A stretch of 64,000 nucleotides of DNA from Petasospora fabianii (Eukaryota; Ascomycota; Saccharomycetes; Phaffomycetales; Wickerhamomycetaceae), in contig CP048716.1 of assembly GCA_022641835.1 (NCBI GenBank), positions 1,364,001 to 1,428,000 of the forward strand, given 5' to 3'. Shown piece after piece: positions 1 to 64,000 of the stretch (within the stretch, counting starts at the first letter, position 1; every line of letters begins with the position of its first letter). A program made the translations under genes and the position numbers. A model generated the notes under the pieces. That model had not been told where the DNA came from. It was given only the letters and a program-made list of their open reading frames with translations, and searched no databases.

Positions 1-826
1 GATGTAGGTGGATTGCGGATATGAGATGCATTTCTGTAGCCACCCTACTTGATAGCGCACTATCTTGTAGCAAACACCGTCATCGTCATAGTCATTATCG
101 TCACCTTCTCGGGAGAGGTCGGGAGATATAATGTCAGCAAAGATGATCGTGGTGATGTTAGTGTCTATGTGTACATAGTACGCGCGAAGAGCAACGTTGC
201 TAGTGAAGGGGGTTCCTATGGAACCAGACCTTGCCTTGCGGGTGGAGAAGCCTTTACTACAACCCACAAGTACAGTGACTCTGTTTCTAAAGAGGGAAGT
301 TGCGTATGCATAGCGCAAAGTTAACATGGACCCAGATGTCACCGCTTCATCAACAGGCACCTAGAGCTTAACACTAAAGGTGTGGGGCCATCTTACAAGA
401 CACTACAGCAGAAAGAGTCAACTAGGAATATTTTTTATTTTTGAAAACAGAGGGGAAAACTCAGTTTTTATGGAATGTGTAACATGATAAGAATGATAGG
501 TGGTCATAATATTCGTTAGGTATATCGCAACTGCCTCCGATGGTAGAAGCGGAAAATGGTCAAATAAAAATAAAAAAAACGTCATGAGCTGCACAAAGAG
601 GGGATCAACCATCTAAGCCATGACGGTGGAGATACCACCTGGGTATTATTATTGAAGAATGTAATTTGCTGTTCGTGACTGACGTGAAGAGGGAAAAAGG
701 CAAATGCAGGGAGAAAGTGTCGGTGGTTGTGACGGTGACGTATGCTCAAAGACTTTTCTTTTGTGTATATGGTGATGATGATTAGGTGAGATGACGAGAG
801 ATGGTGGGGACAAATATTGCGCCTAT
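1..826. other. left edge, no supported gene
   Basis: Only short frames below 95 codons occur here (for example 49-324 on plus and 418-612 on minus). They have no recognisable domain, and their composition looks like non-coding DNA. The stretch probably holds the 3' flank of the minus-strand gene that ends at 827 and the flank of a gene outside the window. Confidence 0.5.
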
Positions 827-1537
827 TCAGAATTGTCTCACTTGCACCATGTCAGCAAAACTGACACTTTTCTTGAATTTTTTAGAGGTGACAACTTTTT
901 GGTTTCTCAATCTTTCAAAGCTTTCAAATCCCAATGGACCGTAGGAATATCTGTGTTTGAGAATTGGCTTAACATCTCCTGTCAATGATTCATCAGTCTC
1001 TTCGTCATAGTCACTAGAGTCACTGTAGAACGGCGAGCTGTCAACTGAACTTGTGCTAGATAAGCTTGAGACACTGTTGTTGCGATTTGGAGCTCTGTCG
1101 AATGGAATAGCTGGTGTTGTTTGCGATGCCGTAGTATTTGTCGTTGTATTGAGGATAGATTTCTTGCTCTTGGCGCAAGAACTGTGTTCGTTCGAGTAGC
1201 CACTCGACACTAGTGGACCATATAGCCATGTGATGTCAGAGTCCTTGAACCAATCAACAACTTCTGGAGACACTTCCTGGAGGGAATACTTCATCTTGGT
1301 CCATCTTCTCCATGACAGGTTTTCAAGACGTGTAACGTCTGTACTCTGTGGAATGAAGGCCTCGTTGATGCGTTGACGATGCACAAGCTTCCAGCAGTTA
1401 TGAAGCTGAAGTTCGTTGAAGTCAAACTGGAAGTAGTCGATGGCAGCAAAGTCTGTCATGATGTGGTCGTTGGATGACGAGAGGTTAGACGTGCTTTTGA
1501 GCAGCACGTTATACTGGTCGTCGTACGAGTAAGGCAT
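827..1537 (-). CDS. Reg1/Reg2-like protein phosphatase 1 regulator (DUF1752, GATA-like N-terminal domain)
   Basis: The product is 236 aa and starts at the ATG at 1537. Residues about 35-105 read as the fungal DUF1752 / AreA GATA-like domain, with the core LENLSWRRWTK and a downstream WFKDSDITWLYGPL. The middle is Ser/Thr/Asn-rich. The C-terminus carries KPILKHR, resembling the SILK-type PP1 docking motif, then KKSVSFAD, a good RVxF-type PP1 docking motif. DUF1752 plus an RVxF motif is the layout of Reg1/Reg2, which target the phosphatase Glc7 to Snf1 in glucose repression. This protein is shorter than Reg2. Function is inferred from domains and motifs. Upstream lie a GTAGA-type repeat in the 5' leader region, a TATA box at 1765-1772 and a GCGGGG (Mig1-like) site at 1798-1803, which would fit glucose control but is weak evidence. 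Confidence 0.7.
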   Translation of the reverse strand: MPYSYDDQYNVLLKSTSNLSSSNDHIMTDFAAIDYFQFDFNELQLHNCWKLVHRQRINEAFIPQSTDVTRLENLSWRRWTKMKYSLQEVSPEVVDWFKDSDITWLYGPLVSSGYSNEHSSCAKSKKSILNTTTNTTASQTTPAIPFDRAPNRNNSVSSLSSTSSVDSSPFYSDSSDYDEETDESLTGDVKPILKHRYSYGPLGFESFERLRNQKVVTSKKFKKSVSFADMVQVRQF

Positions 1538-1547
1538 GTTGTGAATA

Positions 1548-1635
1548 TGTGTAGAGTAGAGTAGAGGATAGAGAATCGAGTAGTGGAGTAGAGTGGAGAA
1601 TATGAGTAGAGTGCAGTAGAGAATAGACAGTACAG
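1548..1635. repeat. degenerate GTAGA microsatellite
   Basis: A run of imperfect GTAGA/GGAGA units lies directly upstream of the minus-strand start codon at 1537. In the transcript it would give a C/U-rich 5' leader. It is low-complexity sequence, not a known element. Confidence 0.6.
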
Positions 1636-1764
1636 TAAGTGTGAGGCACTAGAAGGACCGTGAAGACCTTGGTGCAGTTTGTGTGGCGACTTGGAAGGTA
1701 TAAGTAGTGGGGGAAACTTGTATAAATGGCGTGGGGCTTAAAGTGGGTGGTGGCAAGGGTGCTT

Positions 1765-1772
1765 CTTTTATA
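1765..1772 (-). promoter_or_regulatory. TATA box (TATAAAAG) of the Reg-like gene
   Basis: The minus strand reads TATAAAAG about 230 bp upstream of the ATG at 1537. The position is plausible for a yeast TATA element, but no transcript start is known. Confidence 0.5.
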
Positions 1773-3499
1773 GCCCTTTCCCGGGACGGTACGGTGGGCG
1801 GGGATGCGGCGTGCGTCCGCTTGCAGATAGTTTTCCCGGGGAGAAACATTCGCCGTTCGGCCCCAAGGAAGCTGTGCGCAGCAGCTGACGAGCCTAATGC
1901 CGAGGGGAGCAAAGAGTCAAAGATCTGAAATAGGAAAGTTAGTGGTGGAGTTAGAGGCCCAAAACTTTTACAAGGGGTCCAGATATTTTTACAAGTTCAG
2001 ATAATAGATAGGGATATGAGACGATGCTCACTAAAAACCAATACTCTCCCACTTTGTTTTGTCTTGTCATCATCTCCGCTATAACGAGTCATCGCCATGC
2101 ATCGCTTGAGTCACGGGGAATCTCCCTCGGCTTCCCGGAACGACTTTTTCACGGAGCTTAGTGCGAGTGCGACTGCGGTCTACAAGAGAAAGGGCCCAAG
2201 GAAGCCTTTCGCACAACGTAGACTACATAGTACATTCACATCCACAGTTCATAGTTCTTACCCTTAAGTCATTGACGTTTGTTGAATGAGACTAATGTCC
2301 AATCTATACAATACACATAGTTTGAACGACAGAGCTTTGTTGTGGCGCTGTGTAGTGATATATATCTATACACATATACAGATACATATACATATGCACC
2401 GAAGCCAACACGATCACCGGCCCTCCGTCAGCCCACCCTAAAACTTCATGTAAACTATTTAGGGGCTCTCCACAAAAAGACGGCTTCCGTGCATATTTTG
2501 TTCACTTCTCTATGATTATCGTAGGTGCGGGGGGAGCCACCACCTCTCCTTCCATGTCAGCTCGCGGACGCAGTGATGCCGGTGATAAGACCACACGGGG
2601 ATTCCTATGAGTTGACGATGACACATTCTTAACTGGAAACGTGACCTCAGGTTAAGTCCTCACTCAATTTCAACAACTATTGAAACTCGCGACGTACGTA
2701 CATTCGTACGTTTTTATCAAGTGGCAGGTGTGGCCGCATGGCCGGATGTTGAAAACCTGTCAAGCATACTCAAACTTGAAACACCGTCGAGGCACCACCC
2801 CAGATAAGGCGTGCGATACTTCCCCTCTCCCATTAGCTCTTTGAATTTCGCTCCAATCGAAACTCTGCGGTTGACGACAACACGCGATGGATATCCTGGG
2901 GCATCGAGCATCTTAGATCAAACACACAAGCTTCTCTTTTGAGTCCCATCTACAACAATATCATCTATACTAATCACTAAGTAACTCACTGAAGGGATAC
3001 CCAGTAGTGAATGACACCAGAGTGATTATTCCCCCACCCCAGAATGAGCACAAGTTGACGCGGAGTGCATGTTCATCCGCAGATATGAGCTATGTCATAT
3101 CGACATTCTTATGCCCCCGGGCGCCCCTGCCCGACCCCCGCCTTTTGGAGTCAAACGAGTCAGACCGGTGATGGTGCGCATGATTCAAATTGATCCTGAG
3201 CGAATGCTTTTTTTTTTTCTTTTTTTATGTTTTTGGGTTTTTCCGCGGAGTAGGATGGATTTGGTATATTTCCGCATTTGAAGGGTTTTCTCATATTTTC
3301 GCGAATTAATGACAGGGCCGTTGCGTCTCTCAAAATTTTTCCAAATGTGTGCTCACGTTTACACATGCGGTCTCATTCCTCCACGCGTTGCGCGCTCGAC
3401 ACGCTTCCCTCAATAAAAATTTTCAAACTTTTCACCATTCTGTTCCAACACCCATCTTGTATAGAGACTTCCTCAACCTACTAACACACAACAGTCGTC
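1773..3499. other. long divergent intergenic region upstream of RPL3
   Basis: This is a divergent promoter region between the Reg-like gene and RPL3. It contains a GCGGGG box at 1798-1803, an alternating TATACA-rich stretch at about 2351-2397, and a T-rich tract at about 3208-3245 that is typical of nucleosome-depleted ribosomal protein promoters. Frames such as 2717-2911 and 3069-3281 have no recognisable domain and were not called. Confidence 0.5.
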
Positions 3500-4663
3500 A
3501 TGTCTCACAGAAAGTACGAAGCTCCACGTCACGGTCACTTGGGTTTCCTCCCAAGAAAGAGAGCTGCCTCCATCAGAGGTAGAGTTAAAGCCTTCCCAAA
3601 GGACGACAAGTCTAAGCCAGTCCACTTGACTGCCTTCTTGGGTTACAAGGCTGGTATGACCACCATCGTTCGTGACTTGGACCGTCCAGGTTCCAAGATG
3701 CACAAGCGTGAGGTTGTTGAGGCTGTTTCTGTTGTTGACACCCCACCAGTTGTTGTTGTCGGTGTTGTCGGTTACGTCGAGACTCCACGTGGTTTGAGAT
3801 CCTTGACTACCGTCTGGGCTGAGCACTTGTCTGACGAGGTTAAGAGAAGATTCTACAAGAACTGGTACAAGTCTAAGAAGAAAGCCTTCACCAAGTACGC
3901 TGCTAAGTACTCCCAGGATGGTCAGCAGATCGAGAAGGAGTTGGCTAGAATCAACAAGTACGCTACTACCGTCAGAGTTCTTGTCCACACTCAGATCAAG
4001 AAGACCCCACTCTCCCAGAAGAAGGCTCACCTTGCTGAGATCCAGATCAACGGTGGTTCCATCGCTGACAAGGTTGCTTGGGCTAAGGAGCACTTCGAGA
4101 AGACCGTCTCTGTCGACTCTGTTATTGAGCAGAACGAGATGATCGATGTCATTGCCGTCACCAAGGGTCACGGTTTCGAGGGTGTCACCCACAGATGGGG
4201 TACCAAGAAGCTTCCAAGAAAGACCCACAGAGGTCTCCGTAAGGTTGCTTGTATTGGTGCTTGGCACCCAGCCCACGTTCAGTGGACTGTTGCTCGTGCT
4301 GGTCAGAGAGGTTACCACTCCAGAACCTCTATCAACCACAAGGTTTACAGAGTTGGTAAGGGTGAGGACAAAGCTAACGGTGCTACTGAGTTCGACAGAA
4401 CCGAGAAGACCATCACCCCACTCGGTGGTTTCGTCAGATACGGTGACATCAAGAACGACTTCGTCATTGTTAAGGGTGCTATCCCAGGTACCAGAAAGAG
4501 AATTGTCACCTTGAGAAAGTCTCTCTACACCCAGACCAACAGAAGAGCTTTGGAGGAGGTCTCCCTTAAGTGGATCGACACTGCTTCTAAGTTCGGTAAG
4601 GGTAGATTCCAGACCAAGGCTGAGAAGGCTGCTTTCTTGGGTACCCTCAAGAAGGACATCTAA
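3500..4663 (+). CDS. RPL3: 60S ribosomal protein L3 (uL3)
   Basis: The 387-aa product has exactly the length of S. cerevisiae Rpl3 and begins [20 protein letters not shown]. It is a core large-subunit protein that reaches the peptidyl transferase centre. His243, the residue methylated by Hpm1 in S. cerevisiae, and Trp255 at the tip of the tryptophan finger ([11 protein letters not shown]) are both present. The C-terminal part [14 protein letters not shown] is typical of the family. No intron is seen. Codon use is strongly biased (AAG, TTG, GGT, GTC, ACC), as expected for a highly expressed gene. A T-rich tract lies about 270 bp upstream. Confidence 0.98.
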
Positions 4664-5119
4664 GTTTCTCTCTGACTGTTATTATACAAGATTGAGAAAG
4701 TTAATGGTGTAAGGGTTTAACATTTGGTTGAATTGAGTCTGTGTTGTTTGTTCAGGTATGAATACAGATGTGTTAGATCTTTCTATACTTTTATTGTAGC
4801 TTCGATAAATTTCCATCTGGCTTAGCAACAGATCCCAGATTGTCATAGCTATACCAATTACGTTGTGTCATTGTATGAGAATTTTATTATATTGTAGAAG
4901 TACATCCACTCTAGGATGCATGCTCGCAGAGTTCTAAAGAAGCAATTGAAATTGCAGTACAACTCTTGTACTATAGAAAATAAAAAAACATGAGAACCGT
5001 TGAACCGAAACCAGACATGACGGCTAGCACTTCACTAGCCCATGATAAAATCAAACCAAGACCAAACATTACAAAACCCAACTCAAAACATAACCAAAAG
5101 ATAGAAACAAACAGACCAA
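4664..5119. other. convergent 3' region
   Basis: This 456-bp stretch separates two converging genes (RPL3 on plus, the Msa-like gene on minus). It is AT-rich and likely carries the 3' ends of both transcripts. No coding frame is supported. Confidence 0.5.
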
Positions 5120-6623
5120 TCACAAACTGCGACGAATCATCTTCATCAATGCATTTCTAGCATCACAGTCATCAACGACAAGATCGACTTCATCACTTGT
5201 AGTACCCATATCCTCCTCAATATTAATCTCAGTCTGCTGTAGAGGAGTCATAACCTCGAATCCAAGATCGTCACCCATACCGTTGAACATGGAGGTCTCT
5301 CTGGTGATTTTACTAGGCTCGATGAAGAAATCACACTCTGTGGACTTGAGTGTTGGAAGTGATGACAAGGAAACCGATCTATCAAGTTGAGCGTGTACTT
5401 GTGGGACAGTGGCAAGTGATTGATGTCTTGTGAGTTTAGATGGTGGTAGTTTACGTGTTTTTGGGGATGGTGAAGAATTGGTGCTAGTTGTGATAACAGC
5501 TGGTTTTGGGATCTTGACCCTCGTCACGATAGCTTGTCCAAACTCATCGATTCCAAACGACAGTTTATATTGTCCATCTGTGCGGTCGTCTATTGTACGT
5601 GGTGACGTTGATGACTGGGAACCTGTTGGCTCTGGAGAGTTGTGTGGGTTCTTTGAAACATTTTGACTGTTCTTGTTAGATTTTGTCTCAGAGAAGTCTA
5701 TCTTTACCTCGGAAAGTGGCTTCATGTGGAATCTCATAGGGCTAGAGGCAAGTACTGATGTTCCTGGTGACGACTGATGAGCGTAGTAGCCATGATACAA
5801 TGGCGACGAACGCACAATGGAGGAGAAACAAGATGAGTTGGCAGAGGTTGGCGTCATTGGAGAAGAAACTAAGCCAACAGTGGTGGAGGAAGGAGGCTCC
5901 ATCTTACCAGAAGATGAATCCTGTGACTTGTTGGTGTCGATTGGGGTTCTGCTCTTGTTGATCTCGTTGATTTTTGATGCACTAATTGGAGAGGAGAGCA
6001 AAAGAGTTGGGTTCACAGAGCCGAGCTTAGAATCCGGAACAGTATCTCTCGTAATTGCATCGATGTTTTGCTGTGTAGAGAGCGAGACCCTCGATGGGAA
6101 AAGATTGTAGAAGTTGTTTGCAGTAGCAGCCTTCTTGGTGGACGTCTTTCTAGCCTTATGGGGTTTGCTGGCGATGGGGCCGGCGATGGCGGAAGGAGAC
6201 GTAGGCTTGGTCTTACCCACGTCTAGTCTCATCAAGGTACCACCTCTTGGAGAGTTCACCATCTTGTGCTGGAGGGGAGAGCTGTTGTAAGATCTTTTTC
6301 TTCCTGAGCGTGGAGAGACTCTCATGAGTGGTGATGAAGCCTTAGGAGTACCCTGTTTCAGAACGGCGGCAGAGAGGGAGGCAGCTGGACTTTGCGAGGA
6401 GTCTTCTGGGCACTTGGATGGTCTTCCACGACGACGCTTAGGAGATGGAGTCTCAGTGATAGATGTATCAAGGGTTGGATTCCCCTGAACGGGTGTTGTA
6501 TTGATGAACATGTCGAGGTTGCTGGAAAAGGGTTAGTCGCCTGATGTAGAGAACAGGGTGAGGGAATGGCCATCAATGGCTCCACTCGCTGGATAGCACT
6601 GGGCCAAAAGACACTTACTTCAT
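5120..6623 (-). CDS. Msa1/Msa2-like regulator of G1 transcription, spliced
   Basis: Exon 2 (6521-5120) encodes an AT-hook-like KRRRGRPSK, many SP sites, the segment YKLSFGIDEFGQAIV and a terminal DARNALMKMIRR. From memory, the order of AT-hook, PLMRV, the xKLSxxIxExGxA block and the DARxALxxLI tail matches S. cerevisiae Msa1/Msa2, which bind SBF/MBF and tune Start. The open frame alone begins at ATG 6511. An intron at 6618-6522 (GTAAGT, branch GACTAAC at 6538-6532, CCAG) would instead join a 5-nt first exon (ATGAA, 6623-6619) in frame, giving MNNLDMFIN and 468 aa. An MCB box lies 370 bp upstream. The family call is inferred; splicing is predicted. Confidence 0.6.
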
Positions 6624-6992
6624 ATTGTAGCCTTGAGCCTGATCTGTATAGAGAATGGACATGCTGGAGACTATAGCTTTGAAGTCTAGTGTGTGTGCAG
6701 TCGATGAGCACTGTTGGGGGGCGGTGAAAATATTATCAGCGGCGTTGACAGGAGACGGAGATCTGAGCGAAGGAGTGCCTGAAGGGTGTGTGAGAGCCTG
6801 TCTGTCGTTAAGGAGAGGATTGCTGGTCTGTCAAGCGTGATCCTGGGCGAGTAGTTTGTGGGTGTGATGTTTGCAAGAGACGGCGTGAGACAGGAGAAAT
6901 TATCCTGTTTTATCAGCGCTCTGGCCTCAAATGGTAAATCACACGCATGGCCAACCGCCGCCAGGATATGCAGATTTTGCTTGGTGGTGGAG

Positions 6993-6998
6993 ACGCGT
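6993..6998. promoter_or_regulatory. MCB-type element ACGCGT
   Basis: An exact ACGCGT, the core bound by MBF (Mbp1/Swi6), lies about 370 bp upstream of the predicted start of the Msa-like gene. A further CACGCG core occurs near 7271. A single hexamer can occur by chance. Confidence 0.4.
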
Positions 6999-8119
6999 TT
7001 TGCCCGCGCGTATATGGCAGACACGCGGTTGGTGCAACACTACCTTCCTATTTGGGTATTCAAAGTCAAGATCTGCTCTGTTGAGCGCTAAAAGAGCCCT
7101 TTGGATTCGATAGTAGCAACTTTATACGGCTATATGGGTTTCTTGTTTCCATGGTAAAGCATGCAGGGAATGCACGCTATTGTAGTGTCATAATTGACAC
7201 ACACACAGATCGACAGACGGTGAATTGGTATGTGAGCCGCATATGATGTTACCCGGCCTCTTGAGCATGCAACACGCGATGTCTCAACTAATAGCTCTAC
7301 GTGATGGGTGCGCAGATGCAACACCATTCTTGTGTTTGAATCAAAAGGCATGGTTCCATAGGTAGACAAAGACAATGATAAAACCACACAACTAGTGCGT
7401 ACGTAATTTTAGGCGCAGCCATTAAAGCAACTGCTCCAGCGGTGGGCCAGGACCTCTGTGTTTCTCTCCAAGAGTAAATGTTGATCGCCAAGTTATTACC
7501 AGCGTAGTTCAGCTGATCAGCCCCTATGTGACATCAAACTGCCCGTATAAGGTCGCCATAGTTATTGTATAGAGGGGTGTACTGACCGGAGGCTACAGCC
7601 ATCCGTCGCACATCACGACAATACGACAACACAGCAAAACAAATTCGGGACCCATAGATGATAAACATGCAGGGAAGGGAGCTAGAAAAGCATGGTGGGG
7701 AACCTGAGGATCAAAATTGACTCTGGAAAGAAACGACATACGGCATCGGCCGGACGTTATGATAGAATACCTCTTAGTAAAACAAAGATGTTGTTAGCCT
7801 GTCTAAACAAACAACAACTTCTGTATTGACTTTGAACTCCTTGAGAAAATGGTACCGACAACGGGAGAAAGGGAAAAACGGGGATACAATTGGAAAAAAG
7901 ACATAAGACAGAAATGAAGTGCATGAGAGCAAAGTCACATTACCAGGGATGATTTATGGGCAAATCAGGACAAGAAGTAAAGGGAGATGCTTATAATGTT
8001 GGGATGAAACGTTCATGGGCGTTCGAGGCAAGAAAATCATGACAGAGTAGAATGGAAGATGTTAGGAGCGATGGTTTCATAGTACAATTGGGAGGGGGAA
8101 ATCGAAACTGAGGGGTAGA
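6999..8119. other. intergenic region, no gene seen
   Basis: This 1.1-kb stretch lies between the promoter of the Msa-like gene and the 3' end of the SUMO gene. Frames of 60-112 codons occur on both strands but none shows domain structure. Confidence 0.5.
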
Positions 8120-8401
8120 TCAACATCCACCGTCATTTTTGCTTTTAACATCGATTGTGTCACCATCAGACATACCGAGAGATAATGGAGTAGAGTTTTG
8201 TGAAATGACTTCACCCTCAAAGAGAAACTCAAAGTCGAGGACGTTACCGCCAGAACTCTTACAGAAGGTGGTCATGGCTTTTTTCAGCTTGATGGTCTTT
8301 TTGAGAGAGAAGAACAGACGCTGAGTTTGGCCATGAAAGCACACTTTGATCTTGTCTGAGTTGTCGTCCTCGGTAGGCGGCGATGTGGCCCTTGGAGGCA
8401 T
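8120..8401 (-). CDS. small ubiquitin-like modifier (SUMO), divergent
   Basis: The 93-aa product has a short charged, flexible N-terminus (about 1-16) and then a SUMO beta-grasp fold: DKIKVCFHGQTQRLFFSLKK, TIKLKKAMTTFC, FEFLFEGEVI and LGMSDGDTIDV. It ends DGGC, so the di-glycine needed for conjugation is followed by a single Cys; S. cerevisiae Smt3 ends GGATY. A Ulp-type protease would remove only one residue. The usual phi-x-phi-x-[FH] surface is recognisable, but overall identity to Smt3 looks modest. It may be the only SUMO of this yeast or a diverged second copy. It lies about 500 bp downstream of, and on the same strand as, an Esc2/Rad60-type gene, a suggestive functional neighbour. Confidence 0.85.
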   Translation of the reverse strand: MPPRATSPPTEDDNSDKIKVCFHGQTQRLFFSLKKTIKLKKAMTTFCKSSGGNVLDFEFLFEGEVISQNSTPLSLGMSDGDTIDVKSKNDGGC

Positions 8402-8898
8402 TGCTTTGTAGGGTATTGTTGTGGTTGTGGTTAAGCTAACGAGGGTAGTGCAAAGGATCTAGTAGTCGTAAAAAGGATATCACTCAGGTGGTAGTGACCT
8501 AAGGGCGGCGACAAGAGGATCTCAGCTGAGGATACTCAGCGGGTAAACCTCGTGATCAGTGTGTAGGTGTGAACGGGCCACGGAGTTGTGAGTAGGGCGC
8601 GTGATTTGGAAGCGAGTTTAAACGTTTTTTCTGATGAGGTGGGTGGAAGGTGTGAACCTTACGCGGGACCGCTTGCATATGGAGATGCCCCCAGACTAGC
8701 TACTAGACCTTTGAACGATTGGAAGCCAAAATTTTACTCTCTGAATTGTTCATATTCGAGACGATCGCATATGTATTATAAAAGTATCACGAGGTGATCA
8801 CACTAATACTAAAATTGCTACTGGCGATACTAGGCATCAACAGCACCTGAGTGCATAGACTTCATTAAATTGTATGAACGCTCGCGCTAGCTGTTGGG
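8402..8898. other. promoter region of the SUMO gene
   Basis: About 500 bp between the 3' end of the Rad60-like gene and the SUMO start. The plus-strand frame 8588-8797 has no domain and was not called. Confidence 0.4.
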
Positions 8899-10914
8899 TT
8901 AGCTTGGTTTGATTTTGGACCTTTTACTCTTAGCCCCTTCATCACCATTCCCGCGGATTAGTTTTGCATCGTGAGGGCTCTTGCCTGGCTTCAACTTCAC
9001 TTCAACGACACCAGCATCCAGCGTTGTCTTCAACCCCATATCGATCAAAGTCTTTGATAGATCTATTTTTTCACCTTTCAACCATGGCTCCATGATGTAT
9101 CTATCCAGCTTCTTTGCATCACAAAACTTTTTGAACGCCTTTTTCATAGTCATATCGATATTGAGTCTGTAGAAAAGTGGTTCATGTGATTGATCTTCAG
9201 GAATAGCACCATCGCGGTTGACAAACTTGAAGACGAGCTTATCATGTGTTCCTGCTAGGATATTGTTTACCGGATTTTGAATATTGAGAGATTGCGGGGT
9301 ATCTGAGGCCGTGAGTGACTTGCGATTACATGTGAAAGTGTGTTCTTTTGGCTTTTTCTTGGTACGAGTGGCAATGAAGTGAGTGTAGGCATCAATGGCA
9401 GTGTGGAATGTTTCTGTTGGTTTGACAGCATAATGGAAGACAGGTGTGGATCTACCGGGACTGATAAAGTTGAACTGGAGAGGTGTTGAGTCCTTGCGGA
9501 ATTGCTTTAGAGGTTGCACATCAATGATCTTGTTGGTGAATGCCTCCTCTGCAGGTCTCTTGTTTGTGCTTCTCTGCGGTGACATGGAGCGGTTGGTAAA
9601 CTGTGTGTTCTCAACTATCTGAGAGTCGGATGGCTCAACTAATTGTGAGTCTGGCAGTTGTGTTGGTGATCTTACTGGGGATAGAGCGATTGGAGAAGCG
9701 GCAATGACAATCTCAGATGTAGAAACAATATGCTCTTCAGTTATCACGTCTGATGCGTCATATGGTTCCCCGGTAGAAAGTGCATTATCATGGGGAATAG
9801 TCTTGTGTGTCGTCATTTTTGTATCATTAGTTGCATTCTCATATGTAGTACCCATGGAGACATCCTCTGACACAGGAAACGAACTGGCAACTGGGACATA
9901 CTCTACTGTCTCTCGCTCCTTTTTTATAACCACAGAGTCATCAATGTGAGATAATGACTTTTCATGTTCAGTTGGTTTCTTTAAGTGCCGTTGCAACTGT
10001 TGTAATGGTGGTTGGATCTGTGTGGACTGGGCAACATCTCTTACTAGCTGGATGGAGTCCGGGAACTCTGTTTGTGCGGTTTCATAAAAGGAATGGAGGA
10101 CAGTGTTTCCATATAATAGTGGTTGTGATGAGTGGACATGTGGTGATTGTGTTTCCTGTTGTTGGTTCCCCGGTGGTAGATCAAATGATGTTGTGTTGTT
10201 GTTCCCATTGGACTCTGTACTGTCGTCAATCTTGATCGGTTTTTCTGTTGCGTTCTTCTCTTGATCCTCGTCAACATCAGTGGATTTGTCGACATTGAGC
10301 CCCGATTGGTCTGAGGCTAGCGAGCGAAAGACTGCTGGAAACACCGCTTGGAAATCTTCTTCATCTGTACCAACGATTGTATCCGCTTGGGAATCATTAT
10401 TTGTATGATTTGCTTCATATTCTTTCATCAACTTTTCATCATGCTCCATGACTTTGAATCTCTGTTTAGCAGCTTTGACCTCTGCCTCGTTCATGATAAT
10501 TGTATCCCCCAGTCCAATCTCGAGACCATCCTCAACATCAACAGTGATATCTGAGACCACAAGGATATCAGAATCCATGACACCTAAGCTTGCAAGTGTC
10601 ACGTTCTCCTCCCATTGTTCCTTCATGGACACGACCACGTTCTTGTATGTAATACCCTGTGAGAGTATGGTAAGGTTGAACATGACATATCTGAGCTCAA
10701 TACCTGCAATGAATTCGGAGGCGATCTTGGTGAAGATCGGATAGAGGGGCTCGTTGACGAGATGATTGCGGAATACGTGTTTTGTGAGGAGATTGTTGTT
10801 GATTAAGGTGAAGCTAAGACGCTCTGATGGCGCGTATAGGGCGTTCAAGCGGGCGGTAAGTGTGTGTGAAAACTCAACGCGGGCGCTGGGTACCGGTGCG
10901 GGAGATTGTGACAT
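8899..10914 (-). CDS. Esc2/Rad60/NIP45-family protein with SUMO-like domains
   Basis: The 671-aa product ends in two tandem SUMO-like domains, about 478-558 (STPLQFNFIS to NNILAGT) and about 560-642 (LVFKFVNRDG, then FYRLNIDMTMKKAFKKFCD, ending GVVEVKLK). This tandem C-terminal pair defines the Rad60/Esc2/NIP45 family, which acts with Smc5/6 and SUMO in recombination repair and silencing. Residues about 11-125 also look like a beta-grasp fold, ending LASLGVMDSDILVVSD, which would make three SUMO-like units; this third one is my inference. The middle (about 130-470) is acidic, low-complexity and contains hydrophobic/acidic patches such as DTIIMNE and DSVVIKKE that could be SUMO-interacting motifs. 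An ACGCGT box lies 132 bp upstream of the ATG, consistent with S-phase expression. Confidence 0.75.
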   Translation of the reverse strand: MSQSPAPVPSARVEFSHTLTARLNALYAPSERLSFTLINNNLLTKHVFRNHLVNEPLYPIFTKIASEFIAGIELRYVMFNLTILSQGITYKNVVVSMKEQWEENVTLASLGVMDSDILVVSDITVDVEDGLEIGLGDTIIMNEAEVKAAKQRFKVMEHDEKLMKEYEANHTNNDSQADTIVGTDEEDFQAVFPAVFRSLASDQSGLNVDKSTDVDEDQEKNATEKPIKIDDSTESNGNNNTTSFDLPPGNQQQETQSPHVHSSQPLLYGNTVLHSFYETAQTEFPDSIQLVRDVAQSTQIQPPLQQLQRHLKKPTEHEKSLSHIDDSVVIKKERETVEYVPVASSFPVSEDVSMGTTYENATNDTKMTTHKTIPHDNALSTGEPYDASDVITEEHIVSTSEIVIAASPIALSPVRSPTQLPDSQLVEPSDSQIVENTQFTNRSMSPQRSTNKRPAEEAFTNKIIDVQPLKQFRKDSTPLQFNFISPGRSTPVFHYAVKPTETFHTAIDAYTHFIATRTKKKPKEHTFTCNRKSLTASDTPQSLNIQNPVNNILAGTHDKLVFKFVNRDGAIPEDQSHEPLFYRLNIDMTMKKAFKKFCDAKKLDRYIMEPWLKGEKIDLSKTLIDMGLKTTLDAGVVEVKLKPGKSPHDAKLIRGNGDEGAKSKRSKIKPS

Positions 10915-11045
10915 TGATTGGAGTTATGATTTTATAGTTGGTGGTTATTGTAATGTAACTTATAGTAATGTTCAGTTGTATGTGGAGATCGATGATCATG
11001 ATGGTTAGGGATTTGAGCGTTCGCGACTTAGGAAAAATACACAAG

Positions 11046-11051
11046 ACGCGT
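11046..11051. promoter_or_regulatory. MCB element ACGCGT upstream of the Rad60-like gene
   Basis: An exact ACGCGT sits 132 bp upstream of the ATG at 10914 and 139 bp upstream of the small plus-strand ORF at 11190, in their shared 275-bp divergent promoter. MBF sites are usual in promoters of DNA-replication and repair genes. Confidence 0.5.
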
Positions 11052-11189
11052 CAGTGCTTCAAGCGAAAGATATCTTCATATTTAAGGATCAGTAGTCCAC
11101 TGCTAAAGACCCAATTGTCACTCGAATTGACACCCATTGGCATAAAGCTGTCAAAGGTACAATCTATACGGACGCTACATCGCATAACA

Positions 11190-11405
11190 ATGACCTCCAC
11201 AGACCCTTACGCGACTCTTTCAGGTCAGTTCAAACGACTCCAGGGGCCCTTCCACGAGCTCACTGAGAAGTACGCTGAGCTACGAGAGGTGTATGACGGC
11301 AACAAGCTCTCACAGCTGGACCGTGAGATAAGGCGAGTCAACGAACTGATCGAAACGGGCCAGGCCGCCGGCACAGTGACAGACAAGCCCGGAGAGAAGC
11401 GCTGA
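11190..11405 (+). CDS. small coiled-coil protein of unknown function
   Basis: The 71-aa frame from the ATG at 11190 is rich in charged, heptad-like residues (FHELTEKYAELREVYDGNKL, then LDREIRRVNELIETG) and ends EKR. The whole protein could be one coiled coil, the size seen for small subunits of kinetochore or trafficking complexes, but I do not recognise a family. The same frame extends upstream to an ATG at 10968, but that part looks like random, promoter-derived sequence. It shares a promoter containing an MCB box with the Rad60-like gene. Confidence 0.5.
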   Translation: MTSTDPYATLSGQFKRLQGPFHELTEKYAELREVYDGNKLSQLDREIRRVNELIETGQAAGTVTDKPGEKR

Positions 11406-12356
11406 GCAGAGCACACAGGGTCACCACCTTAATGCCGTCGGAGAAGTACACACACCCGGACGGACAGCTTACAAAAGCCACGGCAGCACCCAACGGATGG
11501 GCGTTGAAACGGGTACAGAAGTGATGTACAGACGCACACAACGCACACAATGCATGGGCCATAACGTTCTACGTATAAGGTACAACGTCCTCACGTGCCG
11601 TAGACAAAAGTGTCCGCAATATGTTCTCTTTATCTCTCCCCTCTCCCTGCCTACCCGAGTCCAGGCGATGGAGCCCTGCTATAACTTTCCAGTCAAGAAC
11701 CCCTACTTTACAGCGAGTACGATAAGCTCGAGCCGTGCCCGCGAGTCGAGAGATTCACCACCGAGATCCCGCGAGCCACCGAGAGCCAAGACAGATGTCT
11801 CCTACGGCTGTGATGCCCCTGCGCCTGAGAGGGATATTAATTGCTCACAAACCCACAGGGGACGACATGGGGGAACACTAGCGTTAATTGATATTTCTAG
11901 AGTTCACCTTACCCTCCCCTCTGCTCCACCCGTCCGAGTCTAACAGTAAATTACCCAGCTGATAGGTTCATCTCCGCGAGGGTCCTACTCACATGGTGCC
12001 CTCCAATGCGCCTAATTAGCGGATGCATATCTGTGCGTACCCTCCGGGAGTCCAAACCAAAACTCAACCGCCAATCTTCCAATCTCGGCTGTTTTCCGCA
12101 CATCTACGTTCTCCTAAACGGGATAAACTGTTTGTATATGCTGCATGCAACTCTTATCACGGACAGTACACAGGTGGACCTAGCTGCACAACCAAATAGA
12201 TTAGCGCAATGCTGTATGTACCCATCTCCCTGACCCGAGTCTCGACAGTCTGATTGAGGCACATCTATAAGAAGCGCATCATCTCCTGTTCATCCGTTCC
12301 CCCAATTAATCACAAATACCTTGTTGACTCTTAGAGAAGTAGCTTTACAACCAGCC
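11406..12356. other. promoter region of the nucleoside hydrolase gene
   Basis: This 950-bp stretch has only unconvincing frames (for example 11497-11943 and 12006-12233). Near 12086 there is CGG-N7-CCG, a close but imperfect relative of purine-regulator sites. No RNA gene was seen. Confidence 0.4.
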
Positions 12357-13484
12357 ATGAAGTTCTCTACACTCTCCATCATCGCCACTGCCCTGGCTCA
12401 GTGTGCCTCGGCAAAGAAGATCTTCATCGATAACGATGGTCTTGCCCCAATGCAGCTTCTCTTCCCTCTCGCTGCCGGCCACGAGGTTGTGGGTCTCTCC
12501 ATGTCCTTCGGTTCTGCCTCTGTCGTTGATACAATGGGTATGGCCTCCAGCATTCTCGACACTTACAACCTCTCCTCTTGTGTCCCACTGCACATTGGTG
12601 CCCAACAACCACTTCTCAGAACAAACGAGACCTTCCAGGCTTGGGAAAAACTCTTTGGTAATCTCGTCTGGCAAGGTGCCTGGGCTCCAGGTTACGTTGA
12701 TGCCTACACTTGGGACAACGTCTCCTCTTATGACCCAACTGAAGGTGCTATTGCCCTCATTAACGCCGTCAAGGCCAACAAGGACACCGACCCAATTACC
12801 ATCTACACTGGTGGTCTCCTCACCACTGTTGCACAAGCCCTCTCTATCTACCCACAGATGGTTGACGAGGTTGAAGGTTTGTACATGATGGGTGGTTACG
12901 TCGACACTCAGCTCGCTGCTGCCACTGGTGATGCCATCACCATCGACATTAACACCGACATCAACCTCATCCAGGACCCAGAAGCGGCCCAGATGGTCCT
13001 CACAGCTGGCTGGAAGGAGTTGTACATTGGTGCTAACGTTACAAACTACTTGGTCCCATCTCAGGAGTTGTACGACAAGATCATTGCCCGTGCTGGATCC
13101 TTGGAGATTATCAGAGATACCCCATACATGACTTGGGTTTCCACTTTGCTCGGTACTGGTAACTACTCCGAGAACAACGACCAGCAGACTTTGCCATTCT
13201 GGGATGAAGTTGTCTCTGCCTTCATGGCTTGGCCAGAGATGTTGCTTGAGACAACCGACATCAAGGTTGCCGTTGACACCTCTTACTACTCTCCATTCTA
13301 CGGTTCTCTTAGAGCTTGGCAACCAGATTGGGCCCCAACTGAGGGTTACAAGGTTGCTAACGCCACCCTTGCTGACAAGATTGATGACGCTAGATTCTAC
13401 GACATCTTGCTTGACTACTACTTCACCAACTGGACTCAGTACTGTACCACCGGTGTCGAGGGTTTGACCAACGTTGTCCTCTGA
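12357..13484 (+). CDS. secreted nucleoside hydrolase-like protein
   Basis: The start is taken at ATG 12357 because it begins a clean signal peptide (MKFSTLSIIATALAQCASA); the in-frame upstream ATG at 12321 would bury it. The 375-aa product has the inosine/uridine nucleoside hydrolase fold: an N-terminal IDNDG strand, TGGLLTTVAQAL (family GPLTN-like block), MMGGYV, and INTDINLIQDPEAAQMVL. The classical DxDxGxDD calcium motif is reduced to DND, with the paired Asp positions not conserved, a feature of a divergent fungal secreted branch. Five or so NxS/T sites suggest glycosylation. It may release bases from extracellular nucleosides; catalytic activity is uncertain given the altered metal site. 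Codon bias is fairly strong, suggesting good expression. Confidence 0.8.
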   Translation: MKFSTLSIIATALAQCASAKKIFIDNDGLAPMQLLFPLAAGHEVVGLSMSFGSASVVDTMGMASSILDTYNLSSCVPLHIGAQQPLLRTNETFQAWEKLFGNLVWQGAWAPGYVDAYTWDNVSSYDPTEGAIALINAVKANKDTDPITIYTGGLLTTVAQALSIYPQMVDEVEGLYMMGGYVDTQLAAATGDAITIDINTDINLIQDPEAAQMVLTAGWKELYIGANVTNYLVPSQELYDKIIARAGSLEIIRDTPYMTWVSTLLGTGNYSENNDQQTLPFWDEVVSAFMAWPEMLLETTDIKVAVDTSYYSPFYGSLRAWQPDWAPTEGYKVANATLADKIDDARFYDILLDYYFTNWTQYCTTGVEGLTNVVL

Positions 13485-13662
13485 TTGACACACCACATAG
13501 AAGATACCCCAACCCCTCCACTTTCCATCAATTCTTTCCTCCGTCCTTGTCCTCAGTTGAATTCAACCAGGGACGTTTATAGATATCCTGTTCCTTTTGA
13601 AACAATACTTTTTTTATGTATCCTAGTTTGTAGTTCACATCGGGAAACTGCCCCATCTTGGG

Positions 13663-13680
13663 TCGGCCCGCGACGGCCGA
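13663..13680. promoter_or_regulatory. perfect 6-bp inverted repeat TCGGCC-N6-GGCCGA
   Basis: The two arms are exact reverse complements around a 6-nt GC-rich spacer. It lies 179 bp after the nucleoside hydrolase stop and 92 bp before the ATG of the UPF0538 gene. It also reads as TCGG-N10-CCGA, the half-site type of Zn2Cys6 regulators such as Ppr1/UaY (N6) and Leu3/Put3-like factors. It could alternatively form a hairpin in the upstream transcript. Confidence 0.45.
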
Positions 13681-13771
13681 AAAACTTCACTTAGAAATAT
13701 CACAATGGTGCAATCCCCATCTCCGTACTTAATCCTTTGTTATCTCACCCACCACGCACGCACATTCCACA

Positions 13772-14248
13772 ATGACAGACTTTGAACCATTAACCTCTAC
13801 AGTGAAGCCACTCTCACAATCGACCATTACCATCCGCATCATCAAGTCTTTTCCCTATCGCAACATCAAAAATGTGATTCTTCACGATTATGACATCTCA
13901 ACAAAGACCCCACGCGACCTGTTCAACGATATGATCACCAAGATCAATTCCGAAGGTGCCTTCAGACCATACAGAAACGTCGAGTATGACTCACTGAAGA
14001 TCTATACACATGCCCATGGGTCCAAGACTATGAATTTGGCAATCAACTTTGAACACGATGAGGACTGGTGGTTGGATCTCAACAGTGACAAGAGTTTGCA
14101 TCAACTTGGTGTCGGTACGTATAATTTGTGCTCTACACACTTCTTGTTTAGTTACTAACAAAGCATTACAGATAATGAGACGGAGATCTCTCTTTTCAAG
14201 AATGCTGATTACGTTGAGTTCAAAAAGAATCCGGAGGAGAAGTGGTGA
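13772..14248 (+). CDS. UPF0538 family protein (C2orf76 homologue), spliced
   Basis: Two exons, 13772-14114 and 14172-14248, encode 139 aa. The intron (14115-14171, 57 nt) begins GTACGT, has the branch TACTAAC at 14153-14159 and ends ACAG; unspliced RNA meets a stop at the branch sequence. The join restores DNETEISLFKNADYVEFKKNPEEKW, the characteristic C-terminus of the UPF0538/C2orf76 family. The N-terminal half has TITIRIIKSFPYRNIKN and LHDYDISTKTP, also typical. The molecular function of the family is unknown. Confidence 0.88.
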
Positions 14249-14528
14249 TAATGATCTATTGATCAGTAGGAATTTTGCATTTCGTGAGGGCGTACTTTTG
14301 GGTTGTATTTTCTAGTAAATTAATGCATGATATAAAACAGAACAGCATGTACTAACTGCATTCTCTGACCAGATCAGGCAGTACCGAATTCATGCATAGG
14401 TTATTGATAGCGAGGAGCGAAATAATCATTACGCGGGACTCAAAGCGTCAGAATCTATTGCTTTATACAAGATGAGTAAAGTAGTTGAATTGGAGTGGGT
14501 ATCTCTTAAGCATCGAATATGGTAGTGT

Positions 14529-17500
14529 TTATGCGAACAAAAGTGGAAGGAAAAGAAGAGCACCAGCTAACAAGCGAGAAGCATCGCCAGCGTACAGATC
14601 AACACCATGCTCTGTGGAGGAACTGTCCTCACTACGACTAGAGGACACATAGGCGGTGGTGCCATAGGTATCAGCAGTGGTTATGACAGGACCAGTGGAT
14701 GTGGATGTGACGATTGTGGTGAGTTGTGTATCACCCGTGCTGGAATTAGAATCAGAGCGGAAACCAGCATCTGTGATGTCGACTACTCCGCCATGGACAG
14801 CATGTGACTTACTTTCATCTGATGATGCAGACGTAGTAGTAGTGAGCGAGTCTCTGTTCTCAGTAGTGGAGAAGGTTCTTGTATCAACACCTGAGGCATC
14901 ATCAGCAGTGGTCACAGCAGCAGTATCACTCTTCACGAAATATCCAGACTTGATGCATGTAGCACACGGAGTGGATACGATGGCAATTGTCTGCTCAGAG
15001 ACGGTGGATAGAGCCGCAGACGAGTCATATGTCGTCAAAAGATTAGGTGAAGAGCGTGTGACAGAAGTGACCAGAGTCACGCCTTCTCCCTCAGAAGAAA
15101 TGATGATGACAGTATTGCTAAATGACCTTGAATTCTCCGGCGCGTCGATGGTTCCAGAAGTAGTCAAAGCATCTGATGTTGATGTAGAACACGGAACCGT
15201 GGTGGTCAAAGTAGTGACTATCCCTCTGGTGGTAGTCGTGATTACAATGGTGCTAAAGCTCGATGAGGTGTGGGTCGTGGACGGCGGAGTAATGGTCGTT
15301 TCGTCTGTAGTGGTTGGTCCAGCAGATGTACTGCATGGAACAACGGCAGAAGCGGTGACGACAGAACCAGAGGATGTCGGCATGGCGATGGTAGTAGTGG
15401 TGTATGGAAGTGAAGTGGAAGATGGGAGTCTTGAAGACAAACTGTAGACGACTTCAGATGAGCTGGATGAGCTCGATTCATCCGATGTGGACGAGGTAAT
15501 AAATGACAAAGAGGATGAAGACAACGCCGACCCAGTGGTGACAGATTTCTGTTCTGAGACATAGTATGTAGATGATTGGGAAAGTGTAGGCGCCCCGGAG
15601 CTGAAATCACTTGATGAGGCCACCACTGAACTGATGATAGAGTAAGATGGTAATGCAGATGTGATGGCACTGGAGGATAGTCTTTCAGAGGAAATATATG
15701 ATGAATCATTAGATTCTGTCCCAGGAGGTGAAGGGGCTGAGGTTGACGCAGCATGAGATGTTACAAGAGAAAATACAGGACCAACAGTTGTAGTCAGCTC
15801 ATCAGATGAGGCCGCTGCCGATGATGTATCAAGTGAAAAGTATATCTCTGAAGATGTTTTTGTTGGCCAGGAAGAGCCAACAGAAGAGGTTTCCCTCTCC
15901 GAAGAGCTCAAAATCTCAGAAGATAATCATGAGAAGAATAGGGACGAAGACGGACCATTCCTGGAGGAGAGAACACCAGAGGAAGAGTAGATATCAGAAG
16001 AAGTTCCAGTGTATGATGGCAAAATCAATGATTCAGAGGAGAATGACACCAGAGGCAAGACCTCAGAGCTCACCACCGATGTAGACTCCGGTATATAAGA
16101 GGTAGATGAGTAGGTTGGGAATGAGGACATCTCAGAGGATGAGAGCTCACTGACGAATGATGAGGACAAAACCTTGGACTCAACCGCAGAGCTTAGGGAA
16201 GCAGACAGTAAATCTGATGAAGGGATAGCAGAAAAATGCTGGTCTAGTGAAGAGAGAGTAGACTCGATAGATGAAGAAGTCTCAGCGAGGAAAGATGACC
16301 CAACCACGGAAGATGACTGGGCGAATGATGAATATTCTATGATGGAAGAAGACTCGACCTCCAAGGACGAGGACGTCTCAACAAGTAACGATGACTCAGC
16401 TCCATCAGAAGGTAGAATCTCCGAGGATAAAAAGACAGTGCTGGACTCTGAACTTTCCAGTGAACTCTCCAAAGAGACTGTTGGGTATGATGTGATCCCT
16501 TCACTGGACGACAGGTATGGGGAGGCATCAGAAGAGAGTGACACGACGGATGATGCTGATGACTCAACCAATGAAGACGATTCGACTTGGGAGACCCACG
16601 TAGCTGACGACGACTCGAAGTCGCTAGACTCAGAGGGTAGGGAGTCAGAAGGTGTTATAATCAGCTCGTTAGATGATGATGGGGCCCCTTCACTGGATGA
16701 TCGGATATGCGAAGAAAGTGACGACATCAAGGAGAGCGTAGAAGACTCAGCAGATGGGGATGAACTAGCTTCGGATGACAAAGTCGAATGTAAGTCGCTC
16801 GTTTCTGACGATGGTATTGGAGTGAAAAAAGAGGATTCTGGAGCAAGTGTTGTAGTCAAATCCTGGAAAGAAGATGTGATCTCCTCAACTGATGATGGCG
16901 CCTCGTATGATGAAGGTTCAGAAGCAAAATGACTGGACGCTATGATCTCAGAAGAGGAAGATGTTGAGTGATATTCAGTAGAGGAACTTTTCTCAGAGCT
17001 TGGCTCTTCACTGGAAAAAAAGATTGAAGAAACAGCAATGGATAAAAAGGATTCCGAATACCAAGAACTTTCAGCAAAGGAATCCAGCGATGAGGAATCA
17101 GTACTCGATAGTTGGATTGAAGTACTCAACTTGGCATATGAAGAGGTAGGAGCAGGCTCAGACCATGAAGAAGTAAAGTCTTCAAATGAGGATTCGACAT
17201 CATATGAGCTGGTAGCCTCTGAGCTCGACTGGAAATCAGAGTAGCTTGATGTTTCAAAAGCAAGCGATGATGTATCCGAAGACGACGTAATCTCGGATGA
17301 AGACTCCAACTCAAACGAATCAGTAACATCAAAAGAGCTTCTAACCGCAGAAGTTTCGGTATATGATTCCTCCGACGATGAAACTTCGGTGGAGGAAGAC
17401 TCTATACTAGATAACTCAAAAGAAGACCATGAAGACTCCGCATCGGAGGAGCTTGTAGCTTGAGTGCTACTATAATCCACTGTTGAAGAGAACACCTCAG

Positions 17501-19082
17501 AAGATTTTTCATCTGAGAACAAATCTGAGGACGATTGTGGGAAAGAAGTTACAGACGATTCGTAGTCCTGTGAGCTTGATATATCGACCGAAGAGTAGCT
17601 TGGTAAATCAGATGAGATCACCAAATCATGAGTTGACACAAAAGACTCAACAGATGATGATGACTCTGAAGTAATACTAGTCGTACACGAGAAGCAGGTA
17701 TAAGCTGTAGAGGTCCTGGTTGCTGATGAATGGATTGTTGGCAATGATGTGCTCTCTTCTGACGAAGAACCGGAAAGCGAACTGGAGGAGGACTCAATGT
17801 CAGAAGACGAATAAGATTCTGCCACACCATCGACAGAGCTGGATACAGTCTCGGAAGATGCAGTCTCAGGTGAAGACTCGACCTCAGAAGAGGAGCCAAT
17901 CTCAGAAGACGACTGAATTTCAGACTCGATTACAGAGGAGGAAACGAAGTCAGAGGACGACTCCACCTCAGATCGAGCAGGGCTAAATGTTTCCACTGAA
18001 GAAAACCCTTCCATGGAGGACTCAATAGAGGCTGACACTGGTATGGATGACGCACCATCAGAGGAAGACTCGGCGGAGGACTCGTCTGAGCTCGTTGTCA
18101 GTTTATCAGAGGTTGATTCTGAGATCACAGTAGTTGAACAGGAGAAGCATGTGTAAGATATACTAGTGCTGGTGACAGAGGCAGAGGTTGTAAACAAGGA
18201 GGCCCGATCCTGAGAGGAAGAAGATGATTGTGTAGACAACTCTCTGGAGGACTCTACAGACGACTTGGTGGAAGACTCTGTGAAGGACACAAAAGAAGAT
18301 CCAGTAGATGGCGCAGCAGAAGTAGACTGAAGAGAGGAAGACTCAGTTGATGACGACTCAGCTAGCTCAGCAGACGATACAAGAGTGGATGTCGGCTCAA
18401 TCAGAGAAGATAAAGTGCTGAATCACAAGGGTGTTGATGACTCCATATCTGAGGACGAAGAGACAGAAGACACGATGTTCGTATGAGTAGAAAAAGTAGA
18501 CTCCGGTGCCGAAGATGAGAATAAGGTCGAAGAAGGCAAATAGATGGAGCTAGAGGTGACATCGGAGGAGAAACTCGATGGATCCGGAGATGAGGGTTCT
18601 GAGCTAGCGTGAAACACATCAGAAGAGCTTGGACTTGAGCTTGCGATCAAAGAGAAGCTGGATGTTGTTATCGAAGATGACTCTAAAGATGGAGAGGAAC
18701 TCGACTCTGAAGAGTAGATGGTATAGCACGAGAAGCAAGTATAGGCTGAAGTAGTCCTTGTTCTGGTATAATATATTGTTGTAGAGAACTTGTTGGTTAA
18801 GCTCGTTGATGTGGTTGAGCTCGAGAGTGGTGTAACCTCGCTGGATCTGGAGCTAGAGCTTGTCGAGCTTGTCAGTGGTGTAATTTCAATGGAGTTACTA
18901 GAGCTTGAGGTGGGAGAGGTACCTGAGACATAAGTGGTACAGTCAAAACACGTGTAGGCACTACTAGTTCGAGTACGGGTGAAGTAAATTGTGGTAAGAA
19001 AACTTGTGACGGTGGTAAGCTGGCCATCAACCAAACCGGCGATGGCACCAAGCGCAAGCACGTAAGCAGCGGTAAACTTCAT
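14529..19082 (-). pseudogene. Ser/Thr-rich GPI-anchored cell wall adhesin, interrupted by two in-frame TGA codons
   Basis: One reading frame of 1517 codons runs from ATG 19082 to TAA 14529-14531 but contains TGA at 18425-18423 and at 15929-15927. The first part (219 aa) has a signal peptide (MKFTAAYVLALGAIAGLVDG). Only the last part ends in a GPI-type signal (LLAGALLFLPLLFA). The frame and Ser-rich composition continue unchanged across both stops. Four modules of the type TRTxTSxAYTCFxCTT with a CFxC core lie near 18950, 18737, 18145 and 17695, separated by long SSSE-type low-complexity repeats; the distal third is Thr-rich with VPCSTS repeats. No intron signals surround the TGAs. It looks like one adhesin gene that has decayed, is read through, or carries sequence errors. 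Without repair only a 219-aa secreted Ser-rich protein would be made. Confidence 0.75.
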
Positions 19083-19949
19083 TAGAGGACCTGGTTGAAG
19101 TAGCAGCTCTTAGGACAAGGAGATGAAATGGCATGGGAAATTATCCTTAATTCATATATGAGAAGCAGCACGGCCAGCTTGCCTCAAAACCTCTGAATAC
19201 AGTCATCAGCTACCTTGACCAAAACACCTGTACCTAATGCATCAAGGGAGGGAAGGGGTGGTTGTTAAAGTAAGGTTTCAGCGGAACCATGTCTGCATGG
19301 AACCGAGATCGCTTGGACTTTGTCCCAAAGAAGTAATGACCGAGCACTCGACTTCCTGATTGAGTACCGAACAATGGACATGGCGGCAGATCAAGGGCCT
19401 TCCGTTGCATGAAGAAAACGCGGCTAAGTACTGTTGCTGTATGCAAGCGACCCGGTCCATAAGCGAAATGAGGCTCCCTTGGTTGGAAGTTCTTAGGGAC
19501 TGGCCAGTTTTCCGGTATGGGGCAATGTACGATTTGGCGCAAAGGCGTGTGTTCTGTGTGTAGGGTTCTATTGTTCGAACCCAAAGAGGAAGGGGTGAAG
19601 GAAAAGGCACATGGTGATATGAGGCTAACGAAGCAGCAAGGCAGGCGCCTCAAATGGTTGCATGGCCTACGAAAGACTTCTGGTGCCAATATTTCCAGCT
19701 GCTGAAGATGTTTAATACGCACAATTAAAGGCTTTGCAAGGAGAGCTCATTGGTTAATGGTTCATGGACCCTGCATTTTAAACGAACTACTCCACTAAAA
19801 GATCGCGAACTGAATCGATTCGCGGAACTTCTGAAATATCAGGTCGGCTCAGACTTCGCATAATTTGTTGCCTTCGAGCGATGCATGTGCAAATATCAGT
19901 GTTCGGCAATTCTCTTTAACTTTGTCTTGACCTAAGAAACAAGGGCACG
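19083..19949. other. divergent intergenic region
   Basis: This 867-bp stretch separates the adhesin start from the DUF1279 gene. The minus-strand frame 19234-19722 (162 codons) overlaps plus-strand frames and has no domain, signal or family resemblance, so it is treated as chance. Confidence 0.4.
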
Positions 19950-20636
19950 ATGTTCTCCAGATTTGCTACCCTTGGACTACGGAGGGGCATGTTTGCAGGT
20001 TTCAAACCTCAAATGGCTGCCCAGAGACAGAACATGTACAATCAGTTCAAAGAGAACTTCCGCTACAAGTCCTTCCGCTTCCAATCTACGCAGTCTGCTA
20101 AGAAGCCAACGGGCATCAAGGCGCTTATGCAAGAATATGGATACTCTGCCTTGGGTGTCTATCTTTTGCTCTCTGCCATTGACTTCCCACTGTGTTTCCT
20201 TCTTGTTCATTCGTATGGTGTGGATAACGTAAAGCTATACCAGACAAAAGTGATGAATTGGATCAAAGAAAAGACTGGACTGGGTACCCCAAAGCAATTG
20301 CCAACACCGGGTGAAATGAGTCAGGAGACAAAGCCAGAAGAGGAGAGGACATTATGGGATGGAGCCATCATCACAGAAGCTATTGTTGCCTATGCTCTTC
20401 ACAAGTCACTTATCTTCATTCGTGTCCCAATTACTGCTGCCATCTTGCCAAGTTTTGTAGCGCAATTGCGCAGATGGGGATTCCATATTGGTAACCAAAA
20501 GATGACAACAATTGCCCAGCACGCTAAGGACAAGGCTACGAATGCTGTGGTGAACAAGGCCCAGGCTGTTGCCAGCAATCCAAAGTTTGGAAGACCAGCT
20601 AACAAGAAGAACAAGTGGACGAGTTGGTTCTTCTGA
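19950..20636 (+). CDS. mitochondrial DUF1279 (FAM210/Nat2-like) membrane protein
   Basis: The 228-aa product starts with an Arg-rich, acid-free presequence (MFSRFATLGLRRGMFAGF) typical of mitochondrial import. The DUF1279 core LMQEYGYSALGVYLLLSAID followed by FPLCFLLVHSYG (about 59-92) contains one membrane segment. A second hydrophobic part (about 157-180, including RVPITAAILPSFVAQLRRWG) follows. This is the family of S. cerevisiae Nat2 and YNR040W and animal FAM210, inner-membrane proteins linked to mitochondrial translation. Nat2's old label as an acetyltransferase is not supported by the domain. Confidence 0.85.
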   Translation: MFSRFATLGLRRGMFAGFKPQMAAQRQNMYNQFKENFRYKSFRFQSTQSAKKPTGIKALMQEYGYSALGVYLLLSAIDFPLCFLLVHSYGVDNVKLYQTKVMNWIKEKTGLGTPKQLPTPGEMSQETKPEEERTLWDGAIITEAIVAYALHKSLIFIRVPITAAILPSFVAQLRRWGFHIGNQKMTTIAQHAKDKATNAVVNKAQAVASNPKFGRPANKKNKWTSWFF

Positions 20637-21006
20637 TTCTGGCCACGAGAGAAACGTTCTGCACTGTACATAAAAAGTAGGCGGGTCCATCTTGTATAGA
20701 TCAGTTGGTAATTGCCATCTACTCAATGAATTCATGATATGTCGTAACGATTGATAGTAAATAACAACAGCAATATAATATGACGTACACCACCGATGAA
20801 TCTGGCGCTGTCCCAACCAGTCATCATATGTAAATCCCAAAGATAATAAACGCTCTCGAGCAAAAGATATATATAACAAAAAAAAGGCCCGAAAAGCAGA
20901 ACACTGATAGCATAGGAGATAAAAAAGAAATGCAGAAACGGAGAATGTATATGATCCTTCCTTGAAAGGACCTTTGTAACAAGTAAATTGGTCACAAAAG
21001 AAGTGA
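20637..21006. other. convergent 3' region
   Basis: This AT-rich 370-bp stretch lies between the ends of the DUF1279 gene and the uricase gene. No gene was seen. Confidence 0.5.
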
Positions 21007-21921
21007 TCAGAGCTTAGCCTTAGCATCTCTAACAACGGTACACTTGATCAAACCGTTTGGATGTGGAGATGGGTAGAACAACTCATTATCATTTTCAAGT
21101 CCCTTCCACTTGAGGTCCATAAGGAAGTAGTGCTTGTTTGGCAAGGAGTAAGTGACATCTTGAACGAGTGGAGCAGACTTGAGAATGTCAGTAGCCATGT
21201 TGTACATGGTGGCCTGAACGGATGGAGAGTTCTCAAGGGCAAACTTGTCAAGGGTGATCTTTCTAGCAAGAGCGTAGATTTTGTCAAAGGCACCCTGCTT
21301 GGCGAGCTTCTCAACTTCGTAGATGGAGCCAATCTTCTTAGAGTCAAAGGCCCAAGTGGCATCAACGTCAGTAGAGAGAATACGGTCAGTGGTTGGTGCA
21401 AGGGTGGTGAAGTCACACTTGTTGAAGCCATAGAACATGGATCCGGTTGACTTAAGAACTGTGAGATCCTTAATGGAAGAAGAAAGCTTGTAATCACCCT
21501 GTCTGGTGTAATGCAAGTTTGTGATTCTCTTTTCTGGGCCCTCGTGGATAAAGGAGTGGTCGTGCAACTTACCATTCACCTCGTACTTGACCCAACGGTC
21601 CTGAGTGACACTGACAGAGACACCAGAGACATGGGAGTACTTCTCAATGAAGTGTGTGGCAACCTTGGCGGCAAATCTCTCAATTGGCCAGACCTCAGTA
21701 GTCTTTGCAAGCACCAAGACGGTGTTCTTGACGGTGTCGGTTGGCACAATTGGGGAGTTGTCAGCCTCAGTGTAGGAGACGTCAAAGTCACCTTCAAGGA
21801 GACAGCAGACAGTGGCCTCAATGACCTCCTGCTTCTTAGGGTTCTGTGGGTCCTTCTTGACCTTAAGGAACTTGACGTTGTCCTTACCGTATGTGGAGGA
21901 GGAGAGAGCGGAGTAAGACAT
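21007..21921 (-). CDS. UOX: urate oxidase (uricase), peroxisomal
   Basis: The 304-aa product is a full-length cofactor-free uricase, converting urate to 5-hydroxyisourate on the way to allantoin. The catalytic triad aligns as Lys13 (YGKDNVK), Thr61 (VPTDTVKNT) and His264 (SLPNKHYF). Other family blocks are HFIEKY, LTVLKSTGSMFYGF, DRILSTDVDATW and NGLIKCTV. The C-terminal AKL is a peroxisomal PTS1 signal. Codon use is strongly biased, so the gene is probably well expressed when induced. The promoter carries a TCGG-N6-CCGA palindrome and GATA sites, fitting induction by a UaY/Ppr1-type factor and nitrogen GATA control. S. cerevisiae lacks this gene. Confidence 0.96.
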   Translation of the reverse strand: MSYSALSSSTYGKDNVKFLKVKKDPQNPKKQEVIEATVCCLLEGDFDVSYTEADNSPIVPTDTVKNTVLVLAKTTEVWPIERFAAKVATHFIEKYSHVSGVSVSVTQDRWVKYEVNGKLHDHSFIHEGPEKRITNLHYTRQGDYKLSSSIKDLTVLKSTGSMFYGFNKCDFTTLAPTTDRILSTDVDATWAFDSKKIGSIYEVEKLAKQGAFDKIYALARKITLDKFALENSPSVQATMYNMATDILKSAPLVQDVTYSLPNKHYFLMDLKWKGLENDNELFYPSPHPNGLIKCTVVRDAKAKL

Positions 21922-22044
21922 GGTGGTGGTGTATGCTGTAGTGGAGAGTGTTGTTCTTGGACCTAAGGGTGGGTGTGTCTAATGGTGGAGAAAACTTGGT
22001 GCGAGTGTCTTGGTCTTATATGATCTGATCATATGAAATTTCCG

Positions 22045-22049
22045 TTATC
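22045..22049 (-). promoter_or_regulatory. GATAA site upstream of uricase
   Basis: The minus strand reads GATAA about 125 bp upstream of the uricase ATG, with another GATA at 22057-22060 on plus and a GATAAG on minus near 22338. Nitrogen catabolite GATA factors bind such clusters, but the individual sites are short. Confidence 0.35.
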
Positions 22050-22101
22050 AGAGAACGATACCCTGTCGGATTACTTGCTACTTCTTTGGCGATGCGTCTT
22101 C

Positions 22102-22115
22102 TCGGTGAAGCCCGA
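22102..22115. promoter_or_regulatory. TCGG-N6-CCGA palindrome (UaY/Ppr1-type site) in the uricase promoter
   Basis: The 14-bp sequence has exact TCGG and CCGA arms with a 6-nt spacer, 181-194 bp upstream of the uricase ATG. TCGG-N6-CCGA is the site of Aspergillus UaY, the activator of purine-catabolism genes, and close to the Ppr1 site of S. cerevisiae. The match to the pathway is what makes it convincing. Confidence 0.65.
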
Positions 22116-22399
22116 ACCCGCGCATAAGCGGCGCATACTAGAGCACAAAGTATTAAAGCCCTCCCTCAAATTGAGAGCACGGCACACTGCAAGAGCACAC
22201 TCTGCGTAGGTATGGACAAGGCCGAGGGGTGGTACTAGTACTACTTGTGGAAGGGAAAGGAACATCAGGATAAAAATGACGTGATTTGTGCCTGAGGAAT
22301 CCCTCCAAGACCTGGTAGCCAATTGTTGTCCACGCGCTTATCTCTACAGGGCTGCCCTCTCAGCGGAGGGGGACCCCAAAAGACTCTAAGGAACCCCAC

Positions 22400-22418
22400 G
22401 GGGGCCCATGGGTCCCCC
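22400..22418. repeat. GC-rich hairpin-capable sequence
   Basis: GGGGG, the palindrome CCCATGGG, one T, then CCCCC form near-symmetric arms. A second GGGGGACCCC lies about 30 bp before it. Both are in the uricase/SNG1-like intergenic region and contain STRE-like CCCC/GGGG cores. Confidence 0.35.
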
Positions 22419-22640
22419 ATAAATTTCCACCTATTGTCTGTTCATACAATAGAAGAGCTTTCCATGGGATATCCCCACAACGCATGCTAATAAATCACTG
22501 ATCGTAAACAAATATGCATCGATTACTTATTGATTATTGCCGATTTGAGCTCTGCCACCCAGCCATAAGTCCTGTTATCAGTGACGTAATCGCCGGTCGC
22601 GCGAATGCGTCCAAGTATCTTGAGGTTCTCAATGTTAGTC

Positions 22641-24242
22641 TCATTTCGCTTGTTCAGCCTCAGCTTTCTCCTTGGCCCGTTTCTCTCTCTTTGCTCTCAC
22701 CTTGGAAACGTGGAGAAGCACAAACGGTAGAGCTATGTTGGTCCACACGATCCACACAAATAGAATTCCGATGTTACGGCCCATCTGGCCCTTGTACGTG
22801 TTACAAAACACAACCTTAACTAGCTCAAACGCATTGTGAATCGGCATAGCGTAACCATATCTGTAGAAGGGGTATGTCAGAGCCATAGGAGACGTGGTTG
22901 GTGCAACGTTGAAAGCCATAAGCAAGACAACCCAACCACCAATGAGTGGTGGGTAGTAGGTAAAGAGTATCGTGGCTGCAATCTCGTTGAGCGTACCAAG
23001 TGATCCTATCAAGAGGTATGCAACAGCAAGGAGAACAAGTCCACCAGAGTGTCCAAAAGCTGAAGTAACATCAATCTTGAATGTGACATTCAACACAACA
23101 AATGAAGCTGCGAGTGTCAGATAAGATAACTGTGACACTAGCACTTTCACCAGGATAAACTTGGCTCCATGGACAACCGAGGCAAGATATATCTGGATTC
23201 GAATGGTCATAAGCATCTGGAAAAATGTAAACACAACAAGATACGATAACCCAAGTTGGAATGGAGCTGCAAGGATAGCAGCCGCGGGTCTCATATCAGT
23301 AAATACGAAAGTTGGTGGGGCTGCAAGCCATCTCAATGTGCTGACCTTGTCTTCATTCGAGTCAAAACTGTTCACCAGAGTTCCGTATTGTCCTTTGATG
23401 ACTTGAACAAAAGCCTCCTCAAACTGTTGACAAAATGTAACCACATATGACGATACAGAGACAAGGTCCCTTCCCGTCTCGTAGAGCACTTCAATCTGTC
23501 CCGTCAAGTTAAAAGATGTATCATTGTTTTGAATAGCAGTGTAAAGATCATACGTGATGTTCTCTGGGATATAAATGGCGGCCCAATACTTCTGATGATG
23601 CACAAGACGAATAGCCTCCTCCTTGAATGTGTTGTTGTGTTTGGCCGCCTGTGGGGCAAACGCATCGTGGTCAAATACCCTCCAAGCACCAATGGCATGA
23701 ATACCAGGCACTTGAAAAGCCGTATAGTTCACGGATTGTCCAACAATGGGCGGTACACCATTAACTTGTTGGTCATCGTTCACGACAAGGATTTTCATGT
23801 TGTGATAGTAATTCTCACGCTTATGGTATGTTCCCCACATAACAGACAGCGCGATAGAAAAGATCAATGCCAGAATGATATAGTTCTTCAAGAAGGTGAT
23901 GTAGATATTGGCACGCTGCTTCTTGAAATCTGAATCCCAGAAACCCATCTTGGCAATCTTCTGGTATGCACCGGTGCTCTTGATGCTCTCCACGATAGTG
24001 GAACGGCGTCGCTGAAGCGGGGTTGGGGGCGGTTCTGGTGCCTCTTCATCCCTGTCTCTGCTTGTAAGCGTTCTCATTATGGTGTTTCCAGCAATAGCAT
24101 CATCCTCTTGTAGCATCTGTTCAATCACGTCCTCGTTGAGCCGTTGAACCTCATCCGCAACAGAGCCTTCTGAGCTATCGCTCAAAAGCGAGTGGTTGGT
24201 AGATGAGGACCTGTCCAGGCGCTGACTTTGTGAGACAGACAT
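22641..24242 (-). CDS. SNG1-family membrane protein (DUF3533), copy A
   Basis: The start is taken at ATG 24242 (MSVSQSQRLD, A-rich context) rather than at 24431; the extra 63 residues read like leader sequence. The 533-aa protein has a hydrophilic, Ser/Glu-rich cytosolic N-terminus, a first membrane segment at about residues 115-140 (NYIILALIFSIALSVMWGTY), a large lumenal or external domain with several NxS/T sites, and about five C-terminal membrane segments, ending in a basic tail. This layout is DUF3533, the family of S. cerevisiae Sng1 (nitrosoguanidine resistance). It forms a head-to-head pair with a paralogue at 24523. The precise transport role is not established. Confidence 0.85.
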   Translation of the reverse strand: MSVSQSQRLDRSSSTNHSLLSDSSEGSVADEVQRLNEDVIEQMLQEDDAIAGNTIMRTLTSRDRDEEAPEPPPTPLQRRRSTIVESIKSTGAYQKIAKMGFWDSDFKKQRANIYITFLKNYIILALIFSIALSVMWGTYHKRENYYHNMKILVVNDDQQVNGVPPIVGQSVNYTAFQVPGIHAIGAWRVFDHDAFAPQAAKHNNTFKEEAIRLVHHQKYWAAIYIPENITYDLYTAIQNNDTSFNLTGQIEVLYETGRDLVSVSSYVVTFCQQFEEAFVQVIKGQYGTLVNSFDSNEDKVSTLRWLAAPPTFVFTDMRPAAAILAAPFQLGLSYLVVFTFFQMLMTIRIQIYLASVVHGAKFILVKVLVSQLSYLTLAASFVVLNVTFKIDVTSAFGHSGGLVLLAVAYLLIGSLGTLNEIAATILFTYYPPLIGGWVVLLMAFNVAPTTSPMALTYPFYRYGYAMPIHNAFELVKVVFCNTYKGQMGRNIGILFVWIVWTNIALPFVLLHVSKVRAKREKRAKEKAEAEQAK

Positions 24243-24522
24243 TTTATGTGTCAGGTGGTCCAGCCCTGGTGGAGTTTTGAGTGAGTATTGAAGAGGATTA
24301 TTAAAACCAGGAAGTTTGTGTAGCTGAGGCTTAGTGAAAATAGTGTTTGTATTCTTGATTGTCTCTAAATAAATATATTGGCGAGCCGCGCCTTGGACCG
24401 AGGAAAACGCAAGTAAACAACTCCGCCCCACACGGCTAAACTGGCATCATACACATCTCCCAGCCCAGGCCATCCACCATTTCTTAACCACATCTGAGGA
24501 CTTCACGAATAACTTACTAGCA
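24243..24522. promoter_or_regulatory. shared promoter of the SNG1-like pair
   Basis: The 280-bp region between two divergent paralogous start codons probably drives both genes. It includes the AT-rich stretch near 24361-24380; no specific factor site is convincing. Confidence 0.45.
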
Positions 24523-26406
24523 ATGGACGACCTGAGTTCCGAAGAGGCGCAGGGACATCCTCGTACGCGGAGACGTGAGCTCTCAGAAGTGGATCCTTTC
24601 GATAACACGTCTTATCGAACAACAACACAGGACGACCACGACTTCTCGGGCCTTGATGCATTGCCAGAGGACCTCCATCTCACAACCTCCAGGACATCCT
24701 TCAGAAGGCGCTCCTCTGCCAGTCGACTGGGTCCCATGGGTGCCGCTGGCTCGTCTGATACTACTAATCCAGGTCAGAACGAAGAGCAGGGATTAAACCA
24801 GCCCGAGTTCACAACACCGCAGTACAACCTTGCCACGAAGGAGAACCGCATTGACGAGGAGGCGGAGTCTGATACTGAGCTCGATGATCATGCCGTGATT
24901 CCTATCCATGCGGATAACCAGTTCTATCGTGAAGACACACAGAGAAAGCAGTCCTTTTCTACTCTTCCTTCCGCTACAACGAGAAGAAGCTCGGTAAGAA
25001 GAAACTCATCAGTTGCTGGCGCTAGTTTTACTGGGGAGAATGCAGATGGTGGACCTGCAACCAAGGTTGAGACGACCAAGTCTGTAAGAAAGAAAAGACG
25101 GCATGCGGAGTATATCAAGATTGGATGGATGTTTGGTAGGGTCTATCTCATCATCTTCATCATGTTCTTCCTCATTTTGTCGATCTACTGGGGGTCCTGG
25201 TATGACCGATCAAGTCACTTGAAACGCATTGGGTACTTGGTTGTCTCTGAGGAACAGACCGTGGAGAATGTTCCACCACTCATCACTGAAACGCTCTTTG
25301 GCTTGCTAAACTCGTCCACTGCACATACTGTTGGAACATTCCACTTTAAGTCCGCTGAAATTATACAAAAGGCAGCTGATCACAACAACACCATTCTCCA
25401 ACAAGTCATCAGTGAGGTGCATAGGCAAAACTACTGGGGTGCATTCTACATCGCAGCAAACACGACCTTTGACTTTTACACTGCTCTCAAGACCCAAGAC
25501 ACATCATTCAACACCACTTGCATCAAACTAATCTATGAGAATGGAAGAAAACCACAATCCGTTCAGAATTATGTTGTCAGCCCAATGCTCACCATGCAAA
25601 CCGCATTCGTTAAGCTCTCCTCATCATATATCTTTGAACCACTCATTGGACAACTTTCATCCAATGAGCAGCTTGCCCTCGCCACAAATGCATCATCACT
25701 AATTTCTGGACCATGGTTCGAGTTCCTTGACAACAGGCCTGTCAAAGAAACTGTGATCACTGGTCCAATCCAAATCGGGCTCATCTACATGCTTGTGCTC
25801 TCCTTCCACCAGTTTAACTTTGCATCGTCGACGCATGAGACCATCAGAGCACTTGTTCCATTGAGACAATACCTCGTGTACCATATTCTCACTTCTCATA
25901 TGGCCTACATCTGGCTCAGTCTTGTCTACTCGTTAATCTCCATTGCCTTTGGTGCCCCATACGACGCAACATTTGGTAAGAGTGGATTCCTCGTGTTATG
26001 GGCATTCACATATCTTCTCATGGCGGCACTTGGTGGTCTCAATGAGAATGCTGCCTTACAGATCTTTGCTAGGGACAGACCACTCATCGGATTCTGGATT
26101 GTGTTCTTCATGGTTATCAATCTTGCCCCAGTGTTCTCACCAATCACCGTGACGAATGTCTTTTACAGATATGGTTATGCTATCCCTATGTATAACGGTC
26201 ATGAGTTGTTGAAGATTGTGTTCTTGAATACCTACAAGGGTAACATGGGACGTTGTATTGGTATCCTAATCGCATGGATCTTGTTGGCAAACATTATCCT
26301 TCCGTTCAACTTGAAGAGTGTCAAGAGATACAAGCAGAAGGTTGAAGCGAAAGCAAAAGCCGCTCTTGAAAAGGCCCATGAGAAAGGTCAGTCTAGTGAT
26401 AGTTGA
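24523..26406 (+). CDS. SNG1-family membrane protein (DUF3533), copy B
   Basis: The 627-aa paralogue of the gene at 22641-24242 has a longer polar N-terminus (about 1-200, including a basic RKKRRHAEY just before the membrane). The first membrane segment is VYLIIFIMFFLILSIYWGSW. A glycosylated lumenal domain and about five C-terminal segments follow. It shares blocks with copy A such as YRYGYA(I/M)P, ELxKxVFxNTYKGxMGR and the IGxLxxWI segment. The head-to-head layout points to an old inverted duplication; the two copies differ clearly in length and sequence. It ends in a Lys/Ala-rich cytosolic tail. Confidence 0.87.
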   Translation: MDDLSSEEAQGHPRTRRRELSEVDPFDNTSYRTTTQDDHDFSGLDALPEDLHLTTSRTSFRRRSSASRLGPMGAAGSSDTTNPGQNEEQGLNQPEFTTPQYNLATKENRIDEEAESDTELDDHAVIPIHADNQFYREDTQRKQSFSTLPSATTRRSSVRRNSSVAGASFTGENADGGPATKVETTKSVRKKRRHAEYIKIGWMFGRVYLIIFIMFFLILSIYWGSWYDRSSHLKRIGYLVVSEEQTVENVPPLITETLFGLLNSSTAHTVGTFHFKSAEIIQKAADHNNTILQQVISEVHRQNYWGAFYIAANTTFDFYTALKTQDTSFNTTCIKLIYENGRKPQSVQNYVVSPMLTMQTAFVKLSSSYIFEPLIGQLSSNEQLALATNASSLISGPWFEFLDNRPVKETVITGPIQIGLIYMLVLSFHQFNFASSTHETIRALVPLRQYLVYHILTSHMAYIWLSLVYSLISIAFGAPYDATFGKSGFLVLWAFTYLLMAALGGLNENAALQIFARDRPLIGFWIVFFMVINLAPVFSPITVTNVFYRYGYAIPMYNGHELLKIVFLNTYKGNMGRCIGILIAWILLANIILPFNLKSVKRYKQKVEAKAKAALEKAHEKGQSSDS

Positions 26407-26561
26407 AACACTAGTGGACACTTCTTTAATAAAAGTTTAGTTCAAAACATAGCCAGATTAAAACATAGCCCCTACATGCAACGCAATCCCAACGGAAGGA
26501 CTTCATACAGATTTTATTTTCCAACATATTTGTATTAAATTACAACAGACATGTCTCGATT

Positions 26562-27029
26562 TTAACGGGAGGTAGCCTGGACCTTCTGGAAGGCACCCTT
26601 AGCCTGCTGCTTGGAGACCTTAGCACCACCGGCAGCGGCAATCTTAGCCTTCTCAGCCTTTCTGGCAGCCTTAGCAGCCTTCTTCTTCTCCTTGTCAGCC
26701 TTGGCAGCAGCCTCTCTCTGGGCCTTTCTAACCTCTGGCTTCTGAGCACGTCTCTCCTTGATCAACTCGAGGGAAACACCGGAAATAGCTCTCTGGGCCT
26801 TGACGGTCTTTCTGGTTCTCTTCTTGGAAACCTCCTCAGAAAGACCCTTCTTGTGGTGTCTTCTGTAAAGAACAGTCCAAGAGATTCTTCTTGGGTTCTT
26901 TCTCTGGTGGAACAAAGAGGCAGACTTGGAGTTCTGGAATCTGAAGATCTTGGAGTCACCTCTGACAAAGAGGGTACCTCTACCTGGGTAGATCTTGGAA
27001 CCGGAGAATGAGTCAACTTCGACCTTCAT
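26562..27029 (-). CDS. RPL24: 60S ribosomal protein L24 (eL24)
   Basis: The 155-aa product has the length of yeast Rpl24 and the family start [20 protein letters not shown], the block [19 protein letters not shown], and a long Lys/Ala-rich helical C-terminus. The zinc-binding Cys found in archaeal L24e are absent, as in S. cerevisiae. Strong codon bias fits high expression. It is divergent from RPL30, with 764 bp between the start codons, and a Rap1-like site lies 132 bp upstream. Confidence 0.97.
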
Positions 27030-27160
27030 TGTGACTGGAGGGATGTTAGTATTCTGTGCTTGAGATTTTGATAGACTGGTAAATACGAATTCATGTTCAG
27101 AGAGTGTGACCGTGTAGATATTGGTGAGCCCTTGATATGATAGTTTGTGGGGGATCCATG

Positions 27161-27170
27161 GTATGGGTGT
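27161..27170 (-). promoter_or_regulatory. Rap1-like site ACACCCATAC
   Basis: The minus strand reads ACACCCATAC, the first ten positions of the S. cerevisiae Rap1 consensus, 132-141 bp upstream of the RPL24 ATG. It is a plausible ribosomal-protein promoter element, but whether this yeast uses Rap1 for these genes is unknown. Confidence 0.5.
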
Positions 27171-27593
27171 CTCACAGGCAGGGTATGTAGATGTGACGTG
27201 GGGTCTTCCAGCTATTCACTTCCTTGGAGTTACTGTGCGTTTATCATAAAGGGTGAATTTAAGTGTGACTTCTCTGGTGGTCTTGATGAAGACGGCGGAC
27301 TCGAGGTATGGTAGTAATATTGCCTGTTGTTGCACTTCTTGTTGCGCTCTGGGACCCGTTTCGGAACGGATTCAAACGTAATAGTATGACACTTGTGAAC
27401 TTCTCTCTGAACGTCGTATACCTCTCGTTGGTACGTACTTTATTGGTTGCTGGTTAGAACCCCTCTATGTGTGTGCTTGGTTCCGTTGCTCGTGAACTTT
27501 TTGATGAAAAAGCGACACTGGCAGCGTGCGCTACGCACTGGAAGCGACAAACATCCAAACACCACTAGTTCCGCGTCTGTGCTTTGCGTTTTG

Positions 27594-27601
27594 TGTGACT
27601 G
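27594..27601 (-). promoter_or_regulatory. Homol-D box (CAGTCACA, reverse orientation)
   Basis: The plus strand reads TGTGACTG, the exact complement of the Homol-D core CAGTCACA used in ribosomal-protein promoters of many fungi outside Saccharomycetaceae. It lies about 200 bp upstream of the RPL30 ATG and forms an inverted pair with the box at 27632. Confidence 0.5.
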
Positions 27602-27631
27602 TGAAAAAGTATTTGGTGTTGTGGCGCGAAC

Positions 27632-27639
27632 CAGTCACA
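27632..27639 (+). promoter_or_regulatory. Homol-D box CAGTCACA
   Basis: An exact CAGTCACA lies about 155 bp upstream of the RPL30 ATG, 30 bp after an inverted copy. The pairing of two exact cores in a ribosomal-protein promoter makes chance less likely. Confidence 0.55.
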
Positions 27640-27759
27640 TGACAACACCTTAACACCACCCACTTTGGATCCGCTGCTTCGCTTGTGGTGAAAAAAAAAC
27701 TTCGAGCCCGAACTTTTCATAGGTATTCAGTAACTTGAGCTTCTTCCTCCCCCACATAA

Positions 27760-27799
27760 GACCGGAGTGTTTTAACCAACTAAATTCACAGAGATGGTC
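27760..27799 (+). promoter_or_regulatory. L30 autoregulatory kink-turn in the RPL30 pre-mRNA
   Basis: GACCGGAGTGT at 27760-27770 and CAGAGATGGTC at 27789-27799 reproduce the two strands of the S. cerevisiae L30 binding site. GACC pairs with GGTC, leaving the purine-rich asymmetric loop (GGA opposite GAGAT), and TGT pairs with ACA. The lower stem includes the start codon and the exon-intron junction. In S. cerevisiae, free L30 binds this RNA to block splicing and translation of its own transcript. Confidence 0.8.
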
Positions 27800-28253
27800 A
27801 GTATCTACTGCTTCGTCGATGGTACCACTGCTTGAGTCTGTCAGCTCTTTCGGGAGCAATGCTTTCAAGAGACTCTTGCGTCGATGGGACATCACTTGTG
27901 CTGTTTAAAAGGAACATCATACTAACATTTTACTAAAGGCCCCAAAGAACCAGGAGAACATTAACCAGAAGCTTGCTTTGACTATTAAGTCCGGTAAGTA
28001 CACCCTTGGTTACAAGTCTGTCGTCAAGTCCATGAGACAGGGTAAGGCTAAGCTTGTCATCATCGCTGCCAACACCCCAGTCCTCAGAAAGTCTGAGTTG
28101 GAGTACTACGCCATGTTGTCCAAGACCAACGTCCACTACTTCCAGGGTGGTAACAACGAGCTCGGTACTGCTTGTGGTAAGCTCTTCAGAGTTGGTGTCC
28201 TCGCCATTACCGACGCTGGTGACTCTGACATCTTGACCTCCCTTGAGGCTTAA
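27794..28253 (+). CDS. RPL30: 60S ribosomal protein L30 (eL30), spliced
   Basis: Exon 1 contributes only the ATG (27794-27796); exon 2 is 27939-28253, giving 105 aa as in S. cerevisiae. The intron (27797-27938, 142 nt) begins with the unusual GTCAGT, has the branch TACTAAC at 27920-27926 and ends AAAG. The protein reads [20 protein letters not shown], then the family blocks [38 protein letters not shown] and [23 protein letters not shown] is also the noncanonical 5' splice site of S. cerevisiae RPL30, where it is part of the L30 autoregulatory element; the same RNA motif is present here just upstream. Confidence 0.96.
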
Positions 28254-28326
28254 GTTGTCTTTTAAAGACTCTTATGATGGTTATTGTTGTTTTTAGTAAT
28301 TAATAGTGCCTGATGTTCTTTAATTT

Positions 28327-28659
28327 TCACCACTGTAGATTCTTCAGCCTTTTGTTAGTTTTACGACAATAAAGAATGACTTGTCGACGTAAATCTTCAG
28401 ACACAACGTCCTTCTTGCATATGCGATCCAAAGAGACCCGACATTGTTGAACCTCTGAGGCATCAGGAAACTCCCTAAGATGCCGCAGACCATCATAAAG
28501 GAATAGCATAGCATGCTCTTTAGCACCTGAGATTGTTATATAATGGATTCCCCAAGTATGAGCCCTCCATATAAGCATTTCCAACATAAGCGAATGCTGC
28601 CACACGACAAACACCCATCTGGTCGCGCTAAGGGCATAAAGTGCTGCGTACCTCCTCAT
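28327..28659 (-). CDS. doubtful small ORF, 110 aa
   Basis: This minus-strand frame lies between RPL30 and the symporter gene. Its C-terminal half (GLRHLREFPDASEVQQCRVS, then VVSEDLRRQVILYCRKTNKR) has an amphipathic, protein-like look, but no family is recognised. Trp and Cys are frequent near the N-terminus. It may be a small lineage-specific gene or chance. Confidence 0.25.
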   Translation of the reverse strand: MRRYAALYALSATRWVFVVWQHSLMLEMLIWRAHTWGIHYITISGAKEHAMLFLYDGLRHLREFPDASEVQQCRVSLDRICKKDVVSEDLRRQVILYCRKTNKRLKNLQW

Positions 28660-28775
28660 ACCAGCCTTAAGAACAAAAAGTTACTTATCTGCACAATTTT
28701 TCACAGTTTTACGCTTGAGATGAGCTCGTGTTAGCTATCGCAACACTAGGTACTTACCAGACTCATAAACTCAAG

Positions 28776-30368
28776 ATGTTGTCGTCACAGGCGTCCAACG
28801 CCATCATGTACATCACGTACGGTGTGCTGCTCATCACCGGTCTCCTCATCGCTTGGAAGGTGAAGAGCAAAGCCGGATTCCTCTCTGCTAACCAGACACA
28901 GGCAGGTCTTCCGCTTGCACTCAACTTTGTCGCCTCAGGTCTTGGATGTGGTATTCTCTCCACTTATCCACAAGTTGCCAACTTGGCAGGTCTTCACGGC
29001 TTGCTCGTGTATGCAGTCTCTGGTGGTCTACCGATGTTCTTGTTTGCATTCTTCGGACCAATGTTGAGAAAACGTTGTCCAAGCGGTTTCGTCTTGACCG
29101 AGTGGGTCTTCCATCGCTTTGGTCTCATCACAGGTCTATACTTGTCTGCATGCACCATCCTCACATTGTTCCTCTTCATGGTGTCAGAGATTGCATCCTT
29201 GCAGTATGCAGTTGAGACGCTGACAGGTCTTAGCGCCCTACCAGCCGCCATTGTCCAGTGCGTCGTCACCACAATCTACACTGCCGCTGGTGGTTTCAAA
29301 GTGGCTTTCATCACAGACACTGTTCAAATTGTTGCTGTTTTATTGATGCTCATCATCGTGACATGTTCCATTGGTGCATACATTGACATTGACAGAAGTT
29401 CTGTTGATTCCTCCGGCCTTTTGAAGGACAATCTTGTTGGATGGCAACTCGTCTACATCCTTCCAGTTGCCATTTTCACAAATGACCTCTTCCTGTCAGG
29501 TTTCTGGCTGCGTACGTTTGCTGCTCGTTCTGACAAGGATCTCTGGATTGGTTGCTCCATCGCTGCTTTCTTCCTGACATGCATTGCCGCATTGGTGGGT
29601 GTCACTGGTCTTCTCGCTGTCTGGGCTGGATGGGTTGAAATTGGAAGTTATGACTCGTCTGCATCTCTTTTCATTATCTTGCAAAACATCCCAGCATGGG
29701 TCTCTGCATTCACTCTGATCTTTGTCGTTGCCATCTCTGTTTGTACATTGGGTTCTCTCCAGTCTGGATTGACGTCAACGATTTCCAACGACATCTTCAG
29801 AAACAAGGTTCCACTCATTTACATCCGTGGTATTGTCGTTCTTATCATTGTCCCAGTCATTGTGGTTGGTCTTAAGGTTGCTGATGATGTGCTCCAGATC
29901 TACTTTATTGCAGATTTGCTTTCTGCTGCTGTTATCCCTATCATCATGCTTGGTCTCTGGGATAAACTCTATTTCATGACTGGCTACGAGGTCATCTCTG
30001 GAGGTCTTGGTGGTCTTCTCGCTGTCTTCATCTTTGGTACCATCTACTACCACTCTGCTAAGGAGGGAGGTAAACTTCTCTTGATTTGGAATGGTATCTA
30101 TGGTGGAGACTGGGGTTGTTTCGCTGCATTCGTTGTGGCTCCATTTGGAAGTTTGTTGGTTGCCGCCATTGTGTGCTGTCTCAGATTGACCATCTTGAAG
30201 GTGTACTCCAAGGTCACTGGTAAGCCATTCACCGCTCTTGATAAGCCAGCCCCAACTAAGTCTGCGGAGGAGGATGTTGAGGAGGATGCCGATTCCTATG
30301 AAAGAACCAGTGATGTGGAATCTTCGAAGGATCATGCTACTACCACCAAACTCCTTCACGGATTTTAA
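28776..30368 (+). CDS. sodium:solute symporter family permease (Dur3-type, possible urea transporter)
   Basis: The start is placed at ATG 28776 (MLSSQASNAIMYITYG) because the first membrane segment follows directly; an in-frame frame opens at 28728. The 530-aa product has about 13-15 membrane segments and an acidic cytosolic tail (about 490-530). It resembles the SSS family (TC 2.A.21), with a helix pattern such as NFVASGLGCGILSTYPQVAN, LTEWVFHRFG, and AAGGFKVAFITDTVQ (the SSS GGxxAVxxTDxxQ signature). Fungal members related to Dur3 import urea and polyamines. The substrate here is inferred only. Confidence 0.75.
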   Translation: MLSSQASNAIMYITYGVLLITGLLIAWKVKSKAGFLSANQTQAGLPLALNFVASGLGCGILSTYPQVANLAGLHGLLVYAVSGGLPMFLFAFFGPMLRKRCPSGFVLTEWVFHRFGLITGLYLSACTILTLFLFMVSEIASLQYAVETLTGLSALPAAIVQCVVTTIYTAAGGFKVAFITDTVQIVAVLLMLIIVTCSIGAYIDIDRSSVDSSGLLKDNLVGWQLVYILPVAIFTNDLFLSGFWLRTFAARSDKDLWIGCSIAAFFLTCIAALVGVTGLLAVWAGWVEIGSYDSSASLFIILQNIPAWVSAFTLIFVVAISVCTLGSLQSGLTSTISNDIFRNKVPLIYIRGIVVLIIVPVIVVGLKVADDVLQIYFIADLLSAAVIPIIMLGLWDKLYFMTGYEVISGGLGGLLAVFIFGTIYYHSAKEGGKLLLIWNGIYGGDWGCFAAFVVAPFGSLLVAAIVCCLRLTILKVYSKVTGKPFTALDKPAPTKSAEEDVEEDADSYERTSDVESSKDHATTTKLLHGF

Positions 30369-30705
30369 TAATTTGCCTTGTTATTTTAATTAAAGATACA
30401 CATATTTTCATTTAACATCAATTGACACATCTATTGAATGTCTAGTTGTAGGTGATCTTGGGCCCATACGCCACACGGCGGGGCTCCTTGTTCGCTATCA
30501 TGACCATCACCATCAAACTTTGAGTAGTGAGTAAAATCGACACATAAGCTGGAGCTATCTACAAGAGGGTTTCGAATCAGTCATAAGCTTTGGTTATTAA
30601 GGTAATATTAAATAAAAACAAAAGTCGAGCATCGTAAATCAGTAAACGTGAGTCATGGAACATGGCACCTCTCAGTGTTCAAGGCATTAAAAGATGTATA
30701 GCGCA
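30369..30705. other. convergent 3' region
   Basis: This 337-bp stretch lies between the symporter and the siderophore transporter, which converge. No gene was seen. Confidence 0.5.
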
Positions 30706-32640
30706 TCAAGCCTTCTTCTCCTCCTCAGTGTCAACCTCAGCGACGTCGACATTGGTTGGAGCAGTGGCAGAAGCGGACTTGGACTTACGACCAAAGATTC
30801 TACCGAAAGTAGCATCGTAGATCTTGTCCTGGCCACCCTTGTAGATGAGCTCACCATCGACCATCTCACCATCGTGGGCATAGGCATCGGTAAGTTCTGG
30901 GTCTCTCAAGAAGAAGGCGAAAGTGACGAGCAGAGTGCAGAAACAAAGACCAACAACGGTCTCCAATCTCTGGATGTATCTGTAAGAGCTGACAACAGCC
31001 TCTCTCTCTGGGGATCCCCAGGTGTAGGTGGAAGCAAAAGTGTATGGGTCACCGTAGACGGAAGCGGCAAGGGTAGCATTACCCAGGTCCTTGAGGAGAC
31101 GAGCTGGTAAGAGCTGAGTCCAAATAGCACCGGAGACAGAATTACCAACGGCAGAACCGATTCTGTACAGGGTGTAGGACAAGGCGGTAACTGTAGCCAT
31201 GTGCTCGTGACGGGTAACGGACTGCATGGAGACGGCAATTGGGTAAGAGAACATGGTGGTACCGATACCCCAAACAACAAGGGCACCAATGACACCATCC
31301 TTCATACCTTCACCACCTCTGAAGTGGTAAAGGAGACCAAGGGCAAGGAACCAACAAGAAACACCGGTGACGATAAATGGTTTCATTCTCTTGATGTAGT
31401 AGACGATGATGGCAAAGACTGGAGACCAAACGACAGAGGTGAAAGAACTGACGGAGGTGATTCTTGTGGCAGAGGCAACAGACTGGTTCATGGCAACAAC
31501 AAGGACTGTGTAGAGATAGTCGTAGGCCATGTAGTAGATGAAGTCGAGCAAGAAGGAGAGACAAATAGCAGCCCAGATACCACGATCCTTGATCAACTTG
31601 GCTGGAGCAATTGGATACTTGGCGAACTTCGACTCGAAGAAGATGAATACTGGAATAAGAACAATACCAAGAACAAGAGGACCAATGATCTTACCAGAGT
31701 GCCACTTAGACTGGTAACCACCGGCAAGGGTGAGTGGGGTCAAGATACAACCCAAGAGGGCGATCATGAGGATGACACCGGCGACATCAAGTCTGTGGAA
31801 GAGCTCAACGAGGGTGGAAAGGAGACCATGCTTTTGGTAGTAAGTCTTACTCTGCTCAATCTCTGCCCACTCTGGGGTCTTACGAGCCAAGTACCACATA
31901 TGGATCAAGCAGCAGACGAATGGGAGGGAGGTAAGTGGGAAGATGAAAGCCCACATACCGATACCCCACTGCCAGTTGCTGGTACCAACAGCAGATGTGA
32001 CGTTACCGGAGATCCAAGTGTTGATAATGAATGGCAAAGTTGGGATGAACTGGTAGAATAATCTCCATTTCAGAGAGGACACATCGGAAAGAATGAGGAG
32101 GACAACGAGGAGGACACCGACGTAACCCAGGTTGTAGAAGACAGAACCGGCACAGTAACGCTCAATGTCGTAGGCCTGGCACTGGATGATAGTACCGACA
32201 ACATAGAAAACAATGGAGACAATGAGGATAGGCAAACGACCGTAGACATCGGACAATCTGGCGTAGATGATTTGGGAAGCGGCACCAATGACACCGTTGA
32301 TAACACCGATGGTGGTGATGAGGGAGTGTTGGTTGTAAGAGGCAGACGCAAAGGCAGTGTAGACGTAACGGATGTTAGCGTCAAGACCGTAACCGTAACC
32401 AATGATGAAGGCGGCGAAGAGAAGGATGACAGTAAGGACGATGTTACCCTTGTACTGGTCAGCCATGATCTCGGCCTTTCTGATGACGATGTTCTTGGTC
32501 ATGCTGTAGTCAGCATCACGATCATCAACAGCTGGAGCATCAACAGTCTTCTCCTGAGAGAGGTCAGAGGAATTATCCTGGACAGGGTGGAAGGTCTCAG
32601 CTGCAGTGGATGGACTGACACCCTTGAAAGCAGCGGACAT
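30706..32640 (-). CDS. siderophore-iron transporter, ARN/SIT family (MFS)
   Basis: The start is taken at ATG 32640 (MSAAFKGVSPS); the ATG at 32676 is also in frame. The 644-aa protein has a soluble N-terminus, 14 predicted membrane segments and a charged C-terminal tail. Diagnostic ARN-family blocks are GYGYGLDANIRYVYTAFASA, IGVINGVIGAASQIIYARLSDVYGR and DVSSLKWRLFYQFIPTLPFIINTW. The family imports ferric hydroxamate siderophores such as ferrichrome, often of foreign origin. Codon use is strongly biased for a transporter. A GATA-type iron-repressor-like site (ATCTGATAC) lies about 117 bp upstream. Confidence 0.93.
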   Translation of the reverse strand: MSAAFKGVSPSTAAETFHPVQDNSSDLSQEKTVDAPAVDDRDADYSMTKNIVIRKAEIMADQYKGNIVLTVILLFAAFIIGYGYGLDANIRYVYTAFASASYNQHSLITTIGVINGVIGAASQIIYARLSDVYGRLPILIVSIVFYVVGTIIQCQAYDIERYCAGSVFYNLGYVGVLLVVLLILSDVSSLKWRLFYQFIPTLPFIINTWISGNVTSAVGTSNWQWGIGMWAFIFPLTSLPFVCCLIHMWYLARKTPEWAEIEQSKTYYQKHGLLSTLVELFHRLDVAGVILMIALLGCILTPLTLAGGYQSKWHSGKIIGPLVLGIVLIPVFIFFESKFAKYPIAPAKLIKDRGIWAAICLSFLLDFIYYMAYDYLYTVLVVAMNQSVASATRITSVSSFTSVVWSPVFAIIVYYIKRMKPFIVTGVSCWFLALGLLYHFRGGEGMKDGVIGALVVWGIGTTMFSYPIAVSMQSVTRHEHMATVTALSYTLYRIGSAVGNSVSGAIWTQLLPARLLKDLGNATLAASVYGDPYTFASTYTWGSPEREAVVSSYRYIQRLETVVGLCFCTLLVTFAFFLRDPELTDAYAHDGEMVDGELIYKGGQDKIYDATFGRIFGRKSKSASATAPTNVDVAEVDTEEEKKA

Positions 32641-32756
32641 TGTGTTATGCAAGAGGCAATGAAGCTGGTGGGACAAAGCAGGCCATAGATTCTACAGATC
32701 AGCAGCAGTAGGAAACGTCGTCCATTATATATTCAGCCTCTTAGAACACCCAATAT

Positions 32757-32765
32757 GTATCAGAT
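32757..32765 (-). promoter_or_regulatory. iron GATA-like site ATCTGATAC
   Basis: On minus, ATCTGATAC matches eight of nine positions of ATC[TA]GATAA, the site of fungal iron-sensing GATA repressors (Fep1/Sfu1 type). It lies about 117-125 bp upstream of the siderophore transporter ATG. Confidence 0.5.
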
Positions 32766-33830
32766 CTTTCTTTTGCGAGGGACTGTAAAGTTGATTTTTT
32801 TTTTATCCTTTTGAGGTGCCTATGTATATGTGAAGTGCGGTAAAGGGGAAGCAGGGTGAGATGAGCTGCAGCAGAGATTTTCAACCGCTGTCCCCAATGT
32901 GAGGCATTTGTACGCAGTTAAGCTTATTTGGCGGGTTTTATGCCCTCCAAAGAAACTATTTTACAGCAGAATAGGCTTGGAGCGGACATGGGGAGTGTGG
33001 ACCTACCGGAGATGGAAAAGATATGTATACTGCCTAATCTGATCCATCTTGATAAGTTTAGCGTGACCGGAGGGGTTCGAGTTGGAAGGATGAGACGATA
33101 GTATGGACATTTGCCATGTGTTATGAACGGATATCCCCACTCTCTAACTGCCCAGAACACCAGTGGATTGCTCCGTTAACCCAAAACCTCTTGGTAAATT
33201 TCCCCTCGTAGTGATGCCGGCTAATTTGGACGGGGCTTTTTTTTTCAGTACTGCAAGCCAACTCTTGTGCGTCTCGGGTTTCCAGTGGAGGCTACTGGCC
33301 AATTGCATAGTGCAGCACAGAGTAGGCCTGGCCAAGGAGGCTATGGTTATGGAGCATGGAGCATGGAGAACTGTAAAGCACAGACTTGGTATAGTGTGGT
33401 GCCGTGATGCACAGACAACATTTAAGTACCGGAGCCAAGGCTACTACACCAGGAAATTGAGTAGGACACCCTACTCTCCCTCGACTATCCGAGGTATCTA
33501 TTGGGGGCTTTTATCGACCCGGTGTCAAGCTTTACTCGGCACTCATCCTCCTGAGGTGACATCTTTATTTTTTTGTCTTGGTCCGCAGGTACAGAGTCGC
33601 AACAAAGCTCAACGGCCTCCCGTGCGGAGCTGTCAGTGCGGTTTGCTCTTCTCAAGTTGGTTGGCGACTTCTGTATGTCTGTAAATCCTTAAGATCTGGC
33701 TTCAGCACGGTCTTAGCACTCCGGGATCCTCGCTAACCGAAGATGGACGGCCGGGAGGCTGCATGTTCAAGTACATGCCGATTGGTCCCCGACTTTGCCA
33801 CAACTACACTTTCTAGACTCTGCGGAGGGA

Positions 33831-33848
33831 TATCTGATCGATCAGATA
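33831..33848. promoter_or_regulatory. perfect 18-bp palindrome TATCTGATCGATCAGATA
   Basis: The sequence equals its own reverse complement and contains two overlapping ATCTGAT cores on opposite strands, the type seen in iron-responsive GATA sites. It lies about 1.2 kb upstream of the siderophore transporter and 1.7 kb upstream of CYC3. Confidence 0.45.
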
Positions 33849-33962
33849 CGCTCTGTGATTATCAACTAAGTAAGGGTCCAGAATGGTTCTTGATCGTCCA
33901 TGGGACAACACTGTCAGAAGAGCATACTCTTGAACAAAACACCAAGTCCGCAGAGCTAAGCT

Positions 33963-33981
33963 AAAAAAAAAAAAAAAAAAA
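33963..33981 (+). repeat. 19-nt A homopolymer
   Basis: An uninterrupted A19 run sits in the gene-poor region. Such tracts exclude nucleosomes and often mark promoters; no specific role is evident. Confidence 0.7.
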
Positions 33982-34840
33982 CTGGCGGGTTGTCGGCCTT
34001 TGAATGACAAACATTAATGCACACAACTTATACGCTACAACGGCACTGCACACTGCATCAACACAGACGTGTGTTCTTGCAGTCCCCATCTTCTACAGTG
34101 GTGCAAACACTAACCCCGCTCCTTTTGTTCCCCCGGTGTGCAGTTTATGCTCTCCACATCAGCAGTAGTAAACAGTGAATCTTTAGCACTACAGCTATAT
34201 AGATTACTGAGCTCACCAGCACAGACAATCACTTTTTTCACAAAGCACTGCAGTACACTTCCGCTCAAAATAGACATGTTACAAATACGCTGCGGGGGAA
34301 TTTAGCCAAGACATAAAAGTCATGACTTTTCCGCATCCTTCTTTTTGCTCGTATGGTTTCATCACATAAGCCTTGTTCCCTGGGATTTTACTACATCAGC
34401 TTGGTCTTTCATAAGCAAGGATCAACAGGAACAAAAACACAATCACTGTGCACCTTGTCAACCTGGCCCTGCAATCTGTCATGCTCGCTGAACCTGGAAC
34501 TATCATGCAGCCTATCCAGGTAAAACACCATCTCTGTTGATTCAATAGTATTCTCTCCAACCGAGCATAAACTTTTTGCGTGCCCCCATTATAACTCTTG
34601 GCCCTTCTCCTACACGGCAATTATAGAGGCTGCCTGAGGCTTGGGAAGTTGGGTGTTCTGGTGCCCTTATTCCTTCGCCTTGTACAACTGTAGGAATCGA
34701 GCACTAGACTGCATATATGAGTTTCATGAGCCACAGTCAAAAACAAGCTATTGATTGCATTTATAATAAAGATGATAGGTATGTATGTTGATATTTGTCA
34801 CGGCGCATGAAGGTGAGTCCATAATTTATCTCAAATCAAA

Positions 34841-34848
34841 TTATTGGT
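34841..34848 (-). promoter_or_regulatory. CCAAT (HAP) box
   Basis: TTATTGGT on plus is a perfect TNATTGGT Hap2/3/4/5 site about 680 bp upstream of CYC3. HAP control would suit a cytochrome c maturation gene, although the distance is large. Confidence 0.35.
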
Positions 34849-35264
34849 TGAGTGCAGAGTGATCTATTGTCATATCAAGTTGGCGGGATGTCGTAAAGTT
34901 TAAATTCGTAATCTCGAATATCAGATTTATTCGGATAAATAGTGACACTAGCTTACTTGAAGTCAATTGGGTCTCTGAACAATATCGCTCCTAGATATTT
35001 AAATACCTTGGTCTTTAAAGACCCCTTCATTCTACATCTCGACCTCCAGAATAAAAGCCTCGTACTACGTACTATAGTACCAACTCTTGGCATCACAGCA
35101 CACATTCAAATTGGGCCCTTGAGCCCCTCCACCAACAGTCCTCCACGCTAACCACACCACAAACGAACCATAAAGAATGATAAATCTACACACACCCCAT
35201 GTTACCTCGTTGGAGAAACCTGTGGCCCTTTGGCTTTGAATATGGATGACAATGTAAAGGATCC

Positions 35265-35272
35265 TGATTGGC
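35265..35272 (-). promoter_or_regulatory. CCAAT box upstream of CYC3
   Basis: TGATTGGC on plus gives a CCAAT core on minus about 255 bp upstream of the CYC3 ATG, a usual HAP position. The last base differs from the strict TNATTGGT consensus. Confidence 0.4.
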
Positions 35273-35336
35273 CCAGGAGCGGAGTTCCGCGTGCGAGCTT
35301 ACGTAATACTATATAATACTCCAGACCCTCAAAAAG

Positions 35337-35355
35337 AAAAAAAAAAAAAAAAAAA
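35337..35355 (+). repeat. 19-nt A homopolymer in the CYC3 promoter
   Basis: An A19 run about 170 bp upstream of the CYC3 ATG probably forms a nucleosome-depleted promoter region. Confidence 0.65.
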
Positions 35356-35524
35356 GCGCGGGAAGTCTCCCTTTTCTTTTTGTAGTACTATTTGCTTCGC
35401 AATAAACCTTTACACACTTTAATTTATCCAATCGAAGGTTGGTCTCTAGACATTGATCATAATCTATACCCTTCACTTTATACTCTACCTTTGACACACT
35501 ACACTTCACACATCACACTTTAAC

Positions 35525-36346
35525 ATGGGTTGGTTCTGGGCAGACTCTACTGAAACGAACAAGTCCTCATCGGAGGCTAAGTGTCCTGTTAACCACACCA
35601 TCACAACTGACAAGCCAGCTGTTTGTCCTGTCAAACCAAAAGCCAAAGCTGATCTTCCAGCTGTATGTCCTATGAAGAAAGACGTGGCCTCTCCAGACGA
35701 TACTTTGAACCCATTGAACAACATGCCACACGTCATCTCTGCTTCTAAGCTCCCTGGCCAAAAATTGGACCTCCCAACAGAACGTACTTTCTCCACCATT
35801 CCTCGTGGTACTGATGAAGGTGAAGGTGTTTGGGAATATCCATCTCCACAACAGATGTTCAATGCCATGGTGCGTAAGGGCAAGGCTGAAGATATTCCAG
35901 AGGATGCGGTCGAATCTATGGTTGACGTGCACAACTTTTTGAACGAAGGTGCTTGGCAGGAGATCCTTGAGTGGGAGAAACCATACGTTGAGCAATATGG
36001 AAAGATGCCACGTCTTGAACAATTCACAGGAAGACCACACGATCTTTCACCAAGAGCAAGAATGTATTTGTTCCTATCAAAGTTCTTCCCAGAGACTTTT
36101 AACACTGAACCACCATTTGACAGACACGATTGGTACGTTCTTAGACCAACTGCTGAAAACCAATGGAATAAAGTGAGGTACGTTATTGACTACTACGGAG
36201 GCCCAGATGATCACCACGGTATGCCAACCTTCTTCCTCGACGTTAGACCAGCTTTGGATAACCCAACAAACGCTAAGGACAGATTTGTTCACTGGGCTAA
36301 GCCAATGTGGGATAAGGCCATGGGTAATGCTGCTAAAGAGGAGTAA
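35525..36346 (+). CDS. CYC3: holocytochrome c synthase (cytochrome c heme lyase)
   Basis: The 273-aa product attaches heme to apocytochrome c in the mitochondrial intermembrane space. Three Cys-Pro heme regulatory motifs (KCPVNH, VCPVKP, VCPMKK) lie in the first 55 residues. The lyase core contains [17 protein letters not shown], the helix with [31 protein letters not shown], and [10 protein letters not shown], whose His corresponds to the essential heme ligand of the family. YVIDYYGG and [10 protein letters not shown] close the domain. Length agrees with S. cerevisiae Cyc3 (269 aa); the Cyt2-type cytochrome c1 lyase is the alternative, but the motif number favours Cyc3. Confidence 0.93.
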
Positions 36347-36631
36347 TGTTGAATCATCCTTCCTTCTTTCAATCATCGGTATATGATGTATGGTTTTTTT
36401 ACGGGGTTTTTGTTTGGTTTCTTGATGCTCATTTTTTCTCTACATGTACCTAGTTACTTCTGGTTTTTCAATGTGCCATAGGCGGAGATTTGGTATTCTA
36501 ACTGTCCGGCTGACACGTATATACACTCACATTCTTAAACTTTTGCATAATCTTGAAGCTAAAGGCCGAGATTTGTCTCGAAAATTGTAAGCAATTTAAA
36601 AATGTACATAATATCATGCAAGATTTTGTAT

Positions 36632-38704
36632 TTACAAACGGGCATTAAGAGCCTCTGGAATCTCGACACCAGCATCCTTGAGCTCCTTCACCGTGAAGAG
36701 TGTCTTAGGCGACAAGACACCCTCAGACTTGTTCTTTTCAAGAATCTCAAAAACTTTCTCAGCCAGCTCAAAGTTCTTCTTATCAAGGGCACATCTCAGC
36801 AAGAAGTAGTAAGAGAACTTGTTCAATGAAGACAGAGCCATACCATTCTGATCGAGGGCGTTAAGGTACTCCAGAGCAGACTTATCTCTTCCGTTCTGCG
36901 AGAATCCCTCGAAGAGGGCAGCCCAATGTGTAGGACGGACACTATATCCTTCACTAAGCATCTCCTTGAAGTGGGACTCAGCCTCGGCAACACGACCTTT
37001 AGAAAACTCAGCGGTGATGATAGAGATGTACGTGACGATCGTGGCCTTGTTGGTCTTCTGCAAATGGTTGAACAAGTCCTGGGCAGATCTAATGGCACCT
37101 GCTTTAGAAAGACCATCCATGATCGCAGTCAATGTGAATTCGTTCACCTCAAGACCAAATCTCTTTACCTCACTAAAGAAGGAGTCAAACACTTCCTCAG
37201 TTGGAAGCTCTCCACGATCACGGAGAGTCTTGAGTGTGAAGTCAATGAGAATGGTGTACGTGGCAATATCAGGGGTGACACCAGCGGCAATTATCTCATC
37301 CATAACAGGGTATACAGCGTCATAGTTCTTGGTTCTAACGTGGAAGGACAAGATACTGTTGTATGTGGCAATGGTAAATGGTATCTTCATCTCCTTGAGC
37401 TTAGCCAATGTCGATTCAAATTTCACCTTGTTACCTTCAGATGCAACAGCCTGGAGATAGGCCTGAGAAATGATTGGATGAGTGAGTTTGTCCTTGGCAA
37501 CCTCCTCCACGAGGTCAAATCTCTTAGCCTGAACATAGATCTGAATCAAAGTGGCATAAGTGGAGTCATCACGAGTAGGCATTTTTTGAAGAACAGCCTC
37601 GGCTTGGCCAAGACGTGCACGGCCTCTGCCTGTCTTGGAAACAGCGAGAAGAAGGGCATTCCATGCCTGTTGTGATGGGGTAATACCGGCCTGAATAATT
37701 TCGTTCCATAACTTGGTGGCCTCACCGGCAGCCTGGACCTGTGTCAACATCTTCATGAATGCAACAAGTGTATCTTCAGTGAGTGGTTTGCCACTGGCTT
37801 TGGCAATGTCACGAGCCTGTCCAAGAGCTGCAAAGACTGGTGCTGCACGACCAGCGAGAGCAGCTTCATGAGCATTCGTCAAGTCGGTGACACTATTTGG
37901 ATCACGCTTGCTCAGGAAGAAATCACGAATGGTACGGCGAATCTTCTGGTAACGATCACCTCTGTTTGGAAGAAGCTTGTTCAATTCGGAGAAAACGAGT
38001 CCCTGGCTTGGAGCTGAGGTCTGCAGAAGACTCTCAAGTGTAGCCATATCTGGTTTGACTCCCTGTATAGAGCATGACTCAATGTAGGCAAGAGTTGCCA
38101 ACTTGACAAGATCCTGCTCACGATAGTGTGTCTTCTGCCCTGTTTCAGCCTTGTACTCGAGGAAAGAGACCCAAAGACTAAGAATATCATTTGGTGCTTC
38201 CTCTTTGAACATGTTGCGAGCAACGAAAACAAATGCTTCTCTTGGTGCAGCCTGATAGAGCAAAGACTTGTTCAATAGCTCTTGTGGACTTGGGATAATC
38301 TGGGTCTGGTTTGGAGCATTGATTTCAGCAATAGCACGCTCCATGATTGGAACAAGAACAGCAGCACCAAGTCTAGCCCTGGAACCCGCATTGTTCAATT
38401 TGTCAAGTCTTTGAATGAAAAGACCAAAGAGGGCCTCTGTGGATGATCCAGAGTTGAGCTTCTCCATAATGGCATCCTTGGCAGCGAGATAAGCTTCATC
38501 GGATTTAAACTTTCTGACAGTTGGACCATCTGGGTTGTCGGTCTCTCTCTCTGTAGTCTCAGATGAAGACGATGTCTGGGTGCTTTGAAGACGTCTGTAA
38601 ATGATACCCGACGTGGACTGGACGGAAGCCGCAGTAGTACGGGCAGCTCCCGAAGCCAGTACTCGGGAGATTCCGACACGGCCCAAACGAGTTCCAGAAA
38701 GCAT
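36632..38704 (-). CDS. mitochondrial pentatricopeptide repeat (PPR) protein
   Basis: The 690-aa product begins with an Arg-rich mitochondrial presequence (MLSGTRLGRVGISRVLASGA). From about residue 330 on it is built of helical PPR units with typical signatures: ITPSQQAWNALLLAVSKTGR, DDSTYATLIQIYVQAKRFDL, IPFTIATYNSILSFHVRTKN, VTPDIATYTILIDFTLK, LEVNEFTLTAIMDGLSKAGA and ATIVTYISIITAEFSKGRV. Such proteins bind mitochondrial RNA and act in RNA stability, processing or translation. I cannot assign it to a named yeast PPR (Ccm1/Dmr1 is one candidate). Confidence 0.85.
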   Translation of the reverse strand: MLSGTRLGRVGISRVLASGAARTTAASVQSTSGIIYRRLQSTQTSSSSETTERETDNPDGPTVRKFKSDEAYLAAKDAIMEKLNSGSSTEALFGLFIQRLDKLNNAGSRARLGAAVLVPIMERAIAEINAPNQTQIIPSPQELLNKSLLYQAAPREAFVFVARNMFKEEAPNDILSLWVSFLEYKAETGQKTHYREQDLVKLATLAYIESCSIQGVKPDMATLESLLQTSAPSQGLVFSELNKLLPNRGDRYQKIRRTIRDFFLSKRDPNSVTDLTNAHEAALAGRAAPVFAALGQARDIAKASGKPLTEDTLVAFMKMLTQVQAAGEATKLWNEIIQAGITPSQQAWNALLLAVSKTGRGRARLGQAEAVLQKMPTRDDSTYATLIQIYVQAKRFDLVEEVAKDKLTHPIISQAYLQAVASEGNKVKFESTLAKLKEMKIPFTIATYNSILSFHVRTKNYDAVYPVMDEIIAAGVTPDIATYTILIDFTLKTLRDRGELPTEEVFDSFFSEVKRFGLEVNEFTLTAIMDGLSKAGAIRSAQDLFNHLQKTNKATIVTYISIITAEFSKGRVAEAESHFKEMLSEGYSVRPTHWAALFEGFSQNGRDKSALEYLNALDQNGMALSSLNKFSYYFLLRCALDKKNFELAEKVFEILEKNKSEGVLSPKTLFTVKELKDAGVEIPEALNARL

Positions 38705-39059
38705 ATTTCAAATGTGCTCCTAGTTGGTAGTTGCTCGTGACCTGATCGGAAAGTCTGGGGTGAACAACTCGACGGTGCTCATGGTCGTGAATTTTTCACC
38801 GGCCCATCCTGCGTGTCTCGAACTCGAATCTGATCGGAGGGTTTGACGCAGGATAACATTGTGGTCAGCTTGTATCACAGATATCTTAAGAGCATTGATA
38901 CTAGAACAACGAAAGGTAAAGCTTTGAAAATCTTTCAGGGAGACCGGAGATTAGATTGACATCAACTACAAGGGTATGAAAAAAGGTCCGGGTAACTAGT
39001 TGATGTAAGGTAAAACAGTAGCCGTCTGATAGACGACCACGACTTCGGTTTTCGAAGAA
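38705..39059. other. intergenic region between the PPR gene and tRNA-Thr
   Basis: No gene was seen. A short hairpin-capable CTTCG-N5-CGAAG lies just upstream of the tRNA. Confidence 0.4.
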
Positions 39060-39132
39060 GCTTCTATGGCCAAGTTGGTAAGGCGCTACACTAGTAATGT
39101 AGCGATCCTGAGTTCGAATCTCAGTGGAAGCA
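39060..39132 (+). tRNA. tRNA-Thr (anticodon AGT)
   Basis: The 73-nt sequence folds as a cloverleaf. The acceptor stem is GCTTCTA with TGGAAGC, the D-stem GCC/GGC, the anticodon stem CTACA/TGTAG with anticodon AGT at 39093-39095, and the T-loop TTCGAAT. The discriminator base is A, and no intron is present. A-box and B-box (GTTCGAATC) promoters are internal. A T8 run follows at 39136-39143. Confidence 0.95.
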
Positions 39133-39135
39133 TTC

Positions 39136-39143
39136 TTTTTTTT
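39136..39143 (+). terminator. RNA polymerase III terminator (T8)
   Basis: Eight T residues begin 4 nt after the tRNA-Thr 3' end, the standard pol III stop. Confidence 0.85.
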
Positions 39144-39173
39144 GTAAAAGATTCAAAAATTTAGGGGCATGAT

Positions 39174-39245
39174 ATCCTGTGTTCGAATGTTACAGATGCT
39201 AACATTTGATACATATATCTTCATAACGTGAAGTTTAGTGGAAGC
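39174..39245 (+). repeat. tRNA 3'-half-like fragments
   Basis: ATCCTGTGTTCGAAT (39174-39188) matches 14 of 15 bases of the T-arm region of the adjacent tRNA-Thr (39105-39119). AGTGGAAGC (39237-39245) repeats its acceptor 3' strand. No complete cloverleaf forms. It looks like a decayed partial duplication of the tRNA or remains of an insertion. Confidence 0.4.
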
Positions 39246-39778
39246 TTCGCTAGTTAAATCTTTCACAAGCCGCCACTTTTGAGAACTTTAGTTGGACTTA
39301 AACTCAAGAACGAGGTGCGCGGTCGGAGTGCATGATGTTGCATCATCAATAAACGCAAATGACACCTTTATAAAATCTTGGTGAATTTTGAAGGTCTGTG
39401 ATACCCCTGATCAGGGTTATTGAAATGCTGATTTGATTATTTGAATTCTGGGGAAGTATGAGGGAAGGAAGTCCACCATTTGCCAAGCTCAATGGAGGCA
39501 ATGCCAACTGCCTGTTCGACTCGAGGCCTTCACCATAGAACCTTCGGTGGTGATGTCTCTTCTTTTACTTACTCCTAAGTAAGAATATTCTAAGTACTAC
39601 TATTTGTCCCTATGATGTTTTTGTGTATATGATGAGCTTGATCATGATCTATGTGTGTCGCCCAGCGGCTCACTTCCCATCGCCGTAAAGTACACCACCT
39701 GTTCTTGATCAGATACTTCCTGATAAGGTTTTCTAGACCCCTGATTCAAAAGACCCAAGTTGGCATATATTGTCAGGT
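39246..39778. other. intergenic region downstream of tRNA-Thr
   Basis: This 530-bp stretch is mostly AT-rich with no convincing frame. It likely contains the 3' end of the minus-strand thioesterase transcript. Confidence 0.45.
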
Positions 39779-40450
39779 TTAAAAGAGCTGCAGCCAGCTG
39801 AAATACTTGAACCACTTTGGTTCTACCAAGATACACTCGGCAGTGGCCACCTTGACAGGGCTTGGGTCCAAAGTTTCGATGAAACCTTCGATCACCACCT
39901 TTCTTCCCTTGTGCTCTTTAACCTTCGCTTTGAGGATAATTGTAGAATCTGGCTCCACATGTTCGATGAAGTTTACCGCTAGCTTAGCTGTGACGCCTCT
40001 CTTACTTGGAAGTAATGGGAACCCACAAAACGTGAGAGATTCGTCAATGATTGTGGAGAGTACACCATTGTGAATAACACCATCATATGATGTAAGATCT
40101 TTTCCGAGGTGGTAGAAAGACTGAAGCTCATTGTCTTTTCTGTTAATGAAAACAATCGGATCGATCTCTAAGTGGTTCGGGCCGAAGAGAAGTCCCTGAC
40201 TCACCATGAGATTCTGATGTGGCTTTGGTATACGAGACGAATGAACATCTGAGACAAAATCAGCATTGCCCATGAGCTTCGTGAATTGTGGATTAGACTT
40301 GAGGCTTTCGAGAATGTCAGCTCTTTGTCCAGTTAAAGCTCTCTTGTCCTTGGTGGGGTCGGGATACTCAGGCCATGCTCTGGCGAAGGAGGCGAATCCA
40401 ATGGCAAAAGAACCACCAGCGAGTAATGACTTGCCAATTAATCCTACCAT
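39779..40450 (-). CDS. hotdog-fold thioesterase-like mitochondrial protein (Fmp10/Mrx3-like)
   Basis: The 223-aa product has an N-terminal hydrophobic/basic stretch (MVGLIGKSLLAGGSFAIGF) that could anchor or target it to mitochondria. From about residue 120 it shows a 4HBT hotdog domain: DGVIHNGVLSTIIDESLTFC (HNG and the central helix), then AKLAVNFIEHVEPDSTIILK and a beta strand GRKVVIEGFIETLD. This layout is that of S. cerevisiae Fmp10 and Mrx3. Acyl-CoA thioesterase activity is inferred from the fold; no substrate can be named. It is divergent from VPS13, with about 330 bp between the start codons. Confidence 0.78.
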   Translation of the reverse strand: MVGLIGKSLLAGGSFAIGFASFARAWPEYPDPTKDKRALTGQRADILESLKSNPQFTKLMGNADFVSDVHSSRIPKPHQNLMVSQGLLFGPNHLEIDPIVFINRKDNELQSFYHLGKDLTSYDGVIHNGVLSTIIDESLTFCGFPLLPSKRGVTAKLAVNFIEHVEPDSTIILKAKVKEHKGRKVVIEGFIETLDPSPVKVATAECILVEPKWFKYFSWLQLF

Positions 40451-40784
40451 CTTACTCGGGGAAGCTCAGCTGTGTGATCAATGAGGGGGGCCGGGTTGTC
40501 AAAGCTGCTGATAGTCTACCTCTACCCTTTGCCCCACTCTTTCATAAGTCTTCCCCAGTTGACCGTGGGTTATACAGTTGCCCGCGAAGATGCGGCGCAT
40601 ACCGGATTTTCGTGGCCGTATCATCTCTTATAGCCCAAACACCAGCAGCAGGGAGCAAGATCTAAGACCGAGAGCCCCCTTCTGCAATTTTGGCAGCAAG
40701 CGTTACCTTGAAGCTCGTTTATACACCATCCCGATAGTGAAACTAATCCATTGAGACGTTGCACACGGGTCACACACACATACA

Positions 40785-43700
40785 ATGCTTGAATCTCTTG
40801 TTGCAAGCATTCTCAACAGGTTCTTGGTATGTCTATGTCTACCTCTTCTTGCCCGCGCGTGATTCGATTTACTCGGTCTACATCAGGGTGCTGTTGCCCA
40901 TACACGCTACTAACTATTCAATTTACCAGGGAAGCTATGTTGAGAACTTCGATCCCAAACAATTGAACATCGGAATTTGGAGTGGAGATGTCAAATTACG
41001 AGACTTACGACTCAAGAAAGAGTCTCTCGACAAGCTCGAGTTGCCCATTGACGTCAAATTTGGTCACTTGGGTGAGCTCACATTACAGATTCCATGGTCC
41101 AACTTGAAAGGTAAACCTGTCAAGGTCTCTATCGAAGATGTTTACCTTCTTGCTACGCCAATTGTCCTCGAGACTTACGACTATGAAACACAACTCAAGA
41201 GAGAGTTGGAGCTCAAACTCAGGAGACTCATGGATCTTGAACTCAGAACACGAGCCAATCCTACTAATGCCATCTCTGATGAAGATGCTGCAAAGAACGA
41301 GTCATTCACCGAAAGTCTCGTCACAAAGATTGTCGACAATCTGCAAGTCACCATCAAGAACATCCATGTGAGGTATGAAGATGTGCAGGGTGCCTTCACT
41401 GATTCTCCGTATGCCATTGGTGTCGTGTTGAAAGAATTGTCAGGTGTCTCTACAGATGAAAACTGGTCGCCAACATTTATCTCAGTCGCCACTCACTTGA
41501 CACATAAACTTCTTACATTGAACTCTCTTTGTGCCTATTGGAACACTGACTCTGCCTCCATTTACACAGATGACCACGATGAGCTTCTCAAAAAGTTCAA
41601 GGCTTCCATCATCAATGAGGAGAACATGGATGAATTTGACGACACTCAATTCCTTTTGAGACCAGTCACAGGCTCTGGTCACTTGACTCTGAACAAGCTT
41701 GGCTCTACTGCAACGCAACCTCACATCAAAACGGAAGTCTTCTTTGAGGAATTTAGTCTTGATTTGGACTCACACCAGTATAGAGATGCTTTGTTATCTG
41801 CTTCCAGGTTCCACTGGTACAACAAGACCCATAAGTTCAAGAGATTTAGACCGACTGTTCCTTTGGAAGGACACGCAAAGGAATGGTTCCGCTACGCTGC
41901 TGAATCAGTTCTCAGTGAGATCCACGAGAAAAATTACCGCTGGAGTTGGGACTACCTTAGGCAGAGACGTGATGATCGTAAGGCGTACATTGGCCTCTGG
42001 AAGCAAAAACTCAAGCTGCCAGACATCTCACAAGATCTTTCGGATGCCCACAGTAATAAGGCTCTGAGAGAGCTCGAGGTGAAGCTTCCATATGAGGACA
42101 TTAAATTCTTCAGATCTCTCGCAAGATCCGAGATGAGAAAGGAGAGACTTGCTGCTGCTGAGTCAGACCCTGCATCTACAGAACATCAACCACAGCAGAC
42201 TACACAGGCTCGTGGAGGCTGGTTCTCAAGTTGGTGGAGTAAATCATCTGGCGAGTCCTCTGAGGACAAGCTGGTCATGACCGATGAACAACGTGAGGAG
42301 TTTTACGATGCTATCGAGTTCGACGAAACCAAGGCCCTATCTGATGCTATCAATGTTCCTCGTGATCGTGTCAACTTTGAGTTGAGCGCTCAGTTGAAAA
42401 GGGGTGGTATCTCCATCAAGAGCAAGGAAAGCAACAACGCTCTTGCCAAGGTCATATGGGAGGGATGTTCCGGTCAGCACTTCCAAAGAGTGGACTCTTT
42501 CTTGTCTACATTCACATTGCAGGAGTTCAAGGTTGAAGACGGTACTGGATCCACCCTTTACAAGAACGTTGTGAGCGTCAAGCCATTGAACTCGGACCTC
42601 GAAATGGAAGAGGTTACCGAGCCATTCTTCAAGGTTTCTCTCGAAAACAATCCACTGAAGGGAATTGCTGATGTTGCATTGATGGCCAAGCTAAGAAGTA
42701 TGACCATCTTCTACCATGTTGACTTCATCAATGAGATCATTAAATTCTTCACTCCACCGAAGGCACATCTTGACACCATCAACGCCATTATGAATGCTGC
42801 TGAGGCCACTGTTCATGGTCTTACTGCACAGACAAGAATGGGGTTGGAGGCCATGTGGGAGAATCATAAAGTAATTGATGCCAAGCTTGACTTGCAGGCT
42901 CCTTTGATCATTCTTCCTCTTAATCCCAACTCCTGGACATCGCCATGTGCTGTTATCGACGCAGGTCATATCAGTGTGATCAGTGACCTTACAGATACTG
43001 AGAGAACCAAAGCTATAAAGAAGTTGAGTCCTGAGGAGTACGACCGCATTGACATCAACGAGTTGAAGGCTCTAATGTATGACAAGTTCAACCTGCATCT
43101 CCAAGATACACAGGTGCTCATTGGGCCAACCATCAGATCCACAGTCGAGCAGTTACATTCCGGTAAGGAGTCTTCGTCACTCGTTCTTGACAAGTTGGAT
43201 ATGAAGATTCTTGCTGAGATATCCATGCTTCCAAACTCTGCTAACCTTGCCAAGTTTAAGACCAAAGCATCATTGCCAAGATTCGTTGCAAAGATGAATG
43301 ACTACCAGTACAAGATCATGATGCAGCTAATTGACAAATGCATTCCAGACTTCTCCTCTAGTACTGAGGATATCGACGACTCCCAGAAATTTGCCGCTCC
43401 ATTTGATGTTGGTCTCGGTATGGAAGACAGTGTCACTCTTCATGAGCTGAGCCCGCCACCTGATTCTGAAGACTCCGGCAGCAAACCATCTCTTGAAAAG
43501 CAGCATATCTTCGAGCTTAATTTTGACGTTGAAAAGGTACAGTTGTCTCTCTTGAAGTGCACTGATGGTAAGACCATGGCTGCTGATCCTGTTGTCGATC
43601 TTGTTGCCGAACGCTTCTCCCTTGAATTCTTCAAAACTGAGACTGACATGCATGTTGACTTGGTTCTTGCCACCTTCAACATTGAGGACTGGGTCGATCA

Positions 43701-46700
43701 GACTGGTCCGGCCGAGTTCCGTAAACTGATCTCCTCGAACAATTTCTTAGATAATGAGCATGTTGACACTGGTAAGGATATTTTCAAGCTGAAGTATGAT
43801 CGAGTCCGCAGATTGGTCAACCTTGACGGTAAGGACATTGAACTCTTCGACCAAGATGTTGATCTTAAATTGTCAACTTTAAAGGGTGTGTTGACTTTGA
43901 AGAGTTTTATGACCATCTTGAACTTCATTTTGACAACATTCACTGATCCGAACCCTCCAGAACAGCCATCTGATGCCTTAAGACACAACGATGCTTCTGA
44001 TATTGAGACTTCTCCTCAACAGATCCGCTGTAATGTGAACCTTGATGGTATCACACTGGTGCTCAATGATGACGGTATCAAGCTGGCTACTATTCAGCTC
44101 TCCACTGCACTCTTTGACATCTTCGTATTGCCAGAAAAGATGAAGGTTTACTGCAAGCTTGGAGCATTGACACTTCATGATGATGTGAATGAAGGTACGT
44201 CGCGTGACTCGGTTCTGAGAAAACTTTTGAGCTTTGAAGGTGATGAGCTTGCTGAGTTCACATATGAGACGTATGATGCTGTCTCCAATCCAGGTCTTGG
44301 CTATTCTTCCAGCTTCGACTTCACAGCCGGCTCCTTGAGATTGAATTTTGTCGACGAGCCACTAAATAAGGTGCTTGGATTCTTCAACAAGTTCCAGCAG
44401 ATGAAGTCTTACTTCGATTCCGCCAGAGACTCTGCATTCAACCAAGTAAATCTTCAGGACCAGAACATGAAGCTTGATTTCACCATCAAAACTCCGATCA
44501 TCATGTTCCCAAAGATTGCGGATTTCAAGACTGATAAGTATGACGACGTCACAGTCTACTTGGGTGAGTTCCATGCTTGTAACAGTTTTGTGAAGGAGGC
44601 ATCTGGCTACATGAACAAGATGGATTTGGGTCTTCGCTCGACCAAGTTGACCTCAAGCTTCCACACTGATGATGGTATCCAATCTCTGAACATCATTGAC
44701 GAAGTCGACATTTCATTTGACATTGAACTCCTGAATGGTGCTGTGGATCGCCCTGCCATGAAGGCTGTTGGTGAGATGACCAACGTTTCTGCTGACTTAA
44801 CTGCAAAGCAGCTCTCCTACATTTATGCTTTGTTGCAGAGTGTCCCAAAGGTCTTCGAGTTTGACAACTCCAAGTCATTGTCAGAGATTGAAGATGCGGC
44901 TATGAATGCCAACCAGGTCATTGCTCCTAATGCAGTGTATCACGCTGATAAAGACGTGGTGGCCAAGCCGTCCACTGATAATGTTGTTGAAGGAGATCCT
45001 GACTCCATCAAAGTTGACTTCTCCTTTTCTATCCCTGAAGTTTCATTGAGCCTTCATGAAAGTCCATCTTCTACCGAACTCGTCGATACTGGTATCACAA
45101 CACTTTCTCTGAGTGACATTGGTCTGACATTCAGCCAGTCACAGGATACCCACTTCAAGTCTGACATTCACATTGGAAGTCTCACTGCTAAAGACATACG
45201 CCAAGTCAAGGATAATAAGTTCACTGAGATTATCCCTAAGATTGGAGTTAAGGATCACCAATTCTCTGCTAGGATCTCGACTGATGGTCCTGTCGACAAC
45301 AAGAACACAATCATCATGGCCACTGTTAACAGTCCAAAGGTCATTTTTGCAATCGAATATTTGTTCGCCTTAAAGTGCTTTATCGATGAAGGCTTGACAC
45401 TTCCTTCTGAGCTGGTGGTCAAGTCTGAACAAGACAGTGAAGAGAAGGACTATGATGAGTCACTGATCGATAACACACTGGATCAGGCAGACTCTGATGC
45501 TTGTCCTACGTCAAATACTACTTCTAGACTAGGTTTCTCTTTGAATGTTGTGGACACATCTCTGATTCTTCTAGCTGACCCAACTTCGGAGAGCACTGAG
45601 GCCATTGTTTTCAAGATTGAGCAGCTTTTGGCTTCGAAGCAGAATGTCAGTACTGCCAGTGCCAACAACGTTGGTATGTTCCTGTGCAAAATGGACAACT
45701 TTGAAGGCAACAGAATTAGAATTATTGATGACTTCTCATCATCTGTGGTAATTGATGGAAGAGGCAGCACCGCTGATAACTATCTGACATCCATTCAAAT
45801 TGCTGTTGAGCCATTGTTACTGAGAGTTTCCGTGGCGGATATCAAACTGGCCCTCTCCATCTTTAACAAGGCCGCTGAGCTATCAAAGAGTGCTGATGAC
45901 GACGAAAAGAACGATACCAACGCTGAAGACACTTACACCACATTCACCAAGGAGTTCAAGCGCAAAGTCAGCCAATACGCTCCAAGTATTGTGACCTCCC
46001 TATCTGGTGGAAGATCGAGACGTGGTTCTGCTATCCAGAAGGACGTCATCATCAAAGCTGAAGAGCTCAATGCCGATATTGAGGGTCTTCGTCTGGTCAT
46101 CATTGGTAATGTTAACGAGCTTCCTGTCTTGGATATGTGCGTTGAACCATTCCAGCTCGTTGCCAAGAACTGGTCTACTGATATGGAAGTTGACGGTAGT
46201 ATTCAGTCCTTTGTGAACATCTTTAACTATGCGAAGTCCTCCTGGGAGCCTCTGGTGGAACCTTGGCCATTCGCTGTTCATATCTCTAAAACCATGTCTT
46301 CAAAGCAAAAGCTCTCGGTTGATTTCATTGCCAGAAAGATTGCTGAAGTTACACTTTCATCTCGCTCGATCGCTTTGTTGTCCAATGTGTTCTCTTCTAT
46401 CTCCGGTAACGGTGAGATCCAAGGCAGAGGTAGTTTAAAGCCATACAAAATCTTGAATGAGACTGGTTTTGATATCAACGTCTGGGTCGCTTCCTCGGAT
46501 GACTCCCGGACAAACCTGACCACTATTAAGGATGGTGAAACTACTCCATGGGAGTTCGAAGACTGGAAAAAAGTCCGTGAGAACTTGGACACAGATAATA
46601 ACAAAGGTGTTCTTGGAATTGAGTTCTTGGACTCTACCTACGACCAGCTGTTAAGTGTTCCGGTGACAAGTGAGGGTGAGGAGCTCTACATGCTGACTCC

Positions 46701-49700
46701 GTCCGTCGGTGACTACCACAACAGGCTCAGTGCTGACGTAAAGTTGGGTGATGACAACGTAAAGACGATTACTTTGAGATCCACTGTCGTTGTTGAGAAC
46801 GGTACTCAGGTCCATGTTTTGATCAAGGGTAAAAAGGAGTACAAGATTCTTGCAGGAGAGTCCAGGGCTATTCCAATTGACGAAGTCTATGATACAAGTC
46901 TCTTGATCAAACCAGACATTAAAGTTCCATTTGGATGGTCAAACACCTCCATTTCATGGAAGAGAATCACCAAGGGCCCAATGTCTTTGAGATGCCCGTC
47001 TGCTGATACAGAAGACACCACAAGTTTCTTCTTCCAAGTAGATGCTCAATTTGACAAGAATGAGCCACTGACCAAGGTTTATCCTCACATGAAGGTTGTT
47101 CTATCTGCCCCGCTGGAGATTGAGAACCTATTGCCATACGACATGACCTACAGACTTTATGACAGAAGCTCGAAGCGTGATTGGAGAAACTTCCTCAAGA
47201 AAGGAAGTACAAGTCCTGTGCATGTTGTCAAGCTGGAGCATTTCTTGCTCTTGAGTGTTCAACCGGTTGACACTGGCTTTGCTAAAAGTGACTTTGCCAT
47301 CATCAACGCCCCAGATAGCAGTGAGTTCAAGCGTGAGACTCGTTTGTGCTTGAAACATGAGGATAGTCAGACGCTGAAGCTTGGAATCCACTACAGCACC
47401 TCCCACAGTGGTGCCGGTTTGAAGGTAACAGTTTTCTCTCCATATGTCATCTTGAACCGTACTTCCAGAGAGCTTTTCGTTCGTGAGAACTACAACACAC
47501 TCCACTCCAAAGTCACAGGGGATGACGTTCTCAAGACAACGGCACCAATGATGTTCTCTTTTAATGAGGAAGCGGACGTGAAGTCGAGAGCACTGGTGAA
47601 GTTTGGTGATTCTGGATGGAGTAAGCCCGTGTCGTTTCACACTATTGGCCAAATCTCCCAGGTTGATATGGTTTACCCGGACAAGAAGACGTCTGTCAGT
47701 CTCGGTGTGACAGTGAACGAGGGTGAAGGTAAGTACAAGTTGACAAACGTTGTGACATTGGCACCGCGCTACCTTCTCACCAACAAGTTCTCCCAAGAGA
47801 TTGAATGTCTGGTTGTTGGCTCTTCTGAGCCATTCCGTCTAACACCAGGTGAACACCGCGCTTTGTATGGTTTGCCAATGGTGCCCAGAAATCAAATCAT
47901 GGTGAGACTACTGGGTGGGAAATCAGAGTGGTCCTCTCCATTCAACATCAAAGACGTTGGTCAGATCCATTTGAAGACTTACAGACATGATGTTGGTGTT
48001 GTGTTGTTCAAGGTTGACGTTATGTTAGAAGAGGCTTCCCTGTTCATCCACATTGCTGACGCTGAGAACCACTGGCCATTCTCCATCCGCAACTTCAGTG
48101 ACCATGAATTCCTTTTCTATCAGTCTGATCCAAACGTTGATGAGAATGAGGAGGTTGTTCAGGGTGACGGAAGAGAGTTTAAGCCCTTGTATTACAGAAT
48201 CCCACCAAAGAGTGTCATGCCGTACGCATGGGATCATCCAGCTGGTATACATAAGGAGCTTGTGCTGAGAGCTTCTGGTAGAGAGAGACGTGTTCAATTG
48301 GCTGAGATTGGAAGCCTTCGTCCAATGAAACTTCCGAAGGCCAATGCTATCGTTGACTTGAATGTCATTGCTGATGGTCCTACTCAAACTCTTGTCATCT
48401 CCAACTATGACCCATCACTGAGTCTTTACAAGCTTAGCGATTCTCAGACAGCATCGAATGTCTCAGTCGCCGATTCTGACCGTTTCAACGTTGCCGATGA
48501 GAGCATGGATATCAGCACTCATGTCGTCTTCAAGTTCGAGGGTTTGGGTGTTTCGCTCATCAACACACGTCTTCAAGAGTTGTGTTACATCAGTGTCAAT
48601 GGTATTGAGCTCAGGTTCAACGATTCGGAGATCTATCAGACATTTAGTTGGAAACTCAAGTGGCTCCAGATTGACAATCAATTGTTTGGTGGTATTTTCC
48701 CAATTGTTCTATACCCAACTGTTCTTCCACAGTCTACCAAGGAGATGAACAACCACCCAGCGTTCTCTGGTTCTGTCACCAAGGTCAAGGATGATACCCA
48801 CGGTGTTATTTACATCAAATACCTCACTCTTTTATTGCAGGAGATGTCCATTGAGATCGATGAAGACTTCCTGTTTGCGCTGTTGGACTTCTCCAAGATT
48901 CCAGGTGCTGGTTGGAACAAGGAGGTTGAGGATAGGCTGTGTGATGAGGTTATCCAATTGCCAGAACCATCCGAAGCTATGACGGGCAGTGACGTCTACT
49001 TTGAAGCATTGCACTTGCAGCCAGTGCAGATGAACTTGTCATTTGTCCGTACTGAGAGAATCAACGTCGAGGACAAGAGCTCTTCCCAGAATGCCATAAT
49101 GTTCTTCTTGAACGTGTTGACCATGGCCATTGGTAACATTAACGATGCCTCCATCAGATTGAACGCACTGCTCATTGACAATGTCAGAACTCCAATCCCA
49201 ACCTTGATTCAGCACATCCAGACGCATTACGGCCAGGCATTCTTCTCCCAGATTCACAGGGTCCTTGGATCAGCTGACGTGATTGGTAACCCAGTCGGTC
49301 TTTTCAACAATATCAGTTCCGGTGTTATGGACATCTTCTACGAGCCCTACCAGGGTTTCGTTATGACTGATCGTCCACAGGAGCTGGGTATCGGCCTTGC
49401 AAAGGGTGGCTTGAGTTTCCTCAAAAAGACAGTGTTTGGTTTCTCTGATAGTTTCGCCAAGGTGACCGGATCTATCGCCAAGGGTTTGACTGCGGCCACT
49501 TTGGACAAGGATTTCCAAGAACGTCGTCGCTTGACCCAGCGCAGAAACAAGCCAAAGCATGCCCTTTATGGTTTCAGTAATGGTGCTACTTCGTTTGTCG
49601 ATGGTATAACTAGTGGTATCACCGGTATTGCATTGGGACCAGTTCAAGGCGCTTCGAAGGAAGGTGCATCTGGTTTCTTCAAAGGTATCGGTAAGGGTTT

Positions 49701-50208
49701 GATTGGTCTTCCAACCAAGACTGCAATTGGTGTCTTTGACTTGGCAAGTCAAGTTGGTGAAGGTATCAAGAACTCCACTACTGCATTCGATGGTGATGGA
49801 TTGGACAAGGTTCGTCTTCCAAGACATGTTGCTCGTGACTCCGTCATTGAGAAGTTCAACGAAAGAGAAGCACAGGGTCAATTCTGGCTCAAGATGGCTG
49901 GTGGTGGTGAGTTCTTGAACGAGGACTATGTTGCCCATGTTGTTCTTCCAGGTGAAGAGTTGGCTGTGATTGTCACGTACAAGCTCATATTGATGATGTC
50001 AACTGCTACACTTGGTGTGAACTGGTCCATAAGCTTTGATCAGATCAAGTCCATTACTCAGGAGAAGACTGGTATCAAGATTGGTTTGAACAGTTCGAGA
50101 CAAGGTCCATTCATCCCACTTCCACACGCTGAGTCGAGAAGATTCCTCTACAAGAACATCGGTGTCGCTGTGAATGAGTATAACAAGAATTGCCAGGTTG
50201 TGCCATGA
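40785..50208 (+). CDS. VPS13: Vps13, bridge-type lipid transfer protein, spliced
   Basis: Two exons, 40785-40826 and 40930-50208, encode 3106 aa, close to S. cerevisiae Vps13 (3144). Exon 1 gives MLESLVASILNRFL, which joins to GSYVENFDPKQLNIGIWSGD, the chorein N-terminus that meets donor membranes. The intron (40827-40929, 103 nt) starts GTATGT and has TACTAAC at 40908-40914, ending CCAG. The unspliced frame runs on upstream but in a different frame from exon 1, so splicing is needed for the native N-terminus. The long middle forms the lipid groove. The VAB (SHR-BD) adaptor-binding region with its characteristic Asn-containing repeats lies roughly at residues 1880-2500. The C-terminus has amphipathic ATG_C-type helices (GxxKGLxGLPTK) and a PH-like end. 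It works at organelle contact sites. Confidence 0.96.
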
Positions 50209-50243
50209 GTCATTATGTATATATACAAGTTCTATGAACATAA

Positions 50244-51314
50244 TTATTGCTTTTGAGTAAAGACGTATGGTGTGTCGCCTGCTTTCTTTGGAAGGCCAGA
50301 CCAAAACTTCATCGCCTCTTCCTTCTTTTCGAACTCAAGCTGTAGGTATTTCGCAGCGATAGCACCATCACTTGTCTTGATGATGATTTGATCACCACCA
50401 AGCTCAAATTCACCAGGTTGTTTGTCCTCAATTCCTTTTGCATCTGAGATGTCAGAGAGGATGACTCTTCTCCATTCGTGTACCAGGGGTTTTCTTCTCT
50501 TTTTGATCTTTATCTCCTTGAACGTATGCAGTGGACCCAGTGTGTTATACTGCCTTATAATATCTCTAGTGGACTTTCCCCAATCGATCTCAGCCATCTG
50601 AGGAGTAATCTTGGAAGCATAAGAGTACTCGTACTTAGAGGAAAGCTGTGGATCCTTGTATGAGCCATCTTTAACCACTTGTACAAGCAATTTTGCACCT
50701 TCAACGGCAAGTCTATCTCTGAGTGATGTGAGTGTTTCATCTGCTGCGATTGGGATCTCTGGTGTCTGTGCCACGATTTCTCCCCTGTCGAATTCTGTCG
50801 GATGAAGAGTTTGCACAGTGACACCGGTGTGAGTGTCATGATTAAGCAATGCGAACTGGAGTGGTGATGCACCCGAGTATCGAGGAAGGAGTGATGGGTG
50901 TACGTTTAATGAGTATGGAATCGCCGATAGAAACTTTTTAGGGATGAGTTTACCGTAGGAGACTGCGATGGCCATGGTGTAGTTGTTTGCAACAAGGTCG
51001 TTTATCTCGGATGTAGACTCGGCTCGGATGACGTTAATGTGATTGTCTTGGGCAAACGACACAATCGGGACATCAGAGATGGTCTTAAGATCCCTTCCCG
51101 TCGCCTTTGGATGCTTGGCAATAAGGTCGATGTGACTTATGAGACCAGGCGATTGTTTGGATGCCTCGTGAAGTCGCCTGAGGGACTGGATGCTGAACTC
51201 ATCTGACCCGAAGAACGCCACCTTGAGAGCGTTAGAAAATGGGGATGATGTGCTGAAATGCCGCGTGTGGCAAAGCAATGGCCTCAGAGCATATCCGCTT
51301 TGCAGTGAGAGCAT
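50244..51314 (-). CDS. FMT1: mitochondrial methionyl-tRNA formyltransferase
   Basis: The 356-aa product has a mitochondrial presequence (about 1-28, RPLLCHTRHFSTSSPF) and the formyltransferase domain: VAFFGSDEFSIQSLRRLHE, the active-site block SLNVHPSLLPRYSGASPLQF with catalytic Asn and His, and the catalytic Asp in NHDTHTGVTVQTLHP. The C-terminal domain follows from about residue 230. It formylates initiator Met-tRNA for mitochondrial translation. Its stop lies only 35 bp from the VPS13 stop on the other strand, so the two transcripts must overlap or end very closely. Confidence 0.95.
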   Translation of the reverse strand: MLSLQSGYALRPLLCHTRHFSTSSPFSNALKVAFFGSDEFSIQSLRRLHEASKQSPGLISHIDLIAKHPKATGRDLKTISDVPIVSFAQDNHINVIRAESTSEINDLVANNYTMAIAVSYGKLIPKKFLSAIPYSLNVHPSLLPRYSGASPLQFALLNHDTHTGVTVQTLHPTEFDRGEIVAQTPEIPIAADETLTSLRDRLAVEGAKLLVQVVKDGSYKDPQLSSKYEYSYASKITPQMAEIDWGKSTRDIIRQYNTLGPLHTFKEIKIKKRRKPLVHEWRRVILSDISDAKGIEDKQPGEFELGGDQIIIKTSDGAIAAKYLQLEFEKKEEAMKFWSGLPKKAGDTPYVFTQKQ

Positions 51315-51504
51315 TATCTTTATGGCTGTTTCCCCTGGTCGTATTCTGTGATGACGTCGTCGGGAGCGGGGCTGTCCGAAAATATCAACAAATCCGAAAA
51401 AAGCGTGTCGGAGTACCCATCTCTTTTACATGTCAACACGAAAAACTGCCACTTCTCGCTTCTAATCCTCCTTTGTGCACACATTCCATGATCATCCGGT
51501 AATC

Positions 51505-52914
51505 ATGGTTCAGTTAAAACGCCTATTCACGCTGGTATCAGCCACGGCGATTGGAATCGTTGCCGGAACACTCTATTTATTTTCGGCGTACGGACCTCAG
51601 CTCGCCCATCGTCTGAACTACTCCGGCACAGCATCCTCCCTCATTGCATTCTCCGGGTCCATTGGTGTCTCGCTGAGTGGTATTCCCGCGGGGATTCTGA
51701 TAGATTCGAAGGGGTTCACATTGGCCCTTGTGATTGGAGCATTGAACATCGGGTTGGGATACATCGGACTCAAAGTGCAGTTCGATCGCCAGGTACCAAA
51801 TGTCATCATAAGTGTACTGCTTTCCTTCTTTATTGGTATCGGCTCTACGTTTGTCAACTCTTCTATGATTAAGTGTGCTGCTATCACGTATCCAGAGAAC
51901 AGAGGAGTCGCTACAAGCTTCCCTGTTGCCTCCTACGGTCTCAGTGCATTTGCTTATTCATTCATTGGGAACCATCTCTTTGGTGCCAACACTTCAAAGT
52001 TCCTCGGTCTTCTCGGGTACTCTACTCTGGTGATTGCATTGCTGGGTCTTCCAGCGATCTATATGGCAGACAAAGAGTCCAGAAAGTCGAACCTCACGTA
52101 CTCCAGCATGAGACATACGCCTGCTCAATCATTTGAACTTGAATCCATGGCCTCCCCAAGACAATCCGCATCCCAACATAGACGCTCTGGAAGCCAGTTC
52201 AAAGTGACAGGCTCATCTCCCGACCCAATCACAAAGCTTGAAGTTGCCAAAAGCCCACAGTTCTGGCTTCTGCTCAGTATTCTTGGTCTCCTTGCCGGAT
52301 TGGGCCAGCTCTACATTTACTCCGTGGGTTTCATGATCAAGGTCCTGCTCCATGGCTCTGATGATGACACCATCCAAAGTGCTCAGTCATCTCAAGTGTC
52401 GCTCATCTCGATCTTCAACTGTGCTGGACGTCTCTTGTGTGGTGCCTTTGGTGACCTGTTGGCTAACAAGTACGGTCAGCAACGAAGCTGGGTTGTGTTC
52501 GTTCCTGCTGCGGTGTTGTTGATAGTACAAGTGTTCTGTTTCACCGTGACGGAATATGACAAGCTTTGGATTGCGTCGACACTGAATGGTATTGGATATG
52601 GGTTTGGATGGAGTTCTATCCCACAAATCCTGTTGGAATACTTTGGAGTTGAGGTGTTCTCCTTCGCCTGGGGATTTATCAACATGGGAACGATCTTGCC
52701 TACTTACTTTTTCACACATCTTTTCGGAAGTAACTATGACAATAATTTGGTCTTGAACGAGGAGACCGGTCTGAAGTGGTGTATCAAGGGTCATGATTGT
52801 TACGATGAGACCTTTTTGGTCTCTACTGGATTTGCATTCCTCGCATTCTTGTTGGTGGTTTGGATCAACGTGAGGCCATTAATACATAATAAGAAGCATA
52901 GCTCCATTGCATGA
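51505..52914 (+). CDS. MFS transporter, Mch1-like (nodulin-like family)
   Basis: The start is taken at ATG 51505 (MVQLKRLFTLVSATAIGIV); the upstream ATG at 51475 is in frame but adds only ten polar residues. The 469-aa product has about 12 membrane segments with a long Ser-rich central loop (about 195-250). The pattern LYLFSAYGPQLAHRLNYSGT, GIPAGILIDSKG and RLLCGAFGDLLANKYG fits the nodulin-like MFS family, whose S. cerevisiae member Mch1 (486 aa) is a vacuolar protein related to monocarboxylate permeases. Substrate unknown. It is divergent from FMT1, with 190 bp between the start codons. Confidence 0.75.
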   Translation: MVQLKRLFTLVSATAIGIVAGTLYLFSAYGPQLAHRLNYSGTASSLIAFSGSIGVSLSGIPAGILIDSKGFTLALVIGALNIGLGYIGLKVQFDRQVPNVIISVLLSFFIGIGSTFVNSSMIKCAAITYPENRGVATSFPVASYGLSAFAYSFIGNHLFGANTSKFLGLLGYSTLVIALLGLPAIYMADKESRKSNLTYSSMRHTPAQSFELESMASPRQSASQHRRSGSQFKVTGSSPDPITKLEVAKSPQFWLLLSILGLLAGLGQLYIYSVGFMIKVLLHGSDDDTIQSAQSSQVSLISIFNCAGRLLCGAFGDLLANKYGQQRSWVVFVPAAVLLIVQVFCFTVTEYDKLWIASTLNGIGYGFGWSSIPQILLEYFGVEVFSFAWGFINMGTILPTYFFTHLFGSNYDNNLVLNEETGLKWCIKGHDCYDETFLVSTGFAFLAFLLVVWINVRPLIHNKKHSSIA

Positions 52915-53119
52915 GTGCTCAGCTGCATATCTAATATTCATTGACACTATTTATTCTTTATAATCTTTAACTGTACTCAAGGCTTATCTCATTACTGCGC
53001 ACATGCTTACTCAGCAGATCACGATCTCTCTCAAACCTCCGCGGGGGATGAACTGAACACAAACAATGGTTAACATACCCTCACATCCGCCACCATTATC
53101 AATTCATTTCACTGAAAAA

Positions 53120-54283
53120 ATGGACCCTCCAGGCTCAGGCTACAAGCCTCCTCATCTAAGACAGCAAGATGGATCCTTCTCTTCCTCTCCCAATGGCTCT
53201 TCGTGGCGCGGTCGTGGCCGTGGCTCCCATGGCTTTCGTGGTTCGTCTCAACAGAACAATAGCGGTAACCGCCAGCGGAGAAACCAGAACTTCCAGTCAC
53301 GGTATGGAAGTGAGACGGGTTCGATAACTACTGCCTCAGAGGAGGAGCTGGAGAGGAGACGAAAGCGGTTCGGTGCGGACAGTGCAGATGCGAAGAAGGG
53401 CGATATGGGATACGGACTCGTCAGTCGTGGTGAGGATAACAGGTTACAAAGGGATCCTGTGGCTAGAAAGACTTTCTTCCGTGATGTCTTGAAGGAAGTG
53501 AGTGCTTTTCATTTGGTCTGATGTACAGGAGCAATAAGCTAACAGATGATACAGTTCTCCGATGCCTTCTCTAGTGGTGATATCGACAGCCTCCAAAAAT
53601 CTCTCGGTGCATTGAGTCTTGATGAGAACACCAAGGAAGAGGCCGAGAAGGAAAAGTTGTCAAATGTTTTAATGTCTTTGCGTAAGTATACTCGGTTACA
53701 TGGAGTCAGCTTCATAGATGTCATACTAACACCCTCTCCAGGAAAGCTCAGAGAAGCACTCTTGAACTCCGTTCCAGATGACTTTACGAAGTCGGTGTTC
53801 ATGTTCTCAATACGAGTCTCCACCCGCATTGGACACTACCAGACCTACATCCCTAGCATAACATACCTCTTGAAGCATTCTAGGATCCTCAGCAAGCCTG
53901 AGCTCAACGAGGTTTCGAGCCTTTATGCATTGCACTTGGCGCATTTCAATAACGAACACACAAAGGCCCTTGAGGTTCTGTTTGACTACTCACCCGATGA
54001 CTTACATCTTCATCAGATCCTCACATCCTTCAGAAACAAGGAGTACCATACCTGGTTGAACCTTTTCCACAAGGAGAAGGACGTCTCGAAGTACAGAATT
54101 ATGAAGTTTGGAGAGCCGGTGATGGTCCAACATGCAATTGACTGTATCCAAAAGTCCTATTTCCAGCTCCCCTCCTCTTATGTTAATCATTTGTTTGAGA
54201 TATCGGTGGAATCGCTCTGTAAGGAGTACAACTGCTCATGGAAGAAGGACAATGCAACGGTAGTGATCCGTGAGAGACGTTGA
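53120..54283 (+). CDS. RG-rich protein with a C-terminal PCI-like (CSN8/PSD8/eIF3K-type) region, three exons
   Basis: Exons 53120-53497, 53555-53681 and 53742-54283 encode 348 aa. ATG 53120 (AAAAAATGG) is preferred over 53066. Intron 1 starts GTGAGT with branch AGCTAAC; intron 2 starts GTAAGT with TACTAAC; both end CAG. The N-terminus MDPPGSGYKPPHLRQQ leads into an Arg/Gly-rich tract (WRGRGRGSHGFRG), suggesting RNA binding. The second half is helical, with ALLNSVPDDFTKSVFMFSIR, and ends in a winged-helix-like stretch (QLPSSYVNHLFEISVESLCK, then NATVVIRERR), reminiscent of CSN8/PSD8/eIF3K or SAC3-type proteins. The family call is tentative. Intron 2 is 60 nt, stop-free and in frame, so its retention would add 20 residues. 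Confidence 0.7.
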
Positions 54284-54576
54284 TAATAGCTCTGCTTCCC
54301 ACGTACGTATTGCGATCGCCCAAACGGACTCCACTCTAATCAGTAATGACCTTTATGATCCTTCGACATGTTATCTTGTAGAACCTTTCAAATATCTGCT
54401 AATTAGTGATTATGGCTCAATGAGGGGCCCTCTGATGTTGCCCCATGCGAAAAGCGCGCACTTGAACAACAACACGGCGCAGGCAATGAGGACATTAACT
54501 ATTCACAAGCAACAGAACTTGTTCAGTAGGTCCACCCACAGGCCATCGACATCGCTACTTCTCAGAGACTACAACT

Positions 54577-55216
54577 ATGGAGAGCTTCCAGGCAATCGAA
54601 AAACTCAACTCGACGCCGGATCTCGCGCCGAAGCACTTTGAGGACGGCACAATCAATCTCGAGGATGTGCTGGAAGAGGTACAATATCTCAAGCAACAGG
54701 TGGGTATTTTCACAATCTTCTCTTCCAGTTTGAAAATTGAAATGCTAACAGGATACTAGATATCAATAATCAGGCAGCTGATGACAAGTTTCCTCTCCGG
54801 GCTGGCGACGCTCCCACCAGCAGCAAAGCGTAGGTGTTTTTCCCCCAAAGAATCAAATGAATGATATTGATCGGAGTACTAACAACGCAATAGCTCAACA
54901 AGTGTTTGAAGATAATGTACAGCGTGTGGGATTACTACAAAAGACCCTAAATGACTGTGTGGAAAGGTACAAGAAGCTTGTGCCCCTCCTGGAACTGGTG
55001 CAGAAGGAGCTGGACTTGAAGGTGCCCGACAAACTGGAACCATCGCTTAAGGCACCACAGGTACCACCTAGTACACAACCAAAGAAACCGGCTAGAAAAA
55101 GATCATATTCGAAAAAGACGAGCAACGCCCCGACTCCACAACAAGGATTTACTCCGCAAATGACTATTCAGGAGGTGGGGAAGGACGGCTCTGAAGGTCA
55201 GCCTATCCTGCTATGA
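54577..55216 (+). CDS. coiled-coil protein of unknown function, three exons
   Basis: Exons 54577-54699, 54760-54829 and 54894-55216 give 171 aa. Intron 1 (60 nt) starts GTGGGT with GCTAAC; intron 2 (64 nt) starts GTAGGT with TACTAAC at 54877-54883. Both 5' splice sites are unusual, but the joins keep one frame and link helical segments: EDVLEEVQYLKQQ, ISIIRQLMTSFLSGL, then VFEDNVQRVGLLQKTLNDCV and ERYKKLVPLLELVQKELDLK. The Pro/Lys-rich tail (KKPARKRSYSKKT) could be a nuclear signal. Helical coil plus basic tail resembles small subunits of nuclear complexes, but I recognise no family. If intron 1 is kept, its own terminal TAG is an in-frame stop. Confidence 0.65.
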
Positions 55217-55457
55217 CATGTCTCTGGTCACTGATGGGTTCTGGCGTTGTTTGTATTTAAATCTTTGGGATTAGTGATTATTCTTTAATTGAAGTTCGTT
55301 TCGTCTGAAATGTTCCTTATTTCGCTGTAGCGACCATTATTGCGTGGGTATAAATCCTCGTCAATCAACTCGTCGCGTTCACCAAAAAGATCCATCGCAA
55401 AGGACACAATACATCTCTCACCACCGACCACTCCAATCGCTACGAACCCCACATATA

Positions 55458-57914
55458 ATGCGCTCGCTGACACGCATACTTGCCAGCCTGCTCCTTCTCA
55501 TATTGCAGTGTGTCCTGGTTTCCGCTAGCTCAGCACAGCATGACCTAGTGGCTGCATACAAAACCGCATCGGACAAGTCCCTGTTCTGGGGAGCATATAG
55601 ACCGAACCTCTACATGGGTGTCAGGCCCCGCCATCCACATTCACTGATCAGTGGACTCATGTGGTTCAATGCTGATAGTACGAACAATCTGCAAAAAGCT
55701 CGTCATTTCTGTGATCAGGGTCTCGACTTTCAAGGTTTCGGTTGGGATCAGTATGATCCAAGATTGGGTGGCCATCAAGTAATGAAAGACAATGAATTCG
55801 GCATTGATATACACACTGATTTTGTCAAGACTGAAGATGGCAACTGGGCAATGAGAGTCAAGGGCATTCCAAGACCTGGTCATGAAAAGGATTCCAACTC
55901 CATTGTGTTCTACACGGCATTGGAGAGCCCTGGTGGTATGCTCACCTCTGCCTCCGGTTCTCCATTTGAAGGTTTCGCTGAAGGTGAGAGCATCAAGTTG
56001 TTTGGTCACAGTATTGAACTTGATGGTTTTGATATAGAGATCACTGATGGGCCAGATACGAACACCCATAAGGTTGTCAAGAGAAGGTCCCTCCTTGAAC
56101 CAAGTCTGGACCCTGCCAGAACTCACTACATGTCCATGAACGTCCCAGAAGACCAAGCATGGAGAATCAAAGACATCTTTGGAGTTATGATCCAGGAATC
56201 TGTTCAAATGCTCGCCGAGAAACATCATGGATCCACCATTGAACCAGATCCGGCTTCTCTCCTTATCTTGAGAAACATCCACAACTTTGAAGGTAACCTT
56301 CACATGGTTCAGAAAACCTTCGTCGGTGAATTCGAGTTTGATATCATATACAATACCGAGAAGACGTCTGAAAGAATCACTCCGGAGAATGTTCCGGCAC
56401 TCATCTCAGATGTGAAAGAGAAGTTTTCCAAGAAGTTCCAAAGGGCCTTTGATCTCAAGCCACCATTCAATACCCCAGAATACGAAAAATTTGGTCATGA
56501 AGTAATGTCCAACCTTCTCGGAGGTATTGGCTACTACTACGGAGACTCTCTTGTTGATCGTGACTCTGAACTTAATGAAGAAACGTACGAGCATATCAAA
56601 CTCGATGGTGAATCCGAGGGTCCGTATGAGCTCTTTGCGGCATGTCCTTCGAGAACATTCTTCCCACGCGGATTCTACTGGGATGAAGGTTTCCATTTGA
56701 TTCCTGTCTTGGACTATGATGTTGACCTTACCCTCGAGATCTTGAAAAGTTGGTTCAACTTGATTGATGAAGATGGATGGATCGCCAGAGAGCAAATCTT
56801 GGGTCCGGAGGCAAGATCGAAGGTTCCTCATGAGTTCCAAGTTCAAAGTCCAAAAATTGCCAACCCGCCTACATTGATGCTTGTGTTTGTGGAATTATTG
56901 ACTAGGGCAAAACAGTTAAAGGACGAAGGTGGATTCAATGGTCTGGGTGATTTGGATGAGCCTGTCCAAGCTGAAGGTTATGGTGAAATTGACTTCACTG
57001 GTATCACTGATGCTCATTTGAGATATCCTGACTTATTGATCAGCTATGCTGAGGAGATCTATCCAAAATTGCAGAGACACTATCAGTGGTTTAGAAGAAC
57101 TCAAAAGGGTGAGCTGGATGAGTTTGATCGTGAACCATACTCTCCGAGAGAGGCTTACAGATGGAGAGGTCGTACCTATTCCCACTGTCTTCCTTCTGGT
57201 CTTGATGACTATCCAAGAGCTCCTACCCCTGATGTCGGTGAATTGAACGTTGATTTGATTAGCTGGATTGGTACTATGACGAGATCCATGAGACAGATGG
57301 CTGAACTCTTGGGTAAGACCGATGATGCTGAAAAGTACGCAAAGATTCAGCTCGAGATCACCAAGAATATTGAAGACTTGCATTGGTCCGAAACGGACAA
57401 GACATACTGTGATATCTCAGTCAATAATGAGGATGAGGATGAGTTCTTCTGTTTCAAAGGTTACATCTCCTTATTCCCATTCTTACTTAAGCAAATGGAG
57501 CCCGGCAACAAACACCTGAAGGACATTGTTGAGCTCATCAGTGACCCAGATGAATTATTCACACCCTACGGTATCAGATCCCTATCCAAATCCGATCCAA
57601 AGTACAAGACTGGCGAAGACTATTGGCGCAGTCCCATCTGGTATAATATTAACTATCTCATTCTTGATTCACTATTGCACTATGGTTCGGGTAAAAATGG
57701 TGCCTTGCTGGATAAGGAGACCCGTGAGTTGGCTAACAAGACCTACTCAGAATTGAGAGTTAACCTCGTTGAGAACGTGAAGACGAACTTTGAAAAAACC
57801 GGTTACGTTTTCGAGCAGTACAATGATGTCACTGGTGAGGGCCAGGGTGCTAAGCACTTCTATGGATGGACTGCTGTTGTAACCAGCATCATGAAAATGC
57901 CAACTTCCTTGTGA
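55458..57914 (+). CDS. CWH41: ER mannosyl-oligosaccharide glucosidase I (GH63)
   Basis: The start is taken at ATG 55458 (MRSLTRILASLLLLILQCVL), which gives a type II signal anchor; the in-frame ATG at 55344 adds 38 unlikely residues. The 818-aa product (833 in S. cerevisiae) removes the outermost glucose from Glc3Man9GlcNAc2 in the ER. Family blocks are SLFWGAYRPNLYMGVRPR, SLISGLMWF, TFFPRGFYWDEGFHLIPVLD, WRGRTYSHCLPSGLDDYPRA (with the catalytic Asp) and YVFEQYNDVTGEGQGAKHFY (with the catalytic Glu). CTG codons at conserved Leu, for example in SLFWG, support standard decoding of CTG. Confidence 0.97.
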   Translation: MRSLTRILASLLLLILQCVLVSASSAQHDLVAAYKTASDKSLFWGAYRPNLYMGVRPRHPHSLISGLMWFNADSTNNLQKARHFCDQGLDFQGFGWDQYDPRLGGHQVMKDNEFGIDIHTDFVKTEDGNWAMRVKGIPRPGHEKDSNSIVFYTALESPGGMLTSASGSPFEGFAEGESIKLFGHSIELDGFDIEITDGPDTNTHKVVKRRSLLEPSLDPARTHYMSMNVPEDQAWRIKDIFGVMIQESVQMLAEKHHGSTIEPDPASLLILRNIHNFEGNLHMVQKTFVGEFEFDIIYNTEKTSERITPENVPALISDVKEKFSKKFQRAFDLKPPFNTPEYEKFGHEVMSNLLGGIGYYYGDSLVDRDSELNEETYEHIKLDGESEGPYELFAACPSRTFFPRGFYWDEGFHLIPVLDYDVDLTLEILKSWFNLIDEDGWIAREQILGPEARSKVPHEFQVQSPKIANPPTLMLVFVELLTRAKQLKDEGGFNGLGDLDEPVQAEGYGEIDFTGITDAHLRYPDLLISYAEEIYPKLQRHYQWFRRTQKGELDEFDREPYSPREAYRWRGRTYSHCLPSGLDDYPRAPTPDVGELNVDLISWIGTMTRSMRQMAELLGKTDDAEKYAKIQLEITKNIEDLHWSETDKTYCDISVNNEDEDEFFCFKGYISLFPFLLKQMEPGNKHLKDIVELISDPDELFTPYGIRSLSKSDPKYKTGEDYWRSPIWYNINYLILDSLLHYGSGKNGALLDKETRELANKTYSELRVNLVENVKTNFEKTGYVFEQYNDVTGEGQGAKHFYGWTAVVTSIMKMPTSL

Positions 57915-58940
57915 AGAGACAGGGTCGTGATTGCCAATAAACAACGATAAATGTGGTGAGGATGTATGATGTAGCCTTAAAAATGTGCCAATAGTCCGCC
58001 TTTAATCAATCGCTATGTACGCCTTACGATAAGGAGGAATCTTCCTGCCCACAAGTATGGCGTCGGATCATTGCGATCGGGAAGGACCACAAAACTCAAT
58101 ATGTTCATCACTTATCCGGATCAAGGGGACACAGAACGCAATAGAGTATATATCACTGCTTTCTACAGTCAAGTTCAGGAACATGTGGCTCGCTTGCTAC
58201 CATTTCGATTCCTAATTCGGTCCCAAAATCACTTTGGTTGTCGATCCTATGGTAGCAGGTCAGGGCTTCGGGGATCGGGATTCGGTGCTCGCCCGAGGAC
58301 TCATTCACCGACACCGCAAACGTTGCCAGTGGCTATTCCCCTGAATTTACCTTGATAACGCAAGTTTTGTAATCCTGGGGTTGGCCATTGGGCTTTTCTG
58401 AAGTATCACCGAGGACCCGTCGAGATGGAATTTGTGAGAACTGTGGAAGCGATACTTTTCTGTTGAAAGGAGCTGTCGTTTATACGCTTGAGCCGCGGTA
58501 CGTACACACCCTTATGCAAAGTGCAGAGGGAAACGCCTATCACCTCTGGTCCCAGCCATTGGCAAGAGCTAGGATGCTCTCTCTCATGAATAACCTAATA
58601 GAGTCTGGACAATGCACTATCAAAGCATAGTTACTAGGCTGAAACGACCATGAATATTCAACGACCACCGTCATATCTCCTGAAGCAATAGTCGAAGCTG
58701 AGCCGCTGGAGAGAAGAAGATTCACCGTTTGGTTCGCGCAACAGTCCTTCCAGAAAAACGTACATGAAAAAGAAATTCATGCATGGGGCTGCTGCGGCCT
58801 GACTTATCTTCGGCCGACGCACCGAGAAAGAAGCGAAGAGGGTCAGAAGTATAAAAGGGAAAGGTTCACCTCTTTGTGAAGTCACATTTATATCCCCACA
58901 GTCATCAGCATAATACAACACAGCACATTCCCACACTACA
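57915..58940. other. intergenic region and GPX promoter
   Basis: No gene is supported. The frame 58388-58630 contains a CENC-type Cys pair but is short and isolated. The right end carries the TATA box of the peroxidase gene. Confidence 0.45.
58850..58857 (+). promoter_or_regulatory. TATA box (TATAAAAG) of the peroxidase gene
   Basis: TATAAAAG lies 84-91 bp upstream of the ATG at 58941, a good distance for a stress-inducible TATA promoter. A TTACTAG, one base from the Yap1 site TTACTAA, occurs near 58630. Confidence 0.6.
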
Positions 58941-59435
58941 ATGTCCAAATTCTTTGAGCTCGCTCCACTCGACAAGGCTGGTAACCCATACGAATTCTCC
59001 CAACTTGAGGGTAAGGTTGTCATCATCGTCAACGTTGCTTCCAAGTGTGGTTTCACACCACAGTACACCGAGCTCGAGGAGCTTTACCAGAAGTACAAAG
59101 ATGAGGGACTTGTCATTCTCGGTTTCCCATGTAACCAGTTCGCCGGTCAGGAGCCAGGTTCCGATTCTGAGATCCAGTCCTTCTGTAAGTTGAACTACGG
59201 TGTCACTTTCCCAATCATGAAGAAGGTTGATGTCAACGGTTCCAACGCCGACCCAGTTTTCAAGTACTTGAAGGACCAGAAGGTTACACTTCTTGGCAAG
59301 ATTGGTTTCAACGGTATCAAGTGGAACTTTGAGAAGTTTGTGATCACCAAGGATGGTAAGGTTGACGGTCGTTACTCTTCCCTCACCAAGCCACTCTCTT
59401 TGGAGGCCCGTATCCAGGAGTTGCTCAAGGCTTAA
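58941..59435 (+). CDS. thiol peroxidase of the glutathione peroxidase family (Gpx3/Hyr1-like)
   Basis: The 164-aa product has Cys36 (NVASKCGFTPQY), Cys64 (GFPCNQF) and Cys82 (SFCKLNYG) at exactly the positions of S. cerevisiae Gpx3/Hyr1, plus the catalytic Gln and Trp-Asn (QFAGQEPG, KWNFEKF). It reduces hydroperoxides through a Cys36-Cys82 disulfide reduced by thioredoxin, and in S. cerevisiae also signals oxidation to Yap1. The short form without a signal peptide points to the cytosol. Codon bias is strong, so it is probably abundant. Confidence 0.95.
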   Translation: MSKFFELAPLDKAGNPYEFSQLEGKVVIIVNVASKCGFTPQYTELEELYQKYKDEGLVILGFPCNQFAGQEPGSDSEIQSFCKLNYGVTFPIMKKVDVNGSNADPVFKYLKDQKVTLLGKIGFNGIKWNFEKFVITKDGKVDGRYSSLTKPLSLEARIQELLKA

Positions 59436-61432
59436 TTTGTATCAGCTTTGCATACTTTATTTTTACGACTATTAACGAACTTTTGATCCTAATGATTTTT
59501 TATTGTTGGAGGTATGACCCCGCTATATTCCCTGTAGATAACTTTTGCCACTCAACAGACTAGCATATTCCGCTATCGCCAACCGGCTCGTACTAATGCA
59601 CTGATCTAAAGACTAGTCTTTGGTCTCTTATTTCACTGTTGGAGATTATTCAATGACTGTTCAATGCTTAATTGTCAGTCTTCAATAAAGAGGAAAGCGA
59701 GCCTCGCGTATATGTCATCTATGTGATCTGTGAGGTCAAGTCAAATTCAAACCCGGACATCTCACATATATACACCCAGACACCATTTATGGGTCAATAT
59801 CATAACTGCTTTTGCAATATTATAGCACTTGAAGATATATTTTTACTTCTGAGAAAACCTTCATAGGGTAGTTAAAATTATAGGGAATTATATAAGGTGA
59901 TTTCTTTTTATAAGCCATTTATAACACATTCAAAACTACAATTACGTAGGGAGTCTCAAATTTAATGAACAAACCATCTTCTGAGATTGTGTTCTCAAAT
60001 GCTAAAAGATTTGTAAATTCTTTTTGAAAAACAGAAGGTGATATACTGATTTGTTCAATGCTCTTTAGGAGGGTGAAGAAACTTGTAGAGAACCCTGGAG
60101 GCAACCGTCAGGCCGCAAATTTTGCCTGTCATGCCTGCGTGCACGCGCGTTATTTCTTGTTGCGATGAGTTTACTGTCAAAGAGAGTTTCAGATGCTCAA
60201 GTGCAATGGTGAAGTGCATTAATGAAATGAAGGAAGCACCAGAAGAGCTCTAAACGGGTCCATAGTCACAGTACTAGACCCGAACAGATGTAGGAAGGTG
60301 TTCAGGATACTAAACTATCATGATTGAGCCGACGAGTGCTTGAAATCTACGCTGATAGCCATCAGGATAGCTTTTTAATCTTATATTAGAGGGAACGAAT
60401 GCATTGGGCCATTGAAAGGATACTCCAGGTATTACCACCTGAGAAATATTAGATCTCGCTCGCCACTGATCAGCGGGGACCCCAGAGAGATTGAAGCCTT
60501 AGTGCGGTGGACTTAATGAATGGGCTTCCGGGGCTGAGAGGAACCTAAGCAACCACATATGAAATACGCTTTGGCCATAAATACAAACAACGTTTTTAAC
60601 ATATCGAAATGAGGAAAGATTTTGGAAGTGACAGGTAATAGAGCCAACGTCCTAGTTCATGCATGTTTAGGGCTGTGCCTGGTCCTCGGTAAAGATCGGA
60701 CATTGTAATTTAAGGATTGAGATGGTATTATACTTGATATCGGACCATGTTTTGATAGTTACTGGAAGGTGAACAAACACCAAGTATGACCGATAAACCA
60801 GATAAACCATAGAAGGTGGCTTCAAAATCAGCTGCACTCTGTGCGTATCGGGAATCGGGTAAATGTGCGAGAAGAAGTACGAGATCGTTACGCGTACCGA
60901 GCACAGCAAGGAAGGATCTACAATGGGATCTCCACCCGATACGTGAGAGGGAGCAGCCATGGCGCAGGAGACCATGCCATCCTGGCCATCTGGACCATTA
61001 GGTGCAGTACCCCAGCTGCTTGGCGGTGCAAGTCTGACCGGGGACTTAGTCGTAAACAGAATGCTGTGCGCGCGCCAGGCTGACATTACGACAGTCGGCC
61101 GATCTGGGGGGCAGCTCTCCGACTTTGCTCAGGGAGCCAACTGTGTTTTTTTTTTTTTTTTTAATTTCCGTGACAGACTCCACACAACAAAAATCCACAA
61201 CCTTCGTCTTCTGGAGACAGTGAAGGACAACTTCAATCACCATTAAATTCACCGTGAGCTGCAGCTGCCCACCAGCTATTATACGCACACATTCACTCTT
61301 ACACACACACGGACATACACTCACAAAGGCACAGTGACAGGCTGCGGCCACACAAGAGAGTCATCGCCTGTCATCAAATCGGTAACTTGTAACAACTTAG
61401 CCGCCCAGCCACTAATCGTTAACCGCCAGCCT
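59436..61432. other. long intergenic region upstream of the Zn2Cys6 gene
   Basis: This 2-kb stretch has an AT-rich part (about 59650-60080) and frames such as 60667-61086 on minus that show no domain. The final 170 bp contain CACACA-rich sequence probably belonging to the leader of the transcription factor. No RNA gene was recognised. Confidence 0.4.
61146..61162 (+). repeat. 17-nt T homopolymer
   Basis: An uninterrupted T17 run lies about 270 bp upstream of the Zn2Cys6 gene start, probably a promoter nucleosome-excluding tract. Confidence 0.6.
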
Positions 61433-63976
61433 ATGGGGCCTAAAAAGACACCACAGGGAACTGGCTCGGGCTTGCCGAGCAGTAGTATCGGTAATGTCAG
61501 CGGCATTGATCGTAAACACGTGGCGGATGTGCCCTGTATCTCGTGTCGTCTACGAAGAAAGAAGTGTGACAGGCGCTTACCCATTTGCGGCCGTTGCGAG
61601 AGATTACACATACCCGTCGAACACTGTCTCTATAAGGGCAGTGTGGGGCTCCATGACAAGGACTCCTCTGTTACACTAGAAAGAGAGCGTGAGAAGAACC
61701 ACGAGCTCAAGCGTGAGTTTGAGCTTTACAAAGTTCTGCGAGACTCCATCATGCACTCTCAACGTAAACAGAGCTCTTCAGAGTCACAGAGTCTCTTCTT
61801 TGCAGGTATAACACCTCATGAAAAGTCAGGAGATCACGTACATTTCCCTGGTGTCGAAGGGTACCTTGGCTCTATCTCATTGGCATCCACCGTATTTTCG
61901 CCCAAGACGGCGTCACCTGTCATCAATGCCATGCTATCTATCCTCTTCGACGCCCGCAAAGTGTACATGAGCCGCCATTCAACTAAAAATCCACCCTTGA
62001 CTGCTCTTAAACTTTTCGAAGAGAGATGCCTGGCTTCCATTTGCAACGCCCCAAACCATGATGGAGACGATCTTGTACGCAACCTTCTCCAAGAAATAAC
62101 TGCCGCACTCCCGACAAGGAACGATTACGAAGGATATGTTGAGATCTTGAAACAGGAACCCAGCGGTAATCGAGCAATGATGGGAATGCCTCGATACTCA
62201 TCTACTGTTCAGCGCAAAACCCTAGAAGTCATCACATTTGATTCCAATGATCAACCACATATCAACATCGATCTAGATAAGGAACCAGAGAAGCTTGTCT
62301 ATTTGGCCCTTGCCCTTATCCTATGCATGCTAGGATACTACGTGAAGGCACGAACAGGATACCCGTCAAATCAACACGAGGGACTAGAGAGCATGGCTAA
62401 CCGTTCACAAACATATTTCTGCTACTGTAAGGCACTTCTCAATTTGAATCTCGTCGGAAACAAGATTGTTTACAAAAATGTTAATGAAAACATGCATCTC
62501 ATGCTGGCCATGTTCCAAGCACACCTCACTGGAAAATACACTGCCTCCAACATGTACAAGGTCACTCAGGACAACCCACAAGAAACTGCTCTCAATACGA
62601 GGGCCATAATTACTCGTGCTAAATTCTTTCATCTCCATGAAGACCTCGAGAAGTGGTACCCAGATATGCCCAAGGAAGATGTGAAAATGTACAAGGATGT
62701 ATGGTATTCGATTATCTTGATGGATGTGTTGGACAACCTGGAGCTCGGATATGTCTCAAGTATCCTGTCCGAAGATTTCAGATTATCAGGTCCACCAGAC
62801 ACCACATCTAGACAGGCACTGAGAACTATTCATCAGGTTCTGAACGGTGTCAACTTTCTTGATGGTGAATTGACTGCCCAGGACTCATTGGACCATGTTA
62901 TGGGATCTATCAAGAAGTTGAAGTCTGTATACAAGACCCTTGGAGGTACTGTGATCGGTGATTATGACTTCATGTCGAAATTGTCCGATGAGGCGCTCAA
63001 AAAAGAGCCTTTATACCTTGAAGAGTTCTATGTCCTTGCTGAGAGGCAATTCAGCAGGTTAATCATTTACAATTTGCTTCATGGCCTATACGTCATGTGC
63101 TATAAGTATCTGAACGCTATGGGTCACACTGAGGAGACGTCATCAGATCTTGATCTGTACATCTTGCTCGCTACCAAGTACGCTCTTTTGTGCATTGAGA
63201 ATACGAAAAAATTCCTAGAGATGGCATATCTGATTGGAAGTCAGGAGCACAATACCGTTGGTCATAACCACATCATGATCTTGCTGTCATTCATCAGTTG
63301 TATTGAGACCACCAGTGTAAGAGTGGTACTTTGGCTCGGCAATCGCATGGCAAATTTCCCAGAGTACAGCAACAACACTAATATGCTTCAATACCTGCTT
63401 CAGTCAAGGGATGACTACAACTTTGACTCTAAAATACTGAAATTCTTGAGAACGAAGGAGTACTTTCTAGGGACTCCTAAGATGAGTGAGTGGTTTGAGA
63501 ATCTCGCCATTGATGAAGATGTTGAGGCCTTGAAAAAGAGCCCATTATGGAGACTCCATGAGAGCAAGATCATTATCACATGTAACTTGGAGAGTTTTCT
63601 CTTGATGCGAAGGTACATCAGATGCAAGCACATGAATTTGGGGTTCTTGAACCTAACCAAGACATTCACCATTGGTGTGCGTTATGTCTCTGTTGGCTGT
63701 CGACTACTTTTGAAAGATGAAATTGCAGAGTACTTCCGAACGGTACATAACTCTGATATACCATTGCAGTATCAACTTGATGGTGTTTCAACGAGGGATC
63801 ACAAAGAATCACATCAAATGGATAAGTCCCCACCATTAGCGGAGAATTTTTCACCCTCTGGTGACTCAGGGGTTGAGTTTGCTGGACTCTTTCAGGACCT
63901 GTTTGAGAATACATTCGGAAGAAATTCCGGAAATGATATAAATATCAGTAGGTTCTTCGGAGATTCCGATATTTGA
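61433..63976 (+). CDS. Zn2Cys6 (Gal4-type) transcription factor
   Basis: The first in-frame ATG is at 61433 (the frame opens earlier at a GTG), giving 847 aa. The binuclear zinc cluster uses Cys35, 38, 45, 52, 55 and 65 in CISCRLRRKKCDRRLPICGR and the following CERLHIPVEHC. A short coiled-coil-like segment (LEREREKNHELKREFELYKV) follows and could mediate dimerisation. The rest is largely helical like the fungal middle homology region, with a Ser/Asp-rich C-terminal end that may activate transcription. Target genes cannot be inferred. The stop lies 24 bp from the window end. Confidence 0.9.
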   Translation: MGPKKTPQGTGSGLPSSSIGNVSGIDRKHVADVPCISCRLRRKKCDRRLPICGRCERLHIPVEHCLYKGSVGLHDKDSSVTLEREREKNHELKREFELYKVLRDSIMHSQRKQSSSESQSLFFAGITPHEKSGDHVHFPGVEGYLGSISLASTVFSPKTASPVINAMLSILFDARKVYMSRHSTKNPPLTALKLFEERCLASICNAPNHDGDDLVRNLLQEITAALPTRNDYEGYVEILKQEPSGNRAMMGMPRYSSTVQRKTLEVITFDSNDQPHINIDLDKEPEKLVYLALALILCMLGYYVKARTGYPSNQHEGLESMANRSQTYFCYCKALLNLNLVGNKIVYKNVNENMHLMLAMFQAHLTGKYTASNMYKVTQDNPQETALNTRAIITRAKFFHLHEDLEKWYPDMPKEDVKMYKDVWYSIILMDVLDNLELGYVSSILSEDFRLSGPPDTTSRQALRTIHQVLNGVNFLDGELTAQDSLDHVMGSIKKLKSVYKTLGGTVIGDYDFMSKLSDEALKKEPLYLEEFYVLAERQFSRLIIYNLLHGLYVMCYKYLNAMGHTEETSSDLDLYILLATKYALLCIENTKKFLEMAYLIGSQEHNTVGHNHIMILLSFISCIETTSVRVVLWLGNRMANFPEYSNNTNMLQYLLQSRDDYNFDSKILKFLRTKEYFLGTPKMSEWFENLAIDEDVEALKKSPLWRLHESKIIITCNLESFLLMRRYIRCKHMNLGFLNLTKTFTIGVRYVSVGCRLLLKDEIAEYFRTVHNSDIPLQYQLDGVSTRDHKESHQMDKSPPLAENFSPSGDSGVEFAGLFQDLFENTFGRNSGNDINISRFFGDSDI

Positions 63977-64000
63977 CGAAGAATTACGAACTTTAAAAAA

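What the first reader, a model, noticed from the sequence alone, without database searches (positions are those of the whole stretch)
27760..27938. RPL30 keeps both the L30 autoregulatory kink-turn and the noncanonical GTCAGT 5' splice site
Sequence shows GACCGGAGTGT and CAGAGATGGTC flanking a short loop, with the ATG followed directly by GTCAGT and a TACTAAC branch. In S. cerevisiae L30 binds this structure to block splicing of its own RNA, and the splice site is equally unusual. Inference: the feedback loop is conserved here, although other splicing signals (branch to AG of 10-15 nt) differ from S. cerevisiae.
Basis: partly seen in the sequence, partly recalled or inferred. Interest (0 to 1): 0.7.

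Follow-up and report, generated by a model that had tools for sequence, protein, structure and literature searches.

The report
Yeast RPL30 self-regulating RNA switch
A yeast ribosomal-protein gene carries, right at its splice site, an RNA shape like the one that in baker's yeast lets the protein shut off its own production; the mechanism is textbook, and this looks like one more, well-preserved example.

Summary
The gene is RPL30 (eL30), divergent from RPL24, in a budding yeast that reads CTG as leucine. Its intron runs 27797-27938 (142 nt): ATG|GTCAGT, TACTAAC, AG. The 40 nt at 27760-27799 can form an L30-type kink-turn: stem GACCG/UGGUC, 2+5 purine loop (GA/AGAGA), second stem GUG/CAC. No second such structure was found in 639,456 strand-bases of this genome. 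GTCAGT is off-consensus here: 15 other hand-picked introns have A (12) or G (3) at +3, never C. That C (27799) also closes the kink-turn stem, which could explain why an unusual splice site is kept. L30's F85 and K32 are unchanged. The short branch-to-AG distance (13 nt) is usual in this species (10-17 nt in the 15 others). Against: the fold energy is unremarkable, and in wider context a standard folding model prefers other structures by 2.2-3.3 kcal/mol. Binding, splicing repression and covariation could not be tested, and the S. cerevisiae letters were recalled, not compared. Best reading: the known RPL30 feedback loop, conserved. New member of a known kind; modest interest.

The parts
27760..27799 (+). 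L30-type kink-turn: stem GACCG/UGGUC, 2+5 internal loop GA/AGAGA, stem GUG/CAC, apical loop
   Evidence: Sequence; local fold; only site in structural scan
27760..27764 (+). 5' strand of the outer stem (GACC + G of the G-U pair)
   Evidence: Pairs with 27795-27799; pair probability 0.95-0.99 in the 51-nt local fold, 0.01-0.02 in three longer ones
27765..27766 (+). GA, short side of the internal loop
   Evidence: Sequence
27767..27769 (+). GUG, 5' strand of the inner stem
   Evidence: Pairs with CAC 27787-27789, probability 0.68 locally, 0.08-0.29 in longer folds
27787..27789 (+). CAC, 3' strand of the inner stem
27790..27794 (+). AGAGA, long purine side of the internal loop; its last A is the A of the start codon
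   Evidence: Sequence
27795..27799 (+). UGGUC, 3' strand of the outer stem: UG of the start codon plus GUC of the 5' splice site
   Evidence: Sequence, fold
27794..27796 (+). RPL30 start codon (the whole coding part of exon 1)
   Evidence: Frame with exon 2; no ATG in 27650-27793
27797..27802 (+). 5' splice site GTCAGT, off-consensus for this genome
   Evidence: 0 of 15 other hand-picked introns use GTCAGT or +3 C
27797..27938 (+). RPL30 intron, 142 nt; if retained, reading stops after 13 codons
   Evidence: exon 2 in frame with L30
27920..27926 (+). branch site TACTAAC (branch A 27925)
   Evidence: 13 nt to the G of the AG
27937..27938 (+). 3' splice site AG
   Evidence: reading frame
27939..28253 (+). 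RPL30 exon 2 (eL30, 104 codons after the Met, plus stop)
   Evidence: PDB matches 7pzy 186.2, 6uz7 184.8, 1t0k 179.7 bits; PF01248 91.9 bits
26562..27029 (-). RPL24 (eL24), divergent neighbour
   Evidence: best PDB match 6uz7, 261.7 bits over 1-155

Best explanation
This is the RPL30 autoregulatory element. When L30 is in excess, it binds the kink-turn that the leader, start codon and first three intron bases form in the nascent RPL30 transcript, and stalls splicing, so that the unspliced RNA (which reads into a stop after 13 codons) makes no L30. The splice site stays off consensus (+3 C) because that C pairs with G27760 and closes the stem: the same letters serve as 5' splice site and as protein-binding stem. 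Shown here: the anatomy, its being the only such site found, the intron signals, the splice site being unusual in this genome, and conserved L30 residues. Inferred: L30 binding, the splicing block, and the reason for the +3 C.
For: Motif and coordinates; only kink-turn of this form in 639,456 non-overlapping strand-bases; 2+5 purine loop with a G-U pair beside it, fused to ATG and 5' splice site; +3 C in 0 of 15 other picked introns, A in 12 and G in 3; L30 identical to the 1t0k chain at 87 of 103 aligned columns, and the same at all 15 positions compared (25-28, 32, 33, 36, 46, 47, 52, 83-87, among them F85 and K32). Papers agree on the S. cerevisiae mechanism: Rpl30 binds an internal loop near the 5' splice site and affects U2 recognition of the branch site (PMC5755908, passages); the transcript is bound cotranscriptionally and spliced slowly (PMC5393171, passages); RPL30 has a non-consensus 5' splice site (PMC7430680, passages); F85 is the most prominent contact (PMC3706390, passages).
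Against: Fold energy is no better than shuffled sequence (z -0.52; 27755-27860 z 0.29). In three longer folds the outer stem falls to probability 0.01-0.02, and in five contexts the kink-turn costs 2.2-3.3 kcal/mol over the best alternative; the model ignores the non-canonical pairs of kink-turns, the protein and the order of transcription. L30 differs from S. cerevisiae at positions 30, 34 and 81 close to the compared residues. No binding, expression or RNA-seq data; no cross-species covariation. A screen for conserved fungal RNA structures, PMC8216456, has no mention of RPL30 in its main text (term search).
Confidence: 0.87

Rival explanations
1. The kink-turn is kept mainly to control translation of the spliced mRNA, and splicing is not the main target in this yeast.
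For: In S. cerevisiae the spliced RNA is reported to fold and bind too (PMC5640933 and PMC3706390, passages). The element overlaps the start codon.
Against: In the spliced leader the pair A61-U98 becomes A-C and the outer-stem pairs have probability at most 0.04, by a model that ignores kink-turn pairs. The off-consensus splice site is explained only by the unspliced form.
Confidence: 0.07
2. Leftover of common descent: the leader letters persist but L30 no longer regulates in this yeast. The GTCAGT may then persist for another reason, such as setting a slow splicing rate.
For: No functional data; the wider-context folds disfavour the stem. A +3 C by itself changes splicing: it can add a G:C pair with U6, and in fission yeast GUCAGU inhibits splicing steps depending on context (PMC4299874, passages).
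Against: A 40-nt stretch with all kink-turn parts intact, and an off-consensus site not seen in 15 other picked introns, are unlikely to persist without use.
Confidence: 0.05
3. Chance match to a short motif.
For: Loose sequence patterns do occur by chance (6 against 5 for the reversed control).
Against: It sits exactly at the ATG and 5' splice site of RPL30, and the full structural form was found nowhere else in the bases scanned.
Confidence: 0.01

Closest known systems
S. cerevisiae RPL30 (formerly RPL32) autoregulatory kink-turn
   Same: Same gene and place (leader, start codon, 5' splice site; passages), purine-rich internal loop, non-consensus 5' splice site, conserved L30 residues
   Different: Intron 142 nt (S. 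cerevisiae about 230 nt, recalled), branch-to-AG 13 nt; the S. cerevisiae RNA letters were not compared in any call
rpl30 motif of Li and Breaker 2017 (PMC5640933; passages)
   [quoted passage not shown] no model was available to test membership (nothing at this site in Rfam 15)
Other RP splicing feedback loops (RPS14B, RPL22, RPS9; named in passages)
   Same: Ribosomal protein acting on splicing of its own transcript
   Different: Different proteins and RNA structures; in this genome RPL22 and RPS14 have introns with GTAAGT and GTATGT, and their regulation was not studied here

Membership tests
RPL30 L30-binding kink-turn | Lies in RPL30 and spans leader, ATG and 5' splice site | tested here: met
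RPL30 L30-binding kink-turn | Two helices around an asymmetric 2+5 purine loop (GA/AGAGA) with adjacent G-U pair (exact definition recalled) | tested here: met
RPL30 L30-binding kink-turn | Off-consensus 5' splice site, paired in the stem | tested here: met
   GTCAGT; +3 C faces G27760; 0 of 15 other picked introns
RPL30 L30-binding kink-turn | L30 keeps its RNA-contact residues | tested here: met
   F85 and K32 (positions from PMC3706390 passages) and 13 further positions unchanged; 30, 34 and 81 differ. The list of contacts beyond F85 and K32 is recalled.
RPL30 L30-binding kink-turn | Structure stable in the transcript context | tested here: inconclusive
   Outer stem 0.95-0.99 locally, 0.01-0.02 in three wider folds; cost 2.2-3.3 kcal/mol in five contexts
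RPL30 L30-binding kink-turn | Spliced mRNA re-forms a similar structure | tested here: inconclusive
   Outer stem at most 0.04, inner stem 0.36-0.38, by a model that ignores kink-turn pairs
RPL30 L30-binding kink-turn | L30 binds it and excess L30 blocks splicing | not testable with these tools
   needs a binding or expression experiment
RPL30 L30-binding kink-turn | Covariation across related yeasts | not testable with these tools
   no yeast collection held; a viral-contig scan with exon 2 gave 33 pattern matches, none a relative
rpl30 motif (Li and Breaker 2017) | Match to that motif's model | not testable with these tools
   no such family matched from Rfam 15; figures and supplements not held

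The most novel reading that the evidence does not exclude
The RPL30 5' splice site is locked off consensus by the kink-turn: its +3 C is a structural base of the L30 site, so L30 and U1/U6 compete for the same letters. The same C weakens pairing with U1 and can add a G:C pair with U6 (PMC4299874), so it may also slow splicing and widen the time in which L30 can act. This double constraint would have held an odd splice site in place since the split from S. cerevisiae (same site there by recall), while other signals drifted (here GTACGT is the commonest 5' site in my sample and branch-to-AG is 10-17 nt).
Probability: 0.5. Interest if true: 0.42.

Novelty: new member of a known kind. Interest (0 to 1): 0.27.

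Why it matters
It adds a yeast outside the CUG-serine group, whose L30, L24 and Rpb2 score similarly against S. cerevisiae, K. lactis, C. albicans or Komagataella chains (species of the PDB entries recalled), in which the RNA and the protein side of the RPL30 switch are both present. It also offers a simple reason, testable by single-base changes in a lab-yeast reporter, for a splice site that stays off consensus.

Tried and rejected
U6 mimicry: the RPL30 leader ACAGAGATGGTCAGT matches 13 of 15 bases of this genome's U6 ACAGAGATGATCAGC. Rejected as not unusual: 59 sites in the genome match that U6 15-mer with up to 2 mismatches, one of them U6 itself. The reversed control has 19, so the forward pattern is commoner than its control; I did not compute odds for the RPL30 site alone.

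CUG-serine or CUG-alanine yeast: rejected. With CTG as Leu against Ser, Pfam bits were higher for VPS13 (664.1/649.2, 455.1/436.6, 158.8/136.2), GH63 (578.7/573.5; 233.1/223.4; 98.4/98.2), the four PPR models (PPR_2 97.3/92.2) and MFS_1 (46.1/44.4). The other way or level: Formyl_trans_N 113.5/113.7, VPS13_C 88.6/88.6, and TRI12 passed 1e-8 only with Ser. Ala was run for two proteins only (GH63, PPR): lower for the main matches (574.9, 225.3, 92.4), higher for MGH1-like (99.7).

Species identity: not settled. An intron-wide structure: rejected (z 0.22). Papers with the element's letters: 35 hits, 20 listed, none on RPL30 by title, 15 not seen. GUCAGU with RPL30: 0 papers.

Intron sample: 15 introns, picked by hand, no RNA evidence. 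Nine come from rows or the stretches around them printed (one search had 46 rows, copies of RPL30 among them; most rows were dropped without close study, one printed stretch, at 68.6 kb, was dropped as unclear). One (VPS13) comes from reading the window. Five come from loci chosen as likely to hold introns: ACT1, an ARP gene (two), RPL22, RPS14. Acceptors were chosen by reading frame: one search printed a wrong acceptor for the 66 kb gene (24 nt), corrected to 13 nt; in the SEC22-like gene a nearer AG, also in frame, exists (5 nt), and I took the one at 14 nt.

Full report
What is there. The stretch 27760-28253 holds the leader, intron and coding sequence of RPL30 of a budding yeast. Exon 1 codes only for the start methionine (ATG 27794-27796); the intron is 27797-27938 and exon 2 runs from 27939 to the stop at 28251-28253. 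The protein is identical to the 1t0k chain (S. cerevisiae) at 87 of 103 aligned columns and to the 7pzy chain (C. albicans, label recalled) at 89 of 101. RPL24 lies beside it in the opposite direction, as in S. cerevisiae (recalled).

The kink-turn. G27760-C27799, A27761-U27798, C27762-G27797, C27763-G27796 and G27764-U27795 form the outer stem; GA 27765-27766 faces AGAGA 27790-27794; GUG 27767-27769 pairs with CAC 27787-27789. The local fold gives these pairs, the outer stem at 0.95-0.99 and the inner at 0.68. A scan for this structural form over the window, 200 kb of contig C1 and 21 smaller own-genome loci (658,180 strand-bases, 639,456 without overlaps) found only this site, listed three times because L011 and L019 overlap the window. 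This is about 5% of either strand pair of the 12.3-Mb genome's neighbourhood, not the whole genome: 319,728 of 12,335,623 bases. The bare sequence pattern without structure is not significant genome-wide (6 against 5).

The splice site. Of 15 other introns picked by hand in this genome, 5 use GTACGT, 3 GTATGT, 3 GTGAGT and one each GTAAGT, GTATGG, GTAGGT and GTACAT; +3 is A in 12, G in 3, C in none. The genes include actin, an ARP1-like actin, RPL22, RPS14, RPS24, a SEY1-like GTPase, a SEC22-like SNARE, a V-ATPase proteolipid and VPS13 (names from the spliced sequences and recall; Pfam searches support VPS13, RPL22, RPS14 and the actin family). U1 of this genome begins ATACTTACCTT, so GTAAGT would pair fully and +3 C is a mismatch. 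In RPL30 that C closes the kink-turn stem. The branch-to-AG distance is 13 nt in RPL30 and 10-17 nt in the 15 others with the acceptors I chose.

What a +3 C does elsewhere. In two fission yeasts GUCAGU is found in 3 of 5,702 and 1 of 5,350 annotated introns, and in their telomerase RNA it is thought to hyperstabilise pairing with U6; in the budding-yeast actin intron GUCAGU did not inhibit the second step (PMC4299874, passages). This yeast's U6 has the ACAGAGA box. So the splice site may also slow splicing by itself, which would help feedback but is not shown here.

Results against. The element does not fold better than shuffled sequence (z -0.52). In three longer folds the outer stem drops to 0.01-0.02, and in five contexts the kink-turn costs 2.2-3.3 kcal/mol. 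In four of these five the winning fold has a hairpin that pairs 27793-27802, the ATG and 5' splice site region, with bases 27807-27817, which are transcribed just after the kink-turn is complete. Standard energies leave out the sheared G-A pairs of kink-turns and the protein, so I weigh this lightly, but it is a real gap. In the spliced mRNA the outer stem is not predicted (at most 0.04).

Literature. That Rpl30 represses its own splicing in S. cerevisiae by binding near the 5' splice site is long established (passages of PMC5755908, PMC7430680, PMC5393171 and PMC3706390). Li and Breaker 2017 describe an rpl30 motif with a purine-rich internal loop (47 examples, 26 species), mostly in 5' UTRs of L30 genes (PMC5640933, passages). 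PMC4202332 (passages) mentions the RPL30 feedback loop on the exon-intron boundary and gives GTATGT as the Saccharomycetaceae consensus. PMC8216456 has no RPL30 in its main text, and PMC3315480 reports no evidence that RPL30 is regulated by splicing in mammals (passages). I recall, but could not read, work on conservation in K. lactis. GUCAGU together with RPL30 is in no paper held; GUCAGU with splice site, yeast and intron is in two, of which I read passages of one. I make no claim that the conservation is unpublished.

How it most likely works. Excess L30 binds the nascent leader, recruitment of U2 is hindered (S. cerevisiae work cited), and the retained intron stops translation after 13 codons. 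Binding and repression are inferred here.

Taxonomy. CTG reads as Leu on balance. L30 scores best against 7pzy, L24 against 6uz7, and Rpb2 about equally against the 1i3q and 5x4z chains (1879.6 and 1874.7 bits; species of these entries recalled). I did not name the species.

Verdict. The idea most worth following is that the kink-turn holds the splice site off consensus.

Noticed in passing
window 40785-40929: VPS13 has a short exon 1 (MLESLVASILNRFL, from 40785) and an intron 40827-40929 (GTATGT, TACTAAC, 103 nt); the long ORF 41230-50208 alone misses the N-terminus.
   Followed up: yes
window 22641-24242 (-) and 24523-26406 (+): Two divergent neighbouring genes of the DUF3533 family (SNG1-type, name recalled), 307.4 and 338.2 bits: perhaps an inverted duplication.
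   Followed up: partly
window 28776-30368 (+): The gene just downstream of RPL30 is a weak match to the sodium:solute symporter family (PF00474 23.0 bits, cut-off 22.8), perhaps a DUR3-like urea transporter (recalled).
   Followed up: partly
own genome, 15 hand-picked introns: GTACGT, not GTATGT, is the commonest 5' splice site in this small sample (5 of 15).
   Followed up: partly
window 27788-27802: Leader ACAGAGATGGTCAGT resembles the U6 ACAGAGATGATCAGC box (13 of 15); 59 genome sites match that box equally well or better, U6 included.
   Followed up: yes
window 27793-27817: A predicted hairpin pairs the ATG and 5' splice site region with bases 27807-27817 and would exclude the kink-turn (4 of 5 folds); not better than shuffled sequence for the stretch.
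   Followed up: partly
L176 (own genome C2:1777000-1777900): ARP1-like actin gene has two tiny introns of 60 and 59 nt.
   Followed up: no
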